The position numbers and the translations under genes are program-made. Shown here piece by piece: positions 1-64,000 of a stretch of DNA of 64,000 bases. Origin of the DNA: an uncultured Kordia sp. (GTDB lineage: Bacteria; Bacteroidota; Bacteroidia; Flavobacteriales; Flavobacteriaceae); the NCBI RefSeq assembly GCF_947489565.1, contig NZ_CANLEA010000007.1, positions 124,001 to 188,000 of the forward strand. Reading direction: 5' to 3'. The notes beneath the pieces were generated by a model, which was given only the letters and a program-made list of their open reading frames with translations, did not search any database and was not told the DNA's origin. How positions within the stretch are numbered: position 1 is the stretch's first letter; each line of letters starts with the position of its first letter.

Positions 1-1065
1 TCTTTTTTCCTCTTTAAAAATACGATCTAGAATATAATTCTTTGTTTTGACAGTATCTTTCATTTTTCCAAAGGAATAATACAAACTATCCGTAAATTTC
101 TTATTGCTAGTATCATATCCTTTCTCGGCAAGCGTTTCCAAATATGCTGGTGGATAAAAATTTAAACTAGCAATATCTTCCGGAATCAATGCGACGTTCA
201 ATGGTTTTGGATTCACCCAATCGATAGTTCCGTCAGGAGCAGTTTCGCCATCAAACAATTGCATACCTTCTTTATAATCTTGTGTCGGAATATCTGCGGT
301 AATTTCCTTTTCTGGATGAATTTGTAATTTTTCGCCATCTTTCAAAGCTTTCAAGAAAAACATACCGCCAGTTTCCAAAGGTTTTTCATTGTGAAGTGTT
401 CCCAAGCCAGCAAACATAATCGCTTCTGAGGTAACTGCTTCTTTGATTTCCAACGTAATATTTTCTGTAACTACATTCTGATCTGCATCCACAAAAGCAT
501 TCTCAGGAATTAAAAACACAATTCCGTGCTGTGTTTCTATAATCGTATCTTTTTTAGAGGAAATGGTGAAAATTTCGGAAGGAATCAGCTCCAAAGGATC
601 GTTTTTAAAATTTGCTGCAATAAGTGAAGTCTTTAACGGTGTCACTTTTGGAGTTTTCTTTTTTACAATCGTATCAGGAACTATTACAACTTCTCTTACG
701 ACGTCAACTTTTTTGTTTTGTTGTATGGTTTGTTCAACTTTCGTTGGAATGGTCTCAGCTTCTATTGAACTTTCTGCGGAAGCATTCACAAAATACCAAG
801 TCACAAGTGCGAGTATAATTGGAAGAAGAATCAGTCCAATCCCTTTTATAAGTTTCCAAAATTGATAGGTTTGCTGTGCGTTTTGAATACTTTGTTGTAC
901 TGAAATATGTTCCAAACCTTGTATCAGTTGTTCTTGTAACGTTACCTCATTTTTAAAATTGGGATCAGTTGCCATGCGTGCTTCAAATTGGTTGGTTTCT
1001 GCGTCAGAAAGTACATTTAGTAAGTACTTTTCTATCAATGCAATCGTTTCTAATTCTGCTCTCAT
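1..1065 (-). CDS. Anti-sigma-factor-like membrane protein, partial (N-terminal 355 residues)
   Basis: An open frame runs without a stop from the ATG at 1065 to the left edge. Its ATG overlaps the TGA of the upstream sigma-factor gene (ATGA), so the two are translationally coupled. Residues 1-75 are a helical cytoplasmic part rich in Glu/Gln, and about residues 80-100 form one membrane helix (GLILLPIILALVTWYF). A Thr/Lys/Val-rich linker follows, then a beta-rich periplasmic part containing GGMFFLKAL and EITADIPT, similar to the ZU5-like domains of flavobacterial surface proteins. The topology and the pairing with an ECF sigma factor suggest a membrane-held anti-sigma factor or a signal receptor. 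No zinc-binding HxxxCxxC motif is seen. The function is inferred from context, and the C-terminus lies outside the window. Confidence 0.75.
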   Translation of the reverse strand, partial: MRAELETIALIEKYLLNVLSDAETNQFEARMATDPNFKNEVTLQEQLIQGLEHISVQQSIQNAQQTYQFWKLIKGIGLILLPIILALVTWYFVNASAESSIEAETIPTKVEQTIQQNKKVDVVREVVIVPDTIVKKKTPKVTPLKTSLIAANFKNDPLELIPSEIFTISSKKDTIIETQHGIVFLIPENAFVDADQNVVTENITLEIKEAVTSEAIMFAGLGTLHNEKPLETGGMFFLKALKDGEKLQIHPEKEITADIPTQDYKEGMQLFDGETAPDGTIDWVNPKPLNVALIPEDIASLNFYPPAYLETLAEKGYDTSNKKFTDSLYYSFGKMKDTVKTKNYILDRIFKEEKR

Positions 1066-1610
1066 CTGTTTGCTTTTAAGGTTCGTAATTCATTTTTAGC
1101 ACGTTCCAAACACTTGTATTTTTGTGTTTTGGCAGATGATTCGGAAGTAAAACCTAATGCATGCGCAATTTCTCGCATCTTCTTTTTATCGATATAAAAT
1201 AACGAGAGCAGTTTTAGGCATTTTTCTCCAATAGATCGCAAAGCTTTTTCAGCCAATTGATATTTTTCTTCTTCTTGCAAATGAAAATCTGCAGGAATGG
1301 ATTCGTCTCTTACAAACGTTTCTTCAAAGGCGTTTATCTGTTTATTTTTTTGTTGTAATTGATCTTTCCACAAATACTTGCAAATACTGAAAATATAAGT
1401 TTCAATACGTGCAGTCAATTTAAAATCGGGAGTGTTCGCTTTCTTATAAAAAATAAGCAAAGCTTCTTGAAACACATCTTGAGCTTCCTCTTTGGTTCCT
1501 CCATATTTGCATATAAAGCGCGATACTTTTGGAAAGTATTTGTAAATCTTTACAAAGGCTTTTTCTTTCTGTGTAGAAGTTAGCATTTGTAATACGAATT
1601 TATCTTTCAT
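1062..1610 (-). CDS. ECF-type RNA polymerase sigma factor (sigma-70 family)
   Basis: 182 residues, the usual ECF size. Region 2 lies at about residues 20-95 (EEAQDVFQEALLIFYKK, and a YIFSICKYLW core-binding/-10 helix). Region 4 lies at about 115-175 and ends in a helix-turn-helix (KMREIAHALGFTSESSAKTQ). Region 4 should read the -35 element, and region 2 should melt the -10 element. The gene overlaps the downstream membrane protein by ATGA, the standard sigma/anti-sigma arrangement. The regulon cannot be told from this window. Confidence 0.9.
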   Translation of the reverse strand: MKDKFVLQMLTSTQKEKAFVKIYKYFPKVSRFICKYGGTKEEAQDVFQEALLIFYKKANTPDFKLTARIETYIFSICKYLWKDQLQQKNKQINAFEETFVRDESIPADFHLQEEEKYQLAEKALRSIGEKCLKLLSLFYIDKKKMREIAHALGFTSESSAKTQKYKCLERAKNELRTLKANR

Positions 1611-1798
1611 CTGAATCTGTTTATATACTTAATGGTATAACCACAAAAAGGTAACCAAACTTTTTCTGAAAATATTTTTTTTTGGAATATAAAATGGAGA
1701 TTTAATGAAATTCTACAATATATATCTATCAGAATACCTACTTTAGAAATGAAAACCCAATTAAAATTATAGATTCAATTTTCAAACAATCCACCACA

Positions 1799-2404
1799 AT
1801 GAAAAAATGTATACTAATAGTCACTTTGATAAGTATTTTTTCTTGTTCTAACAACTCGATGAAAAATGCTTCAAAAAGTATATCGAAAAGTAAAGATTCT
1901 TTAAAAATAACTTGGGTAGAAGTGGCAGATACCTTATCAAATTTTGAAGCTTTATTAGCAACAAATCATCTATACTATCTAGAACAAATGTCTGTTGAGT
2001 ATATTAGTTTTGGAGAAGATTTTTGGAAATCTATTGATACACTTTACAGTAACGAATGGACATACGCAACATTAAGATTAGGTGCTTGCCAACCAGTGAA
2101 AGATACATTAATAACAGAACTTTGCATTGAACAGCAAAAGCATGTTGTTAATAAAGGTTTGGAAAAAGTTGTGGAGTTTAATGGAGTTGGCTCAGGGTAT
2201 TCTGCAAATATTAAGTTTATATATGATGAAACAGGGAAGTTGCTTGAATACAAAGATTTGCACAATACATTTTATTTGCAATATGATATTAATAATACAT
2301 TGATAGAAATATTAAAAACGGCAACTATTCATGGCGTGAAAAGAGAGGTAGAACGAATTAAATTCAAAGAAAAATCTACGAGTAACACCGAAAAAATACA
2401 ATAA
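1799..2404 (+). CDS. Hypothetical lipoprotein
   Basis: 201 residues. The N-terminus is a short type II signal peptide ending in a lipobox (ISIFSCSNN), so the mature protein should be anchored by the cysteine near residue 16. The rest is mixed alpha/beta and polar, with two internal cysteines (GACQPVKDT and ELCIEQQ). No domain is recognised. It stands alone between the divergent sigma-factor gene and pyrR, and the 119 bp before pyrR contain a separate promoter. The protein is probably real, because the signal peptide, length and codon use are normal; its function is unknown. Confidence 0.7.
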   Translation: MKKCILIVTLISIFSCSNNSMKNASKSISKSKDSLKITWVEVADTLSNFEALLATNHLYYLEQMSVEYISFGEDFWKSIDTLYSNEWTYATLRLGACQPVKDTLITELCIEQQKHVVNKGLEKVVEFNGVGSGYSANIKFIYDETGKLLEYKDLHNTFYLQYDINNTLIEILKTATIHGVKREVERIKFKEKSTSNTEKIQ

Positions 2405-2487
2405 GTAGCATATTGAAAATTCGTTTGGAATGATATCTTATTCACGATAACCAAATTAGAAAATAGGTTTAATAAAAAATAAATCTG

Positions 2488-2495
2488 TACTTTTG
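2488..2495 (+). promoter_or_regulatory. -7 promoter box for pyrR-pyrB
   Basis: TACTTTTG matches the Bacteroidota -7 consensus TAnnTTTG exactly and sits 28 bp before the pyrR ATG. The matching -33 TTTG is poor (TTTA at about 20 bp upstream). The assignment is from consensus only. Confidence 0.45.
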
Positions 2496-2523
2496 TATTC
2501 CAAATACCATTTGGACAAACACT

Positions 2524-3075
2524 ATGAGTCAAAAAACCTTATTGAACTCAAAAGAGATCGGAATTATTCTGCATCGATTGGCATGTCAGCTCATCGAAAA
2601 TCACCTTGATTTTTCAAATACAGTTTTGGTTGGAATTCAACCTAGAGGAATTTACCTCGCGGAACGTTTAGCAAGTATTCTACGCGATGAATATGAGGTA
2701 AAAGATATTGAATTAGGCTATCTTGATATTACCTTTTTTAGAGATGATTTCCGCCGTAGCGAGAAAATTCTAGAAGCCAACAAAACGAATATCAACTTTG
2801 TGGTAGAAAATAAAAAAGTTGTTTTTATTGACGACGTACTATACACAGGAAGAAGTATTCGTGCAGCATTAACGGCTATTCAATCGTTTGGAAGACCAGA
2901 AGAAATTGAGTTATTGGTATTGATCGATAGACGTTTTAGCAGACATTTGCCAATTCAACCTAACTATCGCGGACGACAAGTAGATGCCATCAATGAAGAA
3001 AGAGTAAAAGTGAACTGGTCTGAAAATGAAGGAGAAGACATGGTATATCTTATTAATCAAGAAAAAGACAATTAG
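2524..3075 (+). CDS. pyrR: PyrR-type phosphoribosyltransferase (uracil PRTase / pyr regulator)
   Basis: 183 residues, the normal PyrR length. The PRPP-binding signature VVFIDDVLYTGRSI lies at about residues 98-111, preceded by the PRGIYLAERL loop. PyrR proteins convert uracil and PRPP to UMP; in Firmicutes they also bind pyr leader RNA. The gene lies 2 bp upstream of pyrB, as in other flavobacteria, so it belongs to pyrimidine synthesis. No pyr attenuator is evident in the short leader here, so the RNA-binding role is not supported by the sequence. Confidence 0.92.
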   Translation: MSQKTLLNSKEIGIILHRLACQLIENHLDFSNTVLVGIQPRGIYLAERLASILRDEYEVKDIELGYLDITFFRDDFRRSEKILEANKTNINFVVENKKVVFIDDVLYTGRSIRAALTAIQSFGRPEEIELLVLIDRRFSRHLPIQPNYRGRQVDAINEERVKVNWSENEGEDMVYLINQEKDN

Positions 3076-3077
3076 AA

Positions 3078-4007
3078 ATGAGTGAATTAAGTGTAAACCA
3101 CTTGCTAGGAATTAAATATCTTAAAGAAGAAGATATACAACTCATTTTTGAAACGGCCGATCAATTTAAAGAAGTGATCAACCGTCCTATAAAAAAAGTA
3201 CCTTCTTTACGAGACATTACGATTGCAAATTTATTTTTTGAGAATAGCACACGTACAAAACTTTCGTTTGAACTAGCGGAAAAACGCTTGTCTGCAGATG
3301 TCATTAATTTTTCAGCTTCTCAGTCTTCTGTGAAAAAAGGAGAAACGTTGATTGATACTGTAAACAACATCCTATCGATGAAGGTTGATATGGTAGTGAT
3401 GCGACATCCAAACCCTGGTGCAGGTGTATTTTTATCAAAAAATGTAAGCGCAAGTATTGTAAATGCTGGTGATGGGGCACATGAGCATCCAACACAAGCA
3501 TTGTTAGATTCGTATTCTATCCGCGAAAAACTAGGTGATGTAGCTGGAAAAAATGTCGTGATTGTAGGTGATATTTTGCATAGTAGAGTTGCGTTATCAA
3601 ATATTTTCGCACTCAAATTACAAGGCGCCAATGTAAAAGTATGCGGACCAAAAACCTTGTTGCCAACATACATTGAAAGCTTAGGTGTTGGTGTAGAAAC
3701 GAATTTGAGAAAAGCGTTAGAATGGTGCGATGTCGCTAATATGTTGCGTGTTCAAAACGAACGTATGGACATCAGTTACTTTCCATCAACACGTGAATAT
3801 GCACAACAATATGGAGTCACGAAAGCTTTGTTAGATTCGCTAAGTAAGGAAATTGTAATCATGCATCCAGGACCGATCAATCGTGGAGTGGAAATTACCA
3901 GTGATGTGGCAGACTCCAAACAATCCATCATCCTAAATCAGGTAGAAAATGGAGTTGCAGTCCGTATGGCAGTAATTTATCTATTAGCTGCAAAAATTAA
4001 AAAATAG
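3078..4007 (+). CDS. pyrB: Aspartate carbamoyltransferase catalytic subunit
   Basis: 309 residues. The enzyme condenses carbamoyl phosphate and aspartate to carbamoylaspartate, the first committed pyrimidine step. The carbamoyl-phosphate site FFENSTRTKLSFE lies at about residues 52-64, HPTQALLD at about 138-145, and the aspartate loop with HPGPINRGVEI near 260-270. The gene starts 2 bp after pyrR ends, so the two are cotranscribed. No pyrI is present next to it, which suggests a stand-alone catalytic trimer or a partner elsewhere. Confidence 0.96.
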   Translation: MSELSVNHLLGIKYLKEEDIQLIFETADQFKEVINRPIKKVPSLRDITIANLFFENSTRTKLSFELAEKRLSADVINFSASQSSVKKGETLIDTVNNILSMKVDMVVMRHPNPGAGVFLSKNVSASIVNAGDGAHEHPTQALLDSYSIREKLGDVAGKNVVIVGDILHSRVALSNIFALKLQGANVKVCGPKTLLPTYIESLGVGVETNLRKALEWCDVANMLRVQNERMDISYFPSTREYAQQYGVTKALLDSLSKEIVIMHPGPINRGVEITSDVADSKQSIILNQVENGVAVRMAVIYLLAAKIKK

Positions 4008-4142
4008 TATAATTCTTGGTTTTCTTATTATTTATATTAAAATAGAGGTAAACGTATTTTGAATTCGAAAGTATGCGGTAAATTTTGTAAATTGTTATAA
4101 AACATATCATAAAACAGCCAAAAACCTCTAAACTTTGAACTT

Positions 4143-4475
4143 ATGATTTTAGATAAACAAGAAAACATACTGATCATCACACAAGAATCTACAGATACTG
4201 TGGAACTTGTGCAAAAAATAGAAGCGCGCTACGACGAAGTTAAAAACGACAATATTATCGTCAATTTGTTTTCATTTGGAAACTTAACAAAAAGCAATTT
4301 GGTAGAATTTTTACAACTATCAAAAAAACACCGTGCAGCCAAACATTCGTTTGTCATTGTCACCAATAAAATAAGTACAGACGATTTGCCAGAAGCCATT
4401 ATGACAGTGCCAACACTGCAAGAAGCTTTTGACATCATTGAAATGGAAGAAATCGAACGCGATTTAGGATTTTAG
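4143..4475 (+). CDS. STAS-like small protein upstream of RNase Z
   Basis: 110 residues with no signal peptide or membrane helix. The pattern of alternating beta strands and helices (NIIVNLFSF, LVEFLQLSKKH, HSFVIVTNK, then the acidic helix TLQEAFDIIEMEEIERDLGF) fits a STAS / SpoIIAA-like fold, as in anti-anti-sigma proteins. This is a fold guess; the phosphorylatable serine of classical anti-anti-sigma factors is not obvious. It starts 135 bp after pyrB and ends 19 bp before rnz, so it is probably cotranscribed with rnz. Confidence 0.7.
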   Translation: MILDKQENILIITQESTDTVELVQKIEARYDEVKNDNIIVNLFSFGNLTKSNLVEFLQLSKKHRAAKHSFVIVTNKISTDDLPEAIMTVPTLQEAFDIIEMEEIERDLGF

Positions 4476-4494
4476 TGTATAGAACAACAACTGA

Positions 4495-5403
4495 ATGAAG
4501 TTAACAATACTAGGCTGTTATGCAGCAACACCAACAAAACATACAAATCCTACTGCACAAGTACTGGAAATTCGAAATCACATCTTTCTTATAGATTGTG
4601 GTGAAGGAACACAAGTGCAATTGCGTCGTAGCAAAGTAAAATTTTATAGAATAAAGCATATATTCATTTCACATTTACATGGAGATCATTTCTATGGATT
4701 GATAGGATTAATTTCTACATTTATGTTATTGGGTAGAAATACAGACTTGCATATATACGGTCCAAAAGGACTCAAAGAGCTGACGTTATTACAGCTTAAA
4801 CTGTCGAAATCGTGGACAAATTATAAACTGTGTTTTCACGAGTTAGAAAGCGATGAATCGGAGGTTTTATTTGAAGATGATAAAGTCACGGTTTCCACCA
4901 TTCCGTTAGAACATCGTGTATATGCCAATGGTTTTCTATTCAAAGAAAAAGAAAAAGAACGCAAGCTCAATATCAATGCGGTGTTGAATCATGAAATAGA
5001 AAAATGCTACTATCAAAACATAAAAAACGGCAAGGACATTACGTTAGATTCAGGAGAAGTGATTCCTAATGAAAAACTAACTTTTGATCCTCCAAAATCC
5101 AAAGGCTACGCTTTTTGTAGCGACACCATATATTTCCCACCAATAATTGATCAAATCAAAGAAGTAGATGTATTATATCACGAAGCTACTTTTTTAGATA
5201 AGCACGATCATTTAGCAGCTAAAACGAAGCATACAACCGCAAAACAGGCAGCAATGATTGCCAAAGATGCGAATGTTGGTCAGCTAATATTAGGACATTT
5301 TTCAACGCGTTACGATGGCTTTGATGCATTCAAAGAAGAAGCCGAAACGGTATTTGAAAATGTAGTATTAGCAGACGATGGAAAAGTTTTTGAGTTTAAT
5401 TAA
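4495..5403 (+). CDS. rnz: Ribonuclease Z (tRNA 3' endonuclease)
   Basis: 302 residues, the short bacterial form. It is a metallo-beta-lactamase fold enzyme that removes the 3' trailer of tRNA precursors. The zinc motif SHLHGDHFYGL lies at about residues 61-71 (HxHxDH). FCSDT near 205, YHEATF near 230 and LGHFSTRY near 265 supply the other metal ligands. The three tRNAs at 58.7-59.1 kb have no encoded CCA, which is consistent with a need for this enzyme. Confidence 0.95.
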   Translation: MKLTILGCYAATPTKHTNPTAQVLEIRNHIFLIDCGEGTQVQLRRSKVKFYRIKHIFISHLHGDHFYGLIGLISTFMLLGRNTDLHIYGPKGLKELTLLQLKLSKSWTNYKLCFHELESDESEVLFEDDKVTVSTIPLEHRVYANGFLFKEKEKERKLNINAVLNHEIEKCYYQNIKNGKDITLDSGEVIPNEKLTFDPPKSKGYAFCSDTIYFPPIIDQIKEVDVLYHEATFLDKHDHLAAKTKHTTAKQAAMIAKDANVGQLILGHFSTRYDGFDAFKEEAETVFENVVLADDGKVFEFN

Positions 5404-5408
5404 TTAAC

Positions 5409-7145
5409 ATGTTTATGACATTAAGTATCATAAAGTATAGAATTCTAAGAATTACTATCGCAATCGCTATGCTCTTCTGTTTGTGGAATTGTAACAAAGA
5501 AAAAACTTCGCTAAAAATAGCAAATGAAGATAAAAAACAATTGTCTGTCATCGGAAATATGATCAATGAAGATATTGAAAGAGCAGATCTATTGATTGAA
5601 GAATTACTTCAAAAAGCAGAAACAAACAATGATCTATTGCTCAAAGCAAATGTGTATTTAAAACGCGGTGTATTACTCACAAAAAAAGGAGAATTTATCA
5701 ATGCGCGCGATACTTTAATTAGTGGAGTAAATATGATTAAAGACATTAAAGATTTGCCTTTAAAAAATTTGTTCTTATTGCGTATTGGAAATGTATATGC
5801 GCTTGATGACGAAAGTGACATTGCAATGAACTATTATACGAAAGTGTATGAAGATGCATCTACTAAAAACAATAAAAAGGAAATTTTTTTAGCACATGCG
5901 AACATGGCAAAAATCATGCGGAATGCAAAACGTTTTGATGAAGCACTCGCAATTTACAAACAGTCCTACAAACAAAGAAAATTACTAAACATTCAACCCA
6001 AAAATGTTGCTCGAGTTTTGATGGGAATTGGTGGAACTTTTCTAAAAATGCAAGAGCCAGATTCCGCATTATATTACAGTAGAAAGGGATTTAAACTTAG
6101 TGAATCTATCAATGATAAATCGGGAAAAAGCTTTTTTCAACATGACTTTGGAGTGGCTTACTATTTAAAGAAAGACTATTCGAGAGCATTGCAGCATTTA
6201 GATACCGCAAAGACATACATTACCTATTTAAAAAATGACGAACGTTTGTCGGAAACGCTATTCAATATTGGAAGATGTTACTACAAACTACAAGAGTATG
6301 ACACTGCTATTGATCAATTTAATCAAGTAAATACCATCATCAAACAGGCAGAAAAATTAAACAGCAAAGGTTTTGATCCTATCTACTTGGAAGACATGTA
6401 TGATTTATTGTCAAAATGTTATTTGGCAAAACAAGATGTAGTAAAGTCAACGATGTATGAGACAAAACGAGATCAAATAAGCAGAGTTAAAAACAAAGAA
6501 AATAATGAAATAGCGAGAGCGATGCACGAAAGTGATTTCAATATTAATAATGAATTTATTCAAACGGTATTGGCTGCCAATAAACAAACGTTGTCAAGAT
6601 ATCAAGGTATCTTAATTATTATTGGAATTATATGTTTGGCTTCGATCTACTTTTTATTCCATTATAAAAATGAAGCAAAAAAGAACAAGGAAATTTTTGA
6701 AAAACTAGTACAATCACAAGAAAAGAAAGAAAAAGAAAATCAAGAGCGATCCAAACCTAAAGAAATTGTCATTACGGACTCAAAAGTAGAAGCCGTTTTA
6801 AAACGTTTAGAAAAGCTAGAGGAACAAAATTATTTTTTAGAATCGTCTTGTTCTTTAGCGAATATGGCAAAAAAAACAAAAACAAATACAACCTATCTCA
6901 CACAAATACTCAAACAATACAAGGAAAAAACATTCTATCAATATCTGAATGAATTACGAATCAATTATACGATTGATCGCTTAAATACAGATCATCAATT
7001 TCGTAAATACGCTATCAAGCACATTGCATTAGAAGTTGGCTATAAAAGTCCAGAATCATTCACAAAGCACTTTAAAAAGGCTGCAGGAATAAATCCTTCA
7101 TACTATATCAAAGAATTAGAAAAACGATTAGAAAACAAGGTGTAA
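5409..7145 (+). CDS. TPR membrane regulator with C-terminal AraC-type HTH
   Basis: 578 residues. An N-terminal hydrophobic segment (ITIAIAMLFCLWNCNK) resembles a signal or lipobox. TPR-like helical repeats follow from about 35 to 370. A membrane helix (GILIIIGIICLASIYFLFHY) lies near 398-417, then a Lys/Glu coiled coil, then an AraC-type DNA-binding domain at about 455-570 (LANMAKKTKTNTTYLTQIL and HIALEVGYKSPESFTKHFKK are the two HTH units). Flavobacterial proteins of this layout sense in the periplasm and bind DNA in the cytoplasm. It starts 5 bp after rnz. It lies directly upstream of four small peptide genes that share one operator, which makes it their candidate activator; that link is inference. 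Confidence 0.88.
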   Translation: MFMTLSIIKYRILRITIAIAMLFCLWNCNKEKTSLKIANEDKKQLSVIGNMINEDIERADLLIEELLQKAETNNDLLLKANVYLKRGVLLTKKGEFINARDTLISGVNMIKDIKDLPLKNLFLLRIGNVYALDDESDIAMNYYTKVYEDASTKNNKKEIFLAHANMAKIMRNAKRFDEALAIYKQSYKQRKLLNIQPKNVARVLMGIGGTFLKMQEPDSALYYSRKGFKLSESINDKSGKSFFQHDFGVAYYLKKDYSRALQHLDTAKTYITYLKNDERLSETLFNIGRCYYKLQEYDTAIDQFNQVNTIIKQAEKLNSKGFDPIYLEDMYDLLSKCYLAKQDVVKSTMYETKRDQISRVKNKENNEIARAMHESDFNINNEFIQTVLAANKQTLSRYQGILIIIGIICLASIYFLFHYKNEAKKNKEIFEKLVQSQEKKEKENQERSKPKEIVITDSKVEAVLKRLEKLEEQNYFLESSCSLANMAKKTKTNTTYLTQILKQYKEKTFYQYLNELRINYTIDRLNTDHQFRKYAIKHIALEVGYKSPESFTKHFKKAAGINPSYYIKELEKRLENKV

Positions 7146-7172
7146 CCTTATGTTTTAAAGCAATCTTCATTG

Positions 7173-7194
7173 CCTTAAATTAGACAATTTAAGG
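7173..7194. promoter_or_regulatory. 22-bp inverted-repeat operator, copy 1
   Basis: CCTTAAATT-N4-AATTTAAGG is a perfect inverted repeat with 9-bp arms. It ends exactly 32 bp before the -7 box at 7227-7234. The same element occurs at the same spacing in front of the next three peptide genes. Confidence 0.75.
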
Positions 7195-7226
7195 TTTGAG
7201 AAAATTAATAAACAAATCTTATTCAA

Positions 7227-7234
7227 TAGCTTTA
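7227..7234 (+). promoter_or_regulatory. -7 box of peptide gene 1
   Basis: TAGCTTTA resembles the TAnnTTTG consensus. No -33 TTTG lies at the normal 19-20 bp spacing, which fits a promoter that depends on an activator bound at 7173-7194. The predicted leader is about 41 nt. Confidence 0.5.
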
Positions 7235-7280
7235 AACACACAAAAAAACCATTACTAACCTCATTTAAAATATTAGAATA

Positions 7281-7439
7281 ATGAAAAATCGACAGCCTAA
7301 ACGACTCCAATTCTCAAAAAAGTTAATCTCAAAAATCAACACACAACTTTCTGTAAAACTAAAAGGAGGAACGGATCCTATTTCAGATGGGATATTCTCT
7401 GCACACGGTTCACATTGTGGAAATCAAATGTGTCATTAA
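7281..7439 (+). CDS. GG-leader RiPP-like precursor peptide 1 (class I lanthipeptide type)
   Basis: A 52-residue peptide. The leader has the Bacteroidota pattern of basic residues then LQFSKKLISKI, and ends in KGG at residues 28-30, the expected peptidase cut. The core of 22 residues contains three Ser, one Thr and two Cys and ends in HCGNQMCH. The same CGNxxCH ending occurs in the next gene. The start is the ATG at 7281; no other start fits the leader pattern. No modifying enzyme or exporter lies nearby, so maturation must be encoded elsewhere if it occurs. The gene is absent from longer-ORF lists because of its size. Confidence 0.8.
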   Translation: MKNRQPKRLQFSKKLISKINTQLSVKLKGGTDPISDGIFSAHGSHCGNQMCH

Positions 7440-7444
7440 TACCG

Positions 7445-7466
7445 CCTTAAATCATCTAATTTACGG
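7445..7466. promoter_or_regulatory. 22-bp inverted-repeat operator, copy 2
   Basis: CCTTAAAT-N6-ATTTACGG, one mismatch from a perfect repeat. It is the reverse orientation of copy 3 (the spacer CATCTA here is TAGATG there). It ends 32 bp before the -7 box at 7499-7506. Confidence 0.7.
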
Positions 7467-7498
7467 AATCTTGCTTTTTAAAGTAATGATATCTTCAA

Positions 7499-7506
7499 TA
7501 GATTGC
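7499..7506 (+). promoter_or_regulatory. -7 box of peptide gene 2
   Basis: TAGATTGC, a partial match to TAnnTTTG, set 32 bp after the inverted repeat as in the three sister promoters. The predicted leader is about 76 nt and includes the conserved element at 7529-7571. Confidence 0.4.
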
Positions 7507-7528
7507 ACTTATCAATTTAACCTATAAG

Positions 7529-7571
7529 GATTGATAAGGTAAAGCCGAAAACCTTTTTAAAATGTAGGCAC
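7529..7571 (+). promoter_or_regulatory. Conserved leader element, copy 1 (possible H-type pseudoknot)
   Basis: The stretch shares GATTGA, AAGGTA, GCCGAAAACCT, a run of A and GTAGGCA with 8285-8325, and both copies end 17 nt before the ATG. AAGGT (7536-7540) can pair with ACCTT (7551-7555), and GCC in the loop can pair with GGC at 7567-7569, giving a small pseudoknot. It could equally be a protein-binding DNA site. Confidence 0.45.
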
Positions 7572-7587
7572 GTTTAAAATTATAACC

Positions 7588-7740
7588 ATGAAAAAATCAA
7601 GAACTTTAAAATTAGGATTGAACAAGAAGAAAGTATCAACATTAGATGCAACAGAAGTAAAAGGTGGACACTATTCATGTACGCCAACATGTACGCAAAC
7701 AGCATTGTATTCTCGTTGCGGAAACATGCAGTGTCACTAA
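7588..7740 (+). CDS. GG-leader RiPP-like precursor peptide 2 (class I lanthipeptide type)
   Basis: A 50-residue peptide. The leader LKLGLNKKKVSTLDA matches the LxLxKxxxSxL pattern of Bacteroidota class I lanthipeptide precursors and ends in KGG at residues 25-27. The 23-residue core HYSCTPTCTQT... holds four Cys, four Thr and two Ser, good material for thioether rings, and ends in RCGNMQCH. That ending nearly repeats the end of peptide 1. A strong terminator follows at 7761. The start is the ATG at 7588, set 17 nt after the conserved leader element. Confidence 0.82.
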   Translation: MKKSRTLKLGLNKKKVSTLDATEVKGGHYSCTPTCTQTALYSRCGNMQCH

Positions 7741-7760
7741 AAAACAAAGCAATATGTTTA

Positions 7761-7787
7761 AAAGGAGCGTTTATCGCTCCTTTTTTT
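7761..7787 (+). terminator. Rho-independent terminator after peptide gene 2
   Basis: AAAGGAGCG / CGCTCCTTT stem of 9 bp with a 5-nt loop, followed by a T run. Confidence 0.9.
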
Positions 7788-7870
7788 ATAGAATTAAATT
7801 ACATAAACTAAAATCTGTGCATTTAGGTTTAAAGTGTTGATATATAGTGATTTTTGGGCGTTTCCGGCAT

Positions 7871-7892
7871 GCTTAAATTAGATGATTTAAGC
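7871..7892. promoter_or_regulatory. 22-bp inverted-repeat operator, copy 3
   Basis: GCTTAAAT-N6-ATTTAAGC, perfect 8-bp arms. It ends 32 bp before the -7 box at 7925-7932. Confidence 0.75.
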
Positions 7893-7924
7893 TTCTTTTG
7901 ACTCAACTATCAGTTCATATTTAA

Positions 7925-7932
7925 TAGCTTTA
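7925..7932 (+). promoter_or_regulatory. -7 box of peptide gene 3
   Basis: TAGCTTTA, identical to the box before peptide gene 1. It lies in the shared block AATAGCTTTA, 32 bp after the inverted repeat. The predicted leader is about 19 nt. Confidence 0.5.
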
Positions 7933-7956
7933 GTACTTAATTAAAATTTGATTATT

Positions 7957-8166
7957 ATGAAGAAAACAACAACAAGAAAATTACAATTGTCCAAAATGGC
8001 AATCGCGCGAATTGATAAGCTTACACAGCAAACAATAGAAGGTGGGCAAGTGCATACGGACACGATTTCAGAATGTGATTCGCATAACGAACCAATTATT
8101 TATCCGCCAATATATGAAATGTCGCAAGTACCAGATGAAAATGGTATTTGTTATGCTATACAATAA
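7957..8166 (+). CDS. GG-leader RiPP-like precursor peptide 3
   Basis: 69 residues from the ATG at 7957; an upstream in-frame TTG at 7948 is less likely because the leader pattern begins with MKK. The leader RKLQLSKMAIARIDKL fits the Bacteroidota pattern and ends in EGG at residues 29-31. The core is acidic and long, with two Cys, Pro-rich (IIYPPIYEM) and unlike the cores of peptides 1, 2 and 4. A terminator follows at 8181. It may be a linear or differently modified peptide; the product is unknown. Confidence 0.75.
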   Translation: MKKTTTRKLQLSKMAIARIDKLTQQTIEGGQVHTDTISECDSHNEPIIYPPIYEMSQVPDENGICYAIQ

Positions 8167-8180
8167 AGAATAGCGAAAAG

Positions 8181-8208
8181 AAAAGACAGCTTTTAGTTGT
8201 CTTTTTTT
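8181..8208 (+). terminator. Rho-independent terminator after peptide gene 3
   Basis: AAAAGACA / TGTCTTTT stem with a short loop, followed by T residues. Confidence 0.85.
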
Positions 8209-8212
8209 ATGC

Positions 8213-8234
8213 CCTTAAATCATCCAATTTACGC
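8213..8234. promoter_or_regulatory. 22-bp inverted-repeat operator, copy 4
   Basis: CCTTAAAT-N6-ATTTACGC, closest to copy 2 and in the same orientation. It ends 32 bp before the -7 box at 8267-8274. Confidence 0.68.
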
Positions 8235-8266
8235 TAAAGACTCTTTTTTTCATGTCAAATCCTTCT

Positions 8267-8274
8267 TAATTTGG
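8267..8274 (+). promoter_or_regulatory. -7 box of peptide gene 4
   Basis: TAATTTGG, close to TAnnTTTG, at the common 32-bp spacing from the inverted repeat. The predicted leader is about 63 nt. Confidence 0.42.
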
Positions 8275-8284
8275 TGAAACAATC

Positions 8285-8325
8285 GATTGAAAAGGTATTG
8301 CCGAAAACCTATAAAAACGTAGGCA
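8285..8325 (+). promoter_or_regulatory. Conserved leader element, copy 2 (possible H-type pseudoknot)
   Basis: Second copy of the element at 7529-7571, again ending 17 nt before the ATG. AGGT (8293-8296) can pair with ACCT (8307-8310), and TGCC in the loop can pair with GGCA (8322-8325). Confidence 0.45.
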
Positions 8326-8342
8326 TTATAAAACATTATATT

Positions 8343-8552
8343 ATGAAAAAAGTTAAAAAAACGAAACTTAGATTGAACAAAAAGAATATTTCTTCATTCA
8401 AACTAAACCGCATTATTGGTGGAGGCGAAACCTATCCTTGTCCACATACAATTGGGCAAACATGTACATCGACATTGCCGCCAACAATATTGGGTTGTGA
8501 TGGTGCGCCGAGTGAGTTTGGAGGCGGTTGTACGTTTGAACAAGAAAAATAA
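8343..8552 (+). CDS. GG-leader RiPP-like precursor peptide 4 (class I lanthipeptide type)
   Basis: 69 residues from the ATG at 8343; the frame is open further upstream, but the operator, -7 box and conserved leader element occupy that stretch. The leader TKLRLNKKNISSFKL has the LxLxKxxxS pattern and ends in IGGG at about residues 25-28. The core has four Cys (PCPHTIGQTCTS, LGCDG, GGCTF) and several Thr/Ser. A terminator with a TTCG loop follows at 8574. Confidence 0.82.
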   Translation: MKKVKKTKLRLNKKNISSFKLNRIIGGGETYPCPHTIGQTCTSTLPPTILGCDGAPSEFGGGCTFEQEK

Positions 8553-8573
8553 GCTACTTAAATTTATGTTGAG

Positions 8574-8601
8574 AAAAGGGGAAACTTCGGTTTTCCCTTT
8601 T
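8574..8601 (+). terminator. Rho-independent terminator after peptide gene 4
   Basis: AAAAGGGGAAAC and GTTTTCCCTTTT pair around a TTCG tetraloop (one wobble), followed by more T. Confidence 0.88.
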
Positions 8602-8734
8602 TTTATGGGCAAAAATTGTTGAATAATTTTATAATAAATTAATATAAAAGCACTTGTTTTTACTTCTCAATGCAAACGAAAAGCTGTAAATTGCAGTGCC
8701 TATAATTTGTAGATACGTACGTTAAAGAAAACGA

Positions 8735-9382
8735 ATGAAACAAGATTTAAGTGATTACAGAAAATCCTATGAAAAAAGCGAACTATTAGAAGAAAACTGT
8801 GTCGAAAATCCTATAGAGATGTTTCGAAATTGGTTTTTAGAAGTAGAACGCTCTGAAACTGTTGCCGAAGTCAATGCAATGACTTTAAGCACGATTGGTT
8901 TGGACGGATTTCCTAAAAGTAGAGTCGTGCTATTAAAAAAATATACCCACGAAGGATTTATCTTTTACACGAATTATGAAAGTGAAAAAGGATTGGCAAT
9001 GGCAGAAAATCAGAATGTCTGTATTTCATTTTTCTGGCCAGCTATGGAACGACAAATCATCATTAAAGGAAAGGTTGAAAAGATCGCAGAAAACTTATCG
9101 GATGGATATTTTGAATCGCGTCCACGAGGAAGTAGACTTGGAGCTTTAGTGTCTGATCAAAGTTCGGTAGTTCCATCCAGGACGTATCTAGAGCACAAAT
9201 TGAAAGCTTTAGAAGCAGCTTACGAGGGCAAAGAAATTGAACGCCCAGCATATTGGGGCGGATATATTGTAAAACCACAAGAAATCGAATTTTGGCAAGG
9301 CAGAGCAAACCGATTGCACGATAGAATGCGTTACCAATTACAAACCGATTACTCATGGAAAATTGAACGTTTAGCGCCTTAA
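8735..9382 (+). CDS. pdxH: Pyridoxamine 5'-phosphate oxidase
   Basis: 215 residues, the normal PdxH length. This FMN enzyme oxidises pyridoxine or pyridoxamine 5'-phosphate to PLP. SRVVLLKKY and GFIFYTNYESEKG (about 67-88) form the FMN/phosphate site. The C-terminal signature FWQGRANRLHDR near residue 190 binds substrate. It ends 15 bp before the next gene and may be cotranscribed with the polyphosphate genes. Confidence 0.96.
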   Translation: MKQDLSDYRKSYEKSELLEENCVENPIEMFRNWFLEVERSETVAEVNAMTLSTIGLDGFPKSRVVLLKKYTHEGFIFYTNYESEKGLAMAENQNVCISFFWPAMERQIIIKGKVEKIAENLSDGYFESRPRGSRLGALVSDQSSVVPSRTYLEHKLKALEAAYEGKEIERPAYWGGYIVKPQEIEFWQGRANRLHDRMRYQLQTDYSWKIERLAP

Positions 9383-9397
9383 TTAAAAACTAGCATA

Positions 9398-9883
9398 TTG
9401 AAAACCTTAATCATCGTACGACATGCAAAATCATCTTGGGAATATCCTGTAGATGACAAAGATCGTACTCTCAAATTACGCGGAATAACAGATGCACATT
9501 TAGTAGCAAAATACATTGCTGATAAAATAGAAACACCTGAGGTAATTTATTCAAGTATCGCAAACCGAGCGTTGCATACTTGTGCCATATTTACGCGCAA
9601 TCTTGAATATCTTTTTGATAAAGTCATCATCAAAGAAGATATGTATGATTTTGGCGGTTCAGGATTGGTGAACACTGTAAAATCTTGTGATGATGAAGTA
9701 AACACATTAATGGTTTTTGGACACAATCACGCCATTACAGCAGTCGCAAACACATACGGAAGTCAATTTTTTGACAATGTCCCAACCAGCGGCGTTGTCG
9801 TAATACAATTTAATACAGATTCCTGGGGAAGTATCAATGAAGGTAAAACAATTTTAAAAGTATTTCCTAAAGATTTAAAATAA
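9398..9883 (+). CDS. SixA-like phosphohistidine phosphatase (histidine phosphatase family)
   Basis: 161 residues with a TTG start. The phosphoglycerate-mutase-like catalytic motif VRHAKSSW is at residues 7-14, with a second active-site histidine in FGHNHAI near residue 110. SixA removes phosphate from phosphohistidine of signalling proteins; relatives act on other phosphate esters. The stop overlaps the ppk1 start (TAATG), so it is coupled to polyphosphate kinase. The natural substrate is not known, though PPK itself carries a phosphohistidine. Confidence 0.85.
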   Translation: MKTLIIVRHAKSSWEYPVDDKDRTLKLRGITDAHLVAKYIADKIETPEVIYSSIANRALHTCAIFTRNLEYLFDKVIIKEDMYDFGGSGLVNTVKSCDDEVNTLMVFGHNHAITAVANTYGSQFFDNVPTSGVVVIQFNTDSWGSINEGKTILKVFPKDLK

Positions 9884-11985
9884 TGCAGCATACCAAAAAC
9901 AAGTATATTAACAGAGAAATAAGCTGGCTACAATTCAACGGACGTGTATTGCAAGAAGCCGCTGATGAAACTGTTCCGCTTATTGAACGTTTGCGTTTTA
10001 TTGGGATATTTTCAAACAATTTAGATGAGTTTTTTAAAGTACGTTATGCAACCGTAAAACGTATTGCACAAGCAGGAAAAGGCGGAAGAAGCGTACTAGG
10101 AGGTACCAAAGCCAAAGACCTGTTAGAACAAATTACTAAAATCGTAATCAAGCAGCAAACGGAAAGTTTGCGCATTCTAAACGAAGTTCAAAAAACCTTA
10201 GAAACAGAAAACATATTTGTCATCAATGAACAAAAAGTTTCGCCAAGTCAGAGTACGTACATCGAAAAATACTTTCTCGAAAAAGTAAGTCCGGCGCTGG
10301 TAACGATCATTTTAGATGATATTGATGAAATGCCAAGTCTAAAAGACAAAGCTGCATATTTGGCAATTCGGATGGTGCTAAAAGAGCAAACGAAAAACAC
10401 TAAAAAAGTAACGCGCTTTTTCAAACCGAAAATAAACAAAGTAAAATATGCATTGATTGAAATTCCAAAAACAATCGATCGCTTTGTTGTATTGCCAAGT
10501 GAAGGAGAAAAACAATTTATCATTATTCTAGATGATTTAATTCGTCACTCTCTTGGGAATATCTTCAGTATTTTTGAATACGAAAGCTTATCGGCACACA
10601 TGATCAAAATTACACGTGATGCCGAATTGGATATTGATAACGATTTAACGAAAAGTTTTATCCAAAAAATATCGAGCAGTGTCAAAGGAAGAAAAAGTGG
10701 TGAACCTGTACGTTTTGTATACGATAAAACCATCGAAAAAGATACCTTTGAATACTTACTACAAAAAATGGGAATTGATGATATTGATAGTTTAATTCCT
10801 GGTGGACGCTATCACAATCGTAAAGATTATATGTCTTTTCCAAGTTTAGGTCGTGAAGACTTACTCTACAAATCGTATCCGCCATTGCCAATAAAAGGAC
10901 TCAGTAGAGAAGGTAGTATTTTTGAAAAAATAGCGCAAAAAGATTACCTGCAATACGCACCATATCACACGTTTGCCTACGTAGTTCGTTTTTTGCGTGA
11001 AGCTGCCTTAGATCCAAAAGTAGAAAACATAAAAATTACGGTATATCGTTTGGCAAAAATCTCGCATGTAGCGAGTTCGCTAGTAAATGCCGTAAAAAAT
11101 GGTAAAAAAGTAACGGTTCAAATTGAATTACAAGCACGATTTGATGAAGCTGCCAATATCAAATACGCAGAACAAATGCAGAGCGAAGGTGTAAATCTCA
11201 TCTTTGGTGTGCAAGGTTTAAAAGTACATAGCAAAACCTGTGTGATAGAGCGAAAGGAAGAAGGGAAAATTGTACGCTATGGTTTTGTAAGTACTGGAAA
11301 TGTAAATGAATCTACGGCAAAAATCTATACGGATTATACGCTTTTCACGTCCGATCAAAACATACTAAAAGAAGTATCTAAAGTATTCGATTTCTTTGAA
11401 ACAAATTACAAAGTTGCTAAATACAAGCATTTAATAGTATCGCCACATTATACGCGAAATTCGCTCAATAAATTGATCAATGTGGAAATCAAAAATGCAC
11501 AAGAAGGAAAAGAAGCTTATATCAAAATAAAAGTCAACAGTTTATCAGACTATAAAATCATAGATAAATTGTATGATGCCAGCAGAGCAGGCGTAAAAAT
11601 TCAGTTGATTGTTCGTGGAATCTGTTGTTTAATTCCCGGAGTTCCTGGAATGAGCGAAAACATAGAAGCCATAAGTATTGTTGACAAGTTTTTAGAACAT
11701 CCAAGAATGTTTATCTTTGGCAACAATGGAGATCCAAAAATCTATATATCTTCTGCCGATTGGATGACGCGAAATATAGACAAAAGGGTAGAAGTTACCT
11801 GTCCGATATACGATGAGGACCTTAAAAAAGAATTGCTAGATACGTTTAATATTGGTTGGAGCGATAATGTGAAAGCACGTGTATTCTCTGAAAAACAAGA
11901 CAATGCATACCGAAAAAATCAATTGATAAAAGTGCGTTCACAATTTGCCACGTATGATTACTATTTAGAAAAAATGTCAAATTAA
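9883..11985 (+). CDS. ppk1: Polyphosphate kinase 1
   Basis: 700 residues, full length. It makes polyphosphate from ATP reversibly, through a phosphohistidine. The N-terminal domain begins NREISWLQFNGRVLQEA and SNNLDEFFKVR. The catalytic histidine lies in KVHSKTCVIERK near residue 445, and a second HxK-type site lies near 605-625 (HPRMFIFGNN, YISSADWMTRN). The start overlaps the stop of the SixA-like gene. ppx follows 19 bp downstream, so synthesis and breakdown of polyphosphate are encoded together. Confidence 0.97.
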   Translation: MQHTKNKYINREISWLQFNGRVLQEAADETVPLIERLRFIGIFSNNLDEFFKVRYATVKRIAQAGKGGRSVLGGTKAKDLLEQITKIVIKQQTESLRILNEVQKTLETENIFVINEQKVSPSQSTYIEKYFLEKVSPALVTIILDDIDEMPSLKDKAAYLAIRMVLKEQTKNTKKVTRFFKPKINKVKYALIEIPKTIDRFVVLPSEGEKQFIIILDDLIRHSLGNIFSIFEYESLSAHMIKITRDAELDIDNDLTKSFIQKISSSVKGRKSGEPVRFVYDKTIEKDTFEYLLQKMGIDDIDSLIPGGRYHNRKDYMSFPSLGREDLLYKSYPPLPIKGLSREGSIFEKIAQKDYLQYAPYHTFAYVVRFLREAALDPKVENIKITVYRLAKISHVASSLVNAVKNGKKVTVQIELQARFDEAANIKYAEQMQSEGVNLIFGVQGLKVHSKTCVIERKEEGKIVRYGFVSTGNVNESTAKIYTDYTLFTSDQNILKEVSKVFDFFETNYKVAKYKHLIVSPHYTRNSLNKLINVEIKNAQEGKEAYIKIKVNSLSDYKIIDKLYDASRAGVKIQLIVRGICCLIPGVPGMSENIEAISIVDKFLEHPRMFIFGNNGDPKIYISSADWMTRNIDKRVEVTCPIYDEDLKKELLDTFNIGWSDNVKARVFSEKQDNAYRKNQLIKVRSQFATYDYYLEKMSN

Positions 11986-12004
11986 TTTATAAAACAACCC
12001 CATT

Positions 12005-12928
12005 TTGAGAATTAGAAAATTTGCTGCCATTGATATTGGATCGAATGCTATACGATTGTTAGTTGCAAATGTGATTGAAGAGGAAGATAAAGCACCAAAA
12101 TTCAAAAAGAGTTCACTGGTACGTGTGCCAATTCGTTTAGGGCAAGATGTTTTTACCAACGGCGAAATTTCTAAACATAACATAGATCGTATGACCAATG
12201 CGATGAAATCCTACCGTTTATTAATGGATGTTCATGGTGTTGAAAATTATATGGCATGTGCTACTTCCGCAATGCGTGATGCAAAAAATGGAGCTGCTGT
12301 TGTGGAAAGAATCAAGAAAAAAGCAGGTATCAAAATAGATATTATTGACGGAAAACGCGAAGCAGAAATCATTGCTTCTACCGATCTTCACAATGTCATT
12401 GCCAAAGAAAAAGACTATCTCTATGTAGATGTTGGTGGTGGAAGTACAGAATTTACGATTTTCTCGAATGGAAAAATAAAAACATCTAGGTCTTTCAGAA
12501 TTGGTACAGTTCGTTTGTTGAATGGGATGATTACAGAAACTTTTTGGGAAGATATTGAAAAATGGATTAAGAAAAATACCAAAGACTTAAAACGTTTATC
12601 GTTAATTGGTTCTGGCGGAAACATCAATAAACTATACAAAATGTCAGGAACTCCTATTGGAGAACCGTTGTCGTATATCTACTTAAATGCGCAATATCAA
12701 TTCTTGCAAAGTCTTACCTATGAAGAGCGTATTTCTGAATTAGGGTTAAACCCAGATAGAGCCGATGTTATCATTCCTGCGACTAAAATTTACCTTTCTG
12801 CATGTAAATGGAGCGGCGCGCGTAAAATATATGTACCTAAAATTGGACTTTCAGATGGTATTATAAAGACATTATTCTTCGAAACATCGAAAAAAACGAA
12901 ATTAGGATCGAATATTTTAAATTTTTGA
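12005..12928 (+). CDS. ppx: Exopolyphosphatase (Ppx/GppA family)
   Basis: 307 residues, the short single-module form, with a TTG start. Actin-like ATPase fold motifs are AAIDIGSNAIRLLV (about 7-20) and VDVGGGSTEF (about 141-150). The family releases phosphate from polyphosphate ends or from pppGpp. It directly follows ppk1. There is no C-terminal HD-like domain of the long GppA/Ppx type. Activity on polyphosphate versus pppGpp cannot be told from sequence. Confidence 0.93.
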   Translation: MRIRKFAAIDIGSNAIRLLVANVIEEEDKAPKFKKSSLVRVPIRLGQDVFTNGEISKHNIDRMTNAMKSYRLLMDVHGVENYMACATSAMRDAKNGAAVVERIKKKAGIKIDIIDGKREAEIIASTDLHNVIAKEKDYLYVDVGGGSTEFTIFSNGKIKTSRSFRIGTVRLLNGMITETFWEDIEKWIKKNTKDLKRLSLIGSGGNINKLYKMSGTPIGEPLSYIYLNAQYQFLQSLTYEERISELGLNPDRADVIIPATKIYLSACKWSGARKIYVPKIGLSDGIIKTLFFETSKKTKLGSNILNF

Positions 12929-13019
12929 AAAACGGATAGTTACTTTTAAGAATTAACTAAATAATTCAACAGATTCCTTTAGAAAATAGAATCTGAACAA
13001 CCTAAAATAAATCTTACAG

Positions 13020-13619
13020 ATGAAAAAACTAATACTTTTCTCGTTTTTACTATGTTCATTCACAGTCTTTTCACAAGAGACCATCAAAGAATCGGATGAG
13101 TCAATAGACGTAAACGATTACGTAAGTGCTGATACAGAAACGCGTTATGGATTCAAATTGGGAGTCAACATTTCTAATTACAGCGGCACCAATTTAAATG
13201 ACATTCAAGATGGTTTGAATGATTCGAGAATTGGTTTTGTTGCCGGATTCTTTATTGACATGAGTTTGACTGAAAAAATACGCTTTCAACCAGAATTTTT
13301 ATATTCTGCACAAGGTGCGAAAGAAGAAAACTTGCGAGCAGATTATTTGCAAGTACCGTTAATGTTGAAGTACGAACTTACAGACTTCTTAAACATTCAA
13401 TTAGGACCACAAATAGGTGTGAAAATTCACGAGTTTGAAGACAATTTTAAAAACTTTGACTTTGGTGTCAATGGCGGAATTGGATTGACAATCTTAGAAA
13501 ATGTAGCTATTGAAGCACGTTATAATCTTGGACTAGCAGATATGTTTGATGAAGACAGAGCTCCAAATATAGAAGGAAAAAATGCAGTCATTCAAATTGG
13601 ATTAACGTATAGACTCTAG
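13020..13619 (+). CDS. Outer-membrane beta-barrel protein (porin family)
   Basis: 199 residues. A signal peptide (KKLILFSFLLCSFTVFSQE) is followed by an acidic stretch and then alternating amphipathic strands (RYGFKLGVNISNYSG, FVAGFFIDMSL, LQVPLMLKYEL, IQLGPQIGVKI). The last strand ends AVIQIGLTYRL, the usual barrel C-terminus. It matches the general outer-membrane-beta-barrel type (PorT/OmpX-like) common in Bacteroidota. The cargo is unknown. A strong bidirectional terminator and repeat units follow. Confidence 0.85.
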   Translation: MKKLILFSFLLCSFTVFSQETIKESDESIDVNDYVSADTETRYGFKLGVNISNYSGTNLNDIQDGLNDSRIGFVAGFFIDMSLTEKIRFQPEFLYSAQGAKEENLRADYLQVPLMLKYELTDFLNIQLGPQIGVKIHEFEDNFKNFDFGVNGGIGLTILENVAIEARYNLGLADMFDEDRAPNIEGKNAVIQIGLTYRL

Positions 13620-13810
13620 ACGCGCTGAGCTTTTAGACACGGCTTTGCCTTTAGAATGTTAGATCGCTTTGCTCTTAGATTTTTAGACAAATTATAAAAC
13701 ATAAAAAACGTCAAACTGAAATTTTCAGTTTGACGTTTTTTATGTCTAAGAGCGAAGCGATCTATAGCGCAGCGTGTCTAACAATCTAAAAGCGCTAGCG
13801 CGTCTAAAAA
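13620..13810. repeat. TCTAAAAGCGAAGCG-type repeat array flanking a terminator
   Basis: Units of about 16-20 bp built on TTAGAnCGCTTTGC sit on the left of a terminator hairpin, and their reverse complements (TCTAAGAGCGAAGCGATCT, GTCTAACAATCTAAAAGCG) sit on the right, so the whole stretch can fold on itself. Related units recur at 14828-14888. The inner palindromes are CGCTTTGC, GCGCTAGCGC and GGCTTTGCC. Confidence 0.75.
13703..13741. terminator. Bidirectional terminator between two convergent genes
   Basis: AAAAAACGTCAAACTGAAA pairs with TTTCAGTTTGACGTTTTTT; a long perfect stem with T runs on both strands. Confidence 0.93.
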
Positions 13811-14512
13811 CTATATCTTCACAAACTTCTTCACTGCCGTTTTTCCTTGTTGTTGAAATTTTATAAAATAAATTCCAGCTTTTAACTGTGAAACATCCAA
13901 AGAGGCTTGCGTCATAGAACGTTCCGAAATAATGACACTTCCGACAAGGTTATGAATGGAATAACTTGTTTTAGAATTCGTAGAAATTCCCGTTATAGAA
14001 AATTTTTCCTGAACAGGATTTGGATAAATTTTAATATTGCTTGAGAATGATTTGTTGTCTTTAGTAGATAAAATTTGTCTTCCGTACACGAGTTTTTCCC
14101 CTAGTAAATCGATCATAGTTAAGGTTTCATCAGTAAGATTAATAGTGTAGTCAAAAAAGTTAGTACTACTATTTCCTAAAATGCTAAAGTAAACAGACTC
14201 AAAAGTATCACCATCGCACATTACAAGTGTTTGGGAAAGATCAACAATATCCAGTGAAGTATTACCATTGTTTAATTCATATTTGCCAAAAAATTCATTA
14301 CAAGTTCCAAAACCAACTACATTCTCTGCAAATGGATTAGGATCAAGATTGCTAAAAGTAATAGTAAGCGCATTTCCGTTAGGGACATATATGGTGGCGC
14401 CATTACTTTCAATATAATGCAAATACCATTGTCCCAAAAGATCTGGATCGTCTTGTGCTTTGAGGGAATAAGAAGCAAATAATACTAAAAATAAAATGTA
14501 GATGTGTTTCAT
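13811..14512 (-). CDS. T9SS-sorted secreted protein with META/HslJ-like domain
   Basis: 233 residues. A signal peptide (HIYILFLVLFASYSLKAQ) is followed by a domain at about 25-150 that resembles META/HslJ (LGQWYLHYI, GFGTCNEFFGKYEL, TLVMCDGDTFESVYFSILG, LTLIDLLGEKLVYGR-type ending). Two cysteines could form the usual disulphide. The last 75 residues are a type A T9SS C-terminal domain (IYPNPVQEKFSI, KAGIYFIKFQ, KTAVKKFVKI). It should be exported through the type IX system and left on the cell surface or released. The domain call is by pattern only. Confidence 0.82.
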   Translation of the reverse strand: MKHIYILFLVLFASYSLKAQDDPDLLGQWYLHYIESNGATIYVPNGNALTITFSNLDPNPFAENVVGFGTCNEFFGKYELNNGNTSLDIVDLSQTLVMCDGDTFESVYFSILGNSSTNFFDYTINLTDETLTMIDLLGEKLVYGRQILSTKDNKSFSSNIKIYPNPVQEKFSITGISTNSKTSYSIHNLVGSVIISERSMTQASLDVSQLKAGIYFIKFQQQGKTAVKKFVKI

Positions 14513-14889
14513 AGTAAACTAGTAATGTTTATTACCATAAAACTACAACAAAGATCACTATCTATGGAGAATTTTAATCTGTTACTATCGAGTTACTAGT
14601 CACAATTTATAAATCACGAACAAATTGAGGTATAAGTGGAAAGAAAGGCATCAAAATTTAAGTAAGTCTAAAATCTAAAAGCATCAGCAATTCAAAAATA
14701 TTCTCGATACAATTTTCTTTATTTCATTTTGAAAACCACTCGAATTGACGTTGAATAACTATTAAGAAAAAAGTGAGATTGCTAAAAAAGTAGTATCAAA
14801 TAATTAATTACGCTTCAATTAGTACTAAAAGCGAAGCAAGTCTAAAAATCTAAAGGCGAAGTCGCGTCTAAAAGCAAAGCGCGTCTAAA
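14513..14889. repeat. Gene-free gap with two repeat families
   Basis: No gene is seen. 14701-14752 is a diverged copy of a dispersed repeat that begins TTCTCGATACAATTTT and ends GAATTGACGTT; better copies lie at 35161-35218 and 36269-36326. 14828-14888 is an array of AAAGCGAAGC/GTCTAAA units next to the 3' end of miaE, and a fragment of the same unit is at 14664-14685. Confidence 0.7.
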
Positions 14890-15474
14890 CTACCCATGCA
14901 TCGTTTCTTTAGTGCCCAAATCTTTCATAATTTCAGCTTCAAAATCTAGCAAAGCTTGCCATTTTTCATCCACTTCTGAACGATCTCCATACTTTCTGGC
15001 ATAACCAAGAAACATTGTATAATGATTGGCTTCACTCACCATCAAATTCTTATAAAAAGTTGCCAATTCCTGATCGCTAATGTTTTCAGATAACAATTTA
15101 AAACGTTCGCAACTTCGGGCTTCAATCAGTGCTGCATACAACAATCTATGGACTAATTGTGTCGTTCTACTTCCGCCTTTTGGGAAAAATTGCAGCAATT
15201 TAGAAACATATTCATCCTTTCGATCGCGACCCAATTTCCAACCTCTGGCAAGAATTCGATCATGCACCATTTTAAAATGACTGATTTCTTCCTTTACCAA
15301 AGCAATCATATCTTCGACCAATTCAGAATATTCAGGAAAACTTACAATCAAGGAAATTGCAGTACTGGTAGCTTTCTGTTCACAAAAAGCATGATCTGTT
15401 AAAATCTCTTCAATATTTTTTTCTGCAATATTTACCCAACGTGGATCGGTTGGTAATTTTAATCCTAACATCAT
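14890..15474 (-). CDS. miaE: tRNA-(ms2io6A)-hydroxylase-like di-iron protein
   Basis: 194 residues. It is a ferritin-like four-helix di-iron enzyme; MiaE hydroxylates the isopentenyl group of ms2i6A37 in tRNA. The iron ligands are visible as E near residue 32 (HAFCEQKATS), EEISHFKMVH near 85-94, EARSCER near 130 and SEANHYTMF near 160. It lies 8 bp downstream of dnaX on the same strand and is probably cotranscribed with it. miaA and miaB are not in this window. Confidence 0.9.
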   Translation of the reverse strand: MMLGLKLPTDPRWVNIAEKNIEEILTDHAFCEQKATSTAISLIVSFPEYSELVEDMIALVKEEISHFKMVHDRILARGWKLGRDRKDEYVSKLLQFFPKGGSRTTQLVHRLLYAALIEARSCERFKLLSENISDQELATFYKNLMVSEANHYTMFLGYARKYGDRSEVDEKWQALLDFEAEIMKDLGTKETMHG

Positions 15475-15482
15475 TGTATGTA

Positions 15483-17249
15483 TTAAATTTCTAAATCAAA
15501 ATCTTTTCGGAGTCGTTCTACTAACGGATTAATTTCTTTTAACTTTTCGTATTTATCACGTGTAGTAAACGCATATTTCTTTACGGTCAATTCGTTGACA
15601 TCAATTTCTAGCGAAACATCATAATTGTTCAATTCAGAACGCACATATTCTAATAAAGGATATTGTGCACGCTCAATCTCAATTTTCATGGTTTCATTAG
15701 GCAATTCAATAGTAATTGTTACGTCATCCTTCATTTTTGGAACATCGGTCGCCAATAAGGAAGCCATAATCTTTTCCCCTTTCTTATCAATCTTTTCTAT
15801 ATACGCATTCCACACTTCCAACATACGTTCTTCTGTAAATGGATCTTTTGGCAATGCTTTCTGATCCACAACTTTACTCTGTTGTTTCTTTAAATGTTCT
15901 TGCTTTGCTTTGATGCTCGAAAGTGACAACCCAGAAACCTTATTTCGCATCATGGAAATATCAATTTTTGGTTTTGGCGGTGGCGGCGTTTCTACTTTTG
16001 GTGGCGTAGCTTGAACAGGTGTTGCAGGTTCAGCTACTTGATGAGAAGCTGTTGTATTGAGCTGTGTTTGTTCTTGCGGAATTGAAGCTGCTGTATTTGC
16101 TGAGGTAACTTTGGCAATTGGATCAATTTTTTTGCCATGTGCTATAAAAAACGTGGCAGGAATTATGAACCGCTTGCTATTTTTTTTTTCTCCATCATAA
16201 TTGATAGAGGCCAATTGCATCAAGCATAATTCGACTAAAAGTCGCTGATTTCGACTGGTTTTATATTTTAAATCACAATCATTTGCCAACTCAATTCCTT
16301 TCATAAGAAACTGCTGTGACGTTTTTTGCGATTGTTCTAAGTATTTTTGTTTGGTTTGATCGCCTACTTCTAAAAGTGCAATCGTAGCTTGATTTTTACA
16401 GACTAATAAATCTCTAAAATGCGATGCGATTCCTGCGATAAAATGATGTCCGTCAAATCCTTTCGATAAGGTTTCATTAAAGTCAACCAATAATTGCGGA
16501 ATGTTGTTTTCCAACATCAAATCAGTGGCTTTAAAATAGATTTCATAATCGAGAACGTTCAGGTTTTCGGTAACGGCTTGTCGTGTTAATTGTTTTCCAG
16601 AAAAACTCACAACTCTATCAAAAATAGACAATGCATCACGCATGGCGCCATCTGCTTTTTGTGCAATAATATGCAGTGCATCATCATCGGCTTCTACACC
16701 TTGACTTTCGGCGATATACTTTAAATATTCCTTCGCATCTTTAACACCAATTCTTTTAAAATCAAAGATTTGACATCTAGATAAAATCGTTGGAATAATT
16801 TTGTGTTTTTCGGTCGTTGCCAGAATGAAAATAGCATGTTTTGGCGGTTCTTCTAAGGTTTTTAAAAACGCATTAAAAGCTGCTTGTGACAACATGTGTA
16901 CCTCATCAATAATATATACTTTATATTTTCCTACTTGTGGCGGAATGCGGACTTGTTCAATGAGACTTCGGATGTCATCTACGGAATTGTTTGAAGCAGC
17001 ATCCAATTCAAAAATGTTGAAAGCAAAATCTTCATCCGGATTTTCCGTACCATCTTGATTGATCTTTTTTGCTAAAATTCGCGCACAGGTTGTTTTTCCA
17101 ACACCACGCGGTCCGCAAAATAATAAAGCTTGTGCTAAATGATTACTTCTGATGGCATTTTCTAAAGTATTTGTAATCGCTTGCTGACCGACAACATCTT
17201 TAAATGTTTGCGGTCTATATTTACGAGCTGATACAATGAAATGTTCCAT
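15483..17249 (-). CDS. dnaX: DNA polymerase III subunit gamma/tau
   Basis: 588 residues. This is the clamp-loader ATPase. Walker A GPRGVGKTTCARIL lies at about 45-58, Walker B YIIDEVHMLS near 112-121, sensor 1 ATTEKHKI near 144 and the arginine finger in LSRCQIF near 156. The four zinc-binding cysteines of the Escherichia coli protein are absent, as expected for flavobacteria. A Pro/Thr/Gln-rich linker (about 375-430) separates the ATPase from a C-terminal tau-like domain. No programmed frameshift site was recognised. Confidence 0.95.
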   Translation of the reverse strand: MEHFIVSARKYRPQTFKDVVGQQAITNTLENAIRSNHLAQALLFCGPRGVGKTTCARILAKKINQDGTENPDEDFAFNIFELDAASNNSVDDIRSLIEQVRIPPQVGKYKVYIIDEVHMLSQAAFNAFLKTLEEPPKHAIFILATTEKHKIIPTILSRCQIFDFKRIGVKDAKEYLKYIAESQGVEADDDALHIIAQKADGAMRDALSIFDRVVSFSGKQLTRQAVTENLNVLDYEIYFKATDLMLENNIPQLLVDFNETLSKGFDGHHFIAGIASHFRDLLVCKNQATIALLEVGDQTKQKYLEQSQKTSQQFLMKGIELANDCDLKYKTSRNQRLLVELCLMQLASINYDGEKKNSKRFIIPATFFIAHGKKIDPIAKVTSANTAASIPQEQTQLNTTASHQVAEPATPVQATPPKVETPPPPKPKIDISMMRNKVSGLSLSSIKAKQEHLKKQQSKVVDQKALPKDPFTEERMLEVWNAYIEKIDKKGEKIMASLLATDVPKMKDDVTITIELPNETMKIEIERAQYPLLEYVRSELNNYDVSLEIDVNELTVKKYAFTTRDKYEKLKEINPLVERLRKDFDLEI

Positions 17250-17395
17250 AGAATTCGGGTAATCTTACAAGGACAAATATAGCAATACATATCTAATCAA
17301 ACATAGTAAATATGCAGATAGTTCTGCTTTTTTATTAACAGATTTTGATAAGTAAGTTTGATTATAATTTTTTCACTACTTCCTCTTATAAAAGA

Positions 17396-17422
17396 AAAAC
17401 CAAACACCTGAGTGCTTGGTTT
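17396..17422 (-). terminator. Terminator after the beta-barrel gene at 17456
   Basis: AAACCAA-CAC / GTG-TTGGTTT hairpin with T residues on the minus strand (the plus strand shows the A run at 17391-17399). Confidence 0.75.
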
Positions 17423-17455
17423 ATGTTGCATTTTAAAAAAAGTTTTAAACTCGTT

Positions 17456-18193
17456 TTATAGTGGAATAAATGCAGAAACTTTGTAAAATTCATCCGAAGT
17501 TCCTACATCTGTATTTAGTGTAGAACCTGCAGATATTCTAAAAATAATATTGCTGTCAAATTTAAGTTTTACAGAAGCACCCAACCATTGATATACCAAT
17601 AGAGGATCGGCATCTTCTTGGCGTGTGATTCCAAAGGATTCATAAAAAGCACCCAACGTTACTCTGTTCCCTACTTTTATTCCTGGCGCCATCCAATTGA
17701 GCAAATAGTCTTTAGTAATGATATTGTCATCTTCTCGAATCGATTTATAATACGCGATATATCCTTCAAAGTCAAAAATACCTTTCTGGTAATTGATATA
17801 AATACTAGGAACGAGTCCTTCCGCAATTTTAGTTCCTGTACTGTTGGATGAGAATTTTCCGCTTGTAATTCCAAAAGAAGGATTTACATACAGTGATTTA
17901 TTTAAAAATTTAAAACCCAATCCGACAGAAGTTTCTAAAAGAAGATCACTTCCAGATTGTAAATTTCCAAACGAAGGATTTGTCCAGAAAATCGTGTAAA
18001 ATGTAATATCGAAACTTTTATTTGTTTCAAAATTCCCAAAGAAAATAGGGTAGAACCCAGCAACGCTATTGTGAATAATTTTTGTAGCAAAAGTTGCTTT
18101 TTTGGGCGTATCAGTTTCTTTCTCTTTCTCCTGAGCAAATAAAAACGTAGTCGCTGTTAGGAATAATATTAGGGTAATTTTTATTGTTTTCAT
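17456..18193 (-). CDS. Predicted outer-membrane protein of unknown function
   Basis: 245 residues. A signal peptide (IKITLILFLTATTFLFAQE) precedes repeated amphipathic strands (SFDITFYTIFW, LLLETSVGLGFKF, SLYVNPSFGITSG, VTLGAFYESFG, VKLKFDSNIIFRISAG), with an ending of the barrel type (FYKVSAFIPL). It lies 10 bp downstream of the hydrolase gene on the same strand, so it may be the last gene of the decarboxylase/ACP/ligase cassette. No family name is certain. A terminator follows at 17396. Confidence 0.75.
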   Translation of the reverse strand: MKTIKITLILFLTATTFLFAQEKEKETDTPKKATFATKIIHNSVAGFYPIFFGNFETNKSFDITFYTIFWTNPSFGNLQSGSDLLLETSVGLGFKFLNKSLYVNPSFGITSGKFSSNSTGTKIAEGLVPSIYINYQKGIFDFEGYIAYYKSIREDDNIITKDYLLNWMAPGIKVGNRVTLGAFYESFGITRQEDADPLLVYQWLGASVKLKFDSNIIFRISAGSTLNTDVGTSDEFYKVSAFIPL

Positions 18194-18203
18194 AGTATAA
18201 GTT

Positions 18204-19073
18204 TTATAAAAAATCGTTGATAAGTTGTGCTGTGTTAGCGTGTTGTTCTTCTAAGTGTAAATGATGTCCGCCTTCAAGCCAATGCAGTGTTGCATTTTTA
18301 AACTTGTCAACTCTAGAAAGAAACATACCTTTTGAAAATAATCCTTGTTTTCCAAGTATAATCAGGGTTTCGCAGGCAATAGCTTCAATAAATAATTGTG
18401 CTTGCATTTCGGTCATTTTGTAACATTCTGGTAAAGCAATACGCGGATCATTTCGCCATCTATATCCAGAAGAAACTTGTGTTAAAGAACGCGCTGTTAA
18501 ACAGGCAGAAGCATCATAAGAAATAGTACTTATTTGATTCTTCATACGATCTTGAATAGCTTCTTCTTTGGAGGCAAATTGAATGCTGTTTTTTGAGGAA
18601 AAGCCATATAGTTTGGTTTTTCTAGCCATTTTTAATTGCCGAACGGACTGATGAAAACTGTGAACCATATTTTCTTCTTTCACCACAAATGGAGCGCCTA
18701 AACCATCAATAAAAACAAGTTTATGAATCAGTTTCGGGAATGCTCCTGCAATAATTGCAGCGACTCCAGTTCCCATAGAATGGGCTATGATGTTTACTTT
18801 TTGTGATTGAAGCTGTTCTATAATTTCTAAAATATCTAAAGCATAATCCCATAAATAATACGAACTCGTTTTTTTCCGATGATTCGATAATCCATGACCA
18901 GCCAAGTCAATAGCAATAAAGTAGGTGTTTGCAGCTAAAAGCGGCGCAATTTTATCAAAGCTGTTTGCATTATCTAGCCAGCCATGAATGCCTAATATAG
19001 GTTGCCCGTTTTTGTCGCCCCAAGTTTTTGCTTTCAATACAAATCCATGGATGTTAAATTCTATTTCTTTCAT
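18204..19073 (-). CDS. Alpha/beta hydrolase (serine hydrolase-like)
   Basis: 289 residues from the ATG at 19073; a TTG at 19079 is an alternative. The fold motifs are ILGIHGWLDNANSFD (oxyanion region, about 28-42), the nucleophile elbow AHSMGTG near 98, a probable Asp near the LIILGKQG strand and the catalytic His in GGHHLHLEE near 270. The gene begins 2 bp after the stop of the AMP ligase. In exosortase-A type loci a hydrolase accompanies a ligase and a PLP decarboxylase, so it may release or edit the carrier-bound product. The substrate is unknown. Confidence 0.87.
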   Translation of the reverse strand: MKEIEFNIHGFVLKAKTWGDKNGQPILGIHGWLDNANSFDKIAPLLAANTYFIAIDLAGHGLSNHRKKTSSYYLWDYALDILEIIEQLQSQKVNIIAHSMGTGVAAIIAGAFPKLIHKLVFIDGLGAPFVVKEENMVHSFHQSVRQLKMARKTKLYGFSSKNSIQFASKEEAIQDRMKNQISTISYDASACLTARSLTQVSSGYRWRNDPRIALPECYKMTEMQAQLFIEAIACETLIILGKQGLFSKGMFLSRVDKFKNATLHWLEGGHHLHLEEQHANTAQLINDFL

Positions 19074-19075
19074 TA

Positions 19076-20659
19076 TCAAACAGGCATTGCATTTGCATCA
19101 GAATTGATAAAATCGAGCGCTTGTTCTTTCAAAGAAAGAATATTGAATTTTCCATTTGGTGTTTTAGGAATGGATGCAATAATGTTCAGATATTCAGGGA
19201 CTTTGTATGTTTCTAAGCTTTCTGCGCATACTTTTAGAATCTCACTTTTTGTAATCATAGTTTCTTCATTCAACACCACAAAAGCAAATAAAGCTTCTCC
19301 ATAATCTTTATGAGGAACACTGGTAATAACTACGGAGTTTACTTGCGGAATTGCACCAATGAAATCTTCTACTTCCTTAGGACTTACTTTGATGCCTCTG
19401 GAATTAATCATTTGATCCATTCGCGCCTTAAAATACAGATAGCCATCTTCATCAAGAGTACAGTAATCGCCAGTGTACAGCACTTTTTCATTCGGATAGA
19501 TGCCTTCTTTCAACTTTTCAGCAGTTTTTTCGGGTTTCTTCCAATAACCTTGCATCACTGTAGCGCCTCTAATTACCAATTGTCCAATTGTATTTGGAGT
19601 TGTTATTTTTTGATTGTTTTCATCCACCAACCATAATTCTGTATTCGGAATCGCAATGCCAACACTGGCAGGTTTTGTATCAATTTCGGCTGGCGGAAGA
19701 TACGTGCATCGTTTACATTCGGTAAGTCCATACATAGAAAAAATGCTTGTTTTTGGAAACAATTCTTTCACCATTTGAATGTTACTTTGAGTAAGTGCTG
19801 CACCAGTATTGGTGACCGCGCGAACACTTTGTAAATCAAATTGATATTTTTTATTCTGTTCATGAAGTAGCATGACCATGGTTGGTACTGCAGGAACGAT
19901 GGTTATGTGTTCTTTAATGATTTTTTTGAGAAGAAAAATGGGCCACGTAAATTCTTTTTCTAGGACTAATTCTGCACCTGTTGAGATAGACATGATCATT
20001 TGATACAAACCATAATCAAAAGACAAAGGCAATGCACAAAGGACTTTATCGCTGTTTTGATATCCTAGATATGCATTTAAGGAATTGGTGGCAGCAATCA
20101 TATTTTCATGAGATAACATGACACCTTTCGGTTCACCTGTTGATCCAGATGTATAAATAATAGCGGCTAAATCTTTGCTAATTAATCGAGAAGCTTGCTT
20201 TTGCCCATGATTTGCTATTGACACTTTTTGATAACTAGTAAATTTCTCATGTATGAGTTCCTCAGATTTGTCAACGACCAAAATTTCGGTAAGTGCAGAA
20301 TTTGCTAAAAGTGTACTGTTCTGTAAAGCAATTTTATTGGTTGTAATCAGCAATGTTGCGCCAGAATCATCTAGAATGTATTCAATTTTACTCGGTTTTA
20401 ATTCTGTTCCCACGGGAATTACAATCGCGCCGGCTTTTAAAATTGCCCAAAAAGAAATGACCGTTTCAATGGTATTTCCCAAAAGTAATACGATTCTATC
20501 ACCTCGTTGAACGCCTTGTTTTTGAAAATAAGTGGCAAGTATATCAGATTGTTTCTGAATGTCTAAAAATGTATAAGAGTTTCCTGAAAATGATACTGCT
20601 GTTTTGTGAGAATAGGTATGTGCAGATGCCTCCAAGAAATTTTGCAATGTTGGTATCAT
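19076..20659 (-). CDS. AMP-forming acyl/aminoacyl ligase (adenylation enzyme)
   Basis: About 527 residues from the ATG at 20659; an in-frame ATG at 20686 would add nine. ANL superfamily motifs are all present: IIYTSGSTGEPKGVMLSHEN (A3), YGLTECKRCTYLPP (A5), YTGDYCTLDEDGYLYFKAR (A7), QMINSRGIKVSPKEVE (A8) and catalytic Lys in PKTPNGKF (A10). It should activate a carboxylic or amino acid with ATP and load the neighbouring acyl carrier protein. Closest layout known: the exosortase-A-associated ligase and the butirosin ligase BtrJ neighbourhood (the latter is a different fold). The substrate cannot be read reliably from sequence. Confidence 0.9.
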   Translation of the reverse strand: MIPTLQNFLEASAHTYSHKTAVSFSGNSYTFLDIQKQSDILATYFQKQGVQRGDRIVLLLGNTIETVISFWAILKAGAIVIPVGTELKPSKIEYILDDSGATLLITTNKIALQNSTLLANSALTEILVVDKSEELIHEKFTSYQKVSIANHGQKQASRLISKDLAAIIYTSGSTGEPKGVMLSHENMIAATNSLNAYLGYQNSDKVLCALPLSFDYGLYQMIMSISTGAELVLEKEFTWPIFLLKKIIKEHITIVPAVPTMVMLLHEQNKKYQFDLQSVRAVTNTGAALTQSNIQMVKELFPKTSIFSMYGLTECKRCTYLPPAEIDTKPASVGIAIPNTELWLVDENNQKITTPNTIGQLVIRGATVMQGYWKKPEKTAEKLKEGIYPNEKVLYTGDYCTLDEDGYLYFKARMDQMINSRGIKVSPKEVEDFIGAIPQVNSVVITSVPHKDYGEALFAFVVLNEETMITKSEILKVCAESLETYKVPEYLNIIASIPKTPNGKFNILSLKEQALDFINSDANAMPV

Positions 20660-20760
20660 AGTTTGTGTATTATAAATGCATGACAAGCATTGCAGTCCTT
20701 GTTTGGCTAAGGACTACAATGTTGTATGAAAATTATTTTTTAGTAAGTGGTGATAAAAAG

Positions 20761-21051
20761 TTATGCGAGTGTTGAAGGAATTTCAATGTTCATTTCAGAC
20801 AAAACATATTCAAAAATGGTCTGTAATGTATTAAAATGTCTGGCTTCAATGGTATCAGCATTGACGACAAATCCGCGGATGTTATCTTCAAGATAGGTTA
20901 AGAAGAACATGGAGGAAAGTGAGTCAATTCCTAAATCATTTTTGAGATGAGAATCTAATTTGATTTGGTCTTTAGTGATGTTTGGAATACTGTCAAGCAA
21001 TCCGTCTTTTATAGTGTCTAAAATTGTATGTGTGTCCATGTGTAGGTTCAT
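20761..21051 (-). CDS. Acyl carrier protein
   Basis: 96 residues (or 92 from the internal ATG at 21039). The phosphopantetheine site is the Ser in LGIDSLSSM near residue 43, in a normal helical ACP context (LKNDLGIDSLSSMFFLTYLEDN). The ATG overlaps the TAA of the decarboxylase gene (TAATG). Its place between a PLP decarboxylase and an AMP ligase points to a dedicated carrier, not the fatty-acid ACP. Confidence 0.9.
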   Translation of the reverse strand: MNLHMDTHTILDTIKDGLLDSIPNITKDQIKLDSHLKNDLGIDSLSSMFFLTYLEDNIRGFVVNADTIEARHFNTLQTIFEYVLSEMNIEIPSTLA

Positions 21052-22322
21052 TAGTGGTTGATTAATTCGTTTTTTTTGAAATCGACTTCAATCTGCTTAT
21101 TTATGATGTCTGCTGCGCAGTCTTTTTCTCTAATTAATTGTATTTCATTTTGATAAATCAGAATTTCGGATGGATAACCATGGCTGTGAAAAAGTACGGG
21201 CGATGAAGTAGGACCGTAGGCTCCGGAGAGTTTTACAAGTAAAATATCATTCAACTTTACCTCTTGAAGCACGATATTTCTACCAATGATATCATCAGGA
21301 CTGCATAAAGGACCTGAAACTTGATAGGTATGTGTTTCCGCAGTTTCATGAGCTGAAATATTTTCCATCGGAAAGTTTCTTTTTACAACTCTTCCAGATC
21401 CAGCTGCGGCTGAATGACAGTTGGTTCCGCCATCCGTAACAACAAACGTTTTTCCGTGATTTACTTTAATGTTATTTGCTTGAACTGCCATAGCTCCAGC
21501 TGTTCCGATAATAAAACGACCAGATTCCATAATAATTCGAGTCCTTGGATATTTCTCGTTAAACTCAGTAAACAAAGGAACCATAAGATCTTTGAATTCT
21601 CCAAGATGCAGCGCTTCTTGATTTTGGAAGTACGGAATTCCCATGCCGCCACCAACATCTACCATCGTAAATTTGCACTGATATTTTTGAACAATTTTAT
21701 CATATAATTTTAAAATATATCTCGTGTTTTCAAATACAGAAGAAGCTTCTAAAATATTAGTGCCATTGTATACATGAATTCCTTTTATATTCACATAAGG
21801 TGTTGCTAAATACTTCCCGAAATTTTCAACAGCGCGTTGTTCTTCAATTCCAAAATGTGTAGGTCTTCCGCCCATTTTCCATGGAGAACCTTCTGCGGAG
21901 AAATCTGGATTTATTCTAATAGCAATATTTGCAACTGTGTTTAATTCTTTTGCAAAATTGGAGACTCTCTGAAGTTCGATTTCAGATTCTATAACAATGG
22001 CAAAAATTTGTAAAGAAATGGCTCTTTTTAATTCATAATCTTTTTTGCAAGGACCTAAGTATACTATGTCTTGTGGAGTTGATCCGGCTTTTAGCGCAAT
22101 TTCCATTTCGGTAACAGAACATACTTCGGTGCAAGCTCCTTTGGATCGTAATAATTTTACTAAAGATACATTTGGATTTACCTTTAACGCATAGAAAACA
22201 TCTACAAAATCGGGCAAAGCATTTTTAAGATTTGTATAGTTGGTGAGTAATTGTGCTCCATCATAAACGTATGCTGGAGTGCCGTATTTGTTTACGGCAG
22301 CGACTATTTGCGATTTATTCAT
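21051..22322 (-). CDS. PLP-dependent decarboxylase (fold type III, DAP/ornithine decarboxylase family)
   Basis: 423 residues. PLP lysine in FYALKVNPN at about 44-52, the phosphate-binding glycines in VDVGGGMG near 228, ESGRF near 270 and the C-terminal GPLCSPDD near 335 that supplies Cys and Asp to the other active site. The stretch SAEGSPWKMGGRPTHFG resembles the carrier-linked decarboxylases of exosortase-A loci and BtrK, not plain LysA. It is the first gene of the cassette and overlaps the ACP start by one base. The likely reaction is decarboxylation of an amino acid held on the carrier; that is inference. Confidence 0.9.
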   Translation of the reverse strand: MNKSQIVAAVNKYGTPAYVYDGAQLLTNYTNLKNALPDFVDVFYALKVNPNVSLVKLLRSKGACTEVCSVTEMEIALKAGSTPQDIVYLGPCKKDYELKRAISLQIFAIVIESEIELQRVSNFAKELNTVANIAIRINPDFSAEGSPWKMGGRPTHFGIEEQRAVENFGKYLATPYVNIKGIHVYNGTNILEASSVFENTRYILKLYDKIVQKYQCKFTMVDVGGGMGIPYFQNQEALHLGEFKDLMVPLFTEFNEKYPRTRIIMESGRFIIGTAGAMAVQANNIKVNHGKTFVVTDGGTNCHSAAAGSGRVVKRNFPMENISAHETAETHTYQVSGPLCSPDDIIGRNIVLQEVKLNDILLVKLSGAYGPTSSPVLFHSHGYPSEILIYQNEIQLIREKDCAADIINKQIEVDFKKNELINH

Positions 22323-22449
22323 TTTGTGTAACAGTGTTTTTAATAGCTTGGTTCATGTTTGGGTACAAGCTATGGGTAAGAGTAGTGTTGAATAACTATT
22401 CTTAGATTGAAGATTTTAAATAAGATGTGTGTGATTTTCTGTAGAAAGC

Positions 22450-22995
22450 TTATTTGTCAGAATTGAACATGTCGTATTCTATCAGCCATTCTCCGTTTTC
22501 TTTTTTCCAGAGAATTACATACGAACCTTCAAAAATGTGCTCTTTTTTTGAGTTTACATAGCCTAGCATATGACATCTTTGAAAGGCAACGTTCATTTCT
22601 CCAAAGAATTCTAATTCATCTTGAAAAAACGCTACACGATCCACATCTTTGACGCTTAGAGAAAATTCTTTTTCAATGTCTTTTCGTCCCAGTCTAGGTT
22701 TCTTTCCTGGTTTCATAAACACGGCTCCTTCTGTGGTATATTCTTCCGAAATACCTTTAGGATCTTTGTTTACCCATTTTGTTTCAAATCTACGATCGGC
22801 AACGTCAATTAGTTTAGCGGCTTTCAACAGCTCTTTTTCTGTTACTTTTTGAGGTCCATAATAACTCACTACGGAGTTTTTGTAATTGATTTCAACGGTT
22901 TCTGAAGTAGGGTTTGAAACAAGTGACATCAATAAAATAGTGCCCGTAACTACGGCGCTCAACAGTAATAAACTCTTGTAATTAATAGTTTTCAT
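22450..22995 (-). CDS. SnoaL/NTF2-like secreted protein (DUF4440 type)
   Basis: 181 residues. An N-terminal membrane/signal segment (SLLLLSAVVTGTILLMSLVS) is followed by an NTF2-like cone fold: AAKLIDVADRRFETKWVNKDPKGISEEYTTEGAVFMKPG is the first helix and strand, and the ending SYVILWKKENGEWLIEYDMFN is typical of DUF4440/SnoaL domains. No catalytic residue can be assigned. It precedes the decarboxylase cassette on the same strand with a 127-bp gap, so cotranscription is possible but not clear. Confidence 0.82.
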   Translation of the reverse strand: MKTINYKSLLLLSAVVTGTILLMSLVSNPTSETVEINYKNSVVSYYGPQKVTEKELLKAAKLIDVADRRFETKWVNKDPKGISEEYTTEGAVFMKPGKKPRLGRKDIEKEFSLSVKDVDRVAFFQDELEFFGEMNVAFQRCHMLGYVNSKKEHIFEGSYVILWKKENGEWLIEYDMFNSDK

Positions 22996-23193
22996 TTTGG
23001 TAATTAAGTTTGGTTATAAAGCGGAAAATTAGATCAACATCTTTCATTGTGTTGTAAAAATTCTAACATTTTTTGAGTTTATTTTTTCTTACGATTCTAT
23101 GGAGTTGTAGGTGTTTGAAGTAGGATAATTTTCTGAATTCCTGTTATATATAAGTATTGCATTTATAAGTCGAAAAAACAGAAATAAATATAT

Positions 23194-23802
23194 ATGGCTC
23201 ATAAATTGTTTAAAGCTCTTGAAATGAAAGGTTTGTATAAGTGTAATACCTATTCGCAAAATGAAACCGTCAAGCATTTTTATCAAACGAACTCTAGGAA
23301 AGTATATCTTGTAAAAAGTGGAATTTTAAAAATTAGTTATCCTAATGAACTAGGAGAAAAAATTACATCTATCATTTTAATGAAGGATCAATTTTTTGGA
23401 TTTGCACAGTTTTTTTGTGATTCCAATATAAATTATAGTTATGAAGCTATTTTAGATGGCACAGTACTTCATGAATTTTACATATCGCATGTTAATTTAA
23501 TGCTAGATACGAATGCTATTTCTAAAAGTGAATTGTTTTTTAGTGTTGGGAAAGAATATAGTTTATTAGAAAAAAGAATTATGATATTACAAAATCGATT
23601 TATTAAAAAACGACTTTGTAAAACCATATCTGAGTTTGGTGACAGTTTGGGAGTTTTTCCTTTCAATGCAGAAACGATTCATAAAACGATTCCAATCAAT
23701 CAAGATGAATTGGCTTCTTATATAAGAGCTTCTAGGATTATTACAAATAAAATTCTGAATGATTTCAAGAAAAACGTATTTCGTGATTGTATCAATAATT
23801 GA
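23194..23802 (+). CDS. Crp/Fnr-family transcription regulator
   Basis: 202 residues. An N-terminal cyclic-nucleotide-binding-like barrel (about 1-115; VYLVKSGILKISYPNELGEKITSIILMKDQFFGF) is joined by a long helix to a C-terminal winged helix with PINQDELASYIRASRIITNKIL. The glycine and arginine residues that bind cAMP are not conserved in an obvious way and there is no Fnr cysteine cluster, so the effector is unknown. It is divergent from the SnoaL-like gene and the cassette behind it, and is a candidate local regulator. Confidence 0.88.
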   Translation: MAHKLFKALEMKGLYKCNTYSQNETVKHFYQTNSRKVYLVKSGILKISYPNELGEKITSIILMKDQFFGFAQFFCDSNINYSYEAILDGTVLHEFYISHVNLMLDTNAISKSELFFSVGKEYSLLEKRIMILQNRFIKKRLCKTISEFGDSLGVFPFNAETIHKTIPINQDELASYIRASRIITNKILNDFKKNVFRDCINN

Positions 23803-23863
23803 CGTCATGGCGTTTATTTAATTTAAAAAAAGGCATAGAAGATAAAGAGTAGTACATAATTAT

Positions 23864-23893
23864 TTTGTCATCTAAAGCAATTGTGTACTTTTG
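23864..23893 (+). promoter_or_regulatory. Promoter of rnpB
   Basis: -33 TTTG at 23864-23867 and -7 TACTTTTG at 23886-23893, 18 bp apart. This is a near-perfect Bacteroidota promoter, and the predicted start falls at the 5' end of the RNase P RNA. Confidence 0.8.
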
Positions 23894-23896
23894 CCG

Positions 23897-24190
23897 ATAA
23901 GCAGGCTACCTTATCGCTGCTTCTTTAGGAAGGAGAGGAAAGTCCGAACACCATAGTGCAATTGTAGCGGATAACATCCGTCCGTCGTAAGGCGAGGACA
24001 AGTGCAGCAGAAAGAATGTACAGGTAATGCTGTAGTGAAATCAGGTAAACTCTACGAGGTGCAATGCCATGTAAATGAGCGTTTGAGAACGGCACGTTCG
24101 ATGCTCAAGGGTAGGCAGATAAAAGTTATTGGTAACGGTAATTTTAGATAAATGATAAGGCTTGACAGGATTCGGCTTACGGCCTGCTTT
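23897..24190 (+). ncRNA. rnpB: RNase P RNA
   Basis: The universal core is present: GGAGAGGAAAGTCCGAACACC near the 5' end, AGGTAAACTC..ACGAGGTGCAA in the middle, and ACAGGATTCGGCTTACGGCC near the 3' end. The ends pair through GCAGGC (23901-23906) and GCCTGC (24182-24187), giving P1. It is the catalytic subunit that matures tRNA 5' ends. The ends are set by the P1 pairing and the promoter and may be off by a few bases. Confidence 0.96.
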
Positions 24191-24543
24191 TTTTAATGAA
24201 ACTGTAAGTTGAATTTATTCTGTTGTAGAAGAATTCTTCGAATATAGAACGAAGTACTATTTTAGCATAAAAAGAAGAGAAACGTCTCGATTAAATTTGA
24301 AGAAAACTTAGTATTAACTTAATAATTCACATATGAAAAAATGATACAAATTCTAGACAGTTTCTCTCCTTAAATATTTTATGCACTAACACTCAAATTT
24401 TAAGTTCTATAAAATTTAAATAAACTAATTATATTACTGTAAAAGTACTTTAGTTTTTGACTAAAACGATTTATAAACTGATACCTTTTGTAAGGTAAAA
24501 CCGTATATTTTTTCGTTTAAAAATGAGTAACGGTTTTAAAATA
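24191..24543. other. Gene-free gap with an orphan operator-like motif
   Basis: No gene or RNA is recognised. At 24491-24505 lies TAAGG-TAAAA-CCGTA, the same 15-bp motif found before three peptide genes just downstream. AAAACCGT (24497-24504) pairs perfectly with ACGGTTTT (24530-24537), with a 25-nt loop. No peptide gene follows on either strand. Confidence 0.5.
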
Positions 24544-24732
24544 CTAGCAAAACCACGATCCTGTGAATGGATCATAACAATTAAAGCATGCACCATTCAA
24601 ACAGATTTGATTAATAGTACAATCAGATTGTGAGTTGCATTGTCTTAGCTTTCTTAGTCCTCCTAAAATTTCTCTTTGTGAAGATTTCGACAGTGTTTTT
24701 GCACCTTTTAGATTTCGAATATTTTTTAACAT
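24544..24732 (-). CDS. GG-leader small cysteine-rich peptide
   Basis: 62 residues. The leader MLKNIRNLKGAKTLSKSSQ belongs to the second common Bacteroidota precursor type (basic helix, LSKxxQ, then GG), and LGG at residues 23-25 is the expected cut site. The core has six Cys (RQCNSQSDCTINQICLNGACFNC and a final Cys), which could give disulphides or thioethers. A TACGG-N5-CCGTA palindrome lies 55 bp upstream. No processing gene is nearby. Confidence 0.75.
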   Translation of the reverse strand: MLKNIRNLKGAKTLSKSSQREILGGLRKLRQCNSQSDCTINQICLNGACFNCYDPFTGSWFC

Positions 24733-24787
24733 GGTGTATAGGTTGTTGGTTATACGATAAAAGTATATATTCTAATTATCAGTTATT

Positions 24788-24802
24788 TACGGTGAATCCG
24801 TA
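24788..24802. promoter_or_regulatory. TAnGG-N5-CCnTA motif before the peptide at 24544-24732
   Basis: TACGG-TGAAT-CCGTA, a perfect palindrome in its outer five bases. On the minus strand, a -7-like TACTTTTA begins 22 bp after it. Confidence 0.6.
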
Positions 24803-24865
24803 GTTTTACTATTGCATTTGAGTTTTAACACTATTAATAGATTTTTACTACTAATTTTTGTAAAT

Positions 24866-25447
24866 AAATAAGTGTGAAAATGGAGAAGCAAATTTGCGCT
24901 TTGAATACGATGAAGTAGTAGAGGTAATTTTTTTAATGATGGTCAAGTACAACTAAGTGAAGCAGAAGTGGTAAATAATTTGATAATATCTTCTGAGTCA
25001 ATCAACTCTATTGTAGGTATAGAGGCATTTACTAATTTAGAATATTTAGACGGTTATGTTTTGTTTAAAATAAAAACAAAATCTACATTGGTAGTAAATG
25101 ATACTTTTATGAATAAAGCTGAAATTTTCTTCGATTTCAATGCGCCAATTATTACGAATGATGAAATGACCACCGTTGCTGAACCATTGAGTATTAATGA
25201 AACACAGATAGACGAAAGTATTGTAGCATTTCCAAAACCAGCGACAGAAACATTATTTATTTCAGCAGAAAATTCGATTCAGTCAATTGATGTGTATTCG
25301 TTGCAAGGCAGACTAGTACTTTCAAAAAAGTTTATTGGGAATCAAACAGCTGTAAATTTTTCATTAAAATCACTTTCCAAAGGTTTGTATATTTTAAAAG
25401 CGACTTCTGAAAAAGGTGTATTCGTTGACAAAATCATTAAACAATAA
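24866..25447 (+). pseudogene. Decayed C-terminal end of a T9SS-sorted protein
   Basis: Reading from 24866, the frame gives KCENGEANLRFEYDEVVEVIF, then shifts by one base at a seven-T run (24928-24934) into FNDGQVQLSEAEVVNNL and on to the stop at 25447. The part FKIKTKSTLVVNDTFMNKAEIFFDFNAPIITN is typical of the domain just before the sorting signal in large flavobacterial adhesin-like proteins. The last 80 residues are a type A T9SS domain (IDVYSLQGRLVLSKKF, LSKGLYILKA). The intact protein would be several hundred residues longer; a stop lies directly upstream (TAA at 24863). The GTG at 24968 is unlikely to be a true start. Confidence 0.75.
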
Positions 25448-25469
25448 AAGACACATACTTTATAAACCG

Positions 25470-25500
25470 AAAAACCACGCTATTTCAGCGTGGTTTTTTA
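25470..25500. terminator. Bidirectional terminator
   Basis: AAAAACCACGCT / AGCGTGGTTTTTT stem between the T9SS remnant and the convergent peptide gene. Confidence 0.9.
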
Positions 25501-25524
25501 ATACAATAATATTTTGTGTAAAAC

Positions 25525-25755
25525 TTACCAAGTACACGCCGCAACTGGGAAGCAGCTATTAATTTCAGAAACACATTGGTTATTTCTACACTGTGTTGCC
25601 TGATTACTTTTGTCGTCCACAGTAAAGCATTCATCATTAAAAGTACATACAGTTACTGAACGTCCTGAAGGTTCCTCATTTCCTCCTTTATACATTGATA
25701 AATTAGAGATTGATTTTTTGTTTAGTTGTAAAAATGTTAGACTTCTTTTTTTCAT
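25525..25755 (-). CDS. GG-leader RiPP-like precursor (class I lanthipeptide type)
   Basis: 76 residues. The leader LTFLQLNKKSISNLSM shows the LxLxKxSISxL pattern, and KGG at residues 23-25 is the expected cut site. The 51-residue core is acidic and holds six Cys with many Ser/Thr (VTVCTFNDECFTVDD, ATQCRNNQCVSEINSCF, AACTW end). A TACGG-N5-CCATA motif lies 58 bp upstream. No modifying enzyme is nearby. Confidence 0.78.
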   Translation of the reverse strand: MKKRSLTFLQLNKKSISNLSMYKGGNEEPSGRSVTVCTFNDECFTVDDKSNQATQCRNNQCVSEINSCFPVAACTW

Positions 25756-25813
25756 AATTTTTTAGGTTTGATTTAATTCTGATTGAAGATATGATATCTT
25801 AAACCCAGCTTAC

Positions 25814-25828
25814 TACGGGAATACCATA
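25814..25828. promoter_or_regulatory. TAnGG-N5-CCnTA motif before the peptide at 25525-25755
   Basis: TACGG-GAATA-CCATA. On the minus strand a weak -7-like TATCTTCA begins 22 bp after it. Confidence 0.55.
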
Positions 25829-25860
25829 AAAAAAGTCGCTTGCTTAGCAAACGACTTTAT
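25829..25860 (-). terminator. Terminator after the peptide at 26003-26191
   Basis: AAAGTCG-TTGC / GCAA-CGACTTT hairpin, with a T run on the minus strand (A run on plus at 25828-25834). Confidence 0.8.
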
Positions 25861-26002
25861 GATATGTTATTATGTGTATTGTTTTTTATTTAGATTGTTT
25901 TCCCCTTTTTTGGGGTTAGATTGATACATAATGAAACATTATATGTATTTAACAGGTAACCATAATAATTAGAACTCTTTTATAGTATTTATAGTATAAT
26001 TT

Positions 26003-26191
26003 CTAACAATTAGCAGAACATAAGTCAGTTGGACATACAATTGACCAACAAGCAAAATTGAATGTACACGCCCAAGATTGAAATTTATCATCTTCCTCTT
26101 GGTTGTTGAATTGACCTTTTACCAGTTGTGATTGTAATTTAGAAATAGATTTTTTATGCAATTCTAATTTGTGTAACTTCTTTTTTTTCAT
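26003..26191 (-). CDS. RiPP-like precursor peptide (class I lanthipeptide type)
   Basis: 62 residues. The leader KLHKLELHKKSISKLQSQL is a close match to the Bacteroidota class I pattern. The double glycine is replaced by KGQ at residues 25-27, so processing may differ. The core ends with five Cys and two Trp (WACTFNFACWSIVCPTDLCSANC spread over the last 23 residues). A TAGGG-N5-CCATA motif lies 55 bp upstream. Confidence 0.78.
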   Translation of the reverse strand: MKKKKLHKLELHKKSISKLQSQLVKGQFNNQEEDDKFQSWACTFNFACWSIVCPTDLCSANC

Positions 26192-26246
26192 GATTTAAGA
26201 ATTTGAGTTAATAAGCTTAAAATTAAGGAATTGTGAGAATTTTTAG

Positions 26247-26261
26247 TAGGGTAAAACCATA
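26247..26261. promoter_or_regulatory. TAnGG-N5-CCnTA motif before the peptide at 26003-26191
   Basis: TAGGG-TAAAA-CCATA. On the minus strand, the -7-like TAATTTTA begins 21 bp after it. Confidence 0.6.
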
Positions 26262-26272
26262 ATTCTTAAAAC

Positions 26273-26311
26273 AAAAAACCACGCTTATCATTATAATAGC
26301 GTGGTTTTTTT
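26273..26311 (-). terminator. Terminator after yebC
   Basis: AAAAAACCACGCT / AGCGTGGTTTTTT stem with a 12-nt loop; T runs on both strands. Confidence 0.88.
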
Positions 26312-26329
26312 ATGAGTTATAAATTGTTT

Positions 26330-27040
26330 TTATTCAGCCATAGTGTGATACACATTTTGCACGTCATCATCATCTTCTAACTTTTCTAATAGCTTTTCAA
26401 TATCAGCTACTTGCTCTTCATTCAAAGGTTTGGTGACTTGTGGAATGCGCTCAAAACCAGAAGATAAGATTTCAATTTCTCGGTTTTCTAACTCTTTTTG
26501 AATTGCTCCAAAGCTTTCAAACGGTCCGTACAATAGAATACCATCTTCATCTGCAAAGACTTCTTCTACACCAAAATCAATAAATTCCAATTCAAGTTCT
26601 TCAGGATCTTGTCCTTCTGAAGGAATTCGGAAATTACAAGTATGATCAAACATGAATTCAACCGAACCTTGTGTTCCTAAGTTTCCGTCACATTTATTAA
26701 AATAACTACGAACGTTAGCAACAGTTCTGTTATTATTGTCGGTAGCGGTTTCTACCAAAACGGCAATTCCGTGCGGTCCATATCCTTCAAACAATACTTC
26801 TTTATAGTTATCGGTATTCTTATCAGAAGCCTTCTTTATAGCACGCTCAACATTATCTTTTGGCATGTTGGCAGCTTTTGCATTCTGAATTACTGCACGC
26901 AACCTAGAATTTGTCTCAGGATTTGGTCCTCCTTCTTTTACAGCCATGACAATATCTTTACCAATACGTGTAAAGGTTTTTGCCATTGCTGACCAACGTT
27001 TCATTTTTCGTGCTTTTCTAAATTCAAATGCTCTTCCCAT
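26330..27040 (-). CDS. yebC: YebC/PmpR family protein
   Basis: 236 residues, full length. The N-terminus MGRAFEFRKARKMKRWSAMAKTFTRIGKDI is the flavobacterial form of the MAGHSKW start. Middle motifs are ANMPKDNVERAIKKA (about 59-73), YEGYGPHGIAVLVE-type FEGYGPHGIAVLVETATDN and ANVRSYFNKCDGNLG. The family includes DNA-binding regulators and, in some lineages, factors that help ribosomes through proline-rich stretches. The specific role here is not known. Confidence 0.95.
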   Translation of the reverse strand: MGRAFEFRKARKMKRWSAMAKTFTRIGKDIVMAVKEGGPNPETNSRLRAVIQNAKAANMPKDNVERAIKKASDKNTDNYKEVLFEGYGPHGIAVLVETATDNNNRTVANVRSYFNKCDGNLGTQGSVEFMFDHTCNFRIPSEGQDPEELELEFIDFGVEEVFADEDGILLYGPFESFGAIQKELENREIEILSSGFERIPQVTKPLNEEQVADIEKLLEKLEDDDDVQNVYHTMAE

Positions 27041-27084
27041 TATGCGTGTACTTTTATTTAAGGATTACAAATATATATTTTGTA

Positions 27085-28128
27085 TTAGTCTTTTGGAATA
27101 TGTCGGCTTAAAAATTTTCCAGAAGCTTCATTCCATTGATTAATAATTTTGGTTCGTTTTTTATTTAATTCTTCATTTCTTTTGTTGAAATCGGTCACCG
27201 CTTTGTTAAAATCGTTGACCATACCATTGTATTTGTCAATTTCTTCTTGCGTACGATCTTTTGGTTTTTTCTTGTCAATTGCTTCTTTGATCGCGTTGAA
27301 TTTTTCATTGAATAGGAAAAACTCAATCATTTTTGGAATTTCGTTTTGAGTTTCTTCTAAATAAAATTCCAACGCTTTTTTAGTGGCTTTTACTAGCGTA
27401 GCATCTTCTTTGTATAAGGTAATTGTATCTAATGCTTGTATACCTTCTTGAGCAAATGTTTGAAGCGCATTTTGGTTTTGTTGCATGGCGCTGATATCAG
27501 CAGAAGACAAAGCACTTAACAGAAAACGTTCTTGAATATTACTTTTAAAGAATAATAAGTAGACATCATTTCTGTGTTCAAATACTTCGTTTGAGATTTT
27601 CATCTTTTTCCCTAAATCACTCTCATCATCAGTCAATCTAATATTGTTTCGCGCAGCATACGCTTCTAAGGTTTTTGTATAGTTTTCTTGTGCTTCTTGC
27701 ATGCGCTCATCTACCTTTTTCTGTGCCAAAATATAGGCTTCCATAAAGTCATAAGATTGCTCTGCAACCTCTTTCATATCTACAATTTTAGCATAGTCAT
27801 TTTTTAAGATGTTGGTGCGCAAATCCATATATTCCAATACTTGCTGCTTATATGCATCTTCTCCTTCGTAGGCTTTTGCTTTTTTGATTTTGATCATTGC
27901 ACGTTCTAAAGATTTTACCAAACGTTTTCGATCGCCTTCAATTCTTCGAGGACTTTTGCTGTGCGCCACCGATTTGGTATACTTCCACATGCTTCGGCTA
28001 ATCTTTTTATTTTCTTTTCCAATAAAAGACAAGTACTCATTCGGATTTTTAAAATTTTGAGAAGTTCCAGCTTGAAACATAAAGACACAGAGGAACACAA
28101 AAAGTAGGCTTTGGTAGTTTTTTTTCAT
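27085..28128 (-). CDS. Secreted coiled-coil protein of unknown function
   Basis: 347 residues. A signal peptide (LLFVFLCVFMFQAGTSQ) is followed by an almost wholly helical, highly charged chain with long Lys/Glu coiled-coil stretches (KAYEGEDAYKQQVLEY, RNEELNKKRTKIINQWNEASGKFL). No known domain is recognised. It lies 4 bp downstream of the protease gene on the same strand, so it may be an adaptor or lipid-free partner of that periplasmic protease; this is inference. Confidence 0.8.
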   Translation of the reverse strand: MKKNYQSLLFVFLCVFMFQAGTSQNFKNPNEYLSFIGKENKKISRSMWKYTKSVAHSKSPRRIEGDRKRLVKSLERAMIKIKKAKAYEGEDAYKQQVLEYMDLRTNILKNDYAKIVDMKEVAEQSYDFMEAYILAQKKVDERMQEAQENYTKTLEAYAARNNIRLTDDESDLGKKMKISNEVFEHRNDVYLLFFKSNIQERFLLSALSSADISAMQQNQNALQTFAQEGIQALDTITLYKEDATLVKATKKALEFYLEETQNEIPKMIEFFLFNEKFNAIKEAIDKKKPKDRTQEEIDKYNGMVNDFNKAVTDFNKRNEELNKKRTKIINQWNEASGKFLSRHIPKD

Positions 28129-28132
28129 GGAT

Positions 28133-30154
28133 TTAGTTGGCTAGTTGTTTAATATAATCAGACACAATACGATAGGTTTCTTCAATTTCATGATCGGTTT
28201 GAATACTTTTAATCGCATGTGAGTTTTCTTTGGCTTTGTTTTTATTGTAAGCTAATATTTCTTTGTAATCCGCTAAGTTGACAACTTCAAAGGTTTCATG
28301 TGTCATTTCGATATCATCCGATTTTTCAAAAATTGCATTGAAAGTATCTCTATCTTCTTGTAAACCATTAATTGATAACGGTAATTTTCGTTCGCTGTTT
28401 AAGTAGTTTCTTAAGTTGGAATTGATTTCTTTGATGGTTGAAGAAGCTTTGTTTTTTTCAATTCTAGCCAAACTTTTAGCACGTAAATCTTTATAATTAG
28501 CTGCTTCCGGAATTTTAAAATAAACATCTTTGTAAATGGTATCGCTTATAATGACATTTGGATTGGCACTTTCGCCATCTTCAATGCCCGTTAGTAAACT
28601 TGGAAATTCAATATCTGGCTGAATGCCAATTGCTTGATGCGAATTTCCTTTGAAACCATACATTTTTTCAATGGTAATTCTTAAAAAACCTTCTTCACCT
28701 TGCAAAGGCACAATTTGCTGAATGGTTCCTTTTCCATATGTTCGACTACCTACAATCAATGCTCGGTTATGATCGCGCAAAGCGGCAGCAATAAATTCAG
28801 AAGCAGAAGCACTTTCATTATTGATTAGAATGACCAAAGGTTTGGTAAATAAAGTTCCTCGATTAAAGTCTTTTACAATGGTTTTGTTGTCTTGCTGATC
28901 GCGGTAAATTCCCAACGGACCTTTGTCTATAAACATTCCAGCTAAATCAATAGCTTGTTTCATAGAACCGCCGCCATTTCCACGTAAATCTAAAATTAAA
29001 CCATCAATATCAACGGCATTGAGTTTGAAAAGTTCTTTGGCAATATCATTGGCACTTCCAAAGCCATAATCTAAATTGGTATAAAAGCTTGGCAGCGAAA
29101 TATAACCAACATTTTGTTCTCCTTTTAGGATAAAACTGTTCACTGCATTTTCTTCAATTTTTAAATTTTCTTTTCGCAGCACAATCGTTTTGTTGATGTT
29201 TTTATCATCCAAGACATTGAACGTAATGGTTTTGTTATTTTCATCGTTCACAAAGTCATACAAACTCTCTAACGAAAGACATGTGGTGCTAATTTTGGTG
29301 TCGTTTGCTTCTAATGAAAGCACCAAATCACCTGCATTAATTTCTTTTTCTTTCCAAGCAGTACTTCCTGTTTGCAAGCCAGAAACCACAATTTTCCCGT
29401 CATTATTTTTGGAAAACCACACACCAATAGAATTGTTTTCTGTTCCGATAGAACTCATAAATGTAGCATTGTCTGTTGGATCAAAAAAGCTGCTATGCGG
29501 ATCAAAATACGTACACATGATATCCAGAAATGTCGTTTCTACATACGATTGCAATCCATTTACGACTTGTAGTTTGTCAACAATAAAACATTTGTTTTCG
29601 GCAATGACTTTTTGTTTTAACTGAGCTTTTATTTTTGGGAAATTTGCTGGATTTGACAATGATAAATAATCACGAATAATGTCTACACGAATTTTCTTTG
29701 ACCAACGTTTTTGAAGTGTTTTTGGTGTTTTTGAGAAAAGTGATTTTTCTTTGAAACTTCCATAAGTAACCGTGTCTTTTCCTGAAAAATCAAGTTTGGT
29801 TTTTTCAATTTCTTCAATCGTTTGTTGGGCTTGTTTTAAGTGTTTTTCATAAAAAACAGTGACATCATTGATAAAATCACATTCGCCATTTAACAAATAA
29901 TCGTCTAGTTTATCTTTTAAAGTTGTGAGTTCTTCAATATCTGCTTGCGAATACAGCAAACGTCTGTCATCTAAGCGTTCTAATAATTTATTAAATACAT
30001 AGCTAGAAAATTCGTCATCAATTGCTTTTGGTTTGTAATGATTCTTTTCTAACATGTCTAAAATCAAACTTGATTTATTGCAGAAAGAAAGTTCAGTTTG
30101 TGCAAATGTTGTAGTGACAACGAAAAGCAATATAAAACGTAAAATAGTATGCAT
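28133..30154 (-). CDS. prc: C-terminal processing protease (tail-specific, S41 family)
   Basis: 673 residues, the long Prc type. A signal peptide (ILRFILLFVVTTTFAQ) precedes an N-terminal helical domain, a PDZ domain at about 230-310 (ENNSIGVWFSKNNDGKIVVSGLQTGS), and the S41 protease domain. DLRGNGGGSM lies near 395. The catalytic Ser is in NNESASASEF near 450, and Lys is in GSRTYGKGTIQQ near 475. It cleaves periplasmic proteins from the C-terminus. Cotranscribed with the coiled-coil gene downstream. Confidence 0.94.
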   Translation of the reverse strand: MHTILRFILLFVVTTTFAQTELSFCNKSSLILDMLEKNHYKPKAIDDEFSSYVFNKLLERLDDRRLLYSQADIEELTTLKDKLDDYLLNGECDFINDVTVFYEKHLKQAQQTIEEIEKTKLDFSGKDTVTYGSFKEKSLFSKTPKTLQKRWSKKIRVDIIRDYLSLSNPANFPKIKAQLKQKVIAENKCFIVDKLQVVNGLQSYVETTFLDIMCTYFDPHSSFFDPTDNATFMSSIGTENNSIGVWFSKNNDGKIVVSGLQTGSTAWKEKEINAGDLVLSLEANDTKISTTCLSLESLYDFVNDENNKTITFNVLDDKNINKTIVLRKENLKIEENAVNSFILKGEQNVGYISLPSFYTNLDYGFGSANDIAKELFKLNAVDIDGLILDLRGNGGGSMKQAIDLAGMFIDKGPLGIYRDQQDNKTIVKDFNRGTLFTKPLVILINNESASASEFIAAALRDHNRALIVGSRTYGKGTIQQIVPLQGEEGFLRITIEKMYGFKGNSHQAIGIQPDIEFPSLLTGIEDGESANPNVIISDTIYKDVYFKIPEAANYKDLRAKSLARIEKNKASSTIKEINSNLRNYLNSERKLPLSINGLQEDRDTFNAIFEKSDDIEMTHETFEVVNLADYKEILAYNKNKAKENSHAIKSIQTDHEIEETYRIVSDYIKQLAN

Positions 30155-30290
30155 GAATGCGAATGAAATTTGTAGTGTCGTAAAGTTACGAATTTAACAA
30201 ATCTTTTGCTCATTACGTAGGAAAGTAAGCTGAAAATGTCTGAGAACTAGTACGTATTACAGGATATAAACAGCAGCTAGGAATTTTTTA

Positions 30291-30749
30291 TTAAAATTGA
30301 AGACGAAGTTCTCCATGTATCGGAAGTAACTTCCATTGCTTGCAAAGTGCGTCATACTCAGCTTTCATTTCATGTATTTGAGGTAAATTCATCGTTGGAA
30401 TTTGAATATTTTTCATTGTAGACGCTTCCCAAGTAACCAATTCTATATATTCCTCAATAATTGCAGCTCCAGAGCCAAGTGATTGTAGATTTCGGGTCAT
30501 AATTTCTGCCAACCAACTTTCGGAATCTAGGTTTTTTATAATGTCCTTATTAGATAAATCTTTGATAGTCATTCCAGCAGCAATATTTCCATAAAACCCT
30601 TTAGTAAGATTGAATTTTTTCTCCACGACAAAATGTGCAATATCGTGGTTTGGAATTTCTGGTCCTAAATTCTCGCTTGTAAATGTACCATCAGCTCTTT
30701 TGCAATACAGTGTATTTCTGTGTTCTCCTTTGTTGATAATAATTTCCAT
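30291..30749 (-). CDS. Hypothetical cytoplasmic protein
   Basis: 152 residues with no signal peptide or membrane helix. It is mixed alpha/beta, beginning MEIIINKGEHRNTLYCKRADGT with two strands and HDIAHFVVEKKFNL, followed by helices. No family is recognised. It stands 45 bp from the next minus-strand gene upstream. Codon use and length look real. Confidence 0.65.
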   Translation of the reverse strand: MEIIINKGEHRNTLYCKRADGTFTSENLGPEIPNHDIAHFVVEKKFNLTKGFYGNIAAGMTIKDLSNKDIIKNLDSESWLAEIMTRNLQSLGSGAAIIEEYIELVTWEASTMKNIQIPTMNLPQIHEMKAEYDALCKQWKLLPIHGELRLQF

Positions 30750-30793
30750 AACAAGTGAAAGATAAAAAAATGAATAGGAAAAAGTAAATTTAA

Positions 30794-31429
30794 TTATTCA
30801 TAGGTAATTTGTTCAACACAGAAAATGTGCCAAGTTTCAGAATCAACATATTTCAATGTCCACGATTGAACACCATGATTTCTTGCTACAACAAACACAA
30901 CCGCAATATGATTATCATTAGAAAAAATTGGACGAGAAATTTGATAAATAAGCTGGTTGCGTTCTATTTCCCATAAGTATTGAGTAGCTTCTTGCTTGTT
31001 TAATCCATTATCGTATTTGTAGAAAATGTCTAGTTTTTTCTTGGAAGCTCGTTTTTTAAGTGTAAAATCAGTATTGATATATGTATTAGTTATCTGTGTA
31101 ATGTCAAGTTTTACAGTATCTAATTTGAAAGTTTCATACTTTAAATTAGAGAATTGTTCGCTAGCAATATTATTTTCAGGACATTTATTGACAGCCTTTC
31201 CATTTTCATAAAAATGAAGTCCAGGATTTAGGATTATTTCTTTAGAAATTTGATGATTTATTGGAGTCAGATTTAATCCAATACTATCATGTCTTGATAC
31301 TTTTATAACAGAATCTAATACCGAATTGATAATTGTATATTCTTGTGATATTTCTTTTTTAGGGGAACAAGAAACCCATAATACCAAAAGTGATAGAAGA
31401 ATGGTTTTATGAGCTAGAGAAAAATTCAT
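30794..31429 (-). CDS. Hypothetical lipoprotein
   Basis: 211 residues with a clear lipobox (LLSLLVLWVSCSPKKE; Cys near 21). The mature part is mixed, with strands at the C-terminus (IAVVFVVARNHGVQSWTLKYV). No family is recognised. It begins 5 bp after the reductase gene, so the two are probably cotranscribed. Confidence 0.7.
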   Translation of the reverse strand: MNFSLAHKTILLSLLVLWVSCSPKKEISQEYTIINSVLDSVIKVSRHDSIGLNLTPINHQISKEIILNPGLHFYENGKAVNKCPENNIASEQFSNLKYETFKLDTVKLDITQITNTYINTDFTLKKRASKKKLDIFYKYDNGLNKQEATQYLWEIERNQLIYQISRPIFSNDNHIAVVFVVARNHGVQSWTLKYVDSETWHIFCVEQITYE

Positions 31430-31434
31430 CTGTT

Positions 31435-32256
31435 TTACTCTTTAATCTTTCCAGAAATATATTCCAGCGTTTCTTGGTTGGTGGTAGCCAAATGCTTTGG
31501 AAGTTTATTATCTCTCGGTAAAACTGCTAAAAAACGATCAAAATTGGAAGTATATACGTTTTTAAACAACGGTTTTTCAACGTTCATACTTTTTAAGATT
31601 TCCGTAAAGAATTCTTCATGATGAATTAAATCTTCTGCGCCTAGATGAAAAATTCCGCTTTTACGTCGGTTGATCATATAGTGAATTTGCTGCGTCAGTT
31701 TTTTATCTGAAATCGTATTCATCACTAAATGTGGAAAAACCTCAATGGGAATCTTCTCTTTTAAACATTGCTTTATTTCTAGAATTCGCGGTGAATTATG
31801 TCCAAAAACCATTGGCAAACGGATGATGGCATATTTTTTCTGCGGCAAACGCATCAACATATTTTCAATACGAATTTTTAGCTTCCCATAAATACTTTCC
31901 GACAGCGTTTTGTCAAACTCATACGAAGGATAACTGCTATACGCATCAAACACATTTGCAGACGATAAAAAGAAGAGTTTACAGGGTTTTGTCTTTACAT
32001 ATTCGGTCAAAAAAATATGCGCTTCAATTTGTGCGGCAAAATCGCCACGTAAGGCAGAAATAATGATCGTAGGTTGTACTTGCAATACAATTTCATCAAT
32101 ACCATCATAATCCAAATCGTATCGAAAAAAATGCTGATTTTTTGCAAACGATTTGTTGCTGTAAAATGTTCCGTATACATCAAAATAGGAGCAAAGCTCT
32201 TTATAAATCGCTTGACCTATATATCCGCTAGCACCTAATATTAATATTCTATTCAA
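31435..32256 (-). CDS. RmlD-like NAD(P)-dependent sugar-nucleotide reductase/epimerase
   Basis: 273 residues. Extended SDR fold with the nucleotide motif ILGASGYIGQAIYKEL at residues 4-19. FFLSSANVFD (about 94-103) and a Tyr-Lys pair (SIYGKLKIRIENML near 125) fit the catalytic site. It resembles dTDP-4-dehydrorhamnose reductases but has no rml neighbours, so the substrate is unknown. A dispersed inverted repeat lies upstream at 32298-32370. Confidence 0.85.
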   Translation of the reverse strand: MNRILILGASGYIGQAIYKELCSYFDVYGTFYSNKSFAKNQHFFRYDLDYDGIDEIVLQVQPTIIISALRGDFAAQIEAHIFLTEYVKTKPCKLFFLSSANVFDAYSSYPSYEFDKTLSESIYGKLKIRIENMLMRLPQKKYAIIRLPMVFGHNSPRILEIKQCLKEKIPIEVFPHLVMNTISDKKLTQQIHYMINRRKSGIFHLGAEDLIHHEEFFTEILKSMNVEKPLFKNVYTSNFDRFLAVLPRDNKLPKHLATTNQETLEYISGKIKE

Positions 32257-32297
32257 AAGTATATGTTATAAGTTGAACTAATCCTACTTAGCAAAAG

Positions 32298-32370
32298 TGT
32301 CAAATCGAGCGCAGTCGAGATTCAATAAAAGCAAAGTATCTATGACTTCTCGACGGCGTTCGAAGTGACA
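32298..32370. repeat. Inverted repeat TGTCAAATCGAGCGCAGTCGAG type
   Basis: Arms 32298-32319 and 32349-32370 are 22 bp each, with a few mismatches (TCGAGCGCAGTCGAG and CTCGACGGCGTTCGA). The TCGAGCGCAGTCGAG form is a dispersed palindromic repeat often met between genes of flavobacteria. It lies in the gap between gcvT and the reductase gene. Confidence 0.75.
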
Positions 32371-32453
32371 AACCGTTAATTGTAGTTAACTTTTGGGTTT
32401 GTATTCGTTGTTTATTATAGTTTACATAACGTAAAAACTATAAGTTATATATA

Positions 32454-33536
32454 TTATTTCTTGTAGAAAGGAAGTTTTACCACTTTCGCAGGAACTCTAT
32501 TTTTACGAATTTGAATATAAATATTGCTTCCAACATCTTTAAAAACAGTAGGAACATATCCTAAACCAATTCCAATTTTCATAGATGGAGACATCGTTCC
32601 AGAAGTTACATTTCCAATAATATTTCCGTTTCCGTCCACGATATCGTATCCTTGTCTCGGAATTCCACGATCTTGCATTTCAAAAGCAACCAATCTGCGC
32701 TCAGTTCCAGTTCTTTTTTGTGCTTCAATAGCTTCGCGATTCACAAAATCTTTCGTGAATTTTGTAATCCATCCTAAACCAGCTTCAATCGGAGATGTTG
32801 TATCATCAATATCGTTTCCGTACAAGCAATATCCCATTTCCAAACGCAATGTATCTCTTGCTGCTAAACCAATTGGCTTGATTCCGAAATCTTCACCAGC
32901 TTCAAACACTTTGTCCCAAACTTCGGCAACATCTTCATTTTTACAGTAAATTTCAAATCCACCAGAACCAGTATAGCCCGTTGCAGAAACAATTACATTT
33001 TCTACGCCAGCAAATTTGGCAATTTGGAAGGTATAATATTTAATATTTGTTAAATCAACTTCTGTCAAAGACTGCATCGCTTCTACCGCTTTTGGTCCTT
33101 GAATCGCCAATAAAGAATAGTTGTCAGACACATCTTTCATCTCAGCACCAACATCATTATGGCTCGAAATCCAGTTCCAATCTTTTTCAATATTAGAAGC
33201 ATTTACGACCAAAATATACTTTTCTTCATTCACTCTGTAGATAATTAAATCATCTACAATTCCACCATCATTATTTGGCATGCAGCTATATTGTGCTTTT
33301 CCGTCTTTCAATTTTGAAGCGTCATTCGTTGCAATTTTTTGGATTAATGCCAATGCATTTGGTCCAGAAATTACGAATTCTCCCATATGACTTACGTCAA
33401 AAACACCAACGCCATTACGAACCGTTTCGTGTTCAACATTAACGCCTTCATATTGTACAGGCATATTATATCCTGCAAAAGGAACCATTTTAGCGCCTAA
33501 TGCTTCGTGAATTTTTGATAGAGCAGTATCCTTCAT
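32454..33536 (-). CDS. gcvT: Aminomethyltransferase (glycine cleavage T protein)
   Basis: 360 residues, full length. It moves the aminomethyl carbon to tetrahydrofolate in the glycine cleavage system. Motifs are [16 protein letters not shown] (about 17-32), [11 protein letters not shown] (about 43-53) with the catalytic Asp region, [11 protein letters not shown] near 185 and [14 protein letters not shown] near 230. No other gcv gene or glycine riboswitch is nearby. A palindromic repeat occupies the gap upstream. Confidence 0.96.
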
Positions 33537-33693
33537 TATGTTGTTTTTCTTAAATTGATTGCGAATTTATGAAAAATAGGGCTAAAAAAATGATGAATTT
33601 CTTCATCATTCTTAATTTAACACTACTTTTTTTAAATTTTCACAAATGCGGAATGTTTTGAGATTTTTTGAATGTCTTTTTAATTATAAAGAT

Positions 33694-33764
33694 TTGTCAT
33701 TCCACATTTATTGCGGAATCTAGTTTCATACTAAGATGGATTCCTGTTTGCAGAAGAATGACAA
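33694..33764. repeat. Dispersed inverted repeat TTGTCATTCC...GAATGACAA
   Basis: The ends TTGTCATTC and GAATGACAA are exact reverse complements, with internal GCGGAATC and GATTCCTGTTTGC as imperfect partners. It touches the 3' end of thrC. This is the GTCATTCC-type intergenic palindrome seen in many flavobacterial genomes. Confidence 0.75.
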
Positions 33765-33769
33765 TGGTA

Positions 33770-35050
33770 CTAACTATTCATAAAACGTTTAAAATCGTCA
33801 TAATCTGCCACTTCTACAACGTGTTTTTCTTTATGCATGATTTCTTGAATTTGCGTTGGAATATCTAGTTTTAGACTTAAAGTCGATTCTACCGTAGGCA
33901 AAAACTTGACAGGATGTGCTGTCTCCAGAAACACACCATAAGCATCTTGTAAATCGTGATTCTTTAACCCTAAATAGCCAACAGCGCCATGCGGATCTGC
34001 AATATAATTGAATTGATCATAGATGGATTTCATAGCTTCTTTTGTTTCATCATCAGTGAAACTGTACGATGAAAAATGCTGCTTGATCGTTGCTAAATCA
34101 TTATCATACAATTCCTGAATGCGAATGAAATTACTCGGATTTCCAACGTCCATAGCGTTTGAAATGGTCGCGATTGATTTCTTTGGAACATATTCACCAT
34201 TTTCTAGATAGTTTGAAACCGTATCGTTCACATTCGTCGCAGCAATAAAGTGTTGAATTGGTAAACCTAATTTTTGCGCCATAATTCCTGCGCAAATGTT
34301 TCCAAAGTTTCCACTTGGCACAGAGAACACAATGTTTTTATGTTTTTGGTGCAATGCTTTGTAGGCAAAGAAAAAATAGAACATTTGCGGCAACCAACGT
34401 GCAATATTGATAGAATTAGCCGAAGTTAGTGTACGTTCAATTTCATCATCTAAAAAGGCAGTTTTTACCATTTCTTGGCAATCATCAAAAACACCGTCAA
34501 CTTCTAATGCTGTAATATTTTGACCTAAGGTTGTCAATTGCTTTTCTTGAATATCGCTGACTTTTCCACTTGGATATAAAATGACAACATCGACACCTTT
34601 TACACCTAAAAACCCATTGGCAACCGCGCCGCCAGTATCTCCAGAAGTTGCTACTAAAACGGTCACTTTTTCTTCTTTATCACGATTGAAATAGCCTAAA
34701 CAACGTGCCATAAAGCGTGCGCCCACATCTTTAAATGCCATCGTTGGACCATGAAACAATTCTAAGGTTCCAATATTTTCTTCAATCGGAACAATAGGAA
34801 AATCGAAACTCAACGTTTCTGCAATGATTTCTTTTAGTTTTTCTGTTGGAATGTCGTCTCCGACAAATTGCTGAATGGCTTCAAAGGCAATTTCTTCATG
34901 TGAATAGTTGCCAATATTTTGAATAAATTCTTCAGACAATGGTGTAATATTTTCGGGGAAATAAATTCCTCTATCGGGAGCCAATCCGCGAATTACAGCT
35001 TCTTTGAAAGAAACGTTTGGTGCTTTATGATGTAGACTGTAATAGTTCAT
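33770..35050 (-). CDS. thrC: Threonine synthase
   Basis: 426 residues, the bacterial short form. It is a PLP enzyme converting O-phosphohomoserine to threonine. The N-terminus is MNYYSLHHKAPNVSFKEAVIRGLAPDRGIYFPE. The PLP lysine is in GPTMAFKDVGARFMAR near residue 110, and ATSGDTGGAVANGF and VPSGNFGNICAG are cofactor loops. Third gene of the thr operon, 226 bp after thrB; that gap holds two repeat types. Confidence 0.96.
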   Translation of the reverse strand: MNYYSLHHKAPNVSFKEAVIRGLAPDRGIYFPENITPLSEEFIQNIGNYSHEEIAFEAIQQFVGDDIPTEKLKEIIAETLSFDFPIVPIEENIGTLELFHGPTMAFKDVGARFMARCLGYFNRDKEEKVTVLVATSGDTGGAVANGFLGVKGVDVVILYPSGKVSDIQEKQLTTLGQNITALEVDGVFDDCQEMVKTAFLDDEIERTLTSANSINIARWLPQMFYFFFAYKALHQKHKNIVFSVPSGNFGNICAGIMAQKLGLPIQHFIAATNVNDTVSNYLENGEYVPKKSIATISNAMDVGNPSNFIRIQELYDNDLATIKQHFSSYSFTDDETKEAMKSIYDQFNYIADPHGAVGYLGLKNHDLQDAYGVFLETAHPVKFLPTVESTLSLKLDIPTQIQEIMHKEKHVVEVADYDDFKRFMNS

Positions 35051-35160
35051 TTTTGTATTCGTTTGCTAGTTGTTTGTTGTTTTATCATCAGTTCCTGTGG
35101 CAAATCTGCGATTTGGTATATCGAGAACTGCTTTGATGTTTTATATTTTATGTTTCCAAG

Positions 35161-35218
35161 TACTTCTCGATACAATTTTTCTTCATTTTATTTCGAAAAA
35201 TCACTCGAAGAGACGTTT
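35161..35218. repeat. Dispersed 58-bp repeat, copy in the thrB-thrC gap
   Basis: Begins TACTTCTCGATACAATTTTT and ends CACTCGAAGAGACGTTT. It matches 36269-36326 almost base for base and 14701-14752 more weakly. ACTTC/GAAGT and TTTTTC/GAAAAA let it fold into an imperfect hairpin. Confidence 0.78.
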
Positions 35219-35233
35219 GATATTTAATTTTGA

Positions 35234-35274
35234 CCCAAGCCCCAAGCCCCAAGCCCCAAGCCCCAAGCCCCAAG
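35234..35274. repeat. Tandem repeat of CCCCAAG, six units
   Basis: Six 7-bp units, the first lacking one C, right after the thrB stop codon (35277). G+C here is far above the surroundings. Copy number could vary between strains. Confidence 0.92.
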
Positions 35275-35276
35275 AC

Positions 35277-36197
35277 CTAAATAACCCGACAACCATTCGT
35301 ATTTATTTTAGAAACATGAATGTCATAATCGATAGTTAGATTTTTATAAGTTTCAGACATTGTTTTTGCGACTTTTTCTGCCATTTCTTTTCCTTTGCTC
35401 AAAGCAAATATAGAAGGTCCAGAACCTGAAATTCCAGCGCCTAACGCGCCACAATTGATCGCATTTTGTTTCACATCATCAAATCCTGGAATTAGGATAG
35501 AACGCAACGGTTCTACAATTTCGTCATGCAATGATCTACTGATTAAATCGTAATCGGAAGTATATAATCCACTAATTAATCCACCTAAATTCCCAATTTG
35601 AATGATTGATTTTTTCAATGAAATATTTTGCTTCAATACTGAACGAGAATCAGATGTTTTTACTTCAATTTGTGGATGAATGACTGTGGCATACAATTCA
35701 TCAGGTGTTGGAATTTTAATAATATCTAACGGATCATAACTTCGCACCAAGGTAAATCCGCCCAAAAGGGCAGGAGCCACATTGTCTGCATGCGCTGTAC
35801 CACTGGCAAGTTTTTCACCTTCCATAGCAAACGGAACCAATTCTTTATCTGTAAAGGGTTTTCCAAGCAATTGATTCATTGCCCAAACCGTGCCTGCAGA
35901 ACTTGCGGCGCTACTTCCAATACCACTTCCAGCTTTGATGTTTTTATAGATTTCAATTTCAAAACCATGATCAATGCCTAGTTTTTCAAGCATTGCCAAA
36001 CCTGCAACGCCTGCGACATTTTTTTCAGTTTCTAATGGTAAATCTTGTCCGACAAGTTTTGAAATTTTAATTCCTTTTTCATCAGTTTTGCGTATCACCA
36101 TTTCGTCACCAACCGTATCTAAGCATAGTCCGAGGACGTCAAAGCCACAAGAAACGTTTGCAATGGTTGCTGGTGCGAATATTTTGAGTTCGTTCAT
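35277..36197 (-). CDS. thrB: Homoserine kinase
   Basis: 306 residues from the ATG at 36197; the frame is open further upstream to 36266, but the family begins with the MNELKIFAPATIANVSCGFD strand and 306 is the usual length. It phosphorylates homoserine. The GHMP kinase motif KAGSGIGSSAASSAGTVWAMN lies near 90-110, and LGAGISGSGPSIFAL near 265. Middle gene of thrA-thrB-thrC. Confidence 0.95.
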   Translation of the reverse strand: MNELKIFAPATIANVSCGFDVLGLCLDTVGDEMVIRKTDEKGIKISKLVGQDLPLETEKNVAGVAGLAMLEKLGIDHGFEIEIYKNIKAGSGIGSSAASSAGTVWAMNQLLGKPFTDKELVPFAMEGEKLASGTAHADNVAPALLGGFTLVRSYDPLDIIKIPTPDELYATVIHPQIEVKTSDSRSVLKQNISLKKSIIQIGNLGGLISGLYTSDYDLISRSLHDEIVEPLRSILIPGFDDVKQNAINCGALGAGISGSGPSIFALSKGKEMAEKVAKTMSETYKNLTIDYDIHVSKINTNGCRVI

Positions 36198-36268
36198 TTT
36201 TTTTAGTATTGAGATGTTAGTATTGAGAATTGAGAAAGCTTCAATACTACCAGCTATTATTTTCAAAG

Positions 36269-36326
36269 TACTTCTCGATACAATTTTTCTTCATTTCATT
36301 TTGAAAAATCACTCGAAGTGACGTTT
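36269..36326. repeat. Dispersed 58-bp repeat, copy in the thrA-thrB gap
   Basis: Begins TACTTCTCGATACAATTTTT and ends CACTCGAAGTGACGTTT. Same orientation as the copy at 35161-35218, so each gap of the thr operon carries one. Confidence 0.8.
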
Positions 36327-36395
36327 TAGGTTTTGAAGAAGAGCAGTTTAAAATGACACAGCAATTCAACATTTATAATTTAACATTTAAAATTC

Positions 36396-38843
36396 CTAAA
36401 ACTTTCCAATTCGTATTACATCTGCAAAAATTCCTGAGGCTGTAACTTCTGCACCAGCGCCAGCACCTTTTATCTGTAATGGTTGTGCCACATAACGATC
36501 CGTAAAGAACAATACGATATTATCACTTCCTTCTAAATTGTAAAAAGGATGATCGGCTGGAATGTGTTGCAATCCAACTTTTGCCTTTCCATCTTCAAAA
36601 GTAGCTACATATTTTAAGCGACAGTCTTTGTCATTGGCTTCTTTGAATATTTGTTGAAAATGTGCTTCGTGTTTTGTTAAAGAAGCGTAAAAGTCTTCGT
36701 TATTGTCTGTCGCTAGAGTTTCTTCGGGTAAAAACGAATTGTTTTCAATGTCTTCTAATTCTAATATATAACCACTTTCACGTGCTAGAATGAGAATTTT
36801 ACGTGCAACATCAACACCACTTAAATCGATTTTTGGATCAGGTTCTGTATAGCCTTCTTTTTGCGCTTGTGTAACAATGTCATGAAAGGTATTTTCATTG
36901 CTAAAATTGTTAAACACAAAGTTTAAACTTCCTGAAAGAACGGCTTGTATTTTATGGATTCGATCTCCAGAAGCTACTACATTTTTCAATGTATCAATAA
37001 TTGGCAATCCTGCACCTACGTTGGTTTCAAACAAAAATGGCGCATTATATTTTTGTGAAACACGTTTCAAATTCTGATAGTTTTCATATTCAGAAGCACA
37101 AGCAATTTTATTACAGGTTACTACCGAAATGTTGTTTTGTAAATAGCTTCCGTATACTTTTGATACTTTATGACTTGCCGTAATGTCAATAAAAATACTG
37201 TTACGTAAGTTCTGCGATTTTACATTTTGATGAAATTTTTCTAAGCTAGCTTTTGCGCCATTCGCTAAGTTGTTTTTCCAGTTATTTAAATCAATTCCTT
37301 CTTCTTCAAAAAGCATGGTTCTTGAGTTAGAAATACCAATAACTCGAACGTTGAGTTTCAATTGTTCGCGCAAGTAATTGTGTTGTTGATACAATTGTGC
37401 TAAGAAACGTTCTCCAACATTTCCAACTCCAGTTACAAATAGATTGAGTTGCTTTATTTTTTCTTCAAAGAATTCTTCATGCAAGGCATTTAGTGCTTTT
37501 TTTGCATCTTCGCTGTTGATAACCGCAGAAATATTTTTCTCAGAAGCTCCTTGTGCGATTGCGCGAATGTTTACATTGTTTTTTCCAAGCATGCTAAACA
37601 TTTTTCCACTCAATCCTTGATGATTTTTCATGTTTTCACCAACCAATGCAATGATCGCCAGTTGTTGTTCAACAAGAATCGGATCTACTTTTCCAGAAGC
37701 AATTTCATAAGCGAAAGTTTCATCGATGGCCATTTTAGCTCTTGAAGCTTCTTTATCGTTGATTCCGATACAGATTGAATGTTCTGAAGATGCCTGCGTA
37801 ATTAAGATGATGTTAATTTGCTCAGACAATAAGGTTTCAAACAAGCGTTTGGAAAACCCTGGAATTCCAATCATTCCGCTTCCTTCCAATGTTAATAATG
37901 AAATGTTTTCTATATAACTAATTCCTTTTACAGCACGTTGTTTTCCATTTGGATTTTTGGTGATGCGTGTTCCTTCTTGCTCAGGCGAAAAGGTGTTTTT
38001 GACTAGAATTGGAATTTCTTTTTTGAGTACAGGTTGAATGGTTGGTGGATAAATTACTTTCGCACCAAAGTGTGATAATTCCATAGCTTCTTGATATGAA
38101 ATGTGCGGAATTGGTGTAGCTTGTTTTACAATTCGTGGATTTGCAGTGTATATTCCGCTTACATCTGTCCAAATTTGTAATTCATCAGCATGAATAGCGG
38201 CAGCAATAATGGCAGCTGTATAATCGGAACCTCCACGACCAAGCGTTGTTGTTTCTCCATTTTCAGTAGCAGCAATAAATCCTGGTAGGATGATAATTTG
38301 TTTTTCATTCGTTTTAAAAAATGAGCGACAATTTTCCTGCGTCACTTTCATGGCAACCTGCGCATTGTCATAGCTTTCAGAAGTGATGATCAATTCGCGA
38401 CTGTCTTTGTAAGCACTATTTAACTCACGAACAGCCATGACTTCAGAGATGATATATGAAGACAATAATTCACCAAAACTAGCAATTGTAGCCAAGGTTT
38501 TTGGAGTCAATTCGCGCAGTAAAAAACAACCTTCATATAAGGTTTCTAAATAATTTAACAGCCGTTTTGTGTGACTAATAATAGCACTTTGTTCTGTAAC
38601 AGGAATTAAATCTTTTACAACTTGAATGTGTCTATTTTCAATTTCTTGAAGTAAAGATTTATAGTATTCATCTTTTACAGCGGCTAACTCTGCAGTTTTC
38701 AGGAGCATGTTGGTTGTATTTCCAAAAGCAGAAACTACAACTGCTATCTTTTGATCTTGAGAAGCTTTAGTAATAATGTCTAAGACTGAGTTTATATTTT
38801 GCGCATTGGCGACAGAAGTACCGCCAAATTTGAGTACGTTCAT
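36396..38843 (-). CDS. thrA: Bifunctional aspartate kinase / homoserine dehydrogenase I
   Basis: 815 residues. The aspartokinase domain starts VLKFGGTSVANAQNI (about 3-17) and includes TTLGRGGSDYTAA near 200. Two ACT-type regulatory domains follow at about 310-450 (LLTLEGSGMIGIPG, IIALVGENMKNHQG). The homoserine dehydrogenase part begins LFVTGVGNVGERFLAQL near 460 and contains VGAGLPIIDTLKN near 620. The enzyme catalyses the first and third steps from aspartate to threonine. A Thr/Ile-rich leader peptide and promoter lie upstream at 38931-39078. Confidence 0.97.
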   Translation of the reverse strand: MNVLKFGGTSVANAQNINSVLDIITKASQDQKIAVVVSAFGNTTNMLLKTAELAAVKDEYYKSLLQEIENRHIQVVKDLIPVTEQSAIISHTKRLLNYLETLYEGCFLLRELTPKTLATIASFGELLSSYIISEVMAVRELNSAYKDSRELIITSESYDNAQVAMKVTQENCRSFFKTNEKQIIILPGFIAATENGETTTLGRGGSDYTAAIIAAAIHADELQIWTDVSGIYTANPRIVKQATPIPHISYQEAMELSHFGAKVIYPPTIQPVLKKEIPILVKNTFSPEQEGTRITKNPNGKQRAVKGISYIENISLLTLEGSGMIGIPGFSKRLFETLLSEQINIILITQASSEHSICIGINDKEASRAKMAIDETFAYEIASGKVDPILVEQQLAIIALVGENMKNHQGLSGKMFSMLGKNNVNIRAIAQGASEKNISAVINSEDAKKALNALHEEFFEEKIKQLNLFVTGVGNVGERFLAQLYQQHNYLREQLKLNVRVIGISNSRTMLFEEEGIDLNNWKNNLANGAKASLEKFHQNVKSQNLRNSIFIDITASHKVSKVYGSYLQNNISVVTCNKIACASEYENYQNLKRVSQKYNAPFLFETNVGAGLPIIDTLKNVVASGDRIHKIQAVLSGSLNFVFNNFSNENTFHDIVTQAQKEGYTEPDPKIDLSGVDVARKILILARESGYILELEDIENNSFLPEETLATDNNEDFYASLTKHEAHFQQIFKEANDKDCRLKYVATFEDGKAKVGLQHIPADHPFYNLEGSDNIVLFFTDRYVAQPLQIKGAGAGAEVTASGIFADVIRIGKF

Positions 38844-38864
38844 GAGTATTGTTTTGTATGATTA

Positions 38865-38925
38865 TTGGTAATTTCTTGAATTCTTATTTAGAAAATGGTG
38901 TGTATAAACACCTTACTGGTAATAT
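38865..38925 (-). promoter_or_regulatory. Candidate thr attenuator hairpin region
   Basis: After the leader stop codon the minus strand reads GGTGT-N6-ACACC followed by ATTTTCT, a weak terminator-like hairpin. Inside the leader, GTAGC and GCTAC, and CCCC-TTTT-GGGG just before its stop, offer competing pairs. The pairing scheme is not proven. Confidence 0.4.
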
Positions 38926-38930
38926 ATTGT

Positions 38931-39026
38931 TTAGACCCCAAAAGGGGTTGTAGTAGCAATAGTTACGATGCTACGCGTGCTCGTAATAATTGTTGTTGAA
39001 GAAAAAATTGTTGCTACTAAAGGCAT
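38931..39026 (-). CDS. Threonine operon leader peptide (thrL-like)
   Basis: A 31-codon frame, ATG at 39026 and TAA at 38933-38931. Nine of 31 residues are Thr and five are Ile, with runs STTIITST (residues 10-17) and TIATTT (22-27). It sits 87 bp before thrA and about 15 nt after the predicted transcription start. Short Thr/Ile-rich leaders control thrABC by transcription attenuation in enterobacteria: slow translation at Thr codons changes the RNA fold. The composition can hardly be chance at this position. The sequence here is unrelated to the E. coli thrL except in composition. Confidence 0.85.
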   Translation of the reverse strand: MPLVATIFSSTTIITSTRSIVTIATTTPFGV

Positions 39027-39047
39027 GTTTTATCGTATGATGTTATT

Positions 39048-39078
39048 CAAAAGTATTACTTTTATAACCATAAACAAA
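39048..39078 (-). promoter_or_regulatory. Promoter of the thr operon
   Basis: On the minus strand, -33 TTTG (39078-39075) and -7 TACTTTTG (39055-39048) are 19 bp apart, a perfect match to the Bacteroidota consensus. It is placed just before the leader peptide. Confidence 0.8.
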
Positions 39079-39203
39079 CTATATATTTATTTTTTACGGA
39101 TTACTAGTGAAAGTAGCATTTCTTTAAAAATGCATTAAAAAAGCATAGTGAATTGTAAAGAATTTCATCAAATGTGTAATAGCTTACACTAATATAAGAA
39201 TAC

Positions 39204-40742
39204 ATGAAGATATATTCAGCAGCTCAAATCTACGAAGCAATCAATCTTACGATCGAAAAAAATCAAATTACGTCCAATGACTTACTAGAATTTGCAGGAA
39301 CACAATTGTTTAATTGGTTTCATACACGCATGCATGGCGCACAAGTTCCGATTCATATTTATTGTGGAATTGGAAATAATGGTGGTTTGGGATTGGTGTT
39401 AGGACGCCAATTATTACACCATGGATATAATGTGCATATGTACGTAGTAAATTTTAGCGATAAGCGAACGAAAGGTTTTTTGGTGAATTATGATCGCATT
39501 AAAGAATTTAAAGTTTGGCCAAAGTTGCTAAGTTCAGGAGAAGAATTTCCTGTAATGAAAACAGAAGATATTATTGTAGATGCCATTTTTGGAATTGGTT
39601 TGAACCGAGAAACCTCTGATTGGGTTAAAGAACTCATTAAATATATTAATGATTCAAAAGCATATACGGTTTCTCTTGATGTGCCTTCTGGATTGTATCC
39701 AGATCACGGCCCAGAAGATAAAGAAGCTGTCATTAAAAGTAATTTTACTTTGACGAGTCAAGCACCAAAATTGAGTTTCTTTTTACCAGAAACAGGTATT
39801 TATATGCAACAATGGGAAGCGATTGATATTGGACTCGATCAGGAATATTTACAAACTACAGATACTGAAGTACAGTTGATTGATAAGTTTGAAGTATTAC
39901 CTTTATATATTCCAAGAGAGAAATATGGACATAAAGGAACTTACGGACATAGTTTGATTGTTGGAGGAAGTTTTGGAAAAATAGGTTCCGTGACTTTAGC
40001 GAGTTCTGCATGTTTGCGTGTTGGAACAGGCTTGGTAACGGCGTATATTCCGGAATGCGGGTATACAACTTTGCAAACATCATTACCAGAAGCAATGGTT
40101 ATTTGCGATGAAAACGCAAAACATTTGACCAATATTGATTATGATATTGTCCCAAGAGCCATTGGTATAGGTGTAGGTATGGGAACTGTTGAAGCAACTG
40201 TAAAAGCTTTCGAAAAATTCTTAAAGGAGAACAACGATCGTTTGGTGATTGATGCCGATGCTTTGAATATTCTTTCAGAACATAAAAAGTTATTAAAATC
40301 TGTACCAAAAGGATCTATTTTGACACCGCATCCAAAGGAATTGGAACGTTTGATAGGTGAGTGGACGGATGATTTTGATAAGCTTACCAAAGCGAAAGCA
40401 TTTTCAAAAAAGTATGGTGTTATTTTAATTATTAAAGGCGCGCATACTGTTATCATTTATGATAATCATCTATATATTAATAATACAGGAAATCCTGGAA
40501 TGGCAACCGCAGGAAGTGGTGATGTACTGACAGGAATGCTGACAGGATTGTTGGCACAAGGGTATGATCCGATACCTGCAGCTATTTTTGGCGTGTATAT
40601 GCATGGAAAAGCGGGAGATATTGCCTTATCTGGTTTAGGATATCAGGCTTTGACTGCCAGCGATATTATATATCATATTGGTGATGCATATTTGGATTTA
40701 TTCAAACAACCCGAAGAACCTTCAGAAGAAGAAGCACAATAA
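39204..40742 (+). CDS. nnrD: Bifunctional NAD(P)H-hydrate epimerase / ADP-dependent dehydratase
   Basis: 512 residues. The N-terminal YjeF-type epimerase (about 1-215; GIGNNGGLGLVLGRQLLHHG, and DAIFGIGLNRE near 130) is fused to a ribokinase-like dehydratase (about 225-500; TYGHSLIVGGSFGKIGSVTLAS, LTPHPKELERLIG, and the signature NPGMATAGSGDVLTGMLTGL near 430). The pair repairs damaged NADH and NADPH hydrates. Divergent from the thr operon. A bidirectional terminator follows. Confidence 0.96.
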   Translation: MKIYSAAQIYEAINLTIEKNQITSNDLLEFAGTQLFNWFHTRMHGAQVPIHIYCGIGNNGGLGLVLGRQLLHHGYNVHMYVVNFSDKRTKGFLVNYDRIKEFKVWPKLLSSGEEFPVMKTEDIIVDAIFGIGLNRETSDWVKELIKYINDSKAYTVSLDVPSGLYPDHGPEDKEAVIKSNFTLTSQAPKLSFFLPETGIYMQQWEAIDIGLDQEYLQTTDTEVQLIDKFEVLPLYIPREKYGHKGTYGHSLIVGGSFGKIGSVTLASSACLRVGTGLVTAYIPECGYTTLQTSLPEAMVICDENAKHLTNIDYDIVPRAIGIGVGMGTVEATVKAFEKFLKENNDRLVIDADALNILSEHKKLLKSVPKGSILTPHPKELERLIGEWTDDFDKLTKAKAFSKKYGVILIIKGAHTVIIYDNHLYINNTGNPGMATAGSGDVLTGMLTGLLAQGYDPIPAAIFGVYMHGKAGDIALSGLGYQALTASDIIYHIGDAYLDLFKQPEEPSEEEAQ

Positions 40743-40747
40743 GCACA

Positions 40748-40782
40748 AAAAAACGCTTTGGAATTCCAAAGCGTTTTTTTTA
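40748..40782. terminator. Bidirectional terminator
   Basis: AAAAAACGCTTTGGAA / TTCCAAAGCGTTTTTT, a perfect stem between nnrD and the convergent TlpA-like gene. Confidence 0.95.
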
Positions 40783-40803
40783 TATCTATATGTTTTTGAA
40801 AAC

Positions 40804-42156
40804 TTATATTTTCAATTCATCAAATAGTTCAATTAATTCTGGACTTGACGGTCTAGGCGCATCTGCATTTACGATATTTCCATTAGGATCGATTAAAATA
40901 AATCTTGGAATCCCTTCAATAGCATACTCAGTTACAAATTGAGATTTCCAATCGTTGTCTGCCATTAATTGAATTCCACCTAAATCTTTATCGTCTACCA
41001 TTTTTTTCCAAGCAGCATGATCGTCTTTGTCATCTATAGAAATAGACACAAATTCAATGTTTTTGTTGTGGTATTTTTTCTCCACCTTTTTTAACGATGG
41101 AATTTCTTTAATGCAAGGTCCGCACCAAGTTGCCCAAACATCAATATATACATACTTTCCTTTTAAATCTTCTAACGTCGTTTTTCCACCTTTATGATTT
41201 TCATAATTGAATTTTGGAGAAGCATTTCCAGCAACTAGTTTTTTGATGGTATTGTACTTTTCTGTTAATTCTTTTTTGAATTCGTCGTCTTTAGAGATTG
41301 TAGAAAGTTCTTTGTATAAATAGTCAGAATCTTTCCCAGAAGGAGAAATAAAGAATGATAAGTTTTGTGCTAAAACATTTTTGAGACTCTGTGATTTTAA
41401 AGCTTTCAATGTATCTATAGCTCCTTTGATATTTTCAAATGGATTTAACTTTTCAGAATAATGTCTGATAGCTAATTCCTTAAAGTTTTTGTATACATTA
41501 AAATCTTCTTCATTGTCATAATCTACATTTTCAAAGTATGCATTAAACGTTTCAGAAGGTTTATAGTCTTCATTTTTCGAGTAATGCGGATAATACATTG
41601 GATACTTTGAAAGATTTATCAAATTGGCATATTTGATATTCTTTTTTTCGTAAGCAATAAATTCCTCGTCTAAATCAGTTGCTTCAGTGAGCAATTTTGT
41701 GGTGATTTCCCCAAAACCGTTGATAGTTTTGATAAACTCAGGTTCTTCCATTGAAAAAATGGCGATGGCGTCTCTACTTTTATTTCTGGTAGTTTTTGCT
41801 AATAGAAAGTTATTTTCGGCGGCACCTTTGCCTTCAAATTTCATGCGATCAATAAACTTGGTAGCATTCGTAGTTAGCTTTACATCTTTTTCTTTGGTTA
41901 GAAACAACGTCGCTTTATCTTTATCGTGCATGAGTGTATAATACCCAGTTTGTACACGTAAGGTATCTAGAAATGTACCATCGTCTTTGTTTAGCGTAAT
42001 TTCCTTTTTAAAGTTATCATTGAAAACTAAAATTTTACCCTTTTTTGAGTTTTCAATTTTTCCAGAGAGAATCGTATAATCTATAGGATCTGGCTTTGGA
42101 TCATTTGCACAAGAAATGACAGCAAAACTCGCAATGAATAAGAATATTTTTTTCAT
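40804..42156 (-). CDS. TlpA-like thioredoxin lipoprotein, paralogue 3
   Basis: 450 residues. Lipobox FAVISCANDP (Cys near 16). A DUF4369-type beta domain (about 27-125), a helical middle, and a C-terminal thioredoxin domain with the redox site ATWCGPCIKEIPSLKKVEKKYH near 345-366. The last 25 residues GIPRFILIDPNGNIVNADAPRPS include the cis-Pro. Such proteins reduce disulphides outside the cytoplasm. It is the most distal of three tandem relatives (40804, 42180, 43542), spaced 23 and 18 bp, so they form an operon. Confidence 0.92.
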   Translation of the reverse strand: MKKIFLFIASFAVISCANDPKPDPIDYTILSGKIENSKKGKILVFNDNFKKEITLNKDDGTFLDTLRVQTGYYTLMHDKDKATLFLTKEKDVKLTTNATKFIDRMKFEGKGAAENNFLLAKTTRNKSRDAIAIFSMEEPEFIKTINGFGEITTKLLTEATDLDEEFIAYEKKNIKYANLINLSKYPMYYPHYSKNEDYKPSETFNAYFENVDYDNEEDFNVYKNFKELAIRHYSEKLNPFENIKGAIDTLKALKSQSLKNVLAQNLSFFISPSGKDSDYLYKELSTISKDDEFKKELTEKYNTIKKLVAGNASPKFNYENHKGGKTTLEDLKGKYVYIDVWATWCGPCIKEIPSLKKVEKKYHNKNIEFVSISIDDKDDHAAWKKMVDDKDLGGIQLMADNDWKSQFVTEYAIEGIPRFILIDPNGNIVNADAPRPSSPELIELFDELKI

Positions 42157-42179
42157 GGTTTCTATAATTTGGAAGTTGC

Positions 42180-43523
42180 TTATATTTTTAATTCATCGAA
42201 CAATGCAATCAATTCTGGATTTGATGGTCTAGGCGCATCTGCATTTACAATTTTTCCATTTGGATCGATTAAAATAAAACGAGGAATACCTTCAATAGCA
42301 TAATCGGTTACAAATTTAGATTTCCAAGCGTTGTCTGCCATCAATTGGATGCCTCCAAGTTCTTTGTTTTTAATCATTTCTTTCCAAGTTTTGTAAGCTC
42401 CTTTTTGATCAATAGAAATAGAAACAAAAGCTATGTTTTTGTCATGATAATCTTTTTCTACTTTCTTCAAAGAAGGAATTTCTCCAATACAAGGTCCGCA
42501 CCAAGTTGCCCAAACATCGATGTATACATATTTTCCTTGTAAATCTGCCAAGCTTGTTGTTCCACCAGCGTGATTTTCGTAGTTAAATGTAGGAGAGTCT
42601 TTTCCGGTAACTAAATTTTGGATTTTGTTATATTTTTTAGTGATTCTTTCTAATAATTTCTCATCCTTTGCCATTTCTTTGATAGCGCCAAAAAGTGCTT
42701 CATTTTCCTTGTTTGACGGAGAGATTCCATATGCCAATTCACCAGCTAATGCATCTTTGATGTTTTGTGATTTTAAACCTTTAATCTGCTCTAACGCTTT
42801 TGCTTTTAGAGAATCAGTATAGTAATCTTCCATATAATGTTGCGATACTATTTGCTGGTATGAATCAAAGTTTCGGTAGTCTTCTTCATTGTCATAATCA
42901 ACCTTATCTAACGGCTTTAGAAAATCGTCGGAAGCTTTGTAGTCTTCTTTTTTAGCAAAATATGGGTGATACGAAGGATATCTGGCAAGGTTTGCTAAAT
43001 ATTCGTAGTTAATACTTTCTTTTTCTAAGTCTACAAACTCTTTGCTTAAGTCTTTATTTCCAGTGACTCTGTTTAAAGCCTCGGTTTTCATTTCTTCAAT
43101 TTTCTTTAAGAAATCAGCCTCTTCCTTAGCATATACTTCTTGAAAGTTGAGGTTTCCGCCTTCAGACATTTTTTGAGCAAGATAACTGTTGGAAGCAGTT
43201 CCTTTTCCAATATACTTTATTTCGTCATTAAACTTAAGTCCATTCGTTGTTACATGTAACGAATCTCCAGGAGATAAGAATAGGGAAGCACGGTTTCTTC
43301 CATAATATACCATATAGTATCCTTGGTCAACAGTTAAGGTGTCTAAAAATGCTCCGTCATCTGTTAATGGAATTTTATGAGTAAAGTCGCCACCAGAAAT
43401 TGTAATGGTGTCTCCTTTTTTATGATTTTCTATTTTACCTGAAAATATGGCATACTCTATTTTTGGGTCTGTTTTACACGAGAAGATTGCAAATCCCGCA
43501 ATCAATAGCAATAATTTTTTCAT
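42180..43523 (-). CDS. TlpA-like thioredoxin lipoprotein, paralogue 2
   Basis: 447 residues. Lipobox FAIFSCKTDP. Same layout as the neighbours: DUF4369-type domain (SGKIENHKKGDTITISG), helical middle, thioredoxin domain with ATWCGPCIGEIPSLKKVEKDYH. It is closest to the 450-residue paralogue, with shared blocks such as KVDYDNEEDY and YFAKKEDYKASD. Probably produced by tandem duplication. Confidence 0.92.
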   Translation of the reverse strand: MKKLLLLIAGFAIFSCKTDPKIEYAIFSGKIENHKKGDTITISGGDFTHKIPLTDDGAFLDTLTVDQGYYMVYYGRNRASLFLSPGDSLHVTTNGLKFNDEIKYIGKGTASNSYLAQKMSEGGNLNFQEVYAKEEADFLKKIEEMKTEALNRVTGNKDLSKEFVDLEKESINYEYLANLARYPSYHPYFAKKEDYKASDDFLKPLDKVDYDNEEDYRNFDSYQQIVSQHYMEDYYTDSLKAKALEQIKGLKSQNIKDALAGELAYGISPSNKENEALFGAIKEMAKDEKLLERITKKYNKIQNLVTGKDSPTFNYENHAGGTTSLADLQGKYVYIDVWATWCGPCIGEIPSLKKVEKDYHDKNIAFVSISIDQKGAYKTWKEMIKNKELGGIQLMADNAWKSKFVTDYAIEGIPRFILIDPNGKIVNADAPRPSNPELIALFDELKI

Positions 43524-43541
43524 TTTGTGATGTTTGGTTAC

Positions 43542-44543
43542 TTATATATTTAGTTCATTGAATAGTTCAATTAATTTTGGATTTGATGGTCTTGGAGCAT
43601 CTGCGTTTACAATATTTCCTTCTGGATCTAATAAGATGAATCTTGGAATAGTGTTAATCATATATTCACCTGTAAATGTGTTGTCTCCTCCATAATGCAG
43701 CTGAATGCCACCTAATGATTTATCGGTAACCATCTTTTGCCATGCTGCTTTGTTTTTATCTATAGAAATACTAACAAAAGCAATATTTTTATCGTGATAT
43801 GAAGCTTCTATTTTTTTCAAAGAAGGAATCTCTGCTTTGCATGGTCCGCACCAAGTTGCCCACATATCAATATATACATACTTTCCTTTTAAATCTGCTA
43901 AAGAAGTTTTTCCTCCTTTATGATTTTCATAGTTAAACGATGGTGAAGGCTTTCCTTTTGGTAATTTTGTTTTCAGCGAAATTGCTTCTCCAGCAAATTG
44001 CTTGTACATTTTTAGCATAGGTTCAACATCTTTCAATTTTGCAGCGATGATGGTACTATCAACATCTTTTTTAGCATTGTAAAAGTCTGTTAACTTTTTG
44101 GAAATCGTAGCAATCTCTTTATCCAAACCTGCTGCATCAAGATTTGACAATACATCTACATCGAGCAATTTTTCTTGTAATAACGCGTCTTCCGCTAAAA
44201 AATTACTGTGAACTGCGCCTTTTCCGCTATACTTAACAGTTTCATCAAACATTTTTGTATCCAAGGTAAGCTTTAAGTCAAAATCATTCTCTAAATATAC
44301 ATTTGTACCTTCTTTTCCATCAAAAATATTGTACATGCCACTTTCGACTTTCAAAGTATCTTTAAACGTACCGTCTTTATTGACTTTAATCGTCTTAGAA
44401 TAGGTTCTATTTCGAACGACAAGTGAATCGCTGTTTTGGTTTTCAATTTTTCCAGAAAGTGTTGCGTAATCTTTAGGAGCTTCAGGTTCATTCTTACATG
44501 AGAAGATTGCGAATGCTGCAACTAATAGCAATAATTTTTTCAT
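43542..44543 (-). CDS. TlpA-like thioredoxin lipoprotein, paralogue 1 (short form)
   Basis: 333 residues. Lipobox FAIFSCKNEP. It keeps the DUF4369-type domain and the thioredoxin domain (ATWCGPCKAEIPSLKKIEASYH near 225-246), but the helical middle is about 115 residues shorter than in the two downstream paralogues. First gene of the three-gene operon. Confidence 0.92.
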   Translation of the reverse strand: MKKLLLLVAAFAIFSCKNEPEAPKDYATLSGKIENQNSDSLVVRNRTYSKTIKVNKDGTFKDTLKVESGMYNIFDGKEGTNVYLENDFDLKLTLDTKMFDETVKYSGKGAVHSNFLAEDALLQEKLLDVDVLSNLDAAGLDKEIATISKKLTDFYNAKKDVDSTIIAAKLKDVEPMLKMYKQFAGEAISLKTKLPKGKPSPSFNYENHKGGKTSLADLKGKYVYIDMWATWCGPCKAEIPSLKKIEASYHDKNIAFVSISIDKNKAAWQKMVTDKSLGGIQLHYGGDNTFTGEYMINTIPRFILLDPEGNIVNADAPRPSNPKLIELFNELNI

Positions 44544-44664
44544 TTTGTGAAAGTTTGTTTACTCAAATGTAATAGATTCTTCTTTTAATCAATAAATTAT
44601 TAACAATTATTTGGTTAATACAGATTGAATTTTGACTTTTGAAAGATAATTTGATTACACCATC

Positions 44665-46170
44665 ATGATACACCAAATAAGTTCACAAATTCTTGATGTT
44701 ACAAATATTCAAGAAATCTTACATACCAATGCAAAATTGGAATTATCAGCGGAAGCTATAGAAAAAATTAGTGCTTGTCGTGCATATTTAGATAAGCGTT
44801 TACAAGATCAAAAAACACCGATTTACGGTATAAATACTGGTTTTGGTTCGTTGTGTAATGTGAAGATTTCAGATGAACATTTATCCAAATTGCAAGAGAA
44901 TTTAGTAACATCGCACGCATGTGGTACAGGAGATCGTGTTCCGCAAGAAATCATAAAGTTAATGTTGTTGCTTAAGGTACAATCGTTAAGTTATGGACAT
45001 TCAGGAGTGCAATTGCAAACCGTAGCACGTTTGATTGATTTTTATAATCATGATATTTTACCTGTTGTTTTTGAACTAGGTTCGCTTGGTGCTTCAGGCG
45101 ATTTGGCGCCATTGGCACATTTGTCATTGCCACTTTTAGGAAAGGGAAGTGTGTATTATAAAGGAAAAGAAGTGCCTGCTGCGGAGGTTTTGGCGGAGTT
45201 TAATTGGGAACCAATTACGCTGAAAGCAAAAGAAGGATTGGCTTTGTTGAATGGTACACAGTTTATGAGTGCTTATGGTGTATATTCATTATTAAAGGCG
45301 TATAAGTTGTCTTATTATGCAGATTTCTTTGCGGCTATTTCTTTGGAAGCTTTTGATGGAAGAATTGAACCTTTTAATGATTTAATTCATTTGATTCGTC
45401 CACACAATGGTCAATTGCATACAGCAAGAAGAATCAAAGCGTTTGTGGAAGGTAGCGAATTGATTTCTCAAGAGAAGAAAGATGTACAAGATCCGTATTC
45501 ATTCCGATGTGTACCACAAGTACACGGAGCAACGAAAGATACTTTGGCTTTTATTCGCAAAACGTTTGAAACTGAAATTAATTCGGTAACTGATAATCCA
45601 AATATTTTTATTGGAGAAGATGAAATTATTTCTGGAGGAAACTTTCATGGACAACCTTTGGCATTGGCGTTAGATTATTTGGCAATTGCGATGGCGGAAC
45701 TTGGAAACATTTCGGAACGTAGAACTTTTCAGTTGGTTTCTGGTTTGAGAGGTTTGCCGGCATTCTTAGTCAACAATCCAGGATTGAATTCTGGTTTTAT
45801 GATTCCTCAATATACAGCGGCAAGTATTGTAAGTCAAAATAAGCAATATGCTACGCCTGCAAGTATTGATTCTATTGTGTCTTCCAACGGACAAGAAGAT
45901 CATGTAAGTATGGGCGCAAATGCAGCTACCAAGGCAATCAAAGTAGTTGATAATGTAGAGCGTGTTTTGGCAATTGAGTTGTTGAATGCATCACAAGCAT
46001 TGGTGTTTAGAGCGCCGTTAAAAAGTTCAGAATTCATAGAAACATTTTTACAGATGTATAGAGCAGAAGTTCCTTTTGTAGATGAAGACAGAGAATTACA
46101 TATTGCGATTAGAGATACCTTGTCATTTATACAAGATATGGTTATTGAAAACGAGGTTTTATTTGACTAG
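44665..46170 (+). CDS. hutH: Histidine ammonia-lyase
   Basis: 501 residues. The MIO cofactor triad Ala-Ser-Gly is in GSLGASGDLAPLAHLSLPLLG near residue 143, and YGINTGFGSL near 55 carries the active-site Tyr. The enzyme releases ammonia from histidine to give urocanate. FRCVPQVHGATKDTL and SVTDNPNIF are further signatures. No other hut gene is near, so it may be a solitary copy or act in another pathway; aromatic ammonia-lyases share the fold. Confidence 0.94.
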   Translation: MIHQISSQILDVTNIQEILHTNAKLELSAEAIEKISACRAYLDKRLQDQKTPIYGINTGFGSLCNVKISDEHLSKLQENLVTSHACGTGDRVPQEIIKLMLLLKVQSLSYGHSGVQLQTVARLIDFYNHDILPVVFELGSLGASGDLAPLAHLSLPLLGKGSVYYKGKEVPAAEVLAEFNWEPITLKAKEGLALLNGTQFMSAYGVYSLLKAYKLSYYADFFAAISLEAFDGRIEPFNDLIHLIRPHNGQLHTARRIKAFVEGSELISQEKKDVQDPYSFRCVPQVHGATKDTLAFIRKTFETEINSVTDNPNIFIGEDEIISGGNFHGQPLALALDYLAIAMAELGNISERRTFQLVSGLRGLPAFLVNNPGLNSGFMIPQYTAASIVSQNKQYATPASIDSIVSSNGQEDHVSMGANAATKAIKVVDNVERVLAIELLNASQALVFRAPLKSSEFIETFLQMYRAEVPFVDEDRELHIAIRDTLSFIQDMVIENEVLFD

Positions 46171-46175
46171 TTTAA

Positions 46176-46303
46176 AATAAAAACTTACACAAGTATCAAT
46201 AAAAGAGTGCGTTCTGTTATTTGAATCAAAAGAGTTTGTTAGAACGAAGTAATTTAAAATTTACCATCTAAAATTTAGAATAAAAACTTCCACAAGTATC
46301 AAT
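46176..46303. repeat. Pair of 25-bp direct repeats after hutH
   Basis: AATAAAAACTTACACAAGTATCAAT at 46176-46200 recurs at 46279-46303 with one mismatch (CTTCCAC). Origin unknown; nothing else is seen in this 169-bp gap. Confidence 0.75.
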
Positions 46304-46339
46304 ACAATAGAGCATTTTTGTTTGAAGTAAAAAAAGAAA

Positions 46340-46732
46340 TTATAAGTAGTTTTTGGTCCAAAGAATAGCTTCTTCTTTCGTTTTGAAGATATTCATTGGC
46401 TTATTGAAGAAGTGTTTTTCAATCTTTACATTATGATTGTCAATAAACTTATCAGAAACAATAGCAATGGCTTTTAAATTTTCAATTTCAAATACTTTTA
46501 AATACATCATCGGATCAACAGCATACGAATTTTTACGTATGGTGATATATGCAAAAGGTTCTGTTGGGAAATGTTTATTGGCAATTGAAATAATTTCACC
46601 AACAGATTCAATATTTAAAGTAATGCCTTCATTAAGTTGCGCAAGCATATATTGATCATAAATTTCTACTTCACCTATCTGTAAAGTATACTTTTTAATG
46701 AATGAGTTGCTATTTCCGTTTGCTACTTGCAC
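46340..46732 (-). CDS. STAS-like hypothetical protein, paralogue A
   Basis: 130 residues with no signal peptide. Shares with the next gene a fold of alternating strands and helices and the block FAYITIRKNSYAVDPMMY, then AIAIVSDKFI and a C-terminal helix ending KTKEEAILWTKNYL. This is the pattern of SpoIIAA/STAS-like flavobacterial proteins. Function unknown; the motif RKNSYxxDP is shared with the paralogue. Confidence 0.75.
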   Translation of the reverse strand: MQVANGNSNSFIKKYTLQIGEVEIYDQYMLAQLNEGITLNIESVGEIISIANKHFPTEPFAYITIRKNSYAVDPMMYLKVFEIENLKAIAIVSDKFIDNHNVKIEKHFFNKPMNIFKTKEEAILWTKNYL

Positions 46733-46851
46733 TTTTTGAATTTTATTAAATATAGGATTTTTAATTTCGTTCTACTAATATAATAGATGAACTGCACAAA
46801 AATACACTACTTTTTTTTCTTCTCTTGCAAATAGTATAGTAAAATTATAGC

Positions 46852-47277
46852 TTAGGCTACTGAATTATCTGAAACATTGATATCATTATTCTCTAAAGGA
46901 ACAATTTTGTCTAGCCAATTTACAGCAGCATCAATAGTTGGGAATAATTCATAGCGTCCATTGAAGAAACTTTTTTCAACATAGGCATTCAATGAAGAAA
47001 ACTTTTGGTCTGATACCACAGCAATTCCTTTGAGCAAATCGTTTTTAGGAAGCATTTTGTATACTTGCGGATCGATAGAGTAGGAGTTTTTTCGATATGA
47101 AACATATCCAAAAGGAATTTTATAATTTTCTAAAAAGAATTCGAAGAAGGAAAGCATCACATCAATAGTAACATGCACGCCCTCATTAATCTCTCCTATG
47201 ACCAAGTTGTTATATAGATATAACTTCCCATCTCCGAATGTATATACATCTCTTAACTTTTTTCCAGTAATATTCAT
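46852..47277 (-). CDS. STAS-like hypothetical protein, paralogue B
   Basis: 141 residues. It matches paralogue A through FGYVSYRKNSYSIDPQVY, KGIAVVSDQKF, VEKSFFNGRYELFPTIDAAVNWLDKI, and has an extra acidic tail. The two lie 119 bp apart on the same strand, consistent with tandem duplication. Function unknown. Confidence 0.75.
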   Translation of the reverse strand: MNITGKKLRDVYTFGDGKLYLYNNLVIGEINEGVHVTIDVMLSFFEFFLENYKIPFGYVSYRKNSYSIDPQVYKMLPKNDLLKGIAVVSDQKFSSLNAYVEKSFFNGRYELFPTIDAAVNWLDKIVPLENNDINVSDNSVA

Positions 47278-47409
47278 GTAGGTAGTATTTTATTTTTGGC
47301 TAAATTATGAAGCGTGCTATAAAAACTAATTTGTTATGCATGAATAGTATTCTTTTTAGATAAACGACCTGTTTTTATCTTCAAAAGACACGAAAAGGGG
47401 TAAAAAAAG

Positions 47410-47440
47410 AAAATCCTGTTTTCGAAAAAACAGGATTTTA
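47410..47440 (-). terminator. Terminator after clpC
   Basis: AAAATCCTGTTTT-CG-AAAAAACAGGATTTT stem on both strands, 25 bp after the clpC stop. Confidence 0.88.
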
Positions 47441-47464
47441 TATGTTTGAGAGTAAGTGAGTTGG

Positions 47465-50020
47465 TTAAGATTCCGCAGGCTTTTCCGCTTTTTCAATCTT
47501 AATCGTTAACTCGTCATTATCTTCATCTAAGTCCATGAAAATTTTGTCACCTTCATGAATTTTTGCAGTAATGATTTCTTCTGCAAGCGCGTCTTCAATA
47601 TATTTTTGAATCGCTCTTTTTAATGGTCTGGCACCATATTGCTTATCAAAACCTTTATCTGCGATATAGTCTTTTGCTTTTTCGCTTAATAATAAATCGT
47701 ATCCTAAACCTTCGATTCTTTCGTACAATTTTGCGATTTCGATATCGATAATCTTATGAATATGCTCACGTTCTAGAGCATTAAAGATTACTACATCATC
47801 AATTCTGTTTAAGAATTCAGGAGCAAAAGCTTTCTTCAAAGCATTTTCAATCACACCTTTTGCATGATCGTCTGCTTGCGATTTTTGAGCGCTTGTTCCA
47901 AAACCAACTCCAGCTCCAAAATCTTTCAGTTTACGAGCACCAATATTTGATGTCATAATGATAATGGTGTTTCTAAAGTCAATCTTTCTTCCCAAGCTAT
48001 CCGTTAAATATCCATCATCCAATACTTGAAGCATCATATTAAAGACATCAGGATGTGCTTTTTCAACCTCATCCAATAATACAACGGCATATGGTTTTCT
48101 ACGAACTTTCTCTGTTAATTGACCACCTTCTTCGTATCCAACGTATCCTGGAGGCGCTCCAACCAAACGAGAAATTGCAAATTTTTCCATGTATTCACTC
48201 ATGTCAATTCTGATCAATGTTTCTTCAGAATCAAATAACTCACGTGCTAAAACCTTTGCTAGCTGCGTTTTACCAACTCCAGTTTGTCCTAAAAAGATAA
48301 ATGAACCAATTGGTTTGTTAGGATCTTTAAGTCCCGCACGATTACGCTGAATCGCTTTTACGACTTTTCCAACCGCTTCATCTTGTCCAATTACTTTTCC
48401 TTTAATTAACTCTGGAAGTTGTGCTAGTTTATTACTTTCTGTTTGCGCAATTCTATTTACAGGAATTCCTGTCATCATCGAAACTACATCTGCCACATTT
48501 TCTTCGTCAACAGTTTCTTTGTGTTGTTTTGACTCTTCTTCCCATTTTTCTTGTGAAATTGCCAATTCTTTTTCCAAACGCTTTTCGTCGTCTCTCAATT
48601 TGGCAGCTTCTTCATATTTCTGCTTTTTTACTACAGAATTTTTCAATTCACGTACTTCTTCCAATTGGCGTTCCAAATCTAAAATCTGCTTTGGCACATC
48701 AATATTGGTAATATGAACTCTTGAACCTGCTTCGTCTAAAGCATCAATAGCTTTGTCTGGAAGAAAACGATCCGACATGTATCTATTTGTCAACATCACA
48801 CAAGCTTTAATAGCTTCTGGTGTATACAATACATTATGGTGTTCTTCGTATTTGTCTTTGATGTTCTCTAAAATTTCAATAGTTTCTTCTACAGTAGTAG
48901 GTTCTACCACTACTTTTTGGAAACGTCTTTCTAAAGCACCATCTTTTTCAATATATTGTCTGTATTCGTCTAATGTCGTTGCACCAATACATTGGATTTC
49001 TCCTCTGGCTAATGCTGGTTTAAACATGTTGGAAGCATCTAAACTTCCAGTAGCACCACCTGCACCAACAATTGTGTGAATTTCATCAATGAATAAGATG
49101 ATGTCATCATTCTTTTCCAATTCGTTCATCACAGCTTTCATACGCTCTTCAAACTGACCTCTGTATTTTGTTCCAGCGACCAAGCTTGCCAAGTCTAACG
49201 TAACAACTCTTTTATTAAAGAGAATACGCGAAACTTTACGCTTTACAATTCTATTGGCCAAACCTTCGGCGATGGCAGATTTACCAACACCAGGTTCTCC
49301 AATTAAAATTGGATTGTTCTTTTTACGTCTGCTCAGAATTTGAGACACACGTTGAATTTCTTTTTCACGACCAACTACAGGGTCTAATTTACCTTCTTCT
49401 GCCAATGCAGTCAAATCTCTTCCGAAGTTATCCAATACAGGTGTTTTGGATTTTTTATTCACTTTTCCACCTGAATTAGAAGAACCAAAAGGATTCTCTT
49501 TAGAAGATTCTTGAGATCCACTACTGTCATCCGAGAATGATTCAGAACGCGGTGTATCTATATAATCGTCATCGTTTGTTATCATATACTTAAATTGCTC
49601 TTTAACATTATCATAATCCACTTTCAACTTATTCAAAAGTTTGGTTGTAGGATCGTTTTCATTTCGTAAAATGCACAACAATAGGTGTGCCGTGTTGATA
49701 GAAGAACTTTGAAAAAGTTTTGCTTCTAAAAATGTAGTTTTGAGGGCTCTTTCGGCTTGTCTCGTTAAATGTAAGTTGCGCTTTTCGTTTGGTGCGACTG
49801 CCACATTTGGGTTTGCCGGGCTTAAAATCTCAACTTTTCGACGCAAATGTGTCAAATCGACATCTAATGCGTTCAAAATATTGATAGCTTTACCGCTTCC
49901 GTCTCTCAGAAGTCCGAGCATTAAATGTTCTGTGCCAATGAAATCATGGCCAAGACGCAACGCTTCTTCCTTGCTGTAGGCTATTACATCCTTTACTCTT
50001 GGGGAGAAATTATCATCCAT
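47465..50020 (-). CDS. clpC: ClpC-type AAA+ unfoldase
   Basis: 851 residues. The N-domain has two repeats (GTEHLMLGLLRDG and NTAHLLLCILRN). AAA-1 has GEPGVGKSAIAEGLANR near 240 and FIDEIHTIVGAG near 310. A UVR motif (LEEVRELKNSVVKKQKYEEAAKLRDDEK region) lies near 460. AAA-2 has GQTGVGKTQLAKVL near 575 and arginine-finger region FLNRIDDVVIF. It unfolds substrates for ClpP; the ClpP-docking loop is not certain. No clpP, mcsA or mcsB is next to it. Confidence 0.96.
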   Translation of the reverse strand: MDDNFSPRVKDVIAYSKEEALRLGHDFIGTEHLMLGLLRDGSGKAINILNALDVDLTHLRRKVEILSPANPNVAVAPNEKRNLHLTRQAERALKTTFLEAKLFQSSSINTAHLLLCILRNENDPTTKLLNKLKVDYDNVKEQFKYMITNDDDYIDTPRSESFSDDSSGSQESSKENPFGSSNSGGKVNKKSKTPVLDNFGRDLTALAEEGKLDPVVGREKEIQRVSQILSRRKKNNPILIGEPGVGKSAIAEGLANRIVKRKVSRILFNKRVVTLDLASLVAGTKYRGQFEERMKAVMNELEKNDDIILFIDEIHTIVGAGGATGSLDASNMFKPALARGEIQCIGATTLDEYRQYIEKDGALERRFQKVVVEPTTVEETIEILENIKDKYEEHHNVLYTPEAIKACVMLTNRYMSDRFLPDKAIDALDEAGSRVHITNIDVPKQILDLERQLEEVRELKNSVVKKQKYEEAAKLRDDEKRLEKELAISQEKWEEESKQHKETVDEENVADVVSMMTGIPVNRIAQTESNKLAQLPELIKGKVIGQDEAVGKVVKAIQRNRAGLKDPNKPIGSFIFLGQTGVGKTQLAKVLARELFDSEETLIRIDMSEYMEKFAISRLVGAPPGYVGYEEGGQLTEKVRRKPYAVVLLDEVEKAHPDVFNMMLQVLDDGYLTDSLGRKIDFRNTIIIMTSNIGARKLKDFGAGVGFGTSAQKSQADDHAKGVIENALKKAFAPEFLNRIDDVVIFNALEREHIHKIIDIEIAKLYERIEGLGYDLLLSEKAKDYIADKGFDKQYGARPLKRAIQKYIEDALAEEIITAKIHEGDKIFMDLDEDNDELTIKIEKAEKPAES

Positions 50021-50279
50021 ATATATTATTTCCTTTCGACATTAAAATTAATACTTCAAACTGAATAATACAAAAATTGTTCCGTCATGAAAGCATATTT
50101 AACGCATTAGACGGAAAAAAACACAGAAATCACAGATTGTCATCGTAAAATATCAAAAAACTTATTAAAAATTGTTAATAAAAAAACCTTAAAATGACTT
50201 GCTAAATCCTCGCTGAATACTAGTAAATGTTGTATATTGACCCGATTTGTAAAACTCGAAATATTAAAACTTAAAATAC

Positions 50280-52823
50280 ATGGCAGAAGGAGAAAAGTTA
50301 ATCCCCATTAATATTGAAGATGAGATGAAGTCTGCTTACATCGATTATTCGATGTCAGTCATTGTGTCACGTGCGCTTCCAGATGTAAGAGATGGTATGA
50401 AACCCGTACATCGTAGAGTACTCTTTGGAATGCATGAACTCGGAGTAAGGTCTAGTTCCGCTCACAAAAAATCTGCAAGAATCGTAGGAGAAGTATTAGG
50501 AAAGTATCACCCACATGGAGATACATCTGTATACGACGCTATGGTTCGTATGGCGCAAGAATGGAGTTTGCGTTATATGCTAGTAGATGGGCAAGGAAAC
50601 TTCGGTTCAATTGATGGAGACAGTCCTGCAGCAATGCGTTATACGGAAGCAAGAATGCGCAAGATATCAGATGATATGTTGGCAGATATTGACAAAGATA
50701 CCGTAGATCATTCCCTAAATTTTGATGATACCTTAAAAGAACCAACTGTGTTGCCTACACGAGTTCCTGGATTATTAATTAATGGAGCTTCAGGTATTGC
50801 CGTTGGTATGGCAACCAACATGCCGCCACACAACTTGTCTGAAGTTGTAGACGGAATTCACGCGTATATCGATAATAATGATATCGAAATCGATGAGTTA
50901 ATTCAACACGTAAAAGCACCAGATTTCCCAACAGGTGGAATTATCTATGGATATGATGGTGTTCGTGAAGCGTTTAAAACAGGACGTGGACGCGTTGTCA
51001 TGCGTGGAAAAGCTGTCATGGAAGAAGTACAAGGTAGAGAATGTATCATTGTAACTGAAATTCCATATCAAGTGAATAAAGCAGATATGATTAAGAAAAC
51101 TGCTGACTTGATTAATGATAAGAAAATAGATGGTATTTCTTCTATTCGTGATGAATCCGATAGAAAAGGTATGCGTATCGTTTATATATTAAAACGTGAT
51201 GCTATTCCAAATATCGTATTAAATAAATTGTATAAGTATACTGCGTTACAATCATCATTTAGTGTCAATAATATTGCCTTAGTCCACGGACGTCCGCAAT
51301 TGTTGAATCTAAAAGATATGATTCATCATTTTGTAGAGCACAGACATGAAGTTGTAACACGTAGAACACAGTACGAACTAAAGAAAGCGGAAGAACGCGC
51401 TCATATATTAGAAGGACTCATTATTGCTTCTGATAATATTGATGAAGTAATCGCTATTATTAGAGGTTCGCAAAATGCTGAAGACGCACGAAACAACTTA
51501 ATCAAGCGTTTTGAATTGACAGAGATTCAAGCGAAAGCGATTGTTGAAATGCGATTACGTCAGTTAACAGGTCTGGAACAAGACAAGTTACGTGCAGAGT
51601 ACGACGAAATCATGAAGAGCATTGAAGATTACCGTGATATTTTGGCAAATAAGTCAAGAAGAATGAATATCATCAAAGAAGAATTGGCAGTCATCAAAGA
51701 TAAGTATGGTGATGAAAGACGTTCGATGATTGAATATGCTGGTGGAGATGTAAGTATTGAAGATTTAATTCCAGATGAAAAAGTAGTAATTACCATTTCT
51801 CACGCTGGTTATATTAAAAGAACTTCACTTAATGAATATAAAAGACAGAATAGAGGTGGCGTTGGACAAAAAGGTAGTGCGACACGAAATGAAGATTTCC
51901 TAGAGCATTTATTTGTTGGAACCAATCACCAATATATGTTATTCTTTACGCAAAGAGGAAAATGTTTCTGGATGCGTGTATATGAAATTCCTGAAGGAAG
52001 TAAAACGTCTAAAGGTAGAGCGATACAAAACTTAATCAATATTGAAAAAGAAGATAAAGTAAAAGCGTTCATCTGTACACAAAACCTAAAAGACGAAGAA
52101 TACATCAATAATCATTATGTAATCATGGCTACGAAGAAAGGGCAAGTGAAGAAAACGCCGTTAGAGCAATATTCACGTCCGCGTACCAATGGTATCAATG
52201 CAATTACGATTAAAGATGGAGACGAATTGTTAGAAGCGAAGTTAACTACAGGAAACAGTCAAGTAATGTTGGCCGTTAAATCTGGAAAAGCCATCCGATT
52301 CGAAGAAGAGAAAACGCGTCCAATGGGAAGAAATGCTTCTGGAGTTCGTGGAATTACCTTGGCAAACGAAAACGACGAAGTTGTTGGAATGGTTGCTGTA
52401 AACGATATGGAAAGCAACATCTTAGTAGTTTCTGAAAACGGATATGGAAAACGATCAAGTTTAGAAGATTACCGAATTACGAATCGTGGTGGAAAAGGAG
52501 TGAAAACTATTTCCGTTACAGAAAAAACAGGTAATTTAGTCGCTATTAAAAACGTAACTGATGAAGATGGTTTAATGATCATCAATAAATCTGGAATTGC
52601 TATACGTATGGCAGTAGCTGATTTAAGAGTTATGGGAAGAGCAACGCAAGGAGTTCGATTAATTAATATTAAAGGAAAAGATTCAATCGCGGCTGTTGCC
52701 AAAGTTCGTAACGAGCAACAAGAGGATGAAGATGTAGTGGAAGACGTTGAAAACACAGACGCTACAGAAAATGGCACGGCAGTTGATATGGATAACAATA
52801 GTGATCAAGAATCACAAGAATAA
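50280..52823 (+). CDS. gyrA: DNA gyrase subunit A
   Basis: 847 residues. The breakage-reunion domain is at about 30-490. The catalytic Tyr is in [12 protein letters not shown] near residue 123, and the quinolone-determining stretch [17 protein letters not shown] near 80-96 keeps the Asp (GDTSVYD). The C-terminal beta-pinwheel repeats end near 810, with the GyrA-box-like [10 protein letters not shown] near 525. The last 40 residues are acidic. Together with GyrB it introduces negative supercoils. gyrB is not in the window. Confidence 0.97.
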
Positions 52824-52863
52824 TAATAAATAAAAAACCTCAATTATTTTAAACATTAACAAA

Positions 52864-54147
52864 ATGAAGAAGACAATTTTAATTTTTTCAGCACTGTTGA
52901 TTACAGCCTTTTCTTTTGCTCAAAAGAAAGAATTAAAAGCCGCTGAGAAAGCATTAAAAAAAGGAAATACAACAGAAGCTAAAGACATGCTCAACAGTAT
53001 TTCATCTACAATTGAAAGTGCCGAAGCTAAGTACAAAGCAAAATATTACTTTTTAAAAGGAAAAACGTACCAAGACTTAGCAGATAAAGGAATGGATGCA
53101 GATGCATCTTTAAAAACTGCTGGAGAAGCATACAATAAATTATTAGCTTTTGAAAGAGAGCAAAAAGAATTTAATTATACAAAGGAAGCGAAGCCAAATT
53201 TACAAACAATGATTAGTAAAATGGTGGACAAAGCTATCAACGCACAAAATGCGAAAGATTATGCTCAAGCTTCAGATCTTTTACACTTAACGTATACGTT
53301 GCAACCAGATAATAAAGATTTCTTATACTATGCAGCTTCTAACTCAATTTCAGGGAAAGATTATGACAAAGCTTTGAAGTATTATGAAGAATTGAAAAAT
53401 GCTGAGTATACAGGAGTGAAAACTCAGTACTATGCAGTCAATGTTTCTACAGGAAAAAAAGAACCATTTCAAGATAAAACGGTTAGAGATTTATCTGTAA
53501 AATCAAAGTCACATGCAAGTCCAACGCAAGAAAAGTCGAAGTCTAGATTTCCAGAAATCGTAAAGAATATCTCTTGGATTTACACAAACCATGTTGGAGA
53601 TAACGATAAAGCATTGGCAGCTGTAGAAGAAGCAATTGCTGTGAATCCTGATGATCCTTCTCTTTTATTGACAAAAGGAAATATCTACTACAAAATGGGA
53701 GATACAGCTAAGTTCAAGGAAATCATGAAGGAGATCATTACTAAAAATCCAAATGATGTAGATTCTTATTACAATATTGGAGTAATTAGTGCTGAAAATG
53801 GTGATATCCAAGAAGCGAGAGATGCATATAAAAAAGTATTGGAATTAGATCCTGGATATGTAAATGCAGGTATTAACTTATCTAAAACGTATTTAGATGA
53901 AGCTTCTGATGTCGTTGATAAAATGAACGAATTAGGAACTTCTGCTGAGGATAATAAGAAATTTGACGAGTACAAAGAACAACAAACTTCGTTATACCGA
54001 AAGTCATTGACAATCTTAGAAGGAATTGTAGAAAGTGTTCCTGATGATGTAGGGATCTTAAAGCAATTAAAAGGATTGTATTCTTTCTTAGGAGAAGATG
54101 ACAAATTCAAAAAGATAAAAGCTAAATTAGCAGAGCTAGGACAATAA
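52864..54147 (+). CDS. Secreted TPR protein
   Basis: 427 residues. Signal peptide (ILIFSALLITAFSFAQKK). TPR units are clear in DDPSLLLTKGNIYYKMGDTAKFKEIM, DVDSYYNIGVISAENGDIQEARDAYKKVLELDPGYVNAGINL and others. It probably acts as a periplasmic scaffold. It follows gyrA by 40 bp and may be read through from it; a bidirectional terminator follows. Confidence 0.9.
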   Translation: MKKTILIFSALLITAFSFAQKKELKAAEKALKKGNTTEAKDMLNSISSTIESAEAKYKAKYYFLKGKTYQDLADKGMDADASLKTAGEAYNKLLAFEREQKEFNYTKEAKPNLQTMISKMVDKAINAQNAKDYAQASDLLHLTYTLQPDNKDFLYYAASNSISGKDYDKALKYYEELKNAEYTGVKTQYYAVNVSTGKKEPFQDKTVRDLSVKSKSHASPTQEKSKSRFPEIVKNISWIYTNHVGDNDKALAAVEEAIAVNPDDPSLLLTKGNIYYKMGDTAKFKEIMKEIITKNPNDVDSYYNIGVISAENGDIQEARDAYKKVLELDPGYVNAGINLSKTYLDEASDVVDKMNELGTSAEDNKKFDEYKEQQTSLYRKSLTILEGIVESVPDDVGILKQLKGLYSFLGEDDKFKKIKAKLAELGQ

Positions 54148-54164
54148 TCCTTACGCTTATAAAA

Positions 54165-54199
54165 CAAAAAAACCTCGTATCAATACGAGGTTTTTTTTA
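54165..54199. terminator. Bidirectional terminator
   Basis: AAAAAAACCTCGTAT / ATACGAGGTTTTTTT, a perfect stem between the TPR gene and the convergent NlpC gene. Confidence 0.95.
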
Positions 54200-54215
54200 T
54201 GTCAAAAAATAAATT

Positions 54216-54962
54216 TTAAATAATCTTTTTTATCACACGAAGTCTGTGTGTATGTCGATTGGTCTCTACATTAAAAATTCCTGAGTGATCAATACGATCA
54301 ATACGAACTTTCCCGTGTGCATGAATGATGTAATTATTCTCCATGATAATACCAACATGGATAATATTTCCTTCTTCATTATCAAAAAATGCCAAATCGC
54401 CAGGTTCACTTTCTTCAATAAAACTTAAAGCTTCACCTTGTGTTGCTTGTTGAGAAGCATCGCGCAATAGTTTATAACCATTAAGTTTATACACCATTTG
54501 GGTGAAACCTGAACAGTCAATTCCGAAAGGTGTTTTTCCGCCCCATAAATATGGCGCACCCAAATACATATACGATGTTTTGATGATATTTTCTTTTGAT
54601 ACAATACCACTAACGGTATTTCCATCATGTTGATGCGACAGCAATTCCATAGAATTTAGCACTGCACCAATAGGAATGGGCATCAAAAGTGATTCGTCTG
54701 TAATAAATTCTACCAAATCAGAAGACAAAATTAAATCCTCTTTGTCTTTTTCTTTATAGATAGCTTCGGTAATTTCTAGATACTGTTTATTATCTATCCA
54801 ACCTTCATACTTATCAAAAGCGATACGAATTCGACTCCATTTTTTGCGTTGTTCCAGTACTTTAAAATGTTCTCCATACAGTACTTGCGATACAAGTTCA
54901 CTCATATCGCTTGGTTCAGCACGAAGCGGAACAATACTTAAATTGCAAATTCCGTATTGCAT
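54216..54962 (-). CDS. NlpC/P60 cell-wall peptidase (C40)
   Basis: 248 residues. An N-terminal SH3-like part (about 5-60: SIVPLRAEPSDMSELVSQVLYGEHFKV) precedes an NlpC/P60 domain with the catalytic Cys in FGIDCSGFTQMVYKL near 150, His in IHVGIIME near 200 and HAHGKV near 212. The family cuts between D-Glu and diamino acid in peptide cross-links. No signal peptide is visible, so it may be cytoplasmic and act on wall-recycling products, as YkfC-like enzymes do. The last point is inference. Confidence 0.9.
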   Translation of the reverse strand: MQYGICNLSIVPLRAEPSDMSELVSQVLYGEHFKVLEQRKKWSRIRIAFDKYEGWIDNKQYLEITEAIYKEKDKEDLILSSDLVEFITDESLLMPIPIGAVLNSMELLSHQHDGNTVSGIVSKENIIKTSYMYLGAPYLWGGKTPFGIDCSGFTQMVYKLNGYKLLRDASQQATQGEALSFIEESEPGDLAFFDNEEGNIIHVGIIMENNYIIHAHGKVRIDRIDHSGIFNVETNRHTHRLRVIKKII

Positions 54963-54994
54963 GTATTAAAATCGGGTATTTTTTTAGTTGGTAA

Positions 54995-56173
54995 TTAGGC
55001 TCTTTCTATCACAAATGCAGAAGCACCACCGCCGCCATTACAGATGGCTGCTGCTCCAATTTTTGCATCATTTTGAGCTAATACATTCAATAAAGTAATC
55101 AAGATACGAACTCCCGAACAACCTAATGGATGTCCTAAAGAAACCGCTCCACCATTTACATTTACTTTATCATCTGTCAAGCCAAGAATTTTCATATTTG
55201 CCAATCCAACTACTGAAAAAGCTTCATTAAATTCAAAATAATCTACATCATCAAGAGTTACATTCGCTTTCGCTAAAGCTTTTGGAAGTGCTTTTGCAGG
55301 CGCAGTAGTAAACCATTTTGGTTCGTGTGCTGCATCTGCATATCCTTTTACAGTTGCTAATGGTGTTAATCCTAATTCTGCGGCCTTTTCAGCACTCATC
55401 AATACCATAGCTCCAGCGCCATCATTAATCGTAGAAGCATTGGCTGCGGTAACTGTACCATCTTTTGTAAAAGCTGCGCGTAAATTAGGAATCTTTTCCA
55501 TTTTTACGTTTTTGTATTCTTCATCTTCACTCACAACAACAGGTTCACCTCTTCGTTGTGGAACTTCTACAGGAACAACTTCATTTGCAAATTTTCCTTC
55601 TGCCCAAGCTTTTGCAGAACGCTCGTATGATTGAATTGCAAAGGCATCTTGGTCTTCTCTTGAAAATTCATATTCAGTAGCACATGCATCAGCACAAACG
55701 CCCATGGCAACATTGTCATATACATCTACCAAACCATCTTTCTGCATTCCATCTTCCATTTTAGCAGGTCCAAACTTGGTAGCGTTTCTTGCGTGGAAAT
55801 AATGTGGAATTAAACTCATATTTTCCATTCCTCCAGCAACTACAATGTCAGCATCACCTAAAGCGATAGCTTGTGCGGCTTGCATAACGGCTTTCATACC
55901 TGAAGCACATACTTTATTTACCGTAGTACATGGAACTGTATCTGGAATTCCAGCAAAAATAGCGGCTTGTCTTGCAGGAGCTTGTCCAGTACCAGCTTGT
56001 ACAACATTCCCCATAATCACTTCTTCAACATGTTCTGGAGCTAAATTTATTTGTGCCAAAGCACCTTTAATAGCTGTTGCTCCTAACTTTGGAGCTGGTA
56101 TAGTAGATAAAGCGCTTAAAAAACTTCCGATTGGAGTTCTTGCAGCTGCAACAATTACAACTTTTTTACTCAT
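54995..56173 (-). CDS. Acetyl-CoA C-acyltransferase (thiolase)
   Basis: 392 residues. The nucleophilic Cys is in TVNKVCASGMKAVMQAA near 88, the His in NGGAVSLGHPLGCSG near 348 and the second Cys in AAICNGGGGASAFVIE near 378. It may degrade or form acetoacetyl-CoA; biosynthetic and degradative types cannot be separated here. It stands alone, without fad or PHB genes. Confidence 0.95.
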   Translation of the reverse strand: MSKKVVIVAAARTPIGSFLSALSTIPAPKLGATAIKGALAQINLAPEHVEEVIMGNVVQAGTGQAPARQAAIFAGIPDTVPCTTVNKVCASGMKAVMQAAQAIALGDADIVVAGGMENMSLIPHYFHARNATKFGPAKMEDGMQKDGLVDVYDNVAMGVCADACATEYEFSREDQDAFAIQSYERSAKAWAEGKFANEVVPVEVPQRRGEPVVVSEDEEYKNVKMEKIPNLRAAFTKDGTVTAANASTINDGAGAMVLMSAEKAAELGLTPLATVKGYADAAHEPKWFTTAPAKALPKALAKANVTLDDVDYFEFNEAFSVVGLANMKILGLTDDKVNVNGGAVSLGHPLGCSGVRILITLLNVLAQNDAKIGAAAICNGGGGASAFVIERA

Positions 56174-56454
56174 GATTTTTGCTTATAGTTTAATAGCTGC
56201 GAATTTAATTATTTTTTAGAAGATATCCGTATAAATTATCAATTAAGCAATAAAAGATATCCAATTTTAGGATAAATTTAAAGTGTACAATATGACTAAC
56301 AAGTCTGTTTTAAATTTGAGACTTCTTTTTTCTATCGCATTCGTTCAACATTACAATTTTGAGTTCTGCTTTTTGTCGTTTAAAAAATGGAACTGCTTTA
56401 ATATTTAAGACATCGTTAATTTTATTACTTTTGAATAATACCTATATTCGTTTA

Positions 56455-58548
56455 ATGAAGCAGCTCATCACTAAGTTATATAAGAATCAATCGTTTATAT
56501 ATAAACTACTTTTACACATACTTACCACGGTTTTAGTAGTATATCTTTTCCCGAAAGGAGGAAAGTTTCAGTTTGAGTTTCAAAAAGGAAAACCTTGGCA
56601 ATACGAAACCTTAATTGCTCCTTTCGATTTTCCTATTGTAAAAACACTTGAAGAAATAGAAGAAGACAAAGCGCGAGGTATTGCTAGTGCTAAAACCTAT
56701 TACGAATACGATAGTGAGGTGGTAACACGTGTAACAAATAATTTTGAAACCCAATTTCAGCAACTATTTTCTATTGACAGTCTTATTGATACAGGTGGCT
56801 ACAATAACCTAAAACGTAAAACAAGTCGCTTATTAAGTAATTTTTATCGCAATGGAATTATTGCTACACTAGATGAGTCTAAATTTGGCAAACTTGTAGG
56901 CTTGGTAGAGAATAATATAGAATTGGGAACTGTAGGCTACAATCAATTTATCAAACTAAATAGTCTCCAAGATTATATCAATGATTTTGTAGAACGGGAG
57001 ATGCTCGAAAAATACGAAACGCTCTTATACAATCTCTTTTTTGAAATTATTGAGCCTAATGTTGTGATCAATCAGGAGCATACAAATTCGATGTTGGCCC
57101 AAAAGTTAAAAGAAATTTCTCCAACTCGAGGAAACGTGCAAAAAGGAATTCGGATTATTGCGAAAGGAGAAGTGGTTGAAGGACAAAAATTAGAGCAATT
57201 AAACTCGCTCAAAAAAGAATACGAGTCGCAGGTTTGGAATGAATCAAACTACAATTGGATTGTATTTGGATATAGTATTTTAGTGGCACTTGCTTTAATG
57301 ATGCTGTTGTTGTTTATTCGAAAATATCGTCCTGAGATTTATGAAAACAACAATAAAGTCACCTTCATCTTCATGAATATCGTGTTCATGATTGTATTGA
57401 CAACTTTAGTGGTAAAATATGATTCAAACTACGTATACGTGGTTCCTTTATGTATTTTACCTTTGATTTTAAAAGCGTTCTTTGATGCACGATTAGGTTT
57501 ATTTGCGCATGTGCTTACGGTATTATTATTAGGATTTATTGTGCCGAATAGCTCGGAATATATCTTTTTACAAATTATAGCAGGAATTGTCACAATTTTG
57601 ACCGTTTCTGAGCTGTATAAGCGCGCGAATCTCTTTATTTCTGTCGGACAGATCACATTAATCTATATCGTGGCGTATTTCGCGTTTTACATTACGCATG
57701 AAGGCGGAATCAAGTTTTCGGAAGTATTCAGCAGAAACGAATCTGGAAACTTGCATGTAATTTGGGTGTACTTTCTACAATTTATGTTGTGTGGATTGGC
57801 AACCTTATTTGTGCAGCCTTTAATTTATATTTATGAAAAGATGTTTGGACTGGTGTCGGATGTGTCTCTGTTAGAACTTTCAGATACCAATTCAAAACTT
57901 TTGAAGCGACTCGCCAATGAAGCACCAGGAACATTTCATCATTCACTTCAAGTGGCAAATCTAGCGGAAGCAGCAGCCAGCGAAATAGGAGCGAATACTA
58001 TGTTGGTTAGGGTAGGAGCTTTATATCATGACATTGGAAAAATGAACAATCCGACGTTCTTTATAGAAAATCAAGCCACTTCTGTAAATCCGCATGACGA
58101 ATTAGCACCAGATGAAAGTGCAAAAACCATTATTGATCATGTATTGGATGGAATTGAAATTGCAAAAAGTAATAAATTGCCAGATAGAATCATTGATTTC
58201 ATTCGAACGCATCACGGGACATCTACGGTATATTACTTCTATCAAAAAGCCAAAGAGCTCGATGACGATGTAGCGATAGAAAAATTTCAATATCCTGGAC
58301 CGATTCCTTTTTCTAAAGAAACGGCAATATTGATGATGGCAGATTCTGTGGAGGCGGCTTCTAAAAGTTTAAAAGAACCAACATCTCAAAAAATCGATCA
58401 ATTTGTAGAACGTATAATTGATAAGCAAATGGAAGCACAACAATTTATGAATGCAGATATTACATTAAAGGAAATTGTGACTATAAAAAAAGTGCTCAAA
58501 AAGAAGCTAAACAACATCTATCATTTACGAATTGAATATCCAGAATAA
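56455..58548 (+). CDS. pgpH: 7TM-HD phosphohydrolase (PgpH-type, c-di-AMP phosphodiesterase family)
   Basis: 697 residues from the ATG at 56455; the frame is open 96 bp further upstream, but the upstream part (SSAFCRLKNGTALIFK) is not protein-like. An N-terminal membrane helix and a large extracellular domain (about 45-290) precede about seven membrane helices (about 290-480). The C-terminal HD domain has HHSLQVANLAEAAASEIG, GALYHDIGKMNNPTFFIEN and FIRTHHGTSTVYYFY. Such proteins hydrolyse c-di-AMP. The diadenylate cyclase is not in the window. Confidence 0.93.
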   Translation: MKQLITKLYKNQSFIYKLLLHILTTVLVVYLFPKGGKFQFEFQKGKPWQYETLIAPFDFPIVKTLEEIEEDKARGIASAKTYYEYDSEVVTRVTNNFETQFQQLFSIDSLIDTGGYNNLKRKTSRLLSNFYRNGIIATLDESKFGKLVGLVENNIELGTVGYNQFIKLNSLQDYINDFVEREMLEKYETLLYNLFFEIIEPNVVINQEHTNSMLAQKLKEISPTRGNVQKGIRIIAKGEVVEGQKLEQLNSLKKEYESQVWNESNYNWIVFGYSILVALALMMLLLFIRKYRPEIYENNNKVTFIFMNIVFMIVLTTLVVKYDSNYVYVVPLCILPLILKAFFDARLGLFAHVLTVLLLGFIVPNSSEYIFLQIIAGIVTILTVSELYKRANLFISVGQITLIYIVAYFAFYITHEGGIKFSEVFSRNESGNLHVIWVYFLQFMLCGLATLFVQPLIYIYEKMFGLVSDVSLLELSDTNSKLLKRLANEAPGTFHHSLQVANLAEAAASEIGANTMLVRVGALYHDIGKMNNPTFFIENQATSVNPHDELAPDESAKTIIDHVLDGIEIAKSNKLPDRIIDFIRTHHGTSTVYYFYQKAKELDDDVAIEKFQYPGPIPFSKETAILMMADSVEAASKSLKEPTSQKIDQFVERIIDKQMEAQQFMNADITLKEIVTIKKVLKKKLNNIYHLRIEYPE

Positions 58549-58698
58549 TCGGTAGTCAACTGAAAATTAAAATATTGTAAAAAAAACAATAAAAAAAGTG
58601 CAAAAAAACACGCAAATAGTTGCTTGATACGAAATGAACAGTTACATTTGCAACCGCAATTTCACAATTGTATAAGTTCTTAATTCATAAAGAATATT

Positions 58699-58780
58699 GG
58701 AGAGGTGGCAGAGTGGTAATGCAGCAGCCTGCTAAGCTGTCATCCTTAGGGATGCCTGGGTTCGAATCCCAGTCTCTCCG
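58699..58780 (+). tRNA. tRNA-Ser (GCT)
   Basis: Acceptor GGAGAGG pairs with TCTCTCC, the anticodon loop CTGCTAA has GCT, the long variable arm is CATCCTTAGGGATG, and the T arm GGTTCGAATCC is intact. CCA is not encoded. Confidence 0.96.
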
Positions 58781-58863
58781 CTTTTTTTGAATTATCATAC
58801 TGTTTCTAGGTGTAGTTTTTCAATTCTGTTTGAAATAAATTACGCTAAGAATTTAAAATTTTT

Positions 58864-58938
58864 CGGGGTGTAGCGTAGCCCGGTTATCGCGCCGCGTTTG
58901 GGACGCGGAGGTCGCAGGTTCGAATCCTGCCACCCCGA
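58864..58938 (+). tRNA. tRNA-Pro (TGG)
   Basis: Acceptor CGGGGTG pairs with CACCCCG; anticodon stem CCGCG / CGCGG closes the loop TTTGGGA with TGG; T arm GGTTCGAATCC. CCA is not encoded. Confidence 0.96.
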
Positions 58939-59015
58939 CAAAATTATTAAAAGCAAAAAGTGTAAAACTATGATGTCTATCCGTAAGGATGGCGTTTTCA
59001 TTAAACACTTAGTCC

Positions 59016-59089
59016 GGTCGCGTAGCTCAGCTGGATAGAGCATCTGCCTTCTAAGCAGACGGTCACAGGTTCGAATCCTGTCGCGATCA
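59016..59089 (+). tRNA. tRNA-Arg (TCT)
   Basis: Acceptor GGTCGCG pairs with CGCGATC (one G-T), anticodon stem TCTGC / GCAGA closes the loop CTTCTAA with TCT; T arm GGTTCGAATCC. CCA is not encoded. Confidence 0.96.
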
Positions 59090-59094
59090 CAACA

Positions 59095-59136
59095 CAAAAA
59101 CCTCAGTATAACTGGGGTTTTGTTGTTTTTAGACGT
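59095..59136 (+). terminator. Terminator after the tRNA cluster
   Basis: AAAAACCTCAGT / ACTGGGGTTTT hairpin with wobble pairs, then TGTTGTTTTT. Confidence 0.7.
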
Positions 59137-59258
59137 TTCTTTTCTTCCTCAAATTTTGCTTTTTATAACATGCATTTTGTTACATATAACAAACAAAACA
59201 TACTAAATACGTACTAAAGTATGATAATGTTTCAATTCATAGACAATGTAGATGAAAG

Positions 59259-60353
59259 TCAAACTTTAATAATAATTCTTTTTTTAAATAAAATATAACC
59301 CAATAGGATGTAAAATAACACCACAACTAAAGCATACAGTAAGGAAGACATTTCATCACTAAAAAAGGAGTGTACGAAGAGATTTTTATATAGATATGAA
59401 TGTATATTGTCATTTTCTCCAAGTTTAGTTAAATAAAAGACTTTAGAAATGAAACTGGACAAGAAATAAATAGTAATAGCATTCGTTCCAACATATTTAA
59501 AAACAGCTCCAAATTTTAAATGTAGTACATCCGTTATAACGTAAATAATTGATAATATGAACACTGCCCAACCACTAGTAACCAAAACAAAACTACTACT
59601 CCATAAAGCTTTATTTATAGGAAACCAATAGCTAAAAATATATCCTATGGCAAGTAAACCTATAGCTATGAAGAAAAGATTAATTTCTTTTCTATGTTGA
59701 TGACTCATCAATACTTTACCAATCAAAATTCCTAACACACAGGTTATGATTGAAGGAATTGTACTTAAAATTCCTTCAGGATCATAATCGGGTTTCCAAG
59801 TGTGTTTTCCCAATACACTTACATCAATATAGTTTACCCAATTATTAGGAGCTCTGTCAAAAGTTGGTAGGGTTCCATCTGAAAAAGGGAAAAAACCTAA
59901 AAAGCTCCAATAAATAAGCAAAGTAGTTACAGATAAGCCTAATAAAACTTTCCAATTGCAATGAAGATATAGTATTGCAGAAATACAAAATACGATACCA
60001 ATGCGTTGTAAAACACCTGGTATTCGCATGGTTTCTAAATCTGTAATGAATGGTAAATACGGTACGAATAGGTTTAGAAATAAGCCTAGTCCAATAAGTT
60101 TTAAACTTCGAATAAAAATCTTATTGTACGTAAATACAGTTTTAGGTTTGTTTTTATAAGCAAATGCAATAGAAACTCCAACAATGAATAAAAAGAAAGG
60201 AAATATTAAATCAGTTGGTGTTAAGCCATGCCATTCCGCATGTAATAATGGCGCATACACATGTGACCAAGTTCCAGGAGTATTTACCAGAATCATTGCT
60301 ACAATGGTAATTCCTCTTAAAATATCAACGGAAGCTATTCTTTCTTTTCCCAT
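59259..60353 (-). CDS. NagX-like membrane acyltransferase family protein (DUF5009 type)
   Basis: 364 residues with about ten membrane helices. N-terminal signature RIASVDILRGITIVAMILVNTPG, then AEWHGLTPTDLIFPFFLFIVGVSIAFA with the conserved His. The family includes heparan-alpha-glucosaminide acetyltransferase and the bacterial NagX proteins of N-acetylglucosamine uptake loci. It starts 12 bp after the MFS gene, so they are an operon. The direct reaction in bacteria is unclear. Confidence 0.88.
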   Translation of the reverse strand: MGKERIASVDILRGITIVAMILVNTPGTWSHVYAPLLHAEWHGLTPTDLIFPFFLFIVGVSIAFAYKNKPKTVFTYNKIFIRSLKLIGLGLFLNLFVPYLPFITDLETMRIPGVLQRIGIVFCISAILYLHCNWKVLLGLSVTTLLIYWSFLGFFPFSDGTLPTFDRAPNNWVNYIDVSVLGKHTWKPDYDPEGILSTIPSIITCVLGILIGKVLMSHQHRKEINLFFIAIGLLAIGYIFSYWFPINKALWSSSFVLVTSGWAVFILSIIYVITDVLHLKFGAVFKYVGTNAITIYFLSSFISKVFYLTKLGENDNIHSYLYKNLFVHSFFSDEMSSLLYALVVVLFYILLGYILFKKRIIIKV

Positions 60354-60365
60354 AATAGAAATACA

Positions 60366-61688
60366 TTACGATCTTTTAAGTCCTACTTTATGTCCCCAAA
60401 ACGCATAATATAAAATAATGACATAACATGGCAGCAGTATCCAATATCCATAGGATGCTGCTTCTGCTGTTGCTGATAATTCTTCTATTCCACTAGCGAT
60501 CAATTCTTCTTTTTTATGATCTACCAATGCTCCATATAAAGGAGGAAGTACAGCGCCTCCTGAGATTCCCATAATTAACAAGGCGGAAGCTGTTTTTGTA
60601 AACTTCCCTAATCCTGTCAAGGCTAAAGGCCATACTGCGGGCCATACTAGTGCATTGGCAAATCCTAAAGCTGCTACAAAAAGAACAGAGGTAAATCCGC
60701 TCGTGAAAACGATGGCAATTGAAAGTACAATTCCTAAAAACGCACTTATTTTTAATGCCAAAGCCTGACTTATGTATTTTGGAATTAAAAAGACACCTAA
60801 TGCATAGGTAAATACCATTGCCATAAGTGTTAATAGTGTAAAGAATTTAGCCTGATCGGTAGGAATATCTAAAGCAATTCCATAGGCAATAATAGTATCA
60901 CCAGCAATCACTTCTACGCCAACATATACAAACAATGCCAAAACACCTAACCATAAATGTGGAAATTGAAAAATACTTGTTTTTGACTTTTCATTATCTT
61001 TTGATGCTTCTATAGGAGCTGCTTCTACATGTGGTAAGGGCGCTTTTCTTATTAAAATACCTAAAATAACGAGCACAATTGCCATGATAATATAAGGCAT
61101 CACAACTCCATCTGCTGTGCTATTTAATAATTGATCTTTTTCAACTTCACTAATAGTGGTCAATTTTTCTTTTACATCATCGATACCCGTCAATAAAATA
61201 GCTCCAAAAATAAGAGAACCTAACGCGCCAGCTACTTTATTGGCAATTCCCATAATAGCAATTCGTTTGGCACCACTTTCTATAGGTCCTAATATGGTTA
61301 TATAAGGATTAGAAGCCGTTTGTAATAAAGTCATTCCAATTCCTTGGATAAAAATAGCGACTAAAAACATCCAATAGGTTCTTGCATTTGCTGCTGGAAT
61401 AAAAATTAAAGCACCTACAGCCATGACTAATAAACCTAATGACATTCCGCCTTTAAAACCTATTTTTTTAATGATATAGGAAGCAGGAAGCGCCATTACC
61501 ACAAAAGAAATATACGAAGCAGAAGCCACTAAATACGACTGTGAATCTGTTAATTCATTAATGGTTTTCATGTAAGGAATAAGCGCGCCATTAATCCAAG
61601 TTACAAATCCAAAAACAAAGAATAAACCTGCAATGATAGCGATAGGAACTATTGTTGACTTTTTTAATGTATCGTTAGTTGTAGACAT
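60366..61688 (-). CDS. MFS sugar permease (FucP/NagP-like)
   Basis: 440 residues, about twelve membrane helices. The start AIIAGLFFVFGFVTWINGALIPYMKTINELT and FIQGIGMTLLQTASNPYITILGP are typical of the FucP family, which includes flavobacterial N-acetylglucosamine (NagP), fucose and glucose permeases. The NagX-like gene next to it favours N-acetylglucosamine, but the substrate is inference. Confidence 0.93.
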   Translation of the reverse strand: MSTTNDTLKKSTIVPIAIIAGLFFVFGFVTWINGALIPYMKTINELTDSQSYLVASASYISFVVMALPASYIIKKIGFKGGMSLGLLVMAVGALIFIPAANARTYWMFLVAIFIQGIGMTLLQTASNPYITILGPIESGAKRIAIMGIANKVAGALGSLIFGAILLTGIDDVKEKLTTISEVEKDQLLNSTADGVVMPYIIMAIVLVILGILIRKAPLPHVEAAPIEASKDNEKSKTSIFQFPHLWLGVLALFVYVGVEVIAGDTIIAYGIALDIPTDQAKFFTLLTLMAMVFTYALGVFLIPKYISQALALKISAFLGIVLSIAIVFTSGFTSVLFVAALGFANALVWPAVWPLALTGLGKFTKTASALLIMGISGGAVLPPLYGALVDHKKEELIASGIEELSATAEAASYGYWILLPCYVIILYYAFWGHKVGLKRS

Positions 61689-61708
61689 TATAATGCGTTG
61701 AAAATTAG

Positions 61709-62431
61709 TTAATTTTTAGTATCGTCGTTAATATTGAAAATACGTTGTTTGGTGATTTTAAGATAGTTTCTACCTATTGGTATTTTTTTATTCAAAATTT
61801 CAACGGTATTGCCTTCTAAAGCCGTTATTTTATTGATGGATATTGTATAAGATCGATGTATTCTTAAAAAGCTGGATTGTGGTAATTCTTCCGTAATAGC
61901 AGAAAGTGATTTATGAACTACATAATCACCAATGGTTGTATTCACTTTGATATAATCTTTCAAACTTTCAATGAATAAAATATCGCTGAAATTTACTTTG
62001 ACCAGCTTTTTGTTGACTTTCAAGAAAATATGTGGTTCTTGTTGCAACCCAACATCTGAGGTTGCATTATTCATATATACTTGCTGGTAAATCTTATTAA
62101 TAGTTTTTAAAAAGCGATCAAAAGGAATCGGCTTTACCAAATAATCTAACACATTCAATTCAAAGCTTTTTACAGCATATTCTCTGTACGCAGTTGTGAT
62201 GACAATAAGCGGCTTGTAGCTCAAGTTTTCTATAAACTTAAAACCCGTCATTTGCGGCATATTGATATCTAAAAAAATGACATCGATTTTTTCCTGTTCC
62301 AAAATCGGATATGCCTTTAGCGGATTATTGAAGGTGGCAATGACCTCAACATGATCAAAATTCTTTAAATGATTTTCGATCACCTGAATCGCCAAATGTT
62401 CATCATCTATTATAACGCACTTGATTTTCAT
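61709..62431 (-). CDS. LytTR-type response regulator
   Basis: 240 residues. Receiver domain about 1-120: acidic pair IIDDE near 7-11, phosphoacceptor Asp in VIFLDINMPQMTG near 54 and Lys in DYLVKPIPFD. A LytTR DNA-binding domain follows at about 140-235 (FLKVNKKLVKVNFSDILFIESLKDYIKV and SFLRIHRSYTISINKI). Its ATG overlaps the kinase TGA (ATGA), so the two-component pair is coupled. It probably controls the downstream permease and/or the divergent receptor gene. Confidence 0.95.
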   Translation of the reverse strand: MKIKCVIIDDEHLAIQVIENHLKNFDHVEVIATFNNPLKAYPILEQEKIDVIFLDINMPQMTGFKFIENLSYKPLIVITTAYREYAVKSFELNVLDYLVKPIPFDRFLKTINKIYQQVYMNNATSDVGLQQEPHIFLKVNKKLVKVNFSDILFIESLKDYIKVNTTIGDYVVHKSLSAITEELPQSSFLRIHRSYTISINKITALEGNTVEILNKKIPIGRNYLKITKQRIFNINDDTKN

Positions 62432-63480
62432 AATACTGGAATCTTTAAAAATAAATTGTATGTGTTATTTTCTACATGAGTCTCTAAAATAAAATCATTG
62501 TCGTACAACAATGTTAGCCTTCTTTGGGAATTCATAATTCCTATTCCGTGATTTTCTTCTTCTTCTGCGTCCGCATTAAAATTATTTATAAGTCTAAATT
62601 CTAAATCGTTTTTTTTAGTAATTTCAAAACTGATGTCAATATTGATCTTTTCCACACCTTTTAATCCATGCTTAAAACAGTTTTCCACAAAAGATAAAAA
62701 CAGTAATGGAGGAATTTCAACATCATCAATATTTCCTGTAATGTTCATATTGGATTCTATACGATCATTGAATCGCATCTTTTCAATATCTATATAATTG
62801 TTGATATGGTTGATCTCTTTTAACAATTCTACTTTTGAGTCTTTTACCTCATATAAAGCATATTGCATCATATCAGACAACTTCAAAATTACTCTAGGTG
62901 TATCTTCTGATTTGTTAATTGCCAAAGCATACAAGCTATTTAATGTATTAAAGAAAAAGTGTGGCTGAATTTGAGATTTTAGAAGATTTAACTCTGTTCG
63001 CATTTGTACTTCTTTCAATCGCTCAGTTCTCTTTCTTTCAAAAATCCAATCGGTCGTTAATTTTAAAGTAGTCACTAAAGCCACATCATAAATCCCAATC
63101 ATAAACACGACTATAATATGATTAAAAGAATATGCTTTTTGAGGTGTATCTGATTCTGGCCAAACATTTTCATTAATCAACGCATAAATCAACTCGGTAC
63201 GCACTACATAAAAAATACTCAGTGTAATAAAAAAGTAAAATATATAGCTAGTGTACTTTTTATTTAAAATAAACTTTGGAAATAAGAAGTAAATATTGAC
63301 ATATACCAATACAACTCCTATAGAAACTGTTAATAAATTCGATTTAAAAGAATACCAATAATCTTGATAATAGCTTCCCCATCTAATAAAGTTTAGTGTA
63401 AAATATCCTATCCAAAAAGCAATATGATACTTCCTTGGTATAGTATGACTGGAACCTTCTTTAAAGATAGAATTGAGCAC
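62428..63480 (-). CDS. LytS-type sensor histidine kinase
   Basis: 350 residues with a GTG start. Four membrane helices in the first 140 residues; then the His_kinase domain with the phosphorylated His in LLKSQIQPHFFFNTLNSLYAL near 175-195, and an ATP-binding domain (NCFKHGLKG near 270; ENHGIGIMNSQRRL near 315). No periplasmic sensory domain of any size, so it may sense through the membrane or a partner such as the permease. Confidence 0.92.
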   Translation of the reverse strand: MLNSIFKEGSSHTIPRKYHIAFWIGYFTLNFIRWGSYYQDYWYSFKSNLLTVSIGVVLVYVNIYFLFPKFILNKKYTSYIFYFFITLSIFYVVRTELIYALINENVWPESDTPQKAYSFNHIIVVFMIGIYDVALVTTLKLTTDWIFERKRTERLKEVQMRTELNLLKSQIQPHFFFNTLNSLYALAINKSEDTPRVILKLSDMMQYALYEVKDSKVELLKEINHINNYIDIEKMRFNDRIESNMNITGNIDDVEIPPLLFLSFVENCFKHGLKGVEKINIDISFEITKKNDLEFRLINNFNADAEEEENHGIGIMNSQRRLTLLYDNDFILETHVENNTYNLFLKIPVL

Positions 63481-63702
63481 GATTTTTTAGTTTTATTAAT
63501 AATGAATCATCAATTTTATACAGCAATTTTAACGATATAATAATTAATTAACAATAAAATTGATTATTCTTTATTTTGCAAAAATCATTAGTCTTCAATT
63601 CATTGTCGTCTGTGTGTAAAATAATGTTGTTTATATATTTTTTTTCCAAATTATTTTTGTTTGAAATACTTTGCCGTCAATAAATTGTAAATAACCAACA
63701 TT

Positions 63703-64000
63703 ATGAAACAAAATTTACGAGTGTTATTTTTGTTTTCTTTTTTTCTATTATCTGTGCAATATTCTTTTGCTCAGGAAAAGGAGATTACTGGTATAGTGAC
63801 ATCTAAATCAGATGGTATACCGCTTCCAGGAGCTAATATATCAGTAGAAGGAACAACAAAAGGAGCACAGACAGATTTCGATGGAAAATACTCTATCAAA
63901 GCATCTCCTGGAGATGTATTAACATTCTCTTTTATAGGAATGACTACAAAGCAAGTAACTGTTGCTGATTCAAATGTCATTAACGTTCAACTTGAAGATA
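63703..64000 (+). CDS. SusC/RagA-type TonB-dependent receptor, partial (first 99 residues)
   Basis: The frame opens at the ATG at 63703 and runs off the right edge. A signal peptide (LRVLFLFSFFLLSVQYSFAQ) is followed by EITGIVTSKSDGIPLPGANISVEGTTKGAQTDFDGKYSIKA, a carboxypeptidase-regulatory-like plug-extension domain, as in SusC proteins. These outer-membrane transporters take up glycans with a SusD partner. It is divergent from the two-component/permease operon, with about 220 bp between. Confidence 0.93.
   Translation, partial: MKQNLRVLFLFSFFLLSVQYSFAQEKEITGIVTSKSDGIPLPGANISVEGTTKGAQTDFDGKYSIKASPGDVLTFSFIGMTTKQVTVADSNVINVQLED

Follow-up and report, generated by a model that had tools for sequence, protein, structure and literature searches.

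Activators of the AraC/XylS family, such as AraC, RhaS, and MelR, bind sites that lie a set distance ahead of promoters whose -35/-33 elements are weak. The regulator described here is encoded in a 64,000-nucleotide stretch of DNA from an uncultured Kordia species (the window). It resembles these activators in its C-terminal two-HTH domain (HTH_18) and in having putative sites a fixed distance upstream of weak -33 promoters. The differences are as follows. (i) Its N-terminal part carries a TPR domain and a transmembrane helix rather than a cytoplasmic sugar-binding domain. (ii) The putative site is symmetric, about 20 to 22 bp long, and centered at about -55.5, and it occurs at two distances one helical turn apart. 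(iii) There are dozens of paralogues per genome, situated beside peptide genes.

The RRNPP receptors (Rap, NprR, PlcR, and Rgg) are soluble, cytoplasmic proteins that bind a processed peptide after its re-import and carry an N-terminal Xre-type HTH when they are transcription factors. The Kordia regulator is like them in its TPR superhelix, a putative sensor, and in that its gene adjoins genes for small secreted peptides. Unlike them, it is anchored in the membrane, by a helix at residues ~399 to 419, of a Gram-negative host, and has HTH_18 at its C terminus. It therefore shares the TPR feature of these receptors but neither their solubility nor their Xre-type HTH, and the fold match is generic.

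The neighboring peptides are comparable to the double-glycine (GG) leader RiPP precursors of Bacteroidetes (NF038153, TIGR04149, and graspetide types), which likewise have a lysine-rich leader and a GG before a Cys/Thr/Ser-rich core. The four window peptides, however, score below the curated cut-offs or are unmatched, and their contig has no LANC or C39 match. As for the promoters, Bacteroidetes sigma-A recognizes a -7 box of the form TAnnTTTG at -12 to -5 (PMC9723704). A TAnnTT box stands at one position in 31 of 32 promoters of the locus and its Kordia counterparts, but the -33 region is only T rich and degenerate, with a palindrome at a fixed distance upstream instead.

Has such a pairing been described before? 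One account of Bacteroidales RiPPs notes TPR-protein genes in two clusters and likens their products to pheromone-binding regulators (PMC10352776), and another lists regulators linked to graspetide loci (PMC8939145). Kordia is reported to be rich in biosynthetic clusters (PMC10734526 and PMC7477175). For Kordia algicida, one report describes protease release that depends on cell density and is set off by cell-free filtrate; acyl-homoserine lactones were not detected (PMC3117869). Another, on the regaining of algicidal activity, indicates nutrient starvation rather than quorum sensing (PMC10565126). In the open-access literature searched, neither a TPR-AraC regulator paired with GG-leader peptides nor the promoter geometry described below was found.

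The regulator, its peptide genes, and their promoters

The features of the locus, all on the + strand, are listed in order.

5409..7145, +, regulator of 578 residues with TPR-membrane-AraC architecture
7173..7194, +, palindrome 1 (putative operator), CCTTAAATTAGACAATTTAAGG
7227..7234, +, -7 box 1, TAGCTTTA, its TA 32 bp after the 22-mer
7281..7439, +, peptide 1, 52 aa, leader ending KLKGG, core TDPISDGIFSAHGSHCGNQMCH; no NCBIfam or Pfam match
7445..7466, +, in reverse orientation, palindrome 2 (putative operator), CCTTAAATCATCTAATTTACGG
7499..7506, +, -7 box 2, TAGATTGC
7535..7570, +, 5' UTR element resembling DUF805b RNA (RF02914, 20.3 bits; gathering cut-off 35.6)
7588..7740, +, peptide 2, 50 aa, leader ending EVKGG, core HYSCTPTCTQTALYSRCGNMQCH; weak NF038153 match, 11.7 bits (cut-off 22)
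7871..7892, +, palindrome 3 (putative operator), GCTTAAATTAGATGATTTAAGC
7925..7932, +, -7 box 3, TAGCTTTA
7957..8166, +, peptide 3, 69 aa, leader ending TIEGG; NF038153, 18.6 bits (cut-off 22)
8213..8234, +, in reverse orientation, palindrome 4 (putative operator), CCTTAAATCATCCAATTTACGC
8267..8274, +, -7 box 4, TAATTTGG
8291..8325, +, 5' UTR element resembling DUF805b RNA (RF02914, 18 bits; gathering cut-off 35.6)
8343..8552, +, peptide 4, 69 aa, leader ending RIIGG; TIGR04149, 24.0 bits (cut-off 25)

The regulator begins with a hydrophobic segment, followed by a TPR superhelix (residues ~39 to 340), a transmembrane helix (~399 to 419), and an AraC-type domain (~458 to 577); its hydropathy maxima fall at residues 5 to 25 and 399 to 419. 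Pfam assigns TPR_12 (E = 6.2e-18, 65.2 bits) and HTH_18 (E = 1.1e-14, 54.9 bits against a cut-off of 33.6), as well as HTH_AraC (32.8 bits against 26.6), so that the two-HTH AraC-type domain (PF12833/PF00165) is present; an Xre-type HTH is absent among the 23 Pfam families listed. An AlphaFold2 model (pLDDT 85.3, pTM 0.60, 28 sequences) contains the TPR superhelix, a long helix across the membrane segment, and a DNA-binding domain with helices at 483 to 577. From the order of the domains, the TPR domain probably faces the periplasm. In fold comparisons, the best matches are eukaryotic LGN TPR proteins, with bacterial pheromone receptors lower down, including Rap-CSF (4gyo, E = 3.9e-7), NprR (5dbk, 1.6e-6), and RapF (4i9c, 3.7e-6). 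Since TPR matches are generic and the LGN proteins rank best, the resemblance to pheromone receptors serves as a lead only.

Directly after the regulator gene come the four peptide genes, each encoding a lysine-rich peptide with a GG leader. None reaches the 22-bit cut-off of NF038153, the class I lanthipeptide leader family, with peptides 1 and 4 unmatched. For TIGR04149, a family of rSAM-modified RiPPs with a cut-off of 25 bits, peptide 4 falls just short and the other three are unmatched. With the leaders under the curated cut-offs, the peptides are at most candidate lanthipeptides. A search of the genome gave six LANC-like and four C39 peptidase matches, all on contigs other than that of the window, which means that the four peptides would need to be modified and exported in trans.

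Each peptide gene is preceded by a 22-bp palindrome with a 20-bp core, CTTAAATNNNNNNATTTA(A/C)G. A first-pass annotation of the window had placed these inverted repeats at the coordinates listed above, and both the sequence and a script bear it out. Its observation of identical spacing also holds in all four cases, the box starting 32 bp past the 22-mer, that is, 33 bp past the 20-mer core (the reference for the + positions below), which puts 43 bp between the palindrome center and the TA of the -7 box. Box-to-ATG distances had been given as 19 to 81 bp; the gaps are in fact 46, 81, 24, and 68 bp, a range of 24 to 81. Because the central bases are asymmetric, the orientation of each palindrome can be read: copies 1 and 3 point one way and copies 2 and 4 the other, and copies 2 and 4, once reverse-complemented, agree with copy 3, as had been claimed, at 19 and 18 of 20 positions. 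The statement that there is no good -33 box stands insofar as no TTTG consensus is present, yet there is a degenerate, T-rich -33 region, and 28 of 30 sites across the genus have a T at +11, or about -34, where a -33 element would sit.

Rarity and conservation of the palindrome

Is the palindrome simply an AT-rich repeat of the kind found throughout such genomes? In the window, loose matches (up to three mismatches) are not enriched, with 14 found and as many or more in 87 of 100 shuffles, so the signal is carried by the exact matches and their geometry. The exact motif, CKTAAATYNNNNRATTTAMG, has four forward matches in the 6.42-Mb genome, every one of them at this locus; many copies at random spacing, which the first-pass annotation had named as evidence against its proposal, were not what the genome search returned. 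In 11 Kordia genomes (the source genome and ten relatives, including Kordia algicida, K. zhangzhouensis, K. periserrulae, K. jejudonensis, and K. aestuariivivens) the exact motif has 30 matches, against 2 for a reversed control pattern; 24 adjoin the orthologous regulator and 6 lie elsewhere. Outside the genus it is at background, with 31 matches in 30 genomes against 27 reversed-control matches in 24 (about 288 Flavobacteriaceae genomes, counted by hand), and the central six bases of those matches vary freely. A generic AT-rich repeat was rejected, the exact motif being confined to one locus in the genome and conserved together with its spacing.

An orthologue of the regulator, 45 to 82% identical, occurs in all 11 Kordia genomes, each time with the palindrome downstream. 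At E <= 1e-85, a threshold that omits distant relatives in a protein search that scored few candidates per genome, none was found in 138 sampled relatives outside Kordia. One copy, 57% identical, is present in a genome labelled Lacinutrix (locus L184). There, three variant palindromes with a TA at +33 lie ahead of peptides resembling those of the window, and, farther on, a fourth, loose match has no GG-leader gene.

Downstream of the 11 orthologues are 30 palindrome sites with up to two mismatches, partly copies by descent and not counting one two-mismatch match at 7808-7827 of the window that has an unrelated center and no box. All 30 precede a lysine-rich GG-leader open reading frame. In 29 of them the -7 box has its TA at +33, and in the remaining one, from K. 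algicida, at +32; TA and TT are both in place in 29 of 30, and the final G of TAnnTTTG is not conserved. Across the sites the palindrome and box columns are nearly invariant and most spacer columns nearly random, the T at +11 excepted. The first gene of the locus has the palindrome in either orientation, depending on the species, with the spacing unchanged, as would be permitted if a symmetric dimer bound there. When the peptides are taken as the starting point, a palindrome (up to three mismatches) and a box, at +33 in 31 and +32 in 1, precede 32 of 37 GG-leader genes at the 11 loci; the total of 37 omits, from 38 listed frames, an out-of-frame overlap of peptide 2. Of the five peptides without a palindrome of their own, two lie close behind the regulator and three behind another peptide gene, placed as second genes of an operon would be.

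What of the six exact copies away from the locus? They are spread over five other Kordia genomes, and all lie upstream of peptide open reading frames. Five of these are intact, with leaders ending in GG in three and GA in two; the sixth (L096) has a leader-like start that does not run on into its Cys-rich core. Two of the six boxes read TAnnTT at +33 and two TAnnTT at +34, and the remaining two read TTCATTTG at +33, where TT replaces TA. Near-matches were also followed, 12 with a motif-like center and 7 control palindromes, hand-picked among the matches listed before their flanks had been viewed. Of the 12, 7 lie ahead of a GG-leader gene and have a T[AT]nnTT box at +33 or +34; of the 7 controls, none does. 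Among the other five near-matches, two (L268 and the second site in L276) show a box at +33 and no GG-leader frame, and three (L269, L271, and L273) show neither.

Paralogous modules and the distance to the box

Besides the regulator itself, 46 paralogous matches to it are present in the genome. In 39 of these 46, a GG-leader peptide gene starts within 200 bp after the stop codon; by way of control, of the window's 47 open frames with 150 codons or more, the regulator alone has a GG-leader gene within that distance. The group of nearest paralogues has palindromes of the form CTCAAATTA-NN-TAATTTGAG that overlap the stop codon of the regulator gene; TATCTTTC follows at +43/44 in six loci and at +34 in a seventh. 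In L282 and L283, distant copies belonging to this group, the boxes stand at +32 and +33, again ahead of GG-leader genes.

Do the more divergent modules keep the same geometry? Distances were measured to a TAnnTT[TCG] box. With a threshold of 7, fixed before the distance histogram was drawn, 24 of the 46 paralogue modules have a best palindrome around the stop codon, often of unrelated sequence, and 22 have none. The distance from palindrome center to the -7 TA is 42 to 44 bp in 9 of the 24 (shuffle mean 0.99, maximum 5, over 500 shuffles) and 52.5 to 54.5 bp, an interval chosen after viewing, in 7 (mean 0.86, maximum 4, over 500 shuffles); in about 8 the box is at neither distance. The two peaks are about one helical turn apart, which fits an activator that reaches polymerase along a single face of the helix. 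A single distance to the box is kept by palindromes as dissimilar as CCTTTAATTCGATAATTAAAGG, GTCGTATTTACATAAATACGAC, and CCGTATTTTGTCCAAAATACGG. Of 75 loci, 48 were also scanned for palindromes. Outside Kordia, 39 loci were available besides L184, of which 28 have a peptide; 12 scored at least 6, and 7 of these 12 have the palindrome at 42 to 44 bp (shuffle mean 0.40, maximum 4). The presence of palindromes as such is only modestly enriched, with scores of at least 8 after 17 of 46 paralogues compared with 9 of 46 control stretches lying beyond them, where terminators may be present. In a tree of the DNA-binding domains, clades track operator type, with labels set by hand and near-copies inflating the clustering.

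Probable operators of a membrane activator and the alternatives

What, then, are the palindromes for? They are likely the operators of the membrane activator encoded at 5409-7145, which would switch on the four GG-leader genes together, and the locus is one of several dozen paralogous modules in the genome. A signal would reach the regulator through its TPR domain, probably in the periplasm, and the cytoplasmic AraC-type domains would bind the palindrome as a dimer. With the TA taken as -12, the palindrome would be centered at about -55.5, and in the longer spacing class at about -66. The bound domains would lie on the helix face from which they can recruit sigma-A RNA polymerase to the weak -33 promoters, and all four peptide genes would be turned on together. 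Comparison establishes the motif, its confinement, its spacing, its association with the regulator and with peptide genes, and the common geometry; we infer binding by the regulator, dimer formation, activation, and topology; activation is preferred to repression because the spacing is fixed and helix phased and the -33 region weak.

Activator-dependent, coordinated promoters under this regulator were what the first-pass annotation had proposed, and, judged by sequence, they give the best fit to every comparison. The palindrome travels with the regulator (11 of 11 Kordia genomes, and L184), the spacing is kept in 29 of 30 sites, and beside paralogues other palindromes occupy the corresponding place and keep the geometry. 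The best reading of the modules as a whole is that each regulator owns a palindrome but that the promoter geometry is common to all, at 43 bp or one helical turn more. In the source genome, the exact motif is predicted to serve these four genes only, and in five other Kordia genomes distant peptide genes as well. Set against this reading, AraC-family proteins often bind asymmetric or direct sites. Also counting against it are the distant sites, only two of six having TAnnTT at +33, the 5 of 37 locus peptides that lack their own palindrome, and the paralogue modules with no strong palindrome or with no box at either distance.

Could another protein be the one that binds? A dimeric regulator encoded elsewhere might recognize the palindrome, or the neighboring protein might act as a repressor, in the first case with the nearness of the TPR-AraC gene reflecting synteny. 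Palindromes of this size are common among many dimeric repressor families, and the site lies upstream of the core promoter, where control of either sign is possible. This explanation is nevertheless unlikely, given that motif and regulator orthologue occur together in all 11 Kordia genomes and in L184, that the motif is at background elsewhere in the family, and that different palindromes take the same place beside paralogous regulators. Moreover, a repressor could work without constant, helix-phased spacing from the -7 box.

The identical spacing could also be a functionless relic of recent duplication of a promoter-peptide unit. The peptide genes are indeed paralogous, and copies 1 and 3 share 70% identity over a 61-bp block. 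Yet across the genus the palindrome and box are conserved while the spacer between them is mostly near random, the same geometry recurs with unrelated palindromes and in other genera, and orientation flips leave the spacing as it was; the idea is very improbable and was rejected. Least credible is an RNA-level role, in which the palindrome would terminate or attenuate transcription of the upstream gene. It is intergenic, and copies 2 to 4 come after the end of the preceding peptide gene, but its stems are AT rich with no T-run at a fixed place behind them. It lies upstream of the predicted start and so is absent from the transcript under its supposed control; distinct hairpins of terminator type, with T-runs, are seen by eye at ~7760-7790 and ~8185-8210; and a constant 33 bp to the -7 box would not be expected. 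This reading too was rejected.

If the palindromes are operators of the neighboring activator, they make the promoters of small-peptide genes, a large and little-studied class in marine Flavobacteriaceae, readable as a code. A regulator's own palindrome then predicts which scattered peptide genes are under its control, as it did in the near-match test. The modules also offer a natural set of paralogous regulator-operator pairs for asking how AraC-type proteins change their specificity under an unvarying promoter geometry.

A bolder idea, which we regard as doubtful, is that Kordia (and to a lesser extent Aquimarina and Dokdonia) runs dozens of insulated circuits in which TPR-AraC receptors sense GG-leader peptides and feed back through private palindromes 43 or 54 bp from the box. 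The appeal of peptide autoinduction is that the pairing of regulator and peptide recurs dozens of times. Speculatively, the peptide would be sensed across the inner membrane and might be the product of the regulator's own neighbor genes. Sensing of peptides by the TPR domains would supply a mechanism for the density-dependent behavior of K. algicida, a tentative link in view of the starvation account in PMC10565126; were the whole circuit real, it would be a peptide-signaling system of Bacteroidota and a candidate for the density signal described in PMC3117869.

Finally, a minor observation concerns the 5' UTRs. Several Rfam matches (SraG, STnc290, and others) score under their gathering values and were set aside. 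The two elements resembling DUF805b RNA, ahead of peptides 2 and 4, are likewise below the gathering cut-off of RF02914. Similar matches, of 19.0 to 25.2 bits and thus also under 35.6, recur at seven sites in the loci of five relatives.

The peptide module outside the window

The entire module is also found at L184, a locus in a genome labelled uncultured Lacinutrix, where a 57% identical regulator is accompanied by three palindromes and similar peptides. Its presence there suggests either horizontal transfer or that the genome is a mislabelled Kordia relative.

Away from the regulator locus, distant regulon members (L266, L100, L098, L101, L274, and L275) encode two recurring families of bacteriocin-like peptides, one with the pattern MKKxILNxxGVxE...GG...CYxHxDCQIL and the other with MLKNLKxLxGxxxIS...CxRTCGGSC. 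L096 has a distant operator on the minus strand, at position 2974; here a leader-like start and the downstream Cys-rich core do not share one open frame, as if the peptide gene had been disrupted.

RNA-like elements and a sigma factor gene in the window

Two peptide genes carry sequences resembling DUF805b RNA, both below the cut-off of 35.6 bits:

7535-7570, 5' UTR of peptide 2, DUF805b RNA-like element, 20.3 bits
8291-8325, 5' UTR of peptide 4, DUF805b RNA-like element, 18 bits

Seven further sub-threshold matches occur across loci of five relatives, and by their coordinates all 7 lie in the 5' UTR of a similar peptide gene. By eye, the sequence has the look of a small pseudoknot (AGGT..GCC..ACCT..GGC).

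The window also encodes a sigma factor, with no obvious link to the peptide locus:

1062-1610, minus strand, gene for an ECF-type sigma factor, sigma70-ECF match of 60.2 bits

A candidate lanthipeptide cluster

Elsewhere in the source genome, a paralogous TPR-AraC gene (C2:170222-171568) is flanked by genes for a LANC-like protein and a C39 peptidase. Spanning ~11 kb (G000:C2:165432-176428), the group is possibly a complete lanthipeptide cluster.
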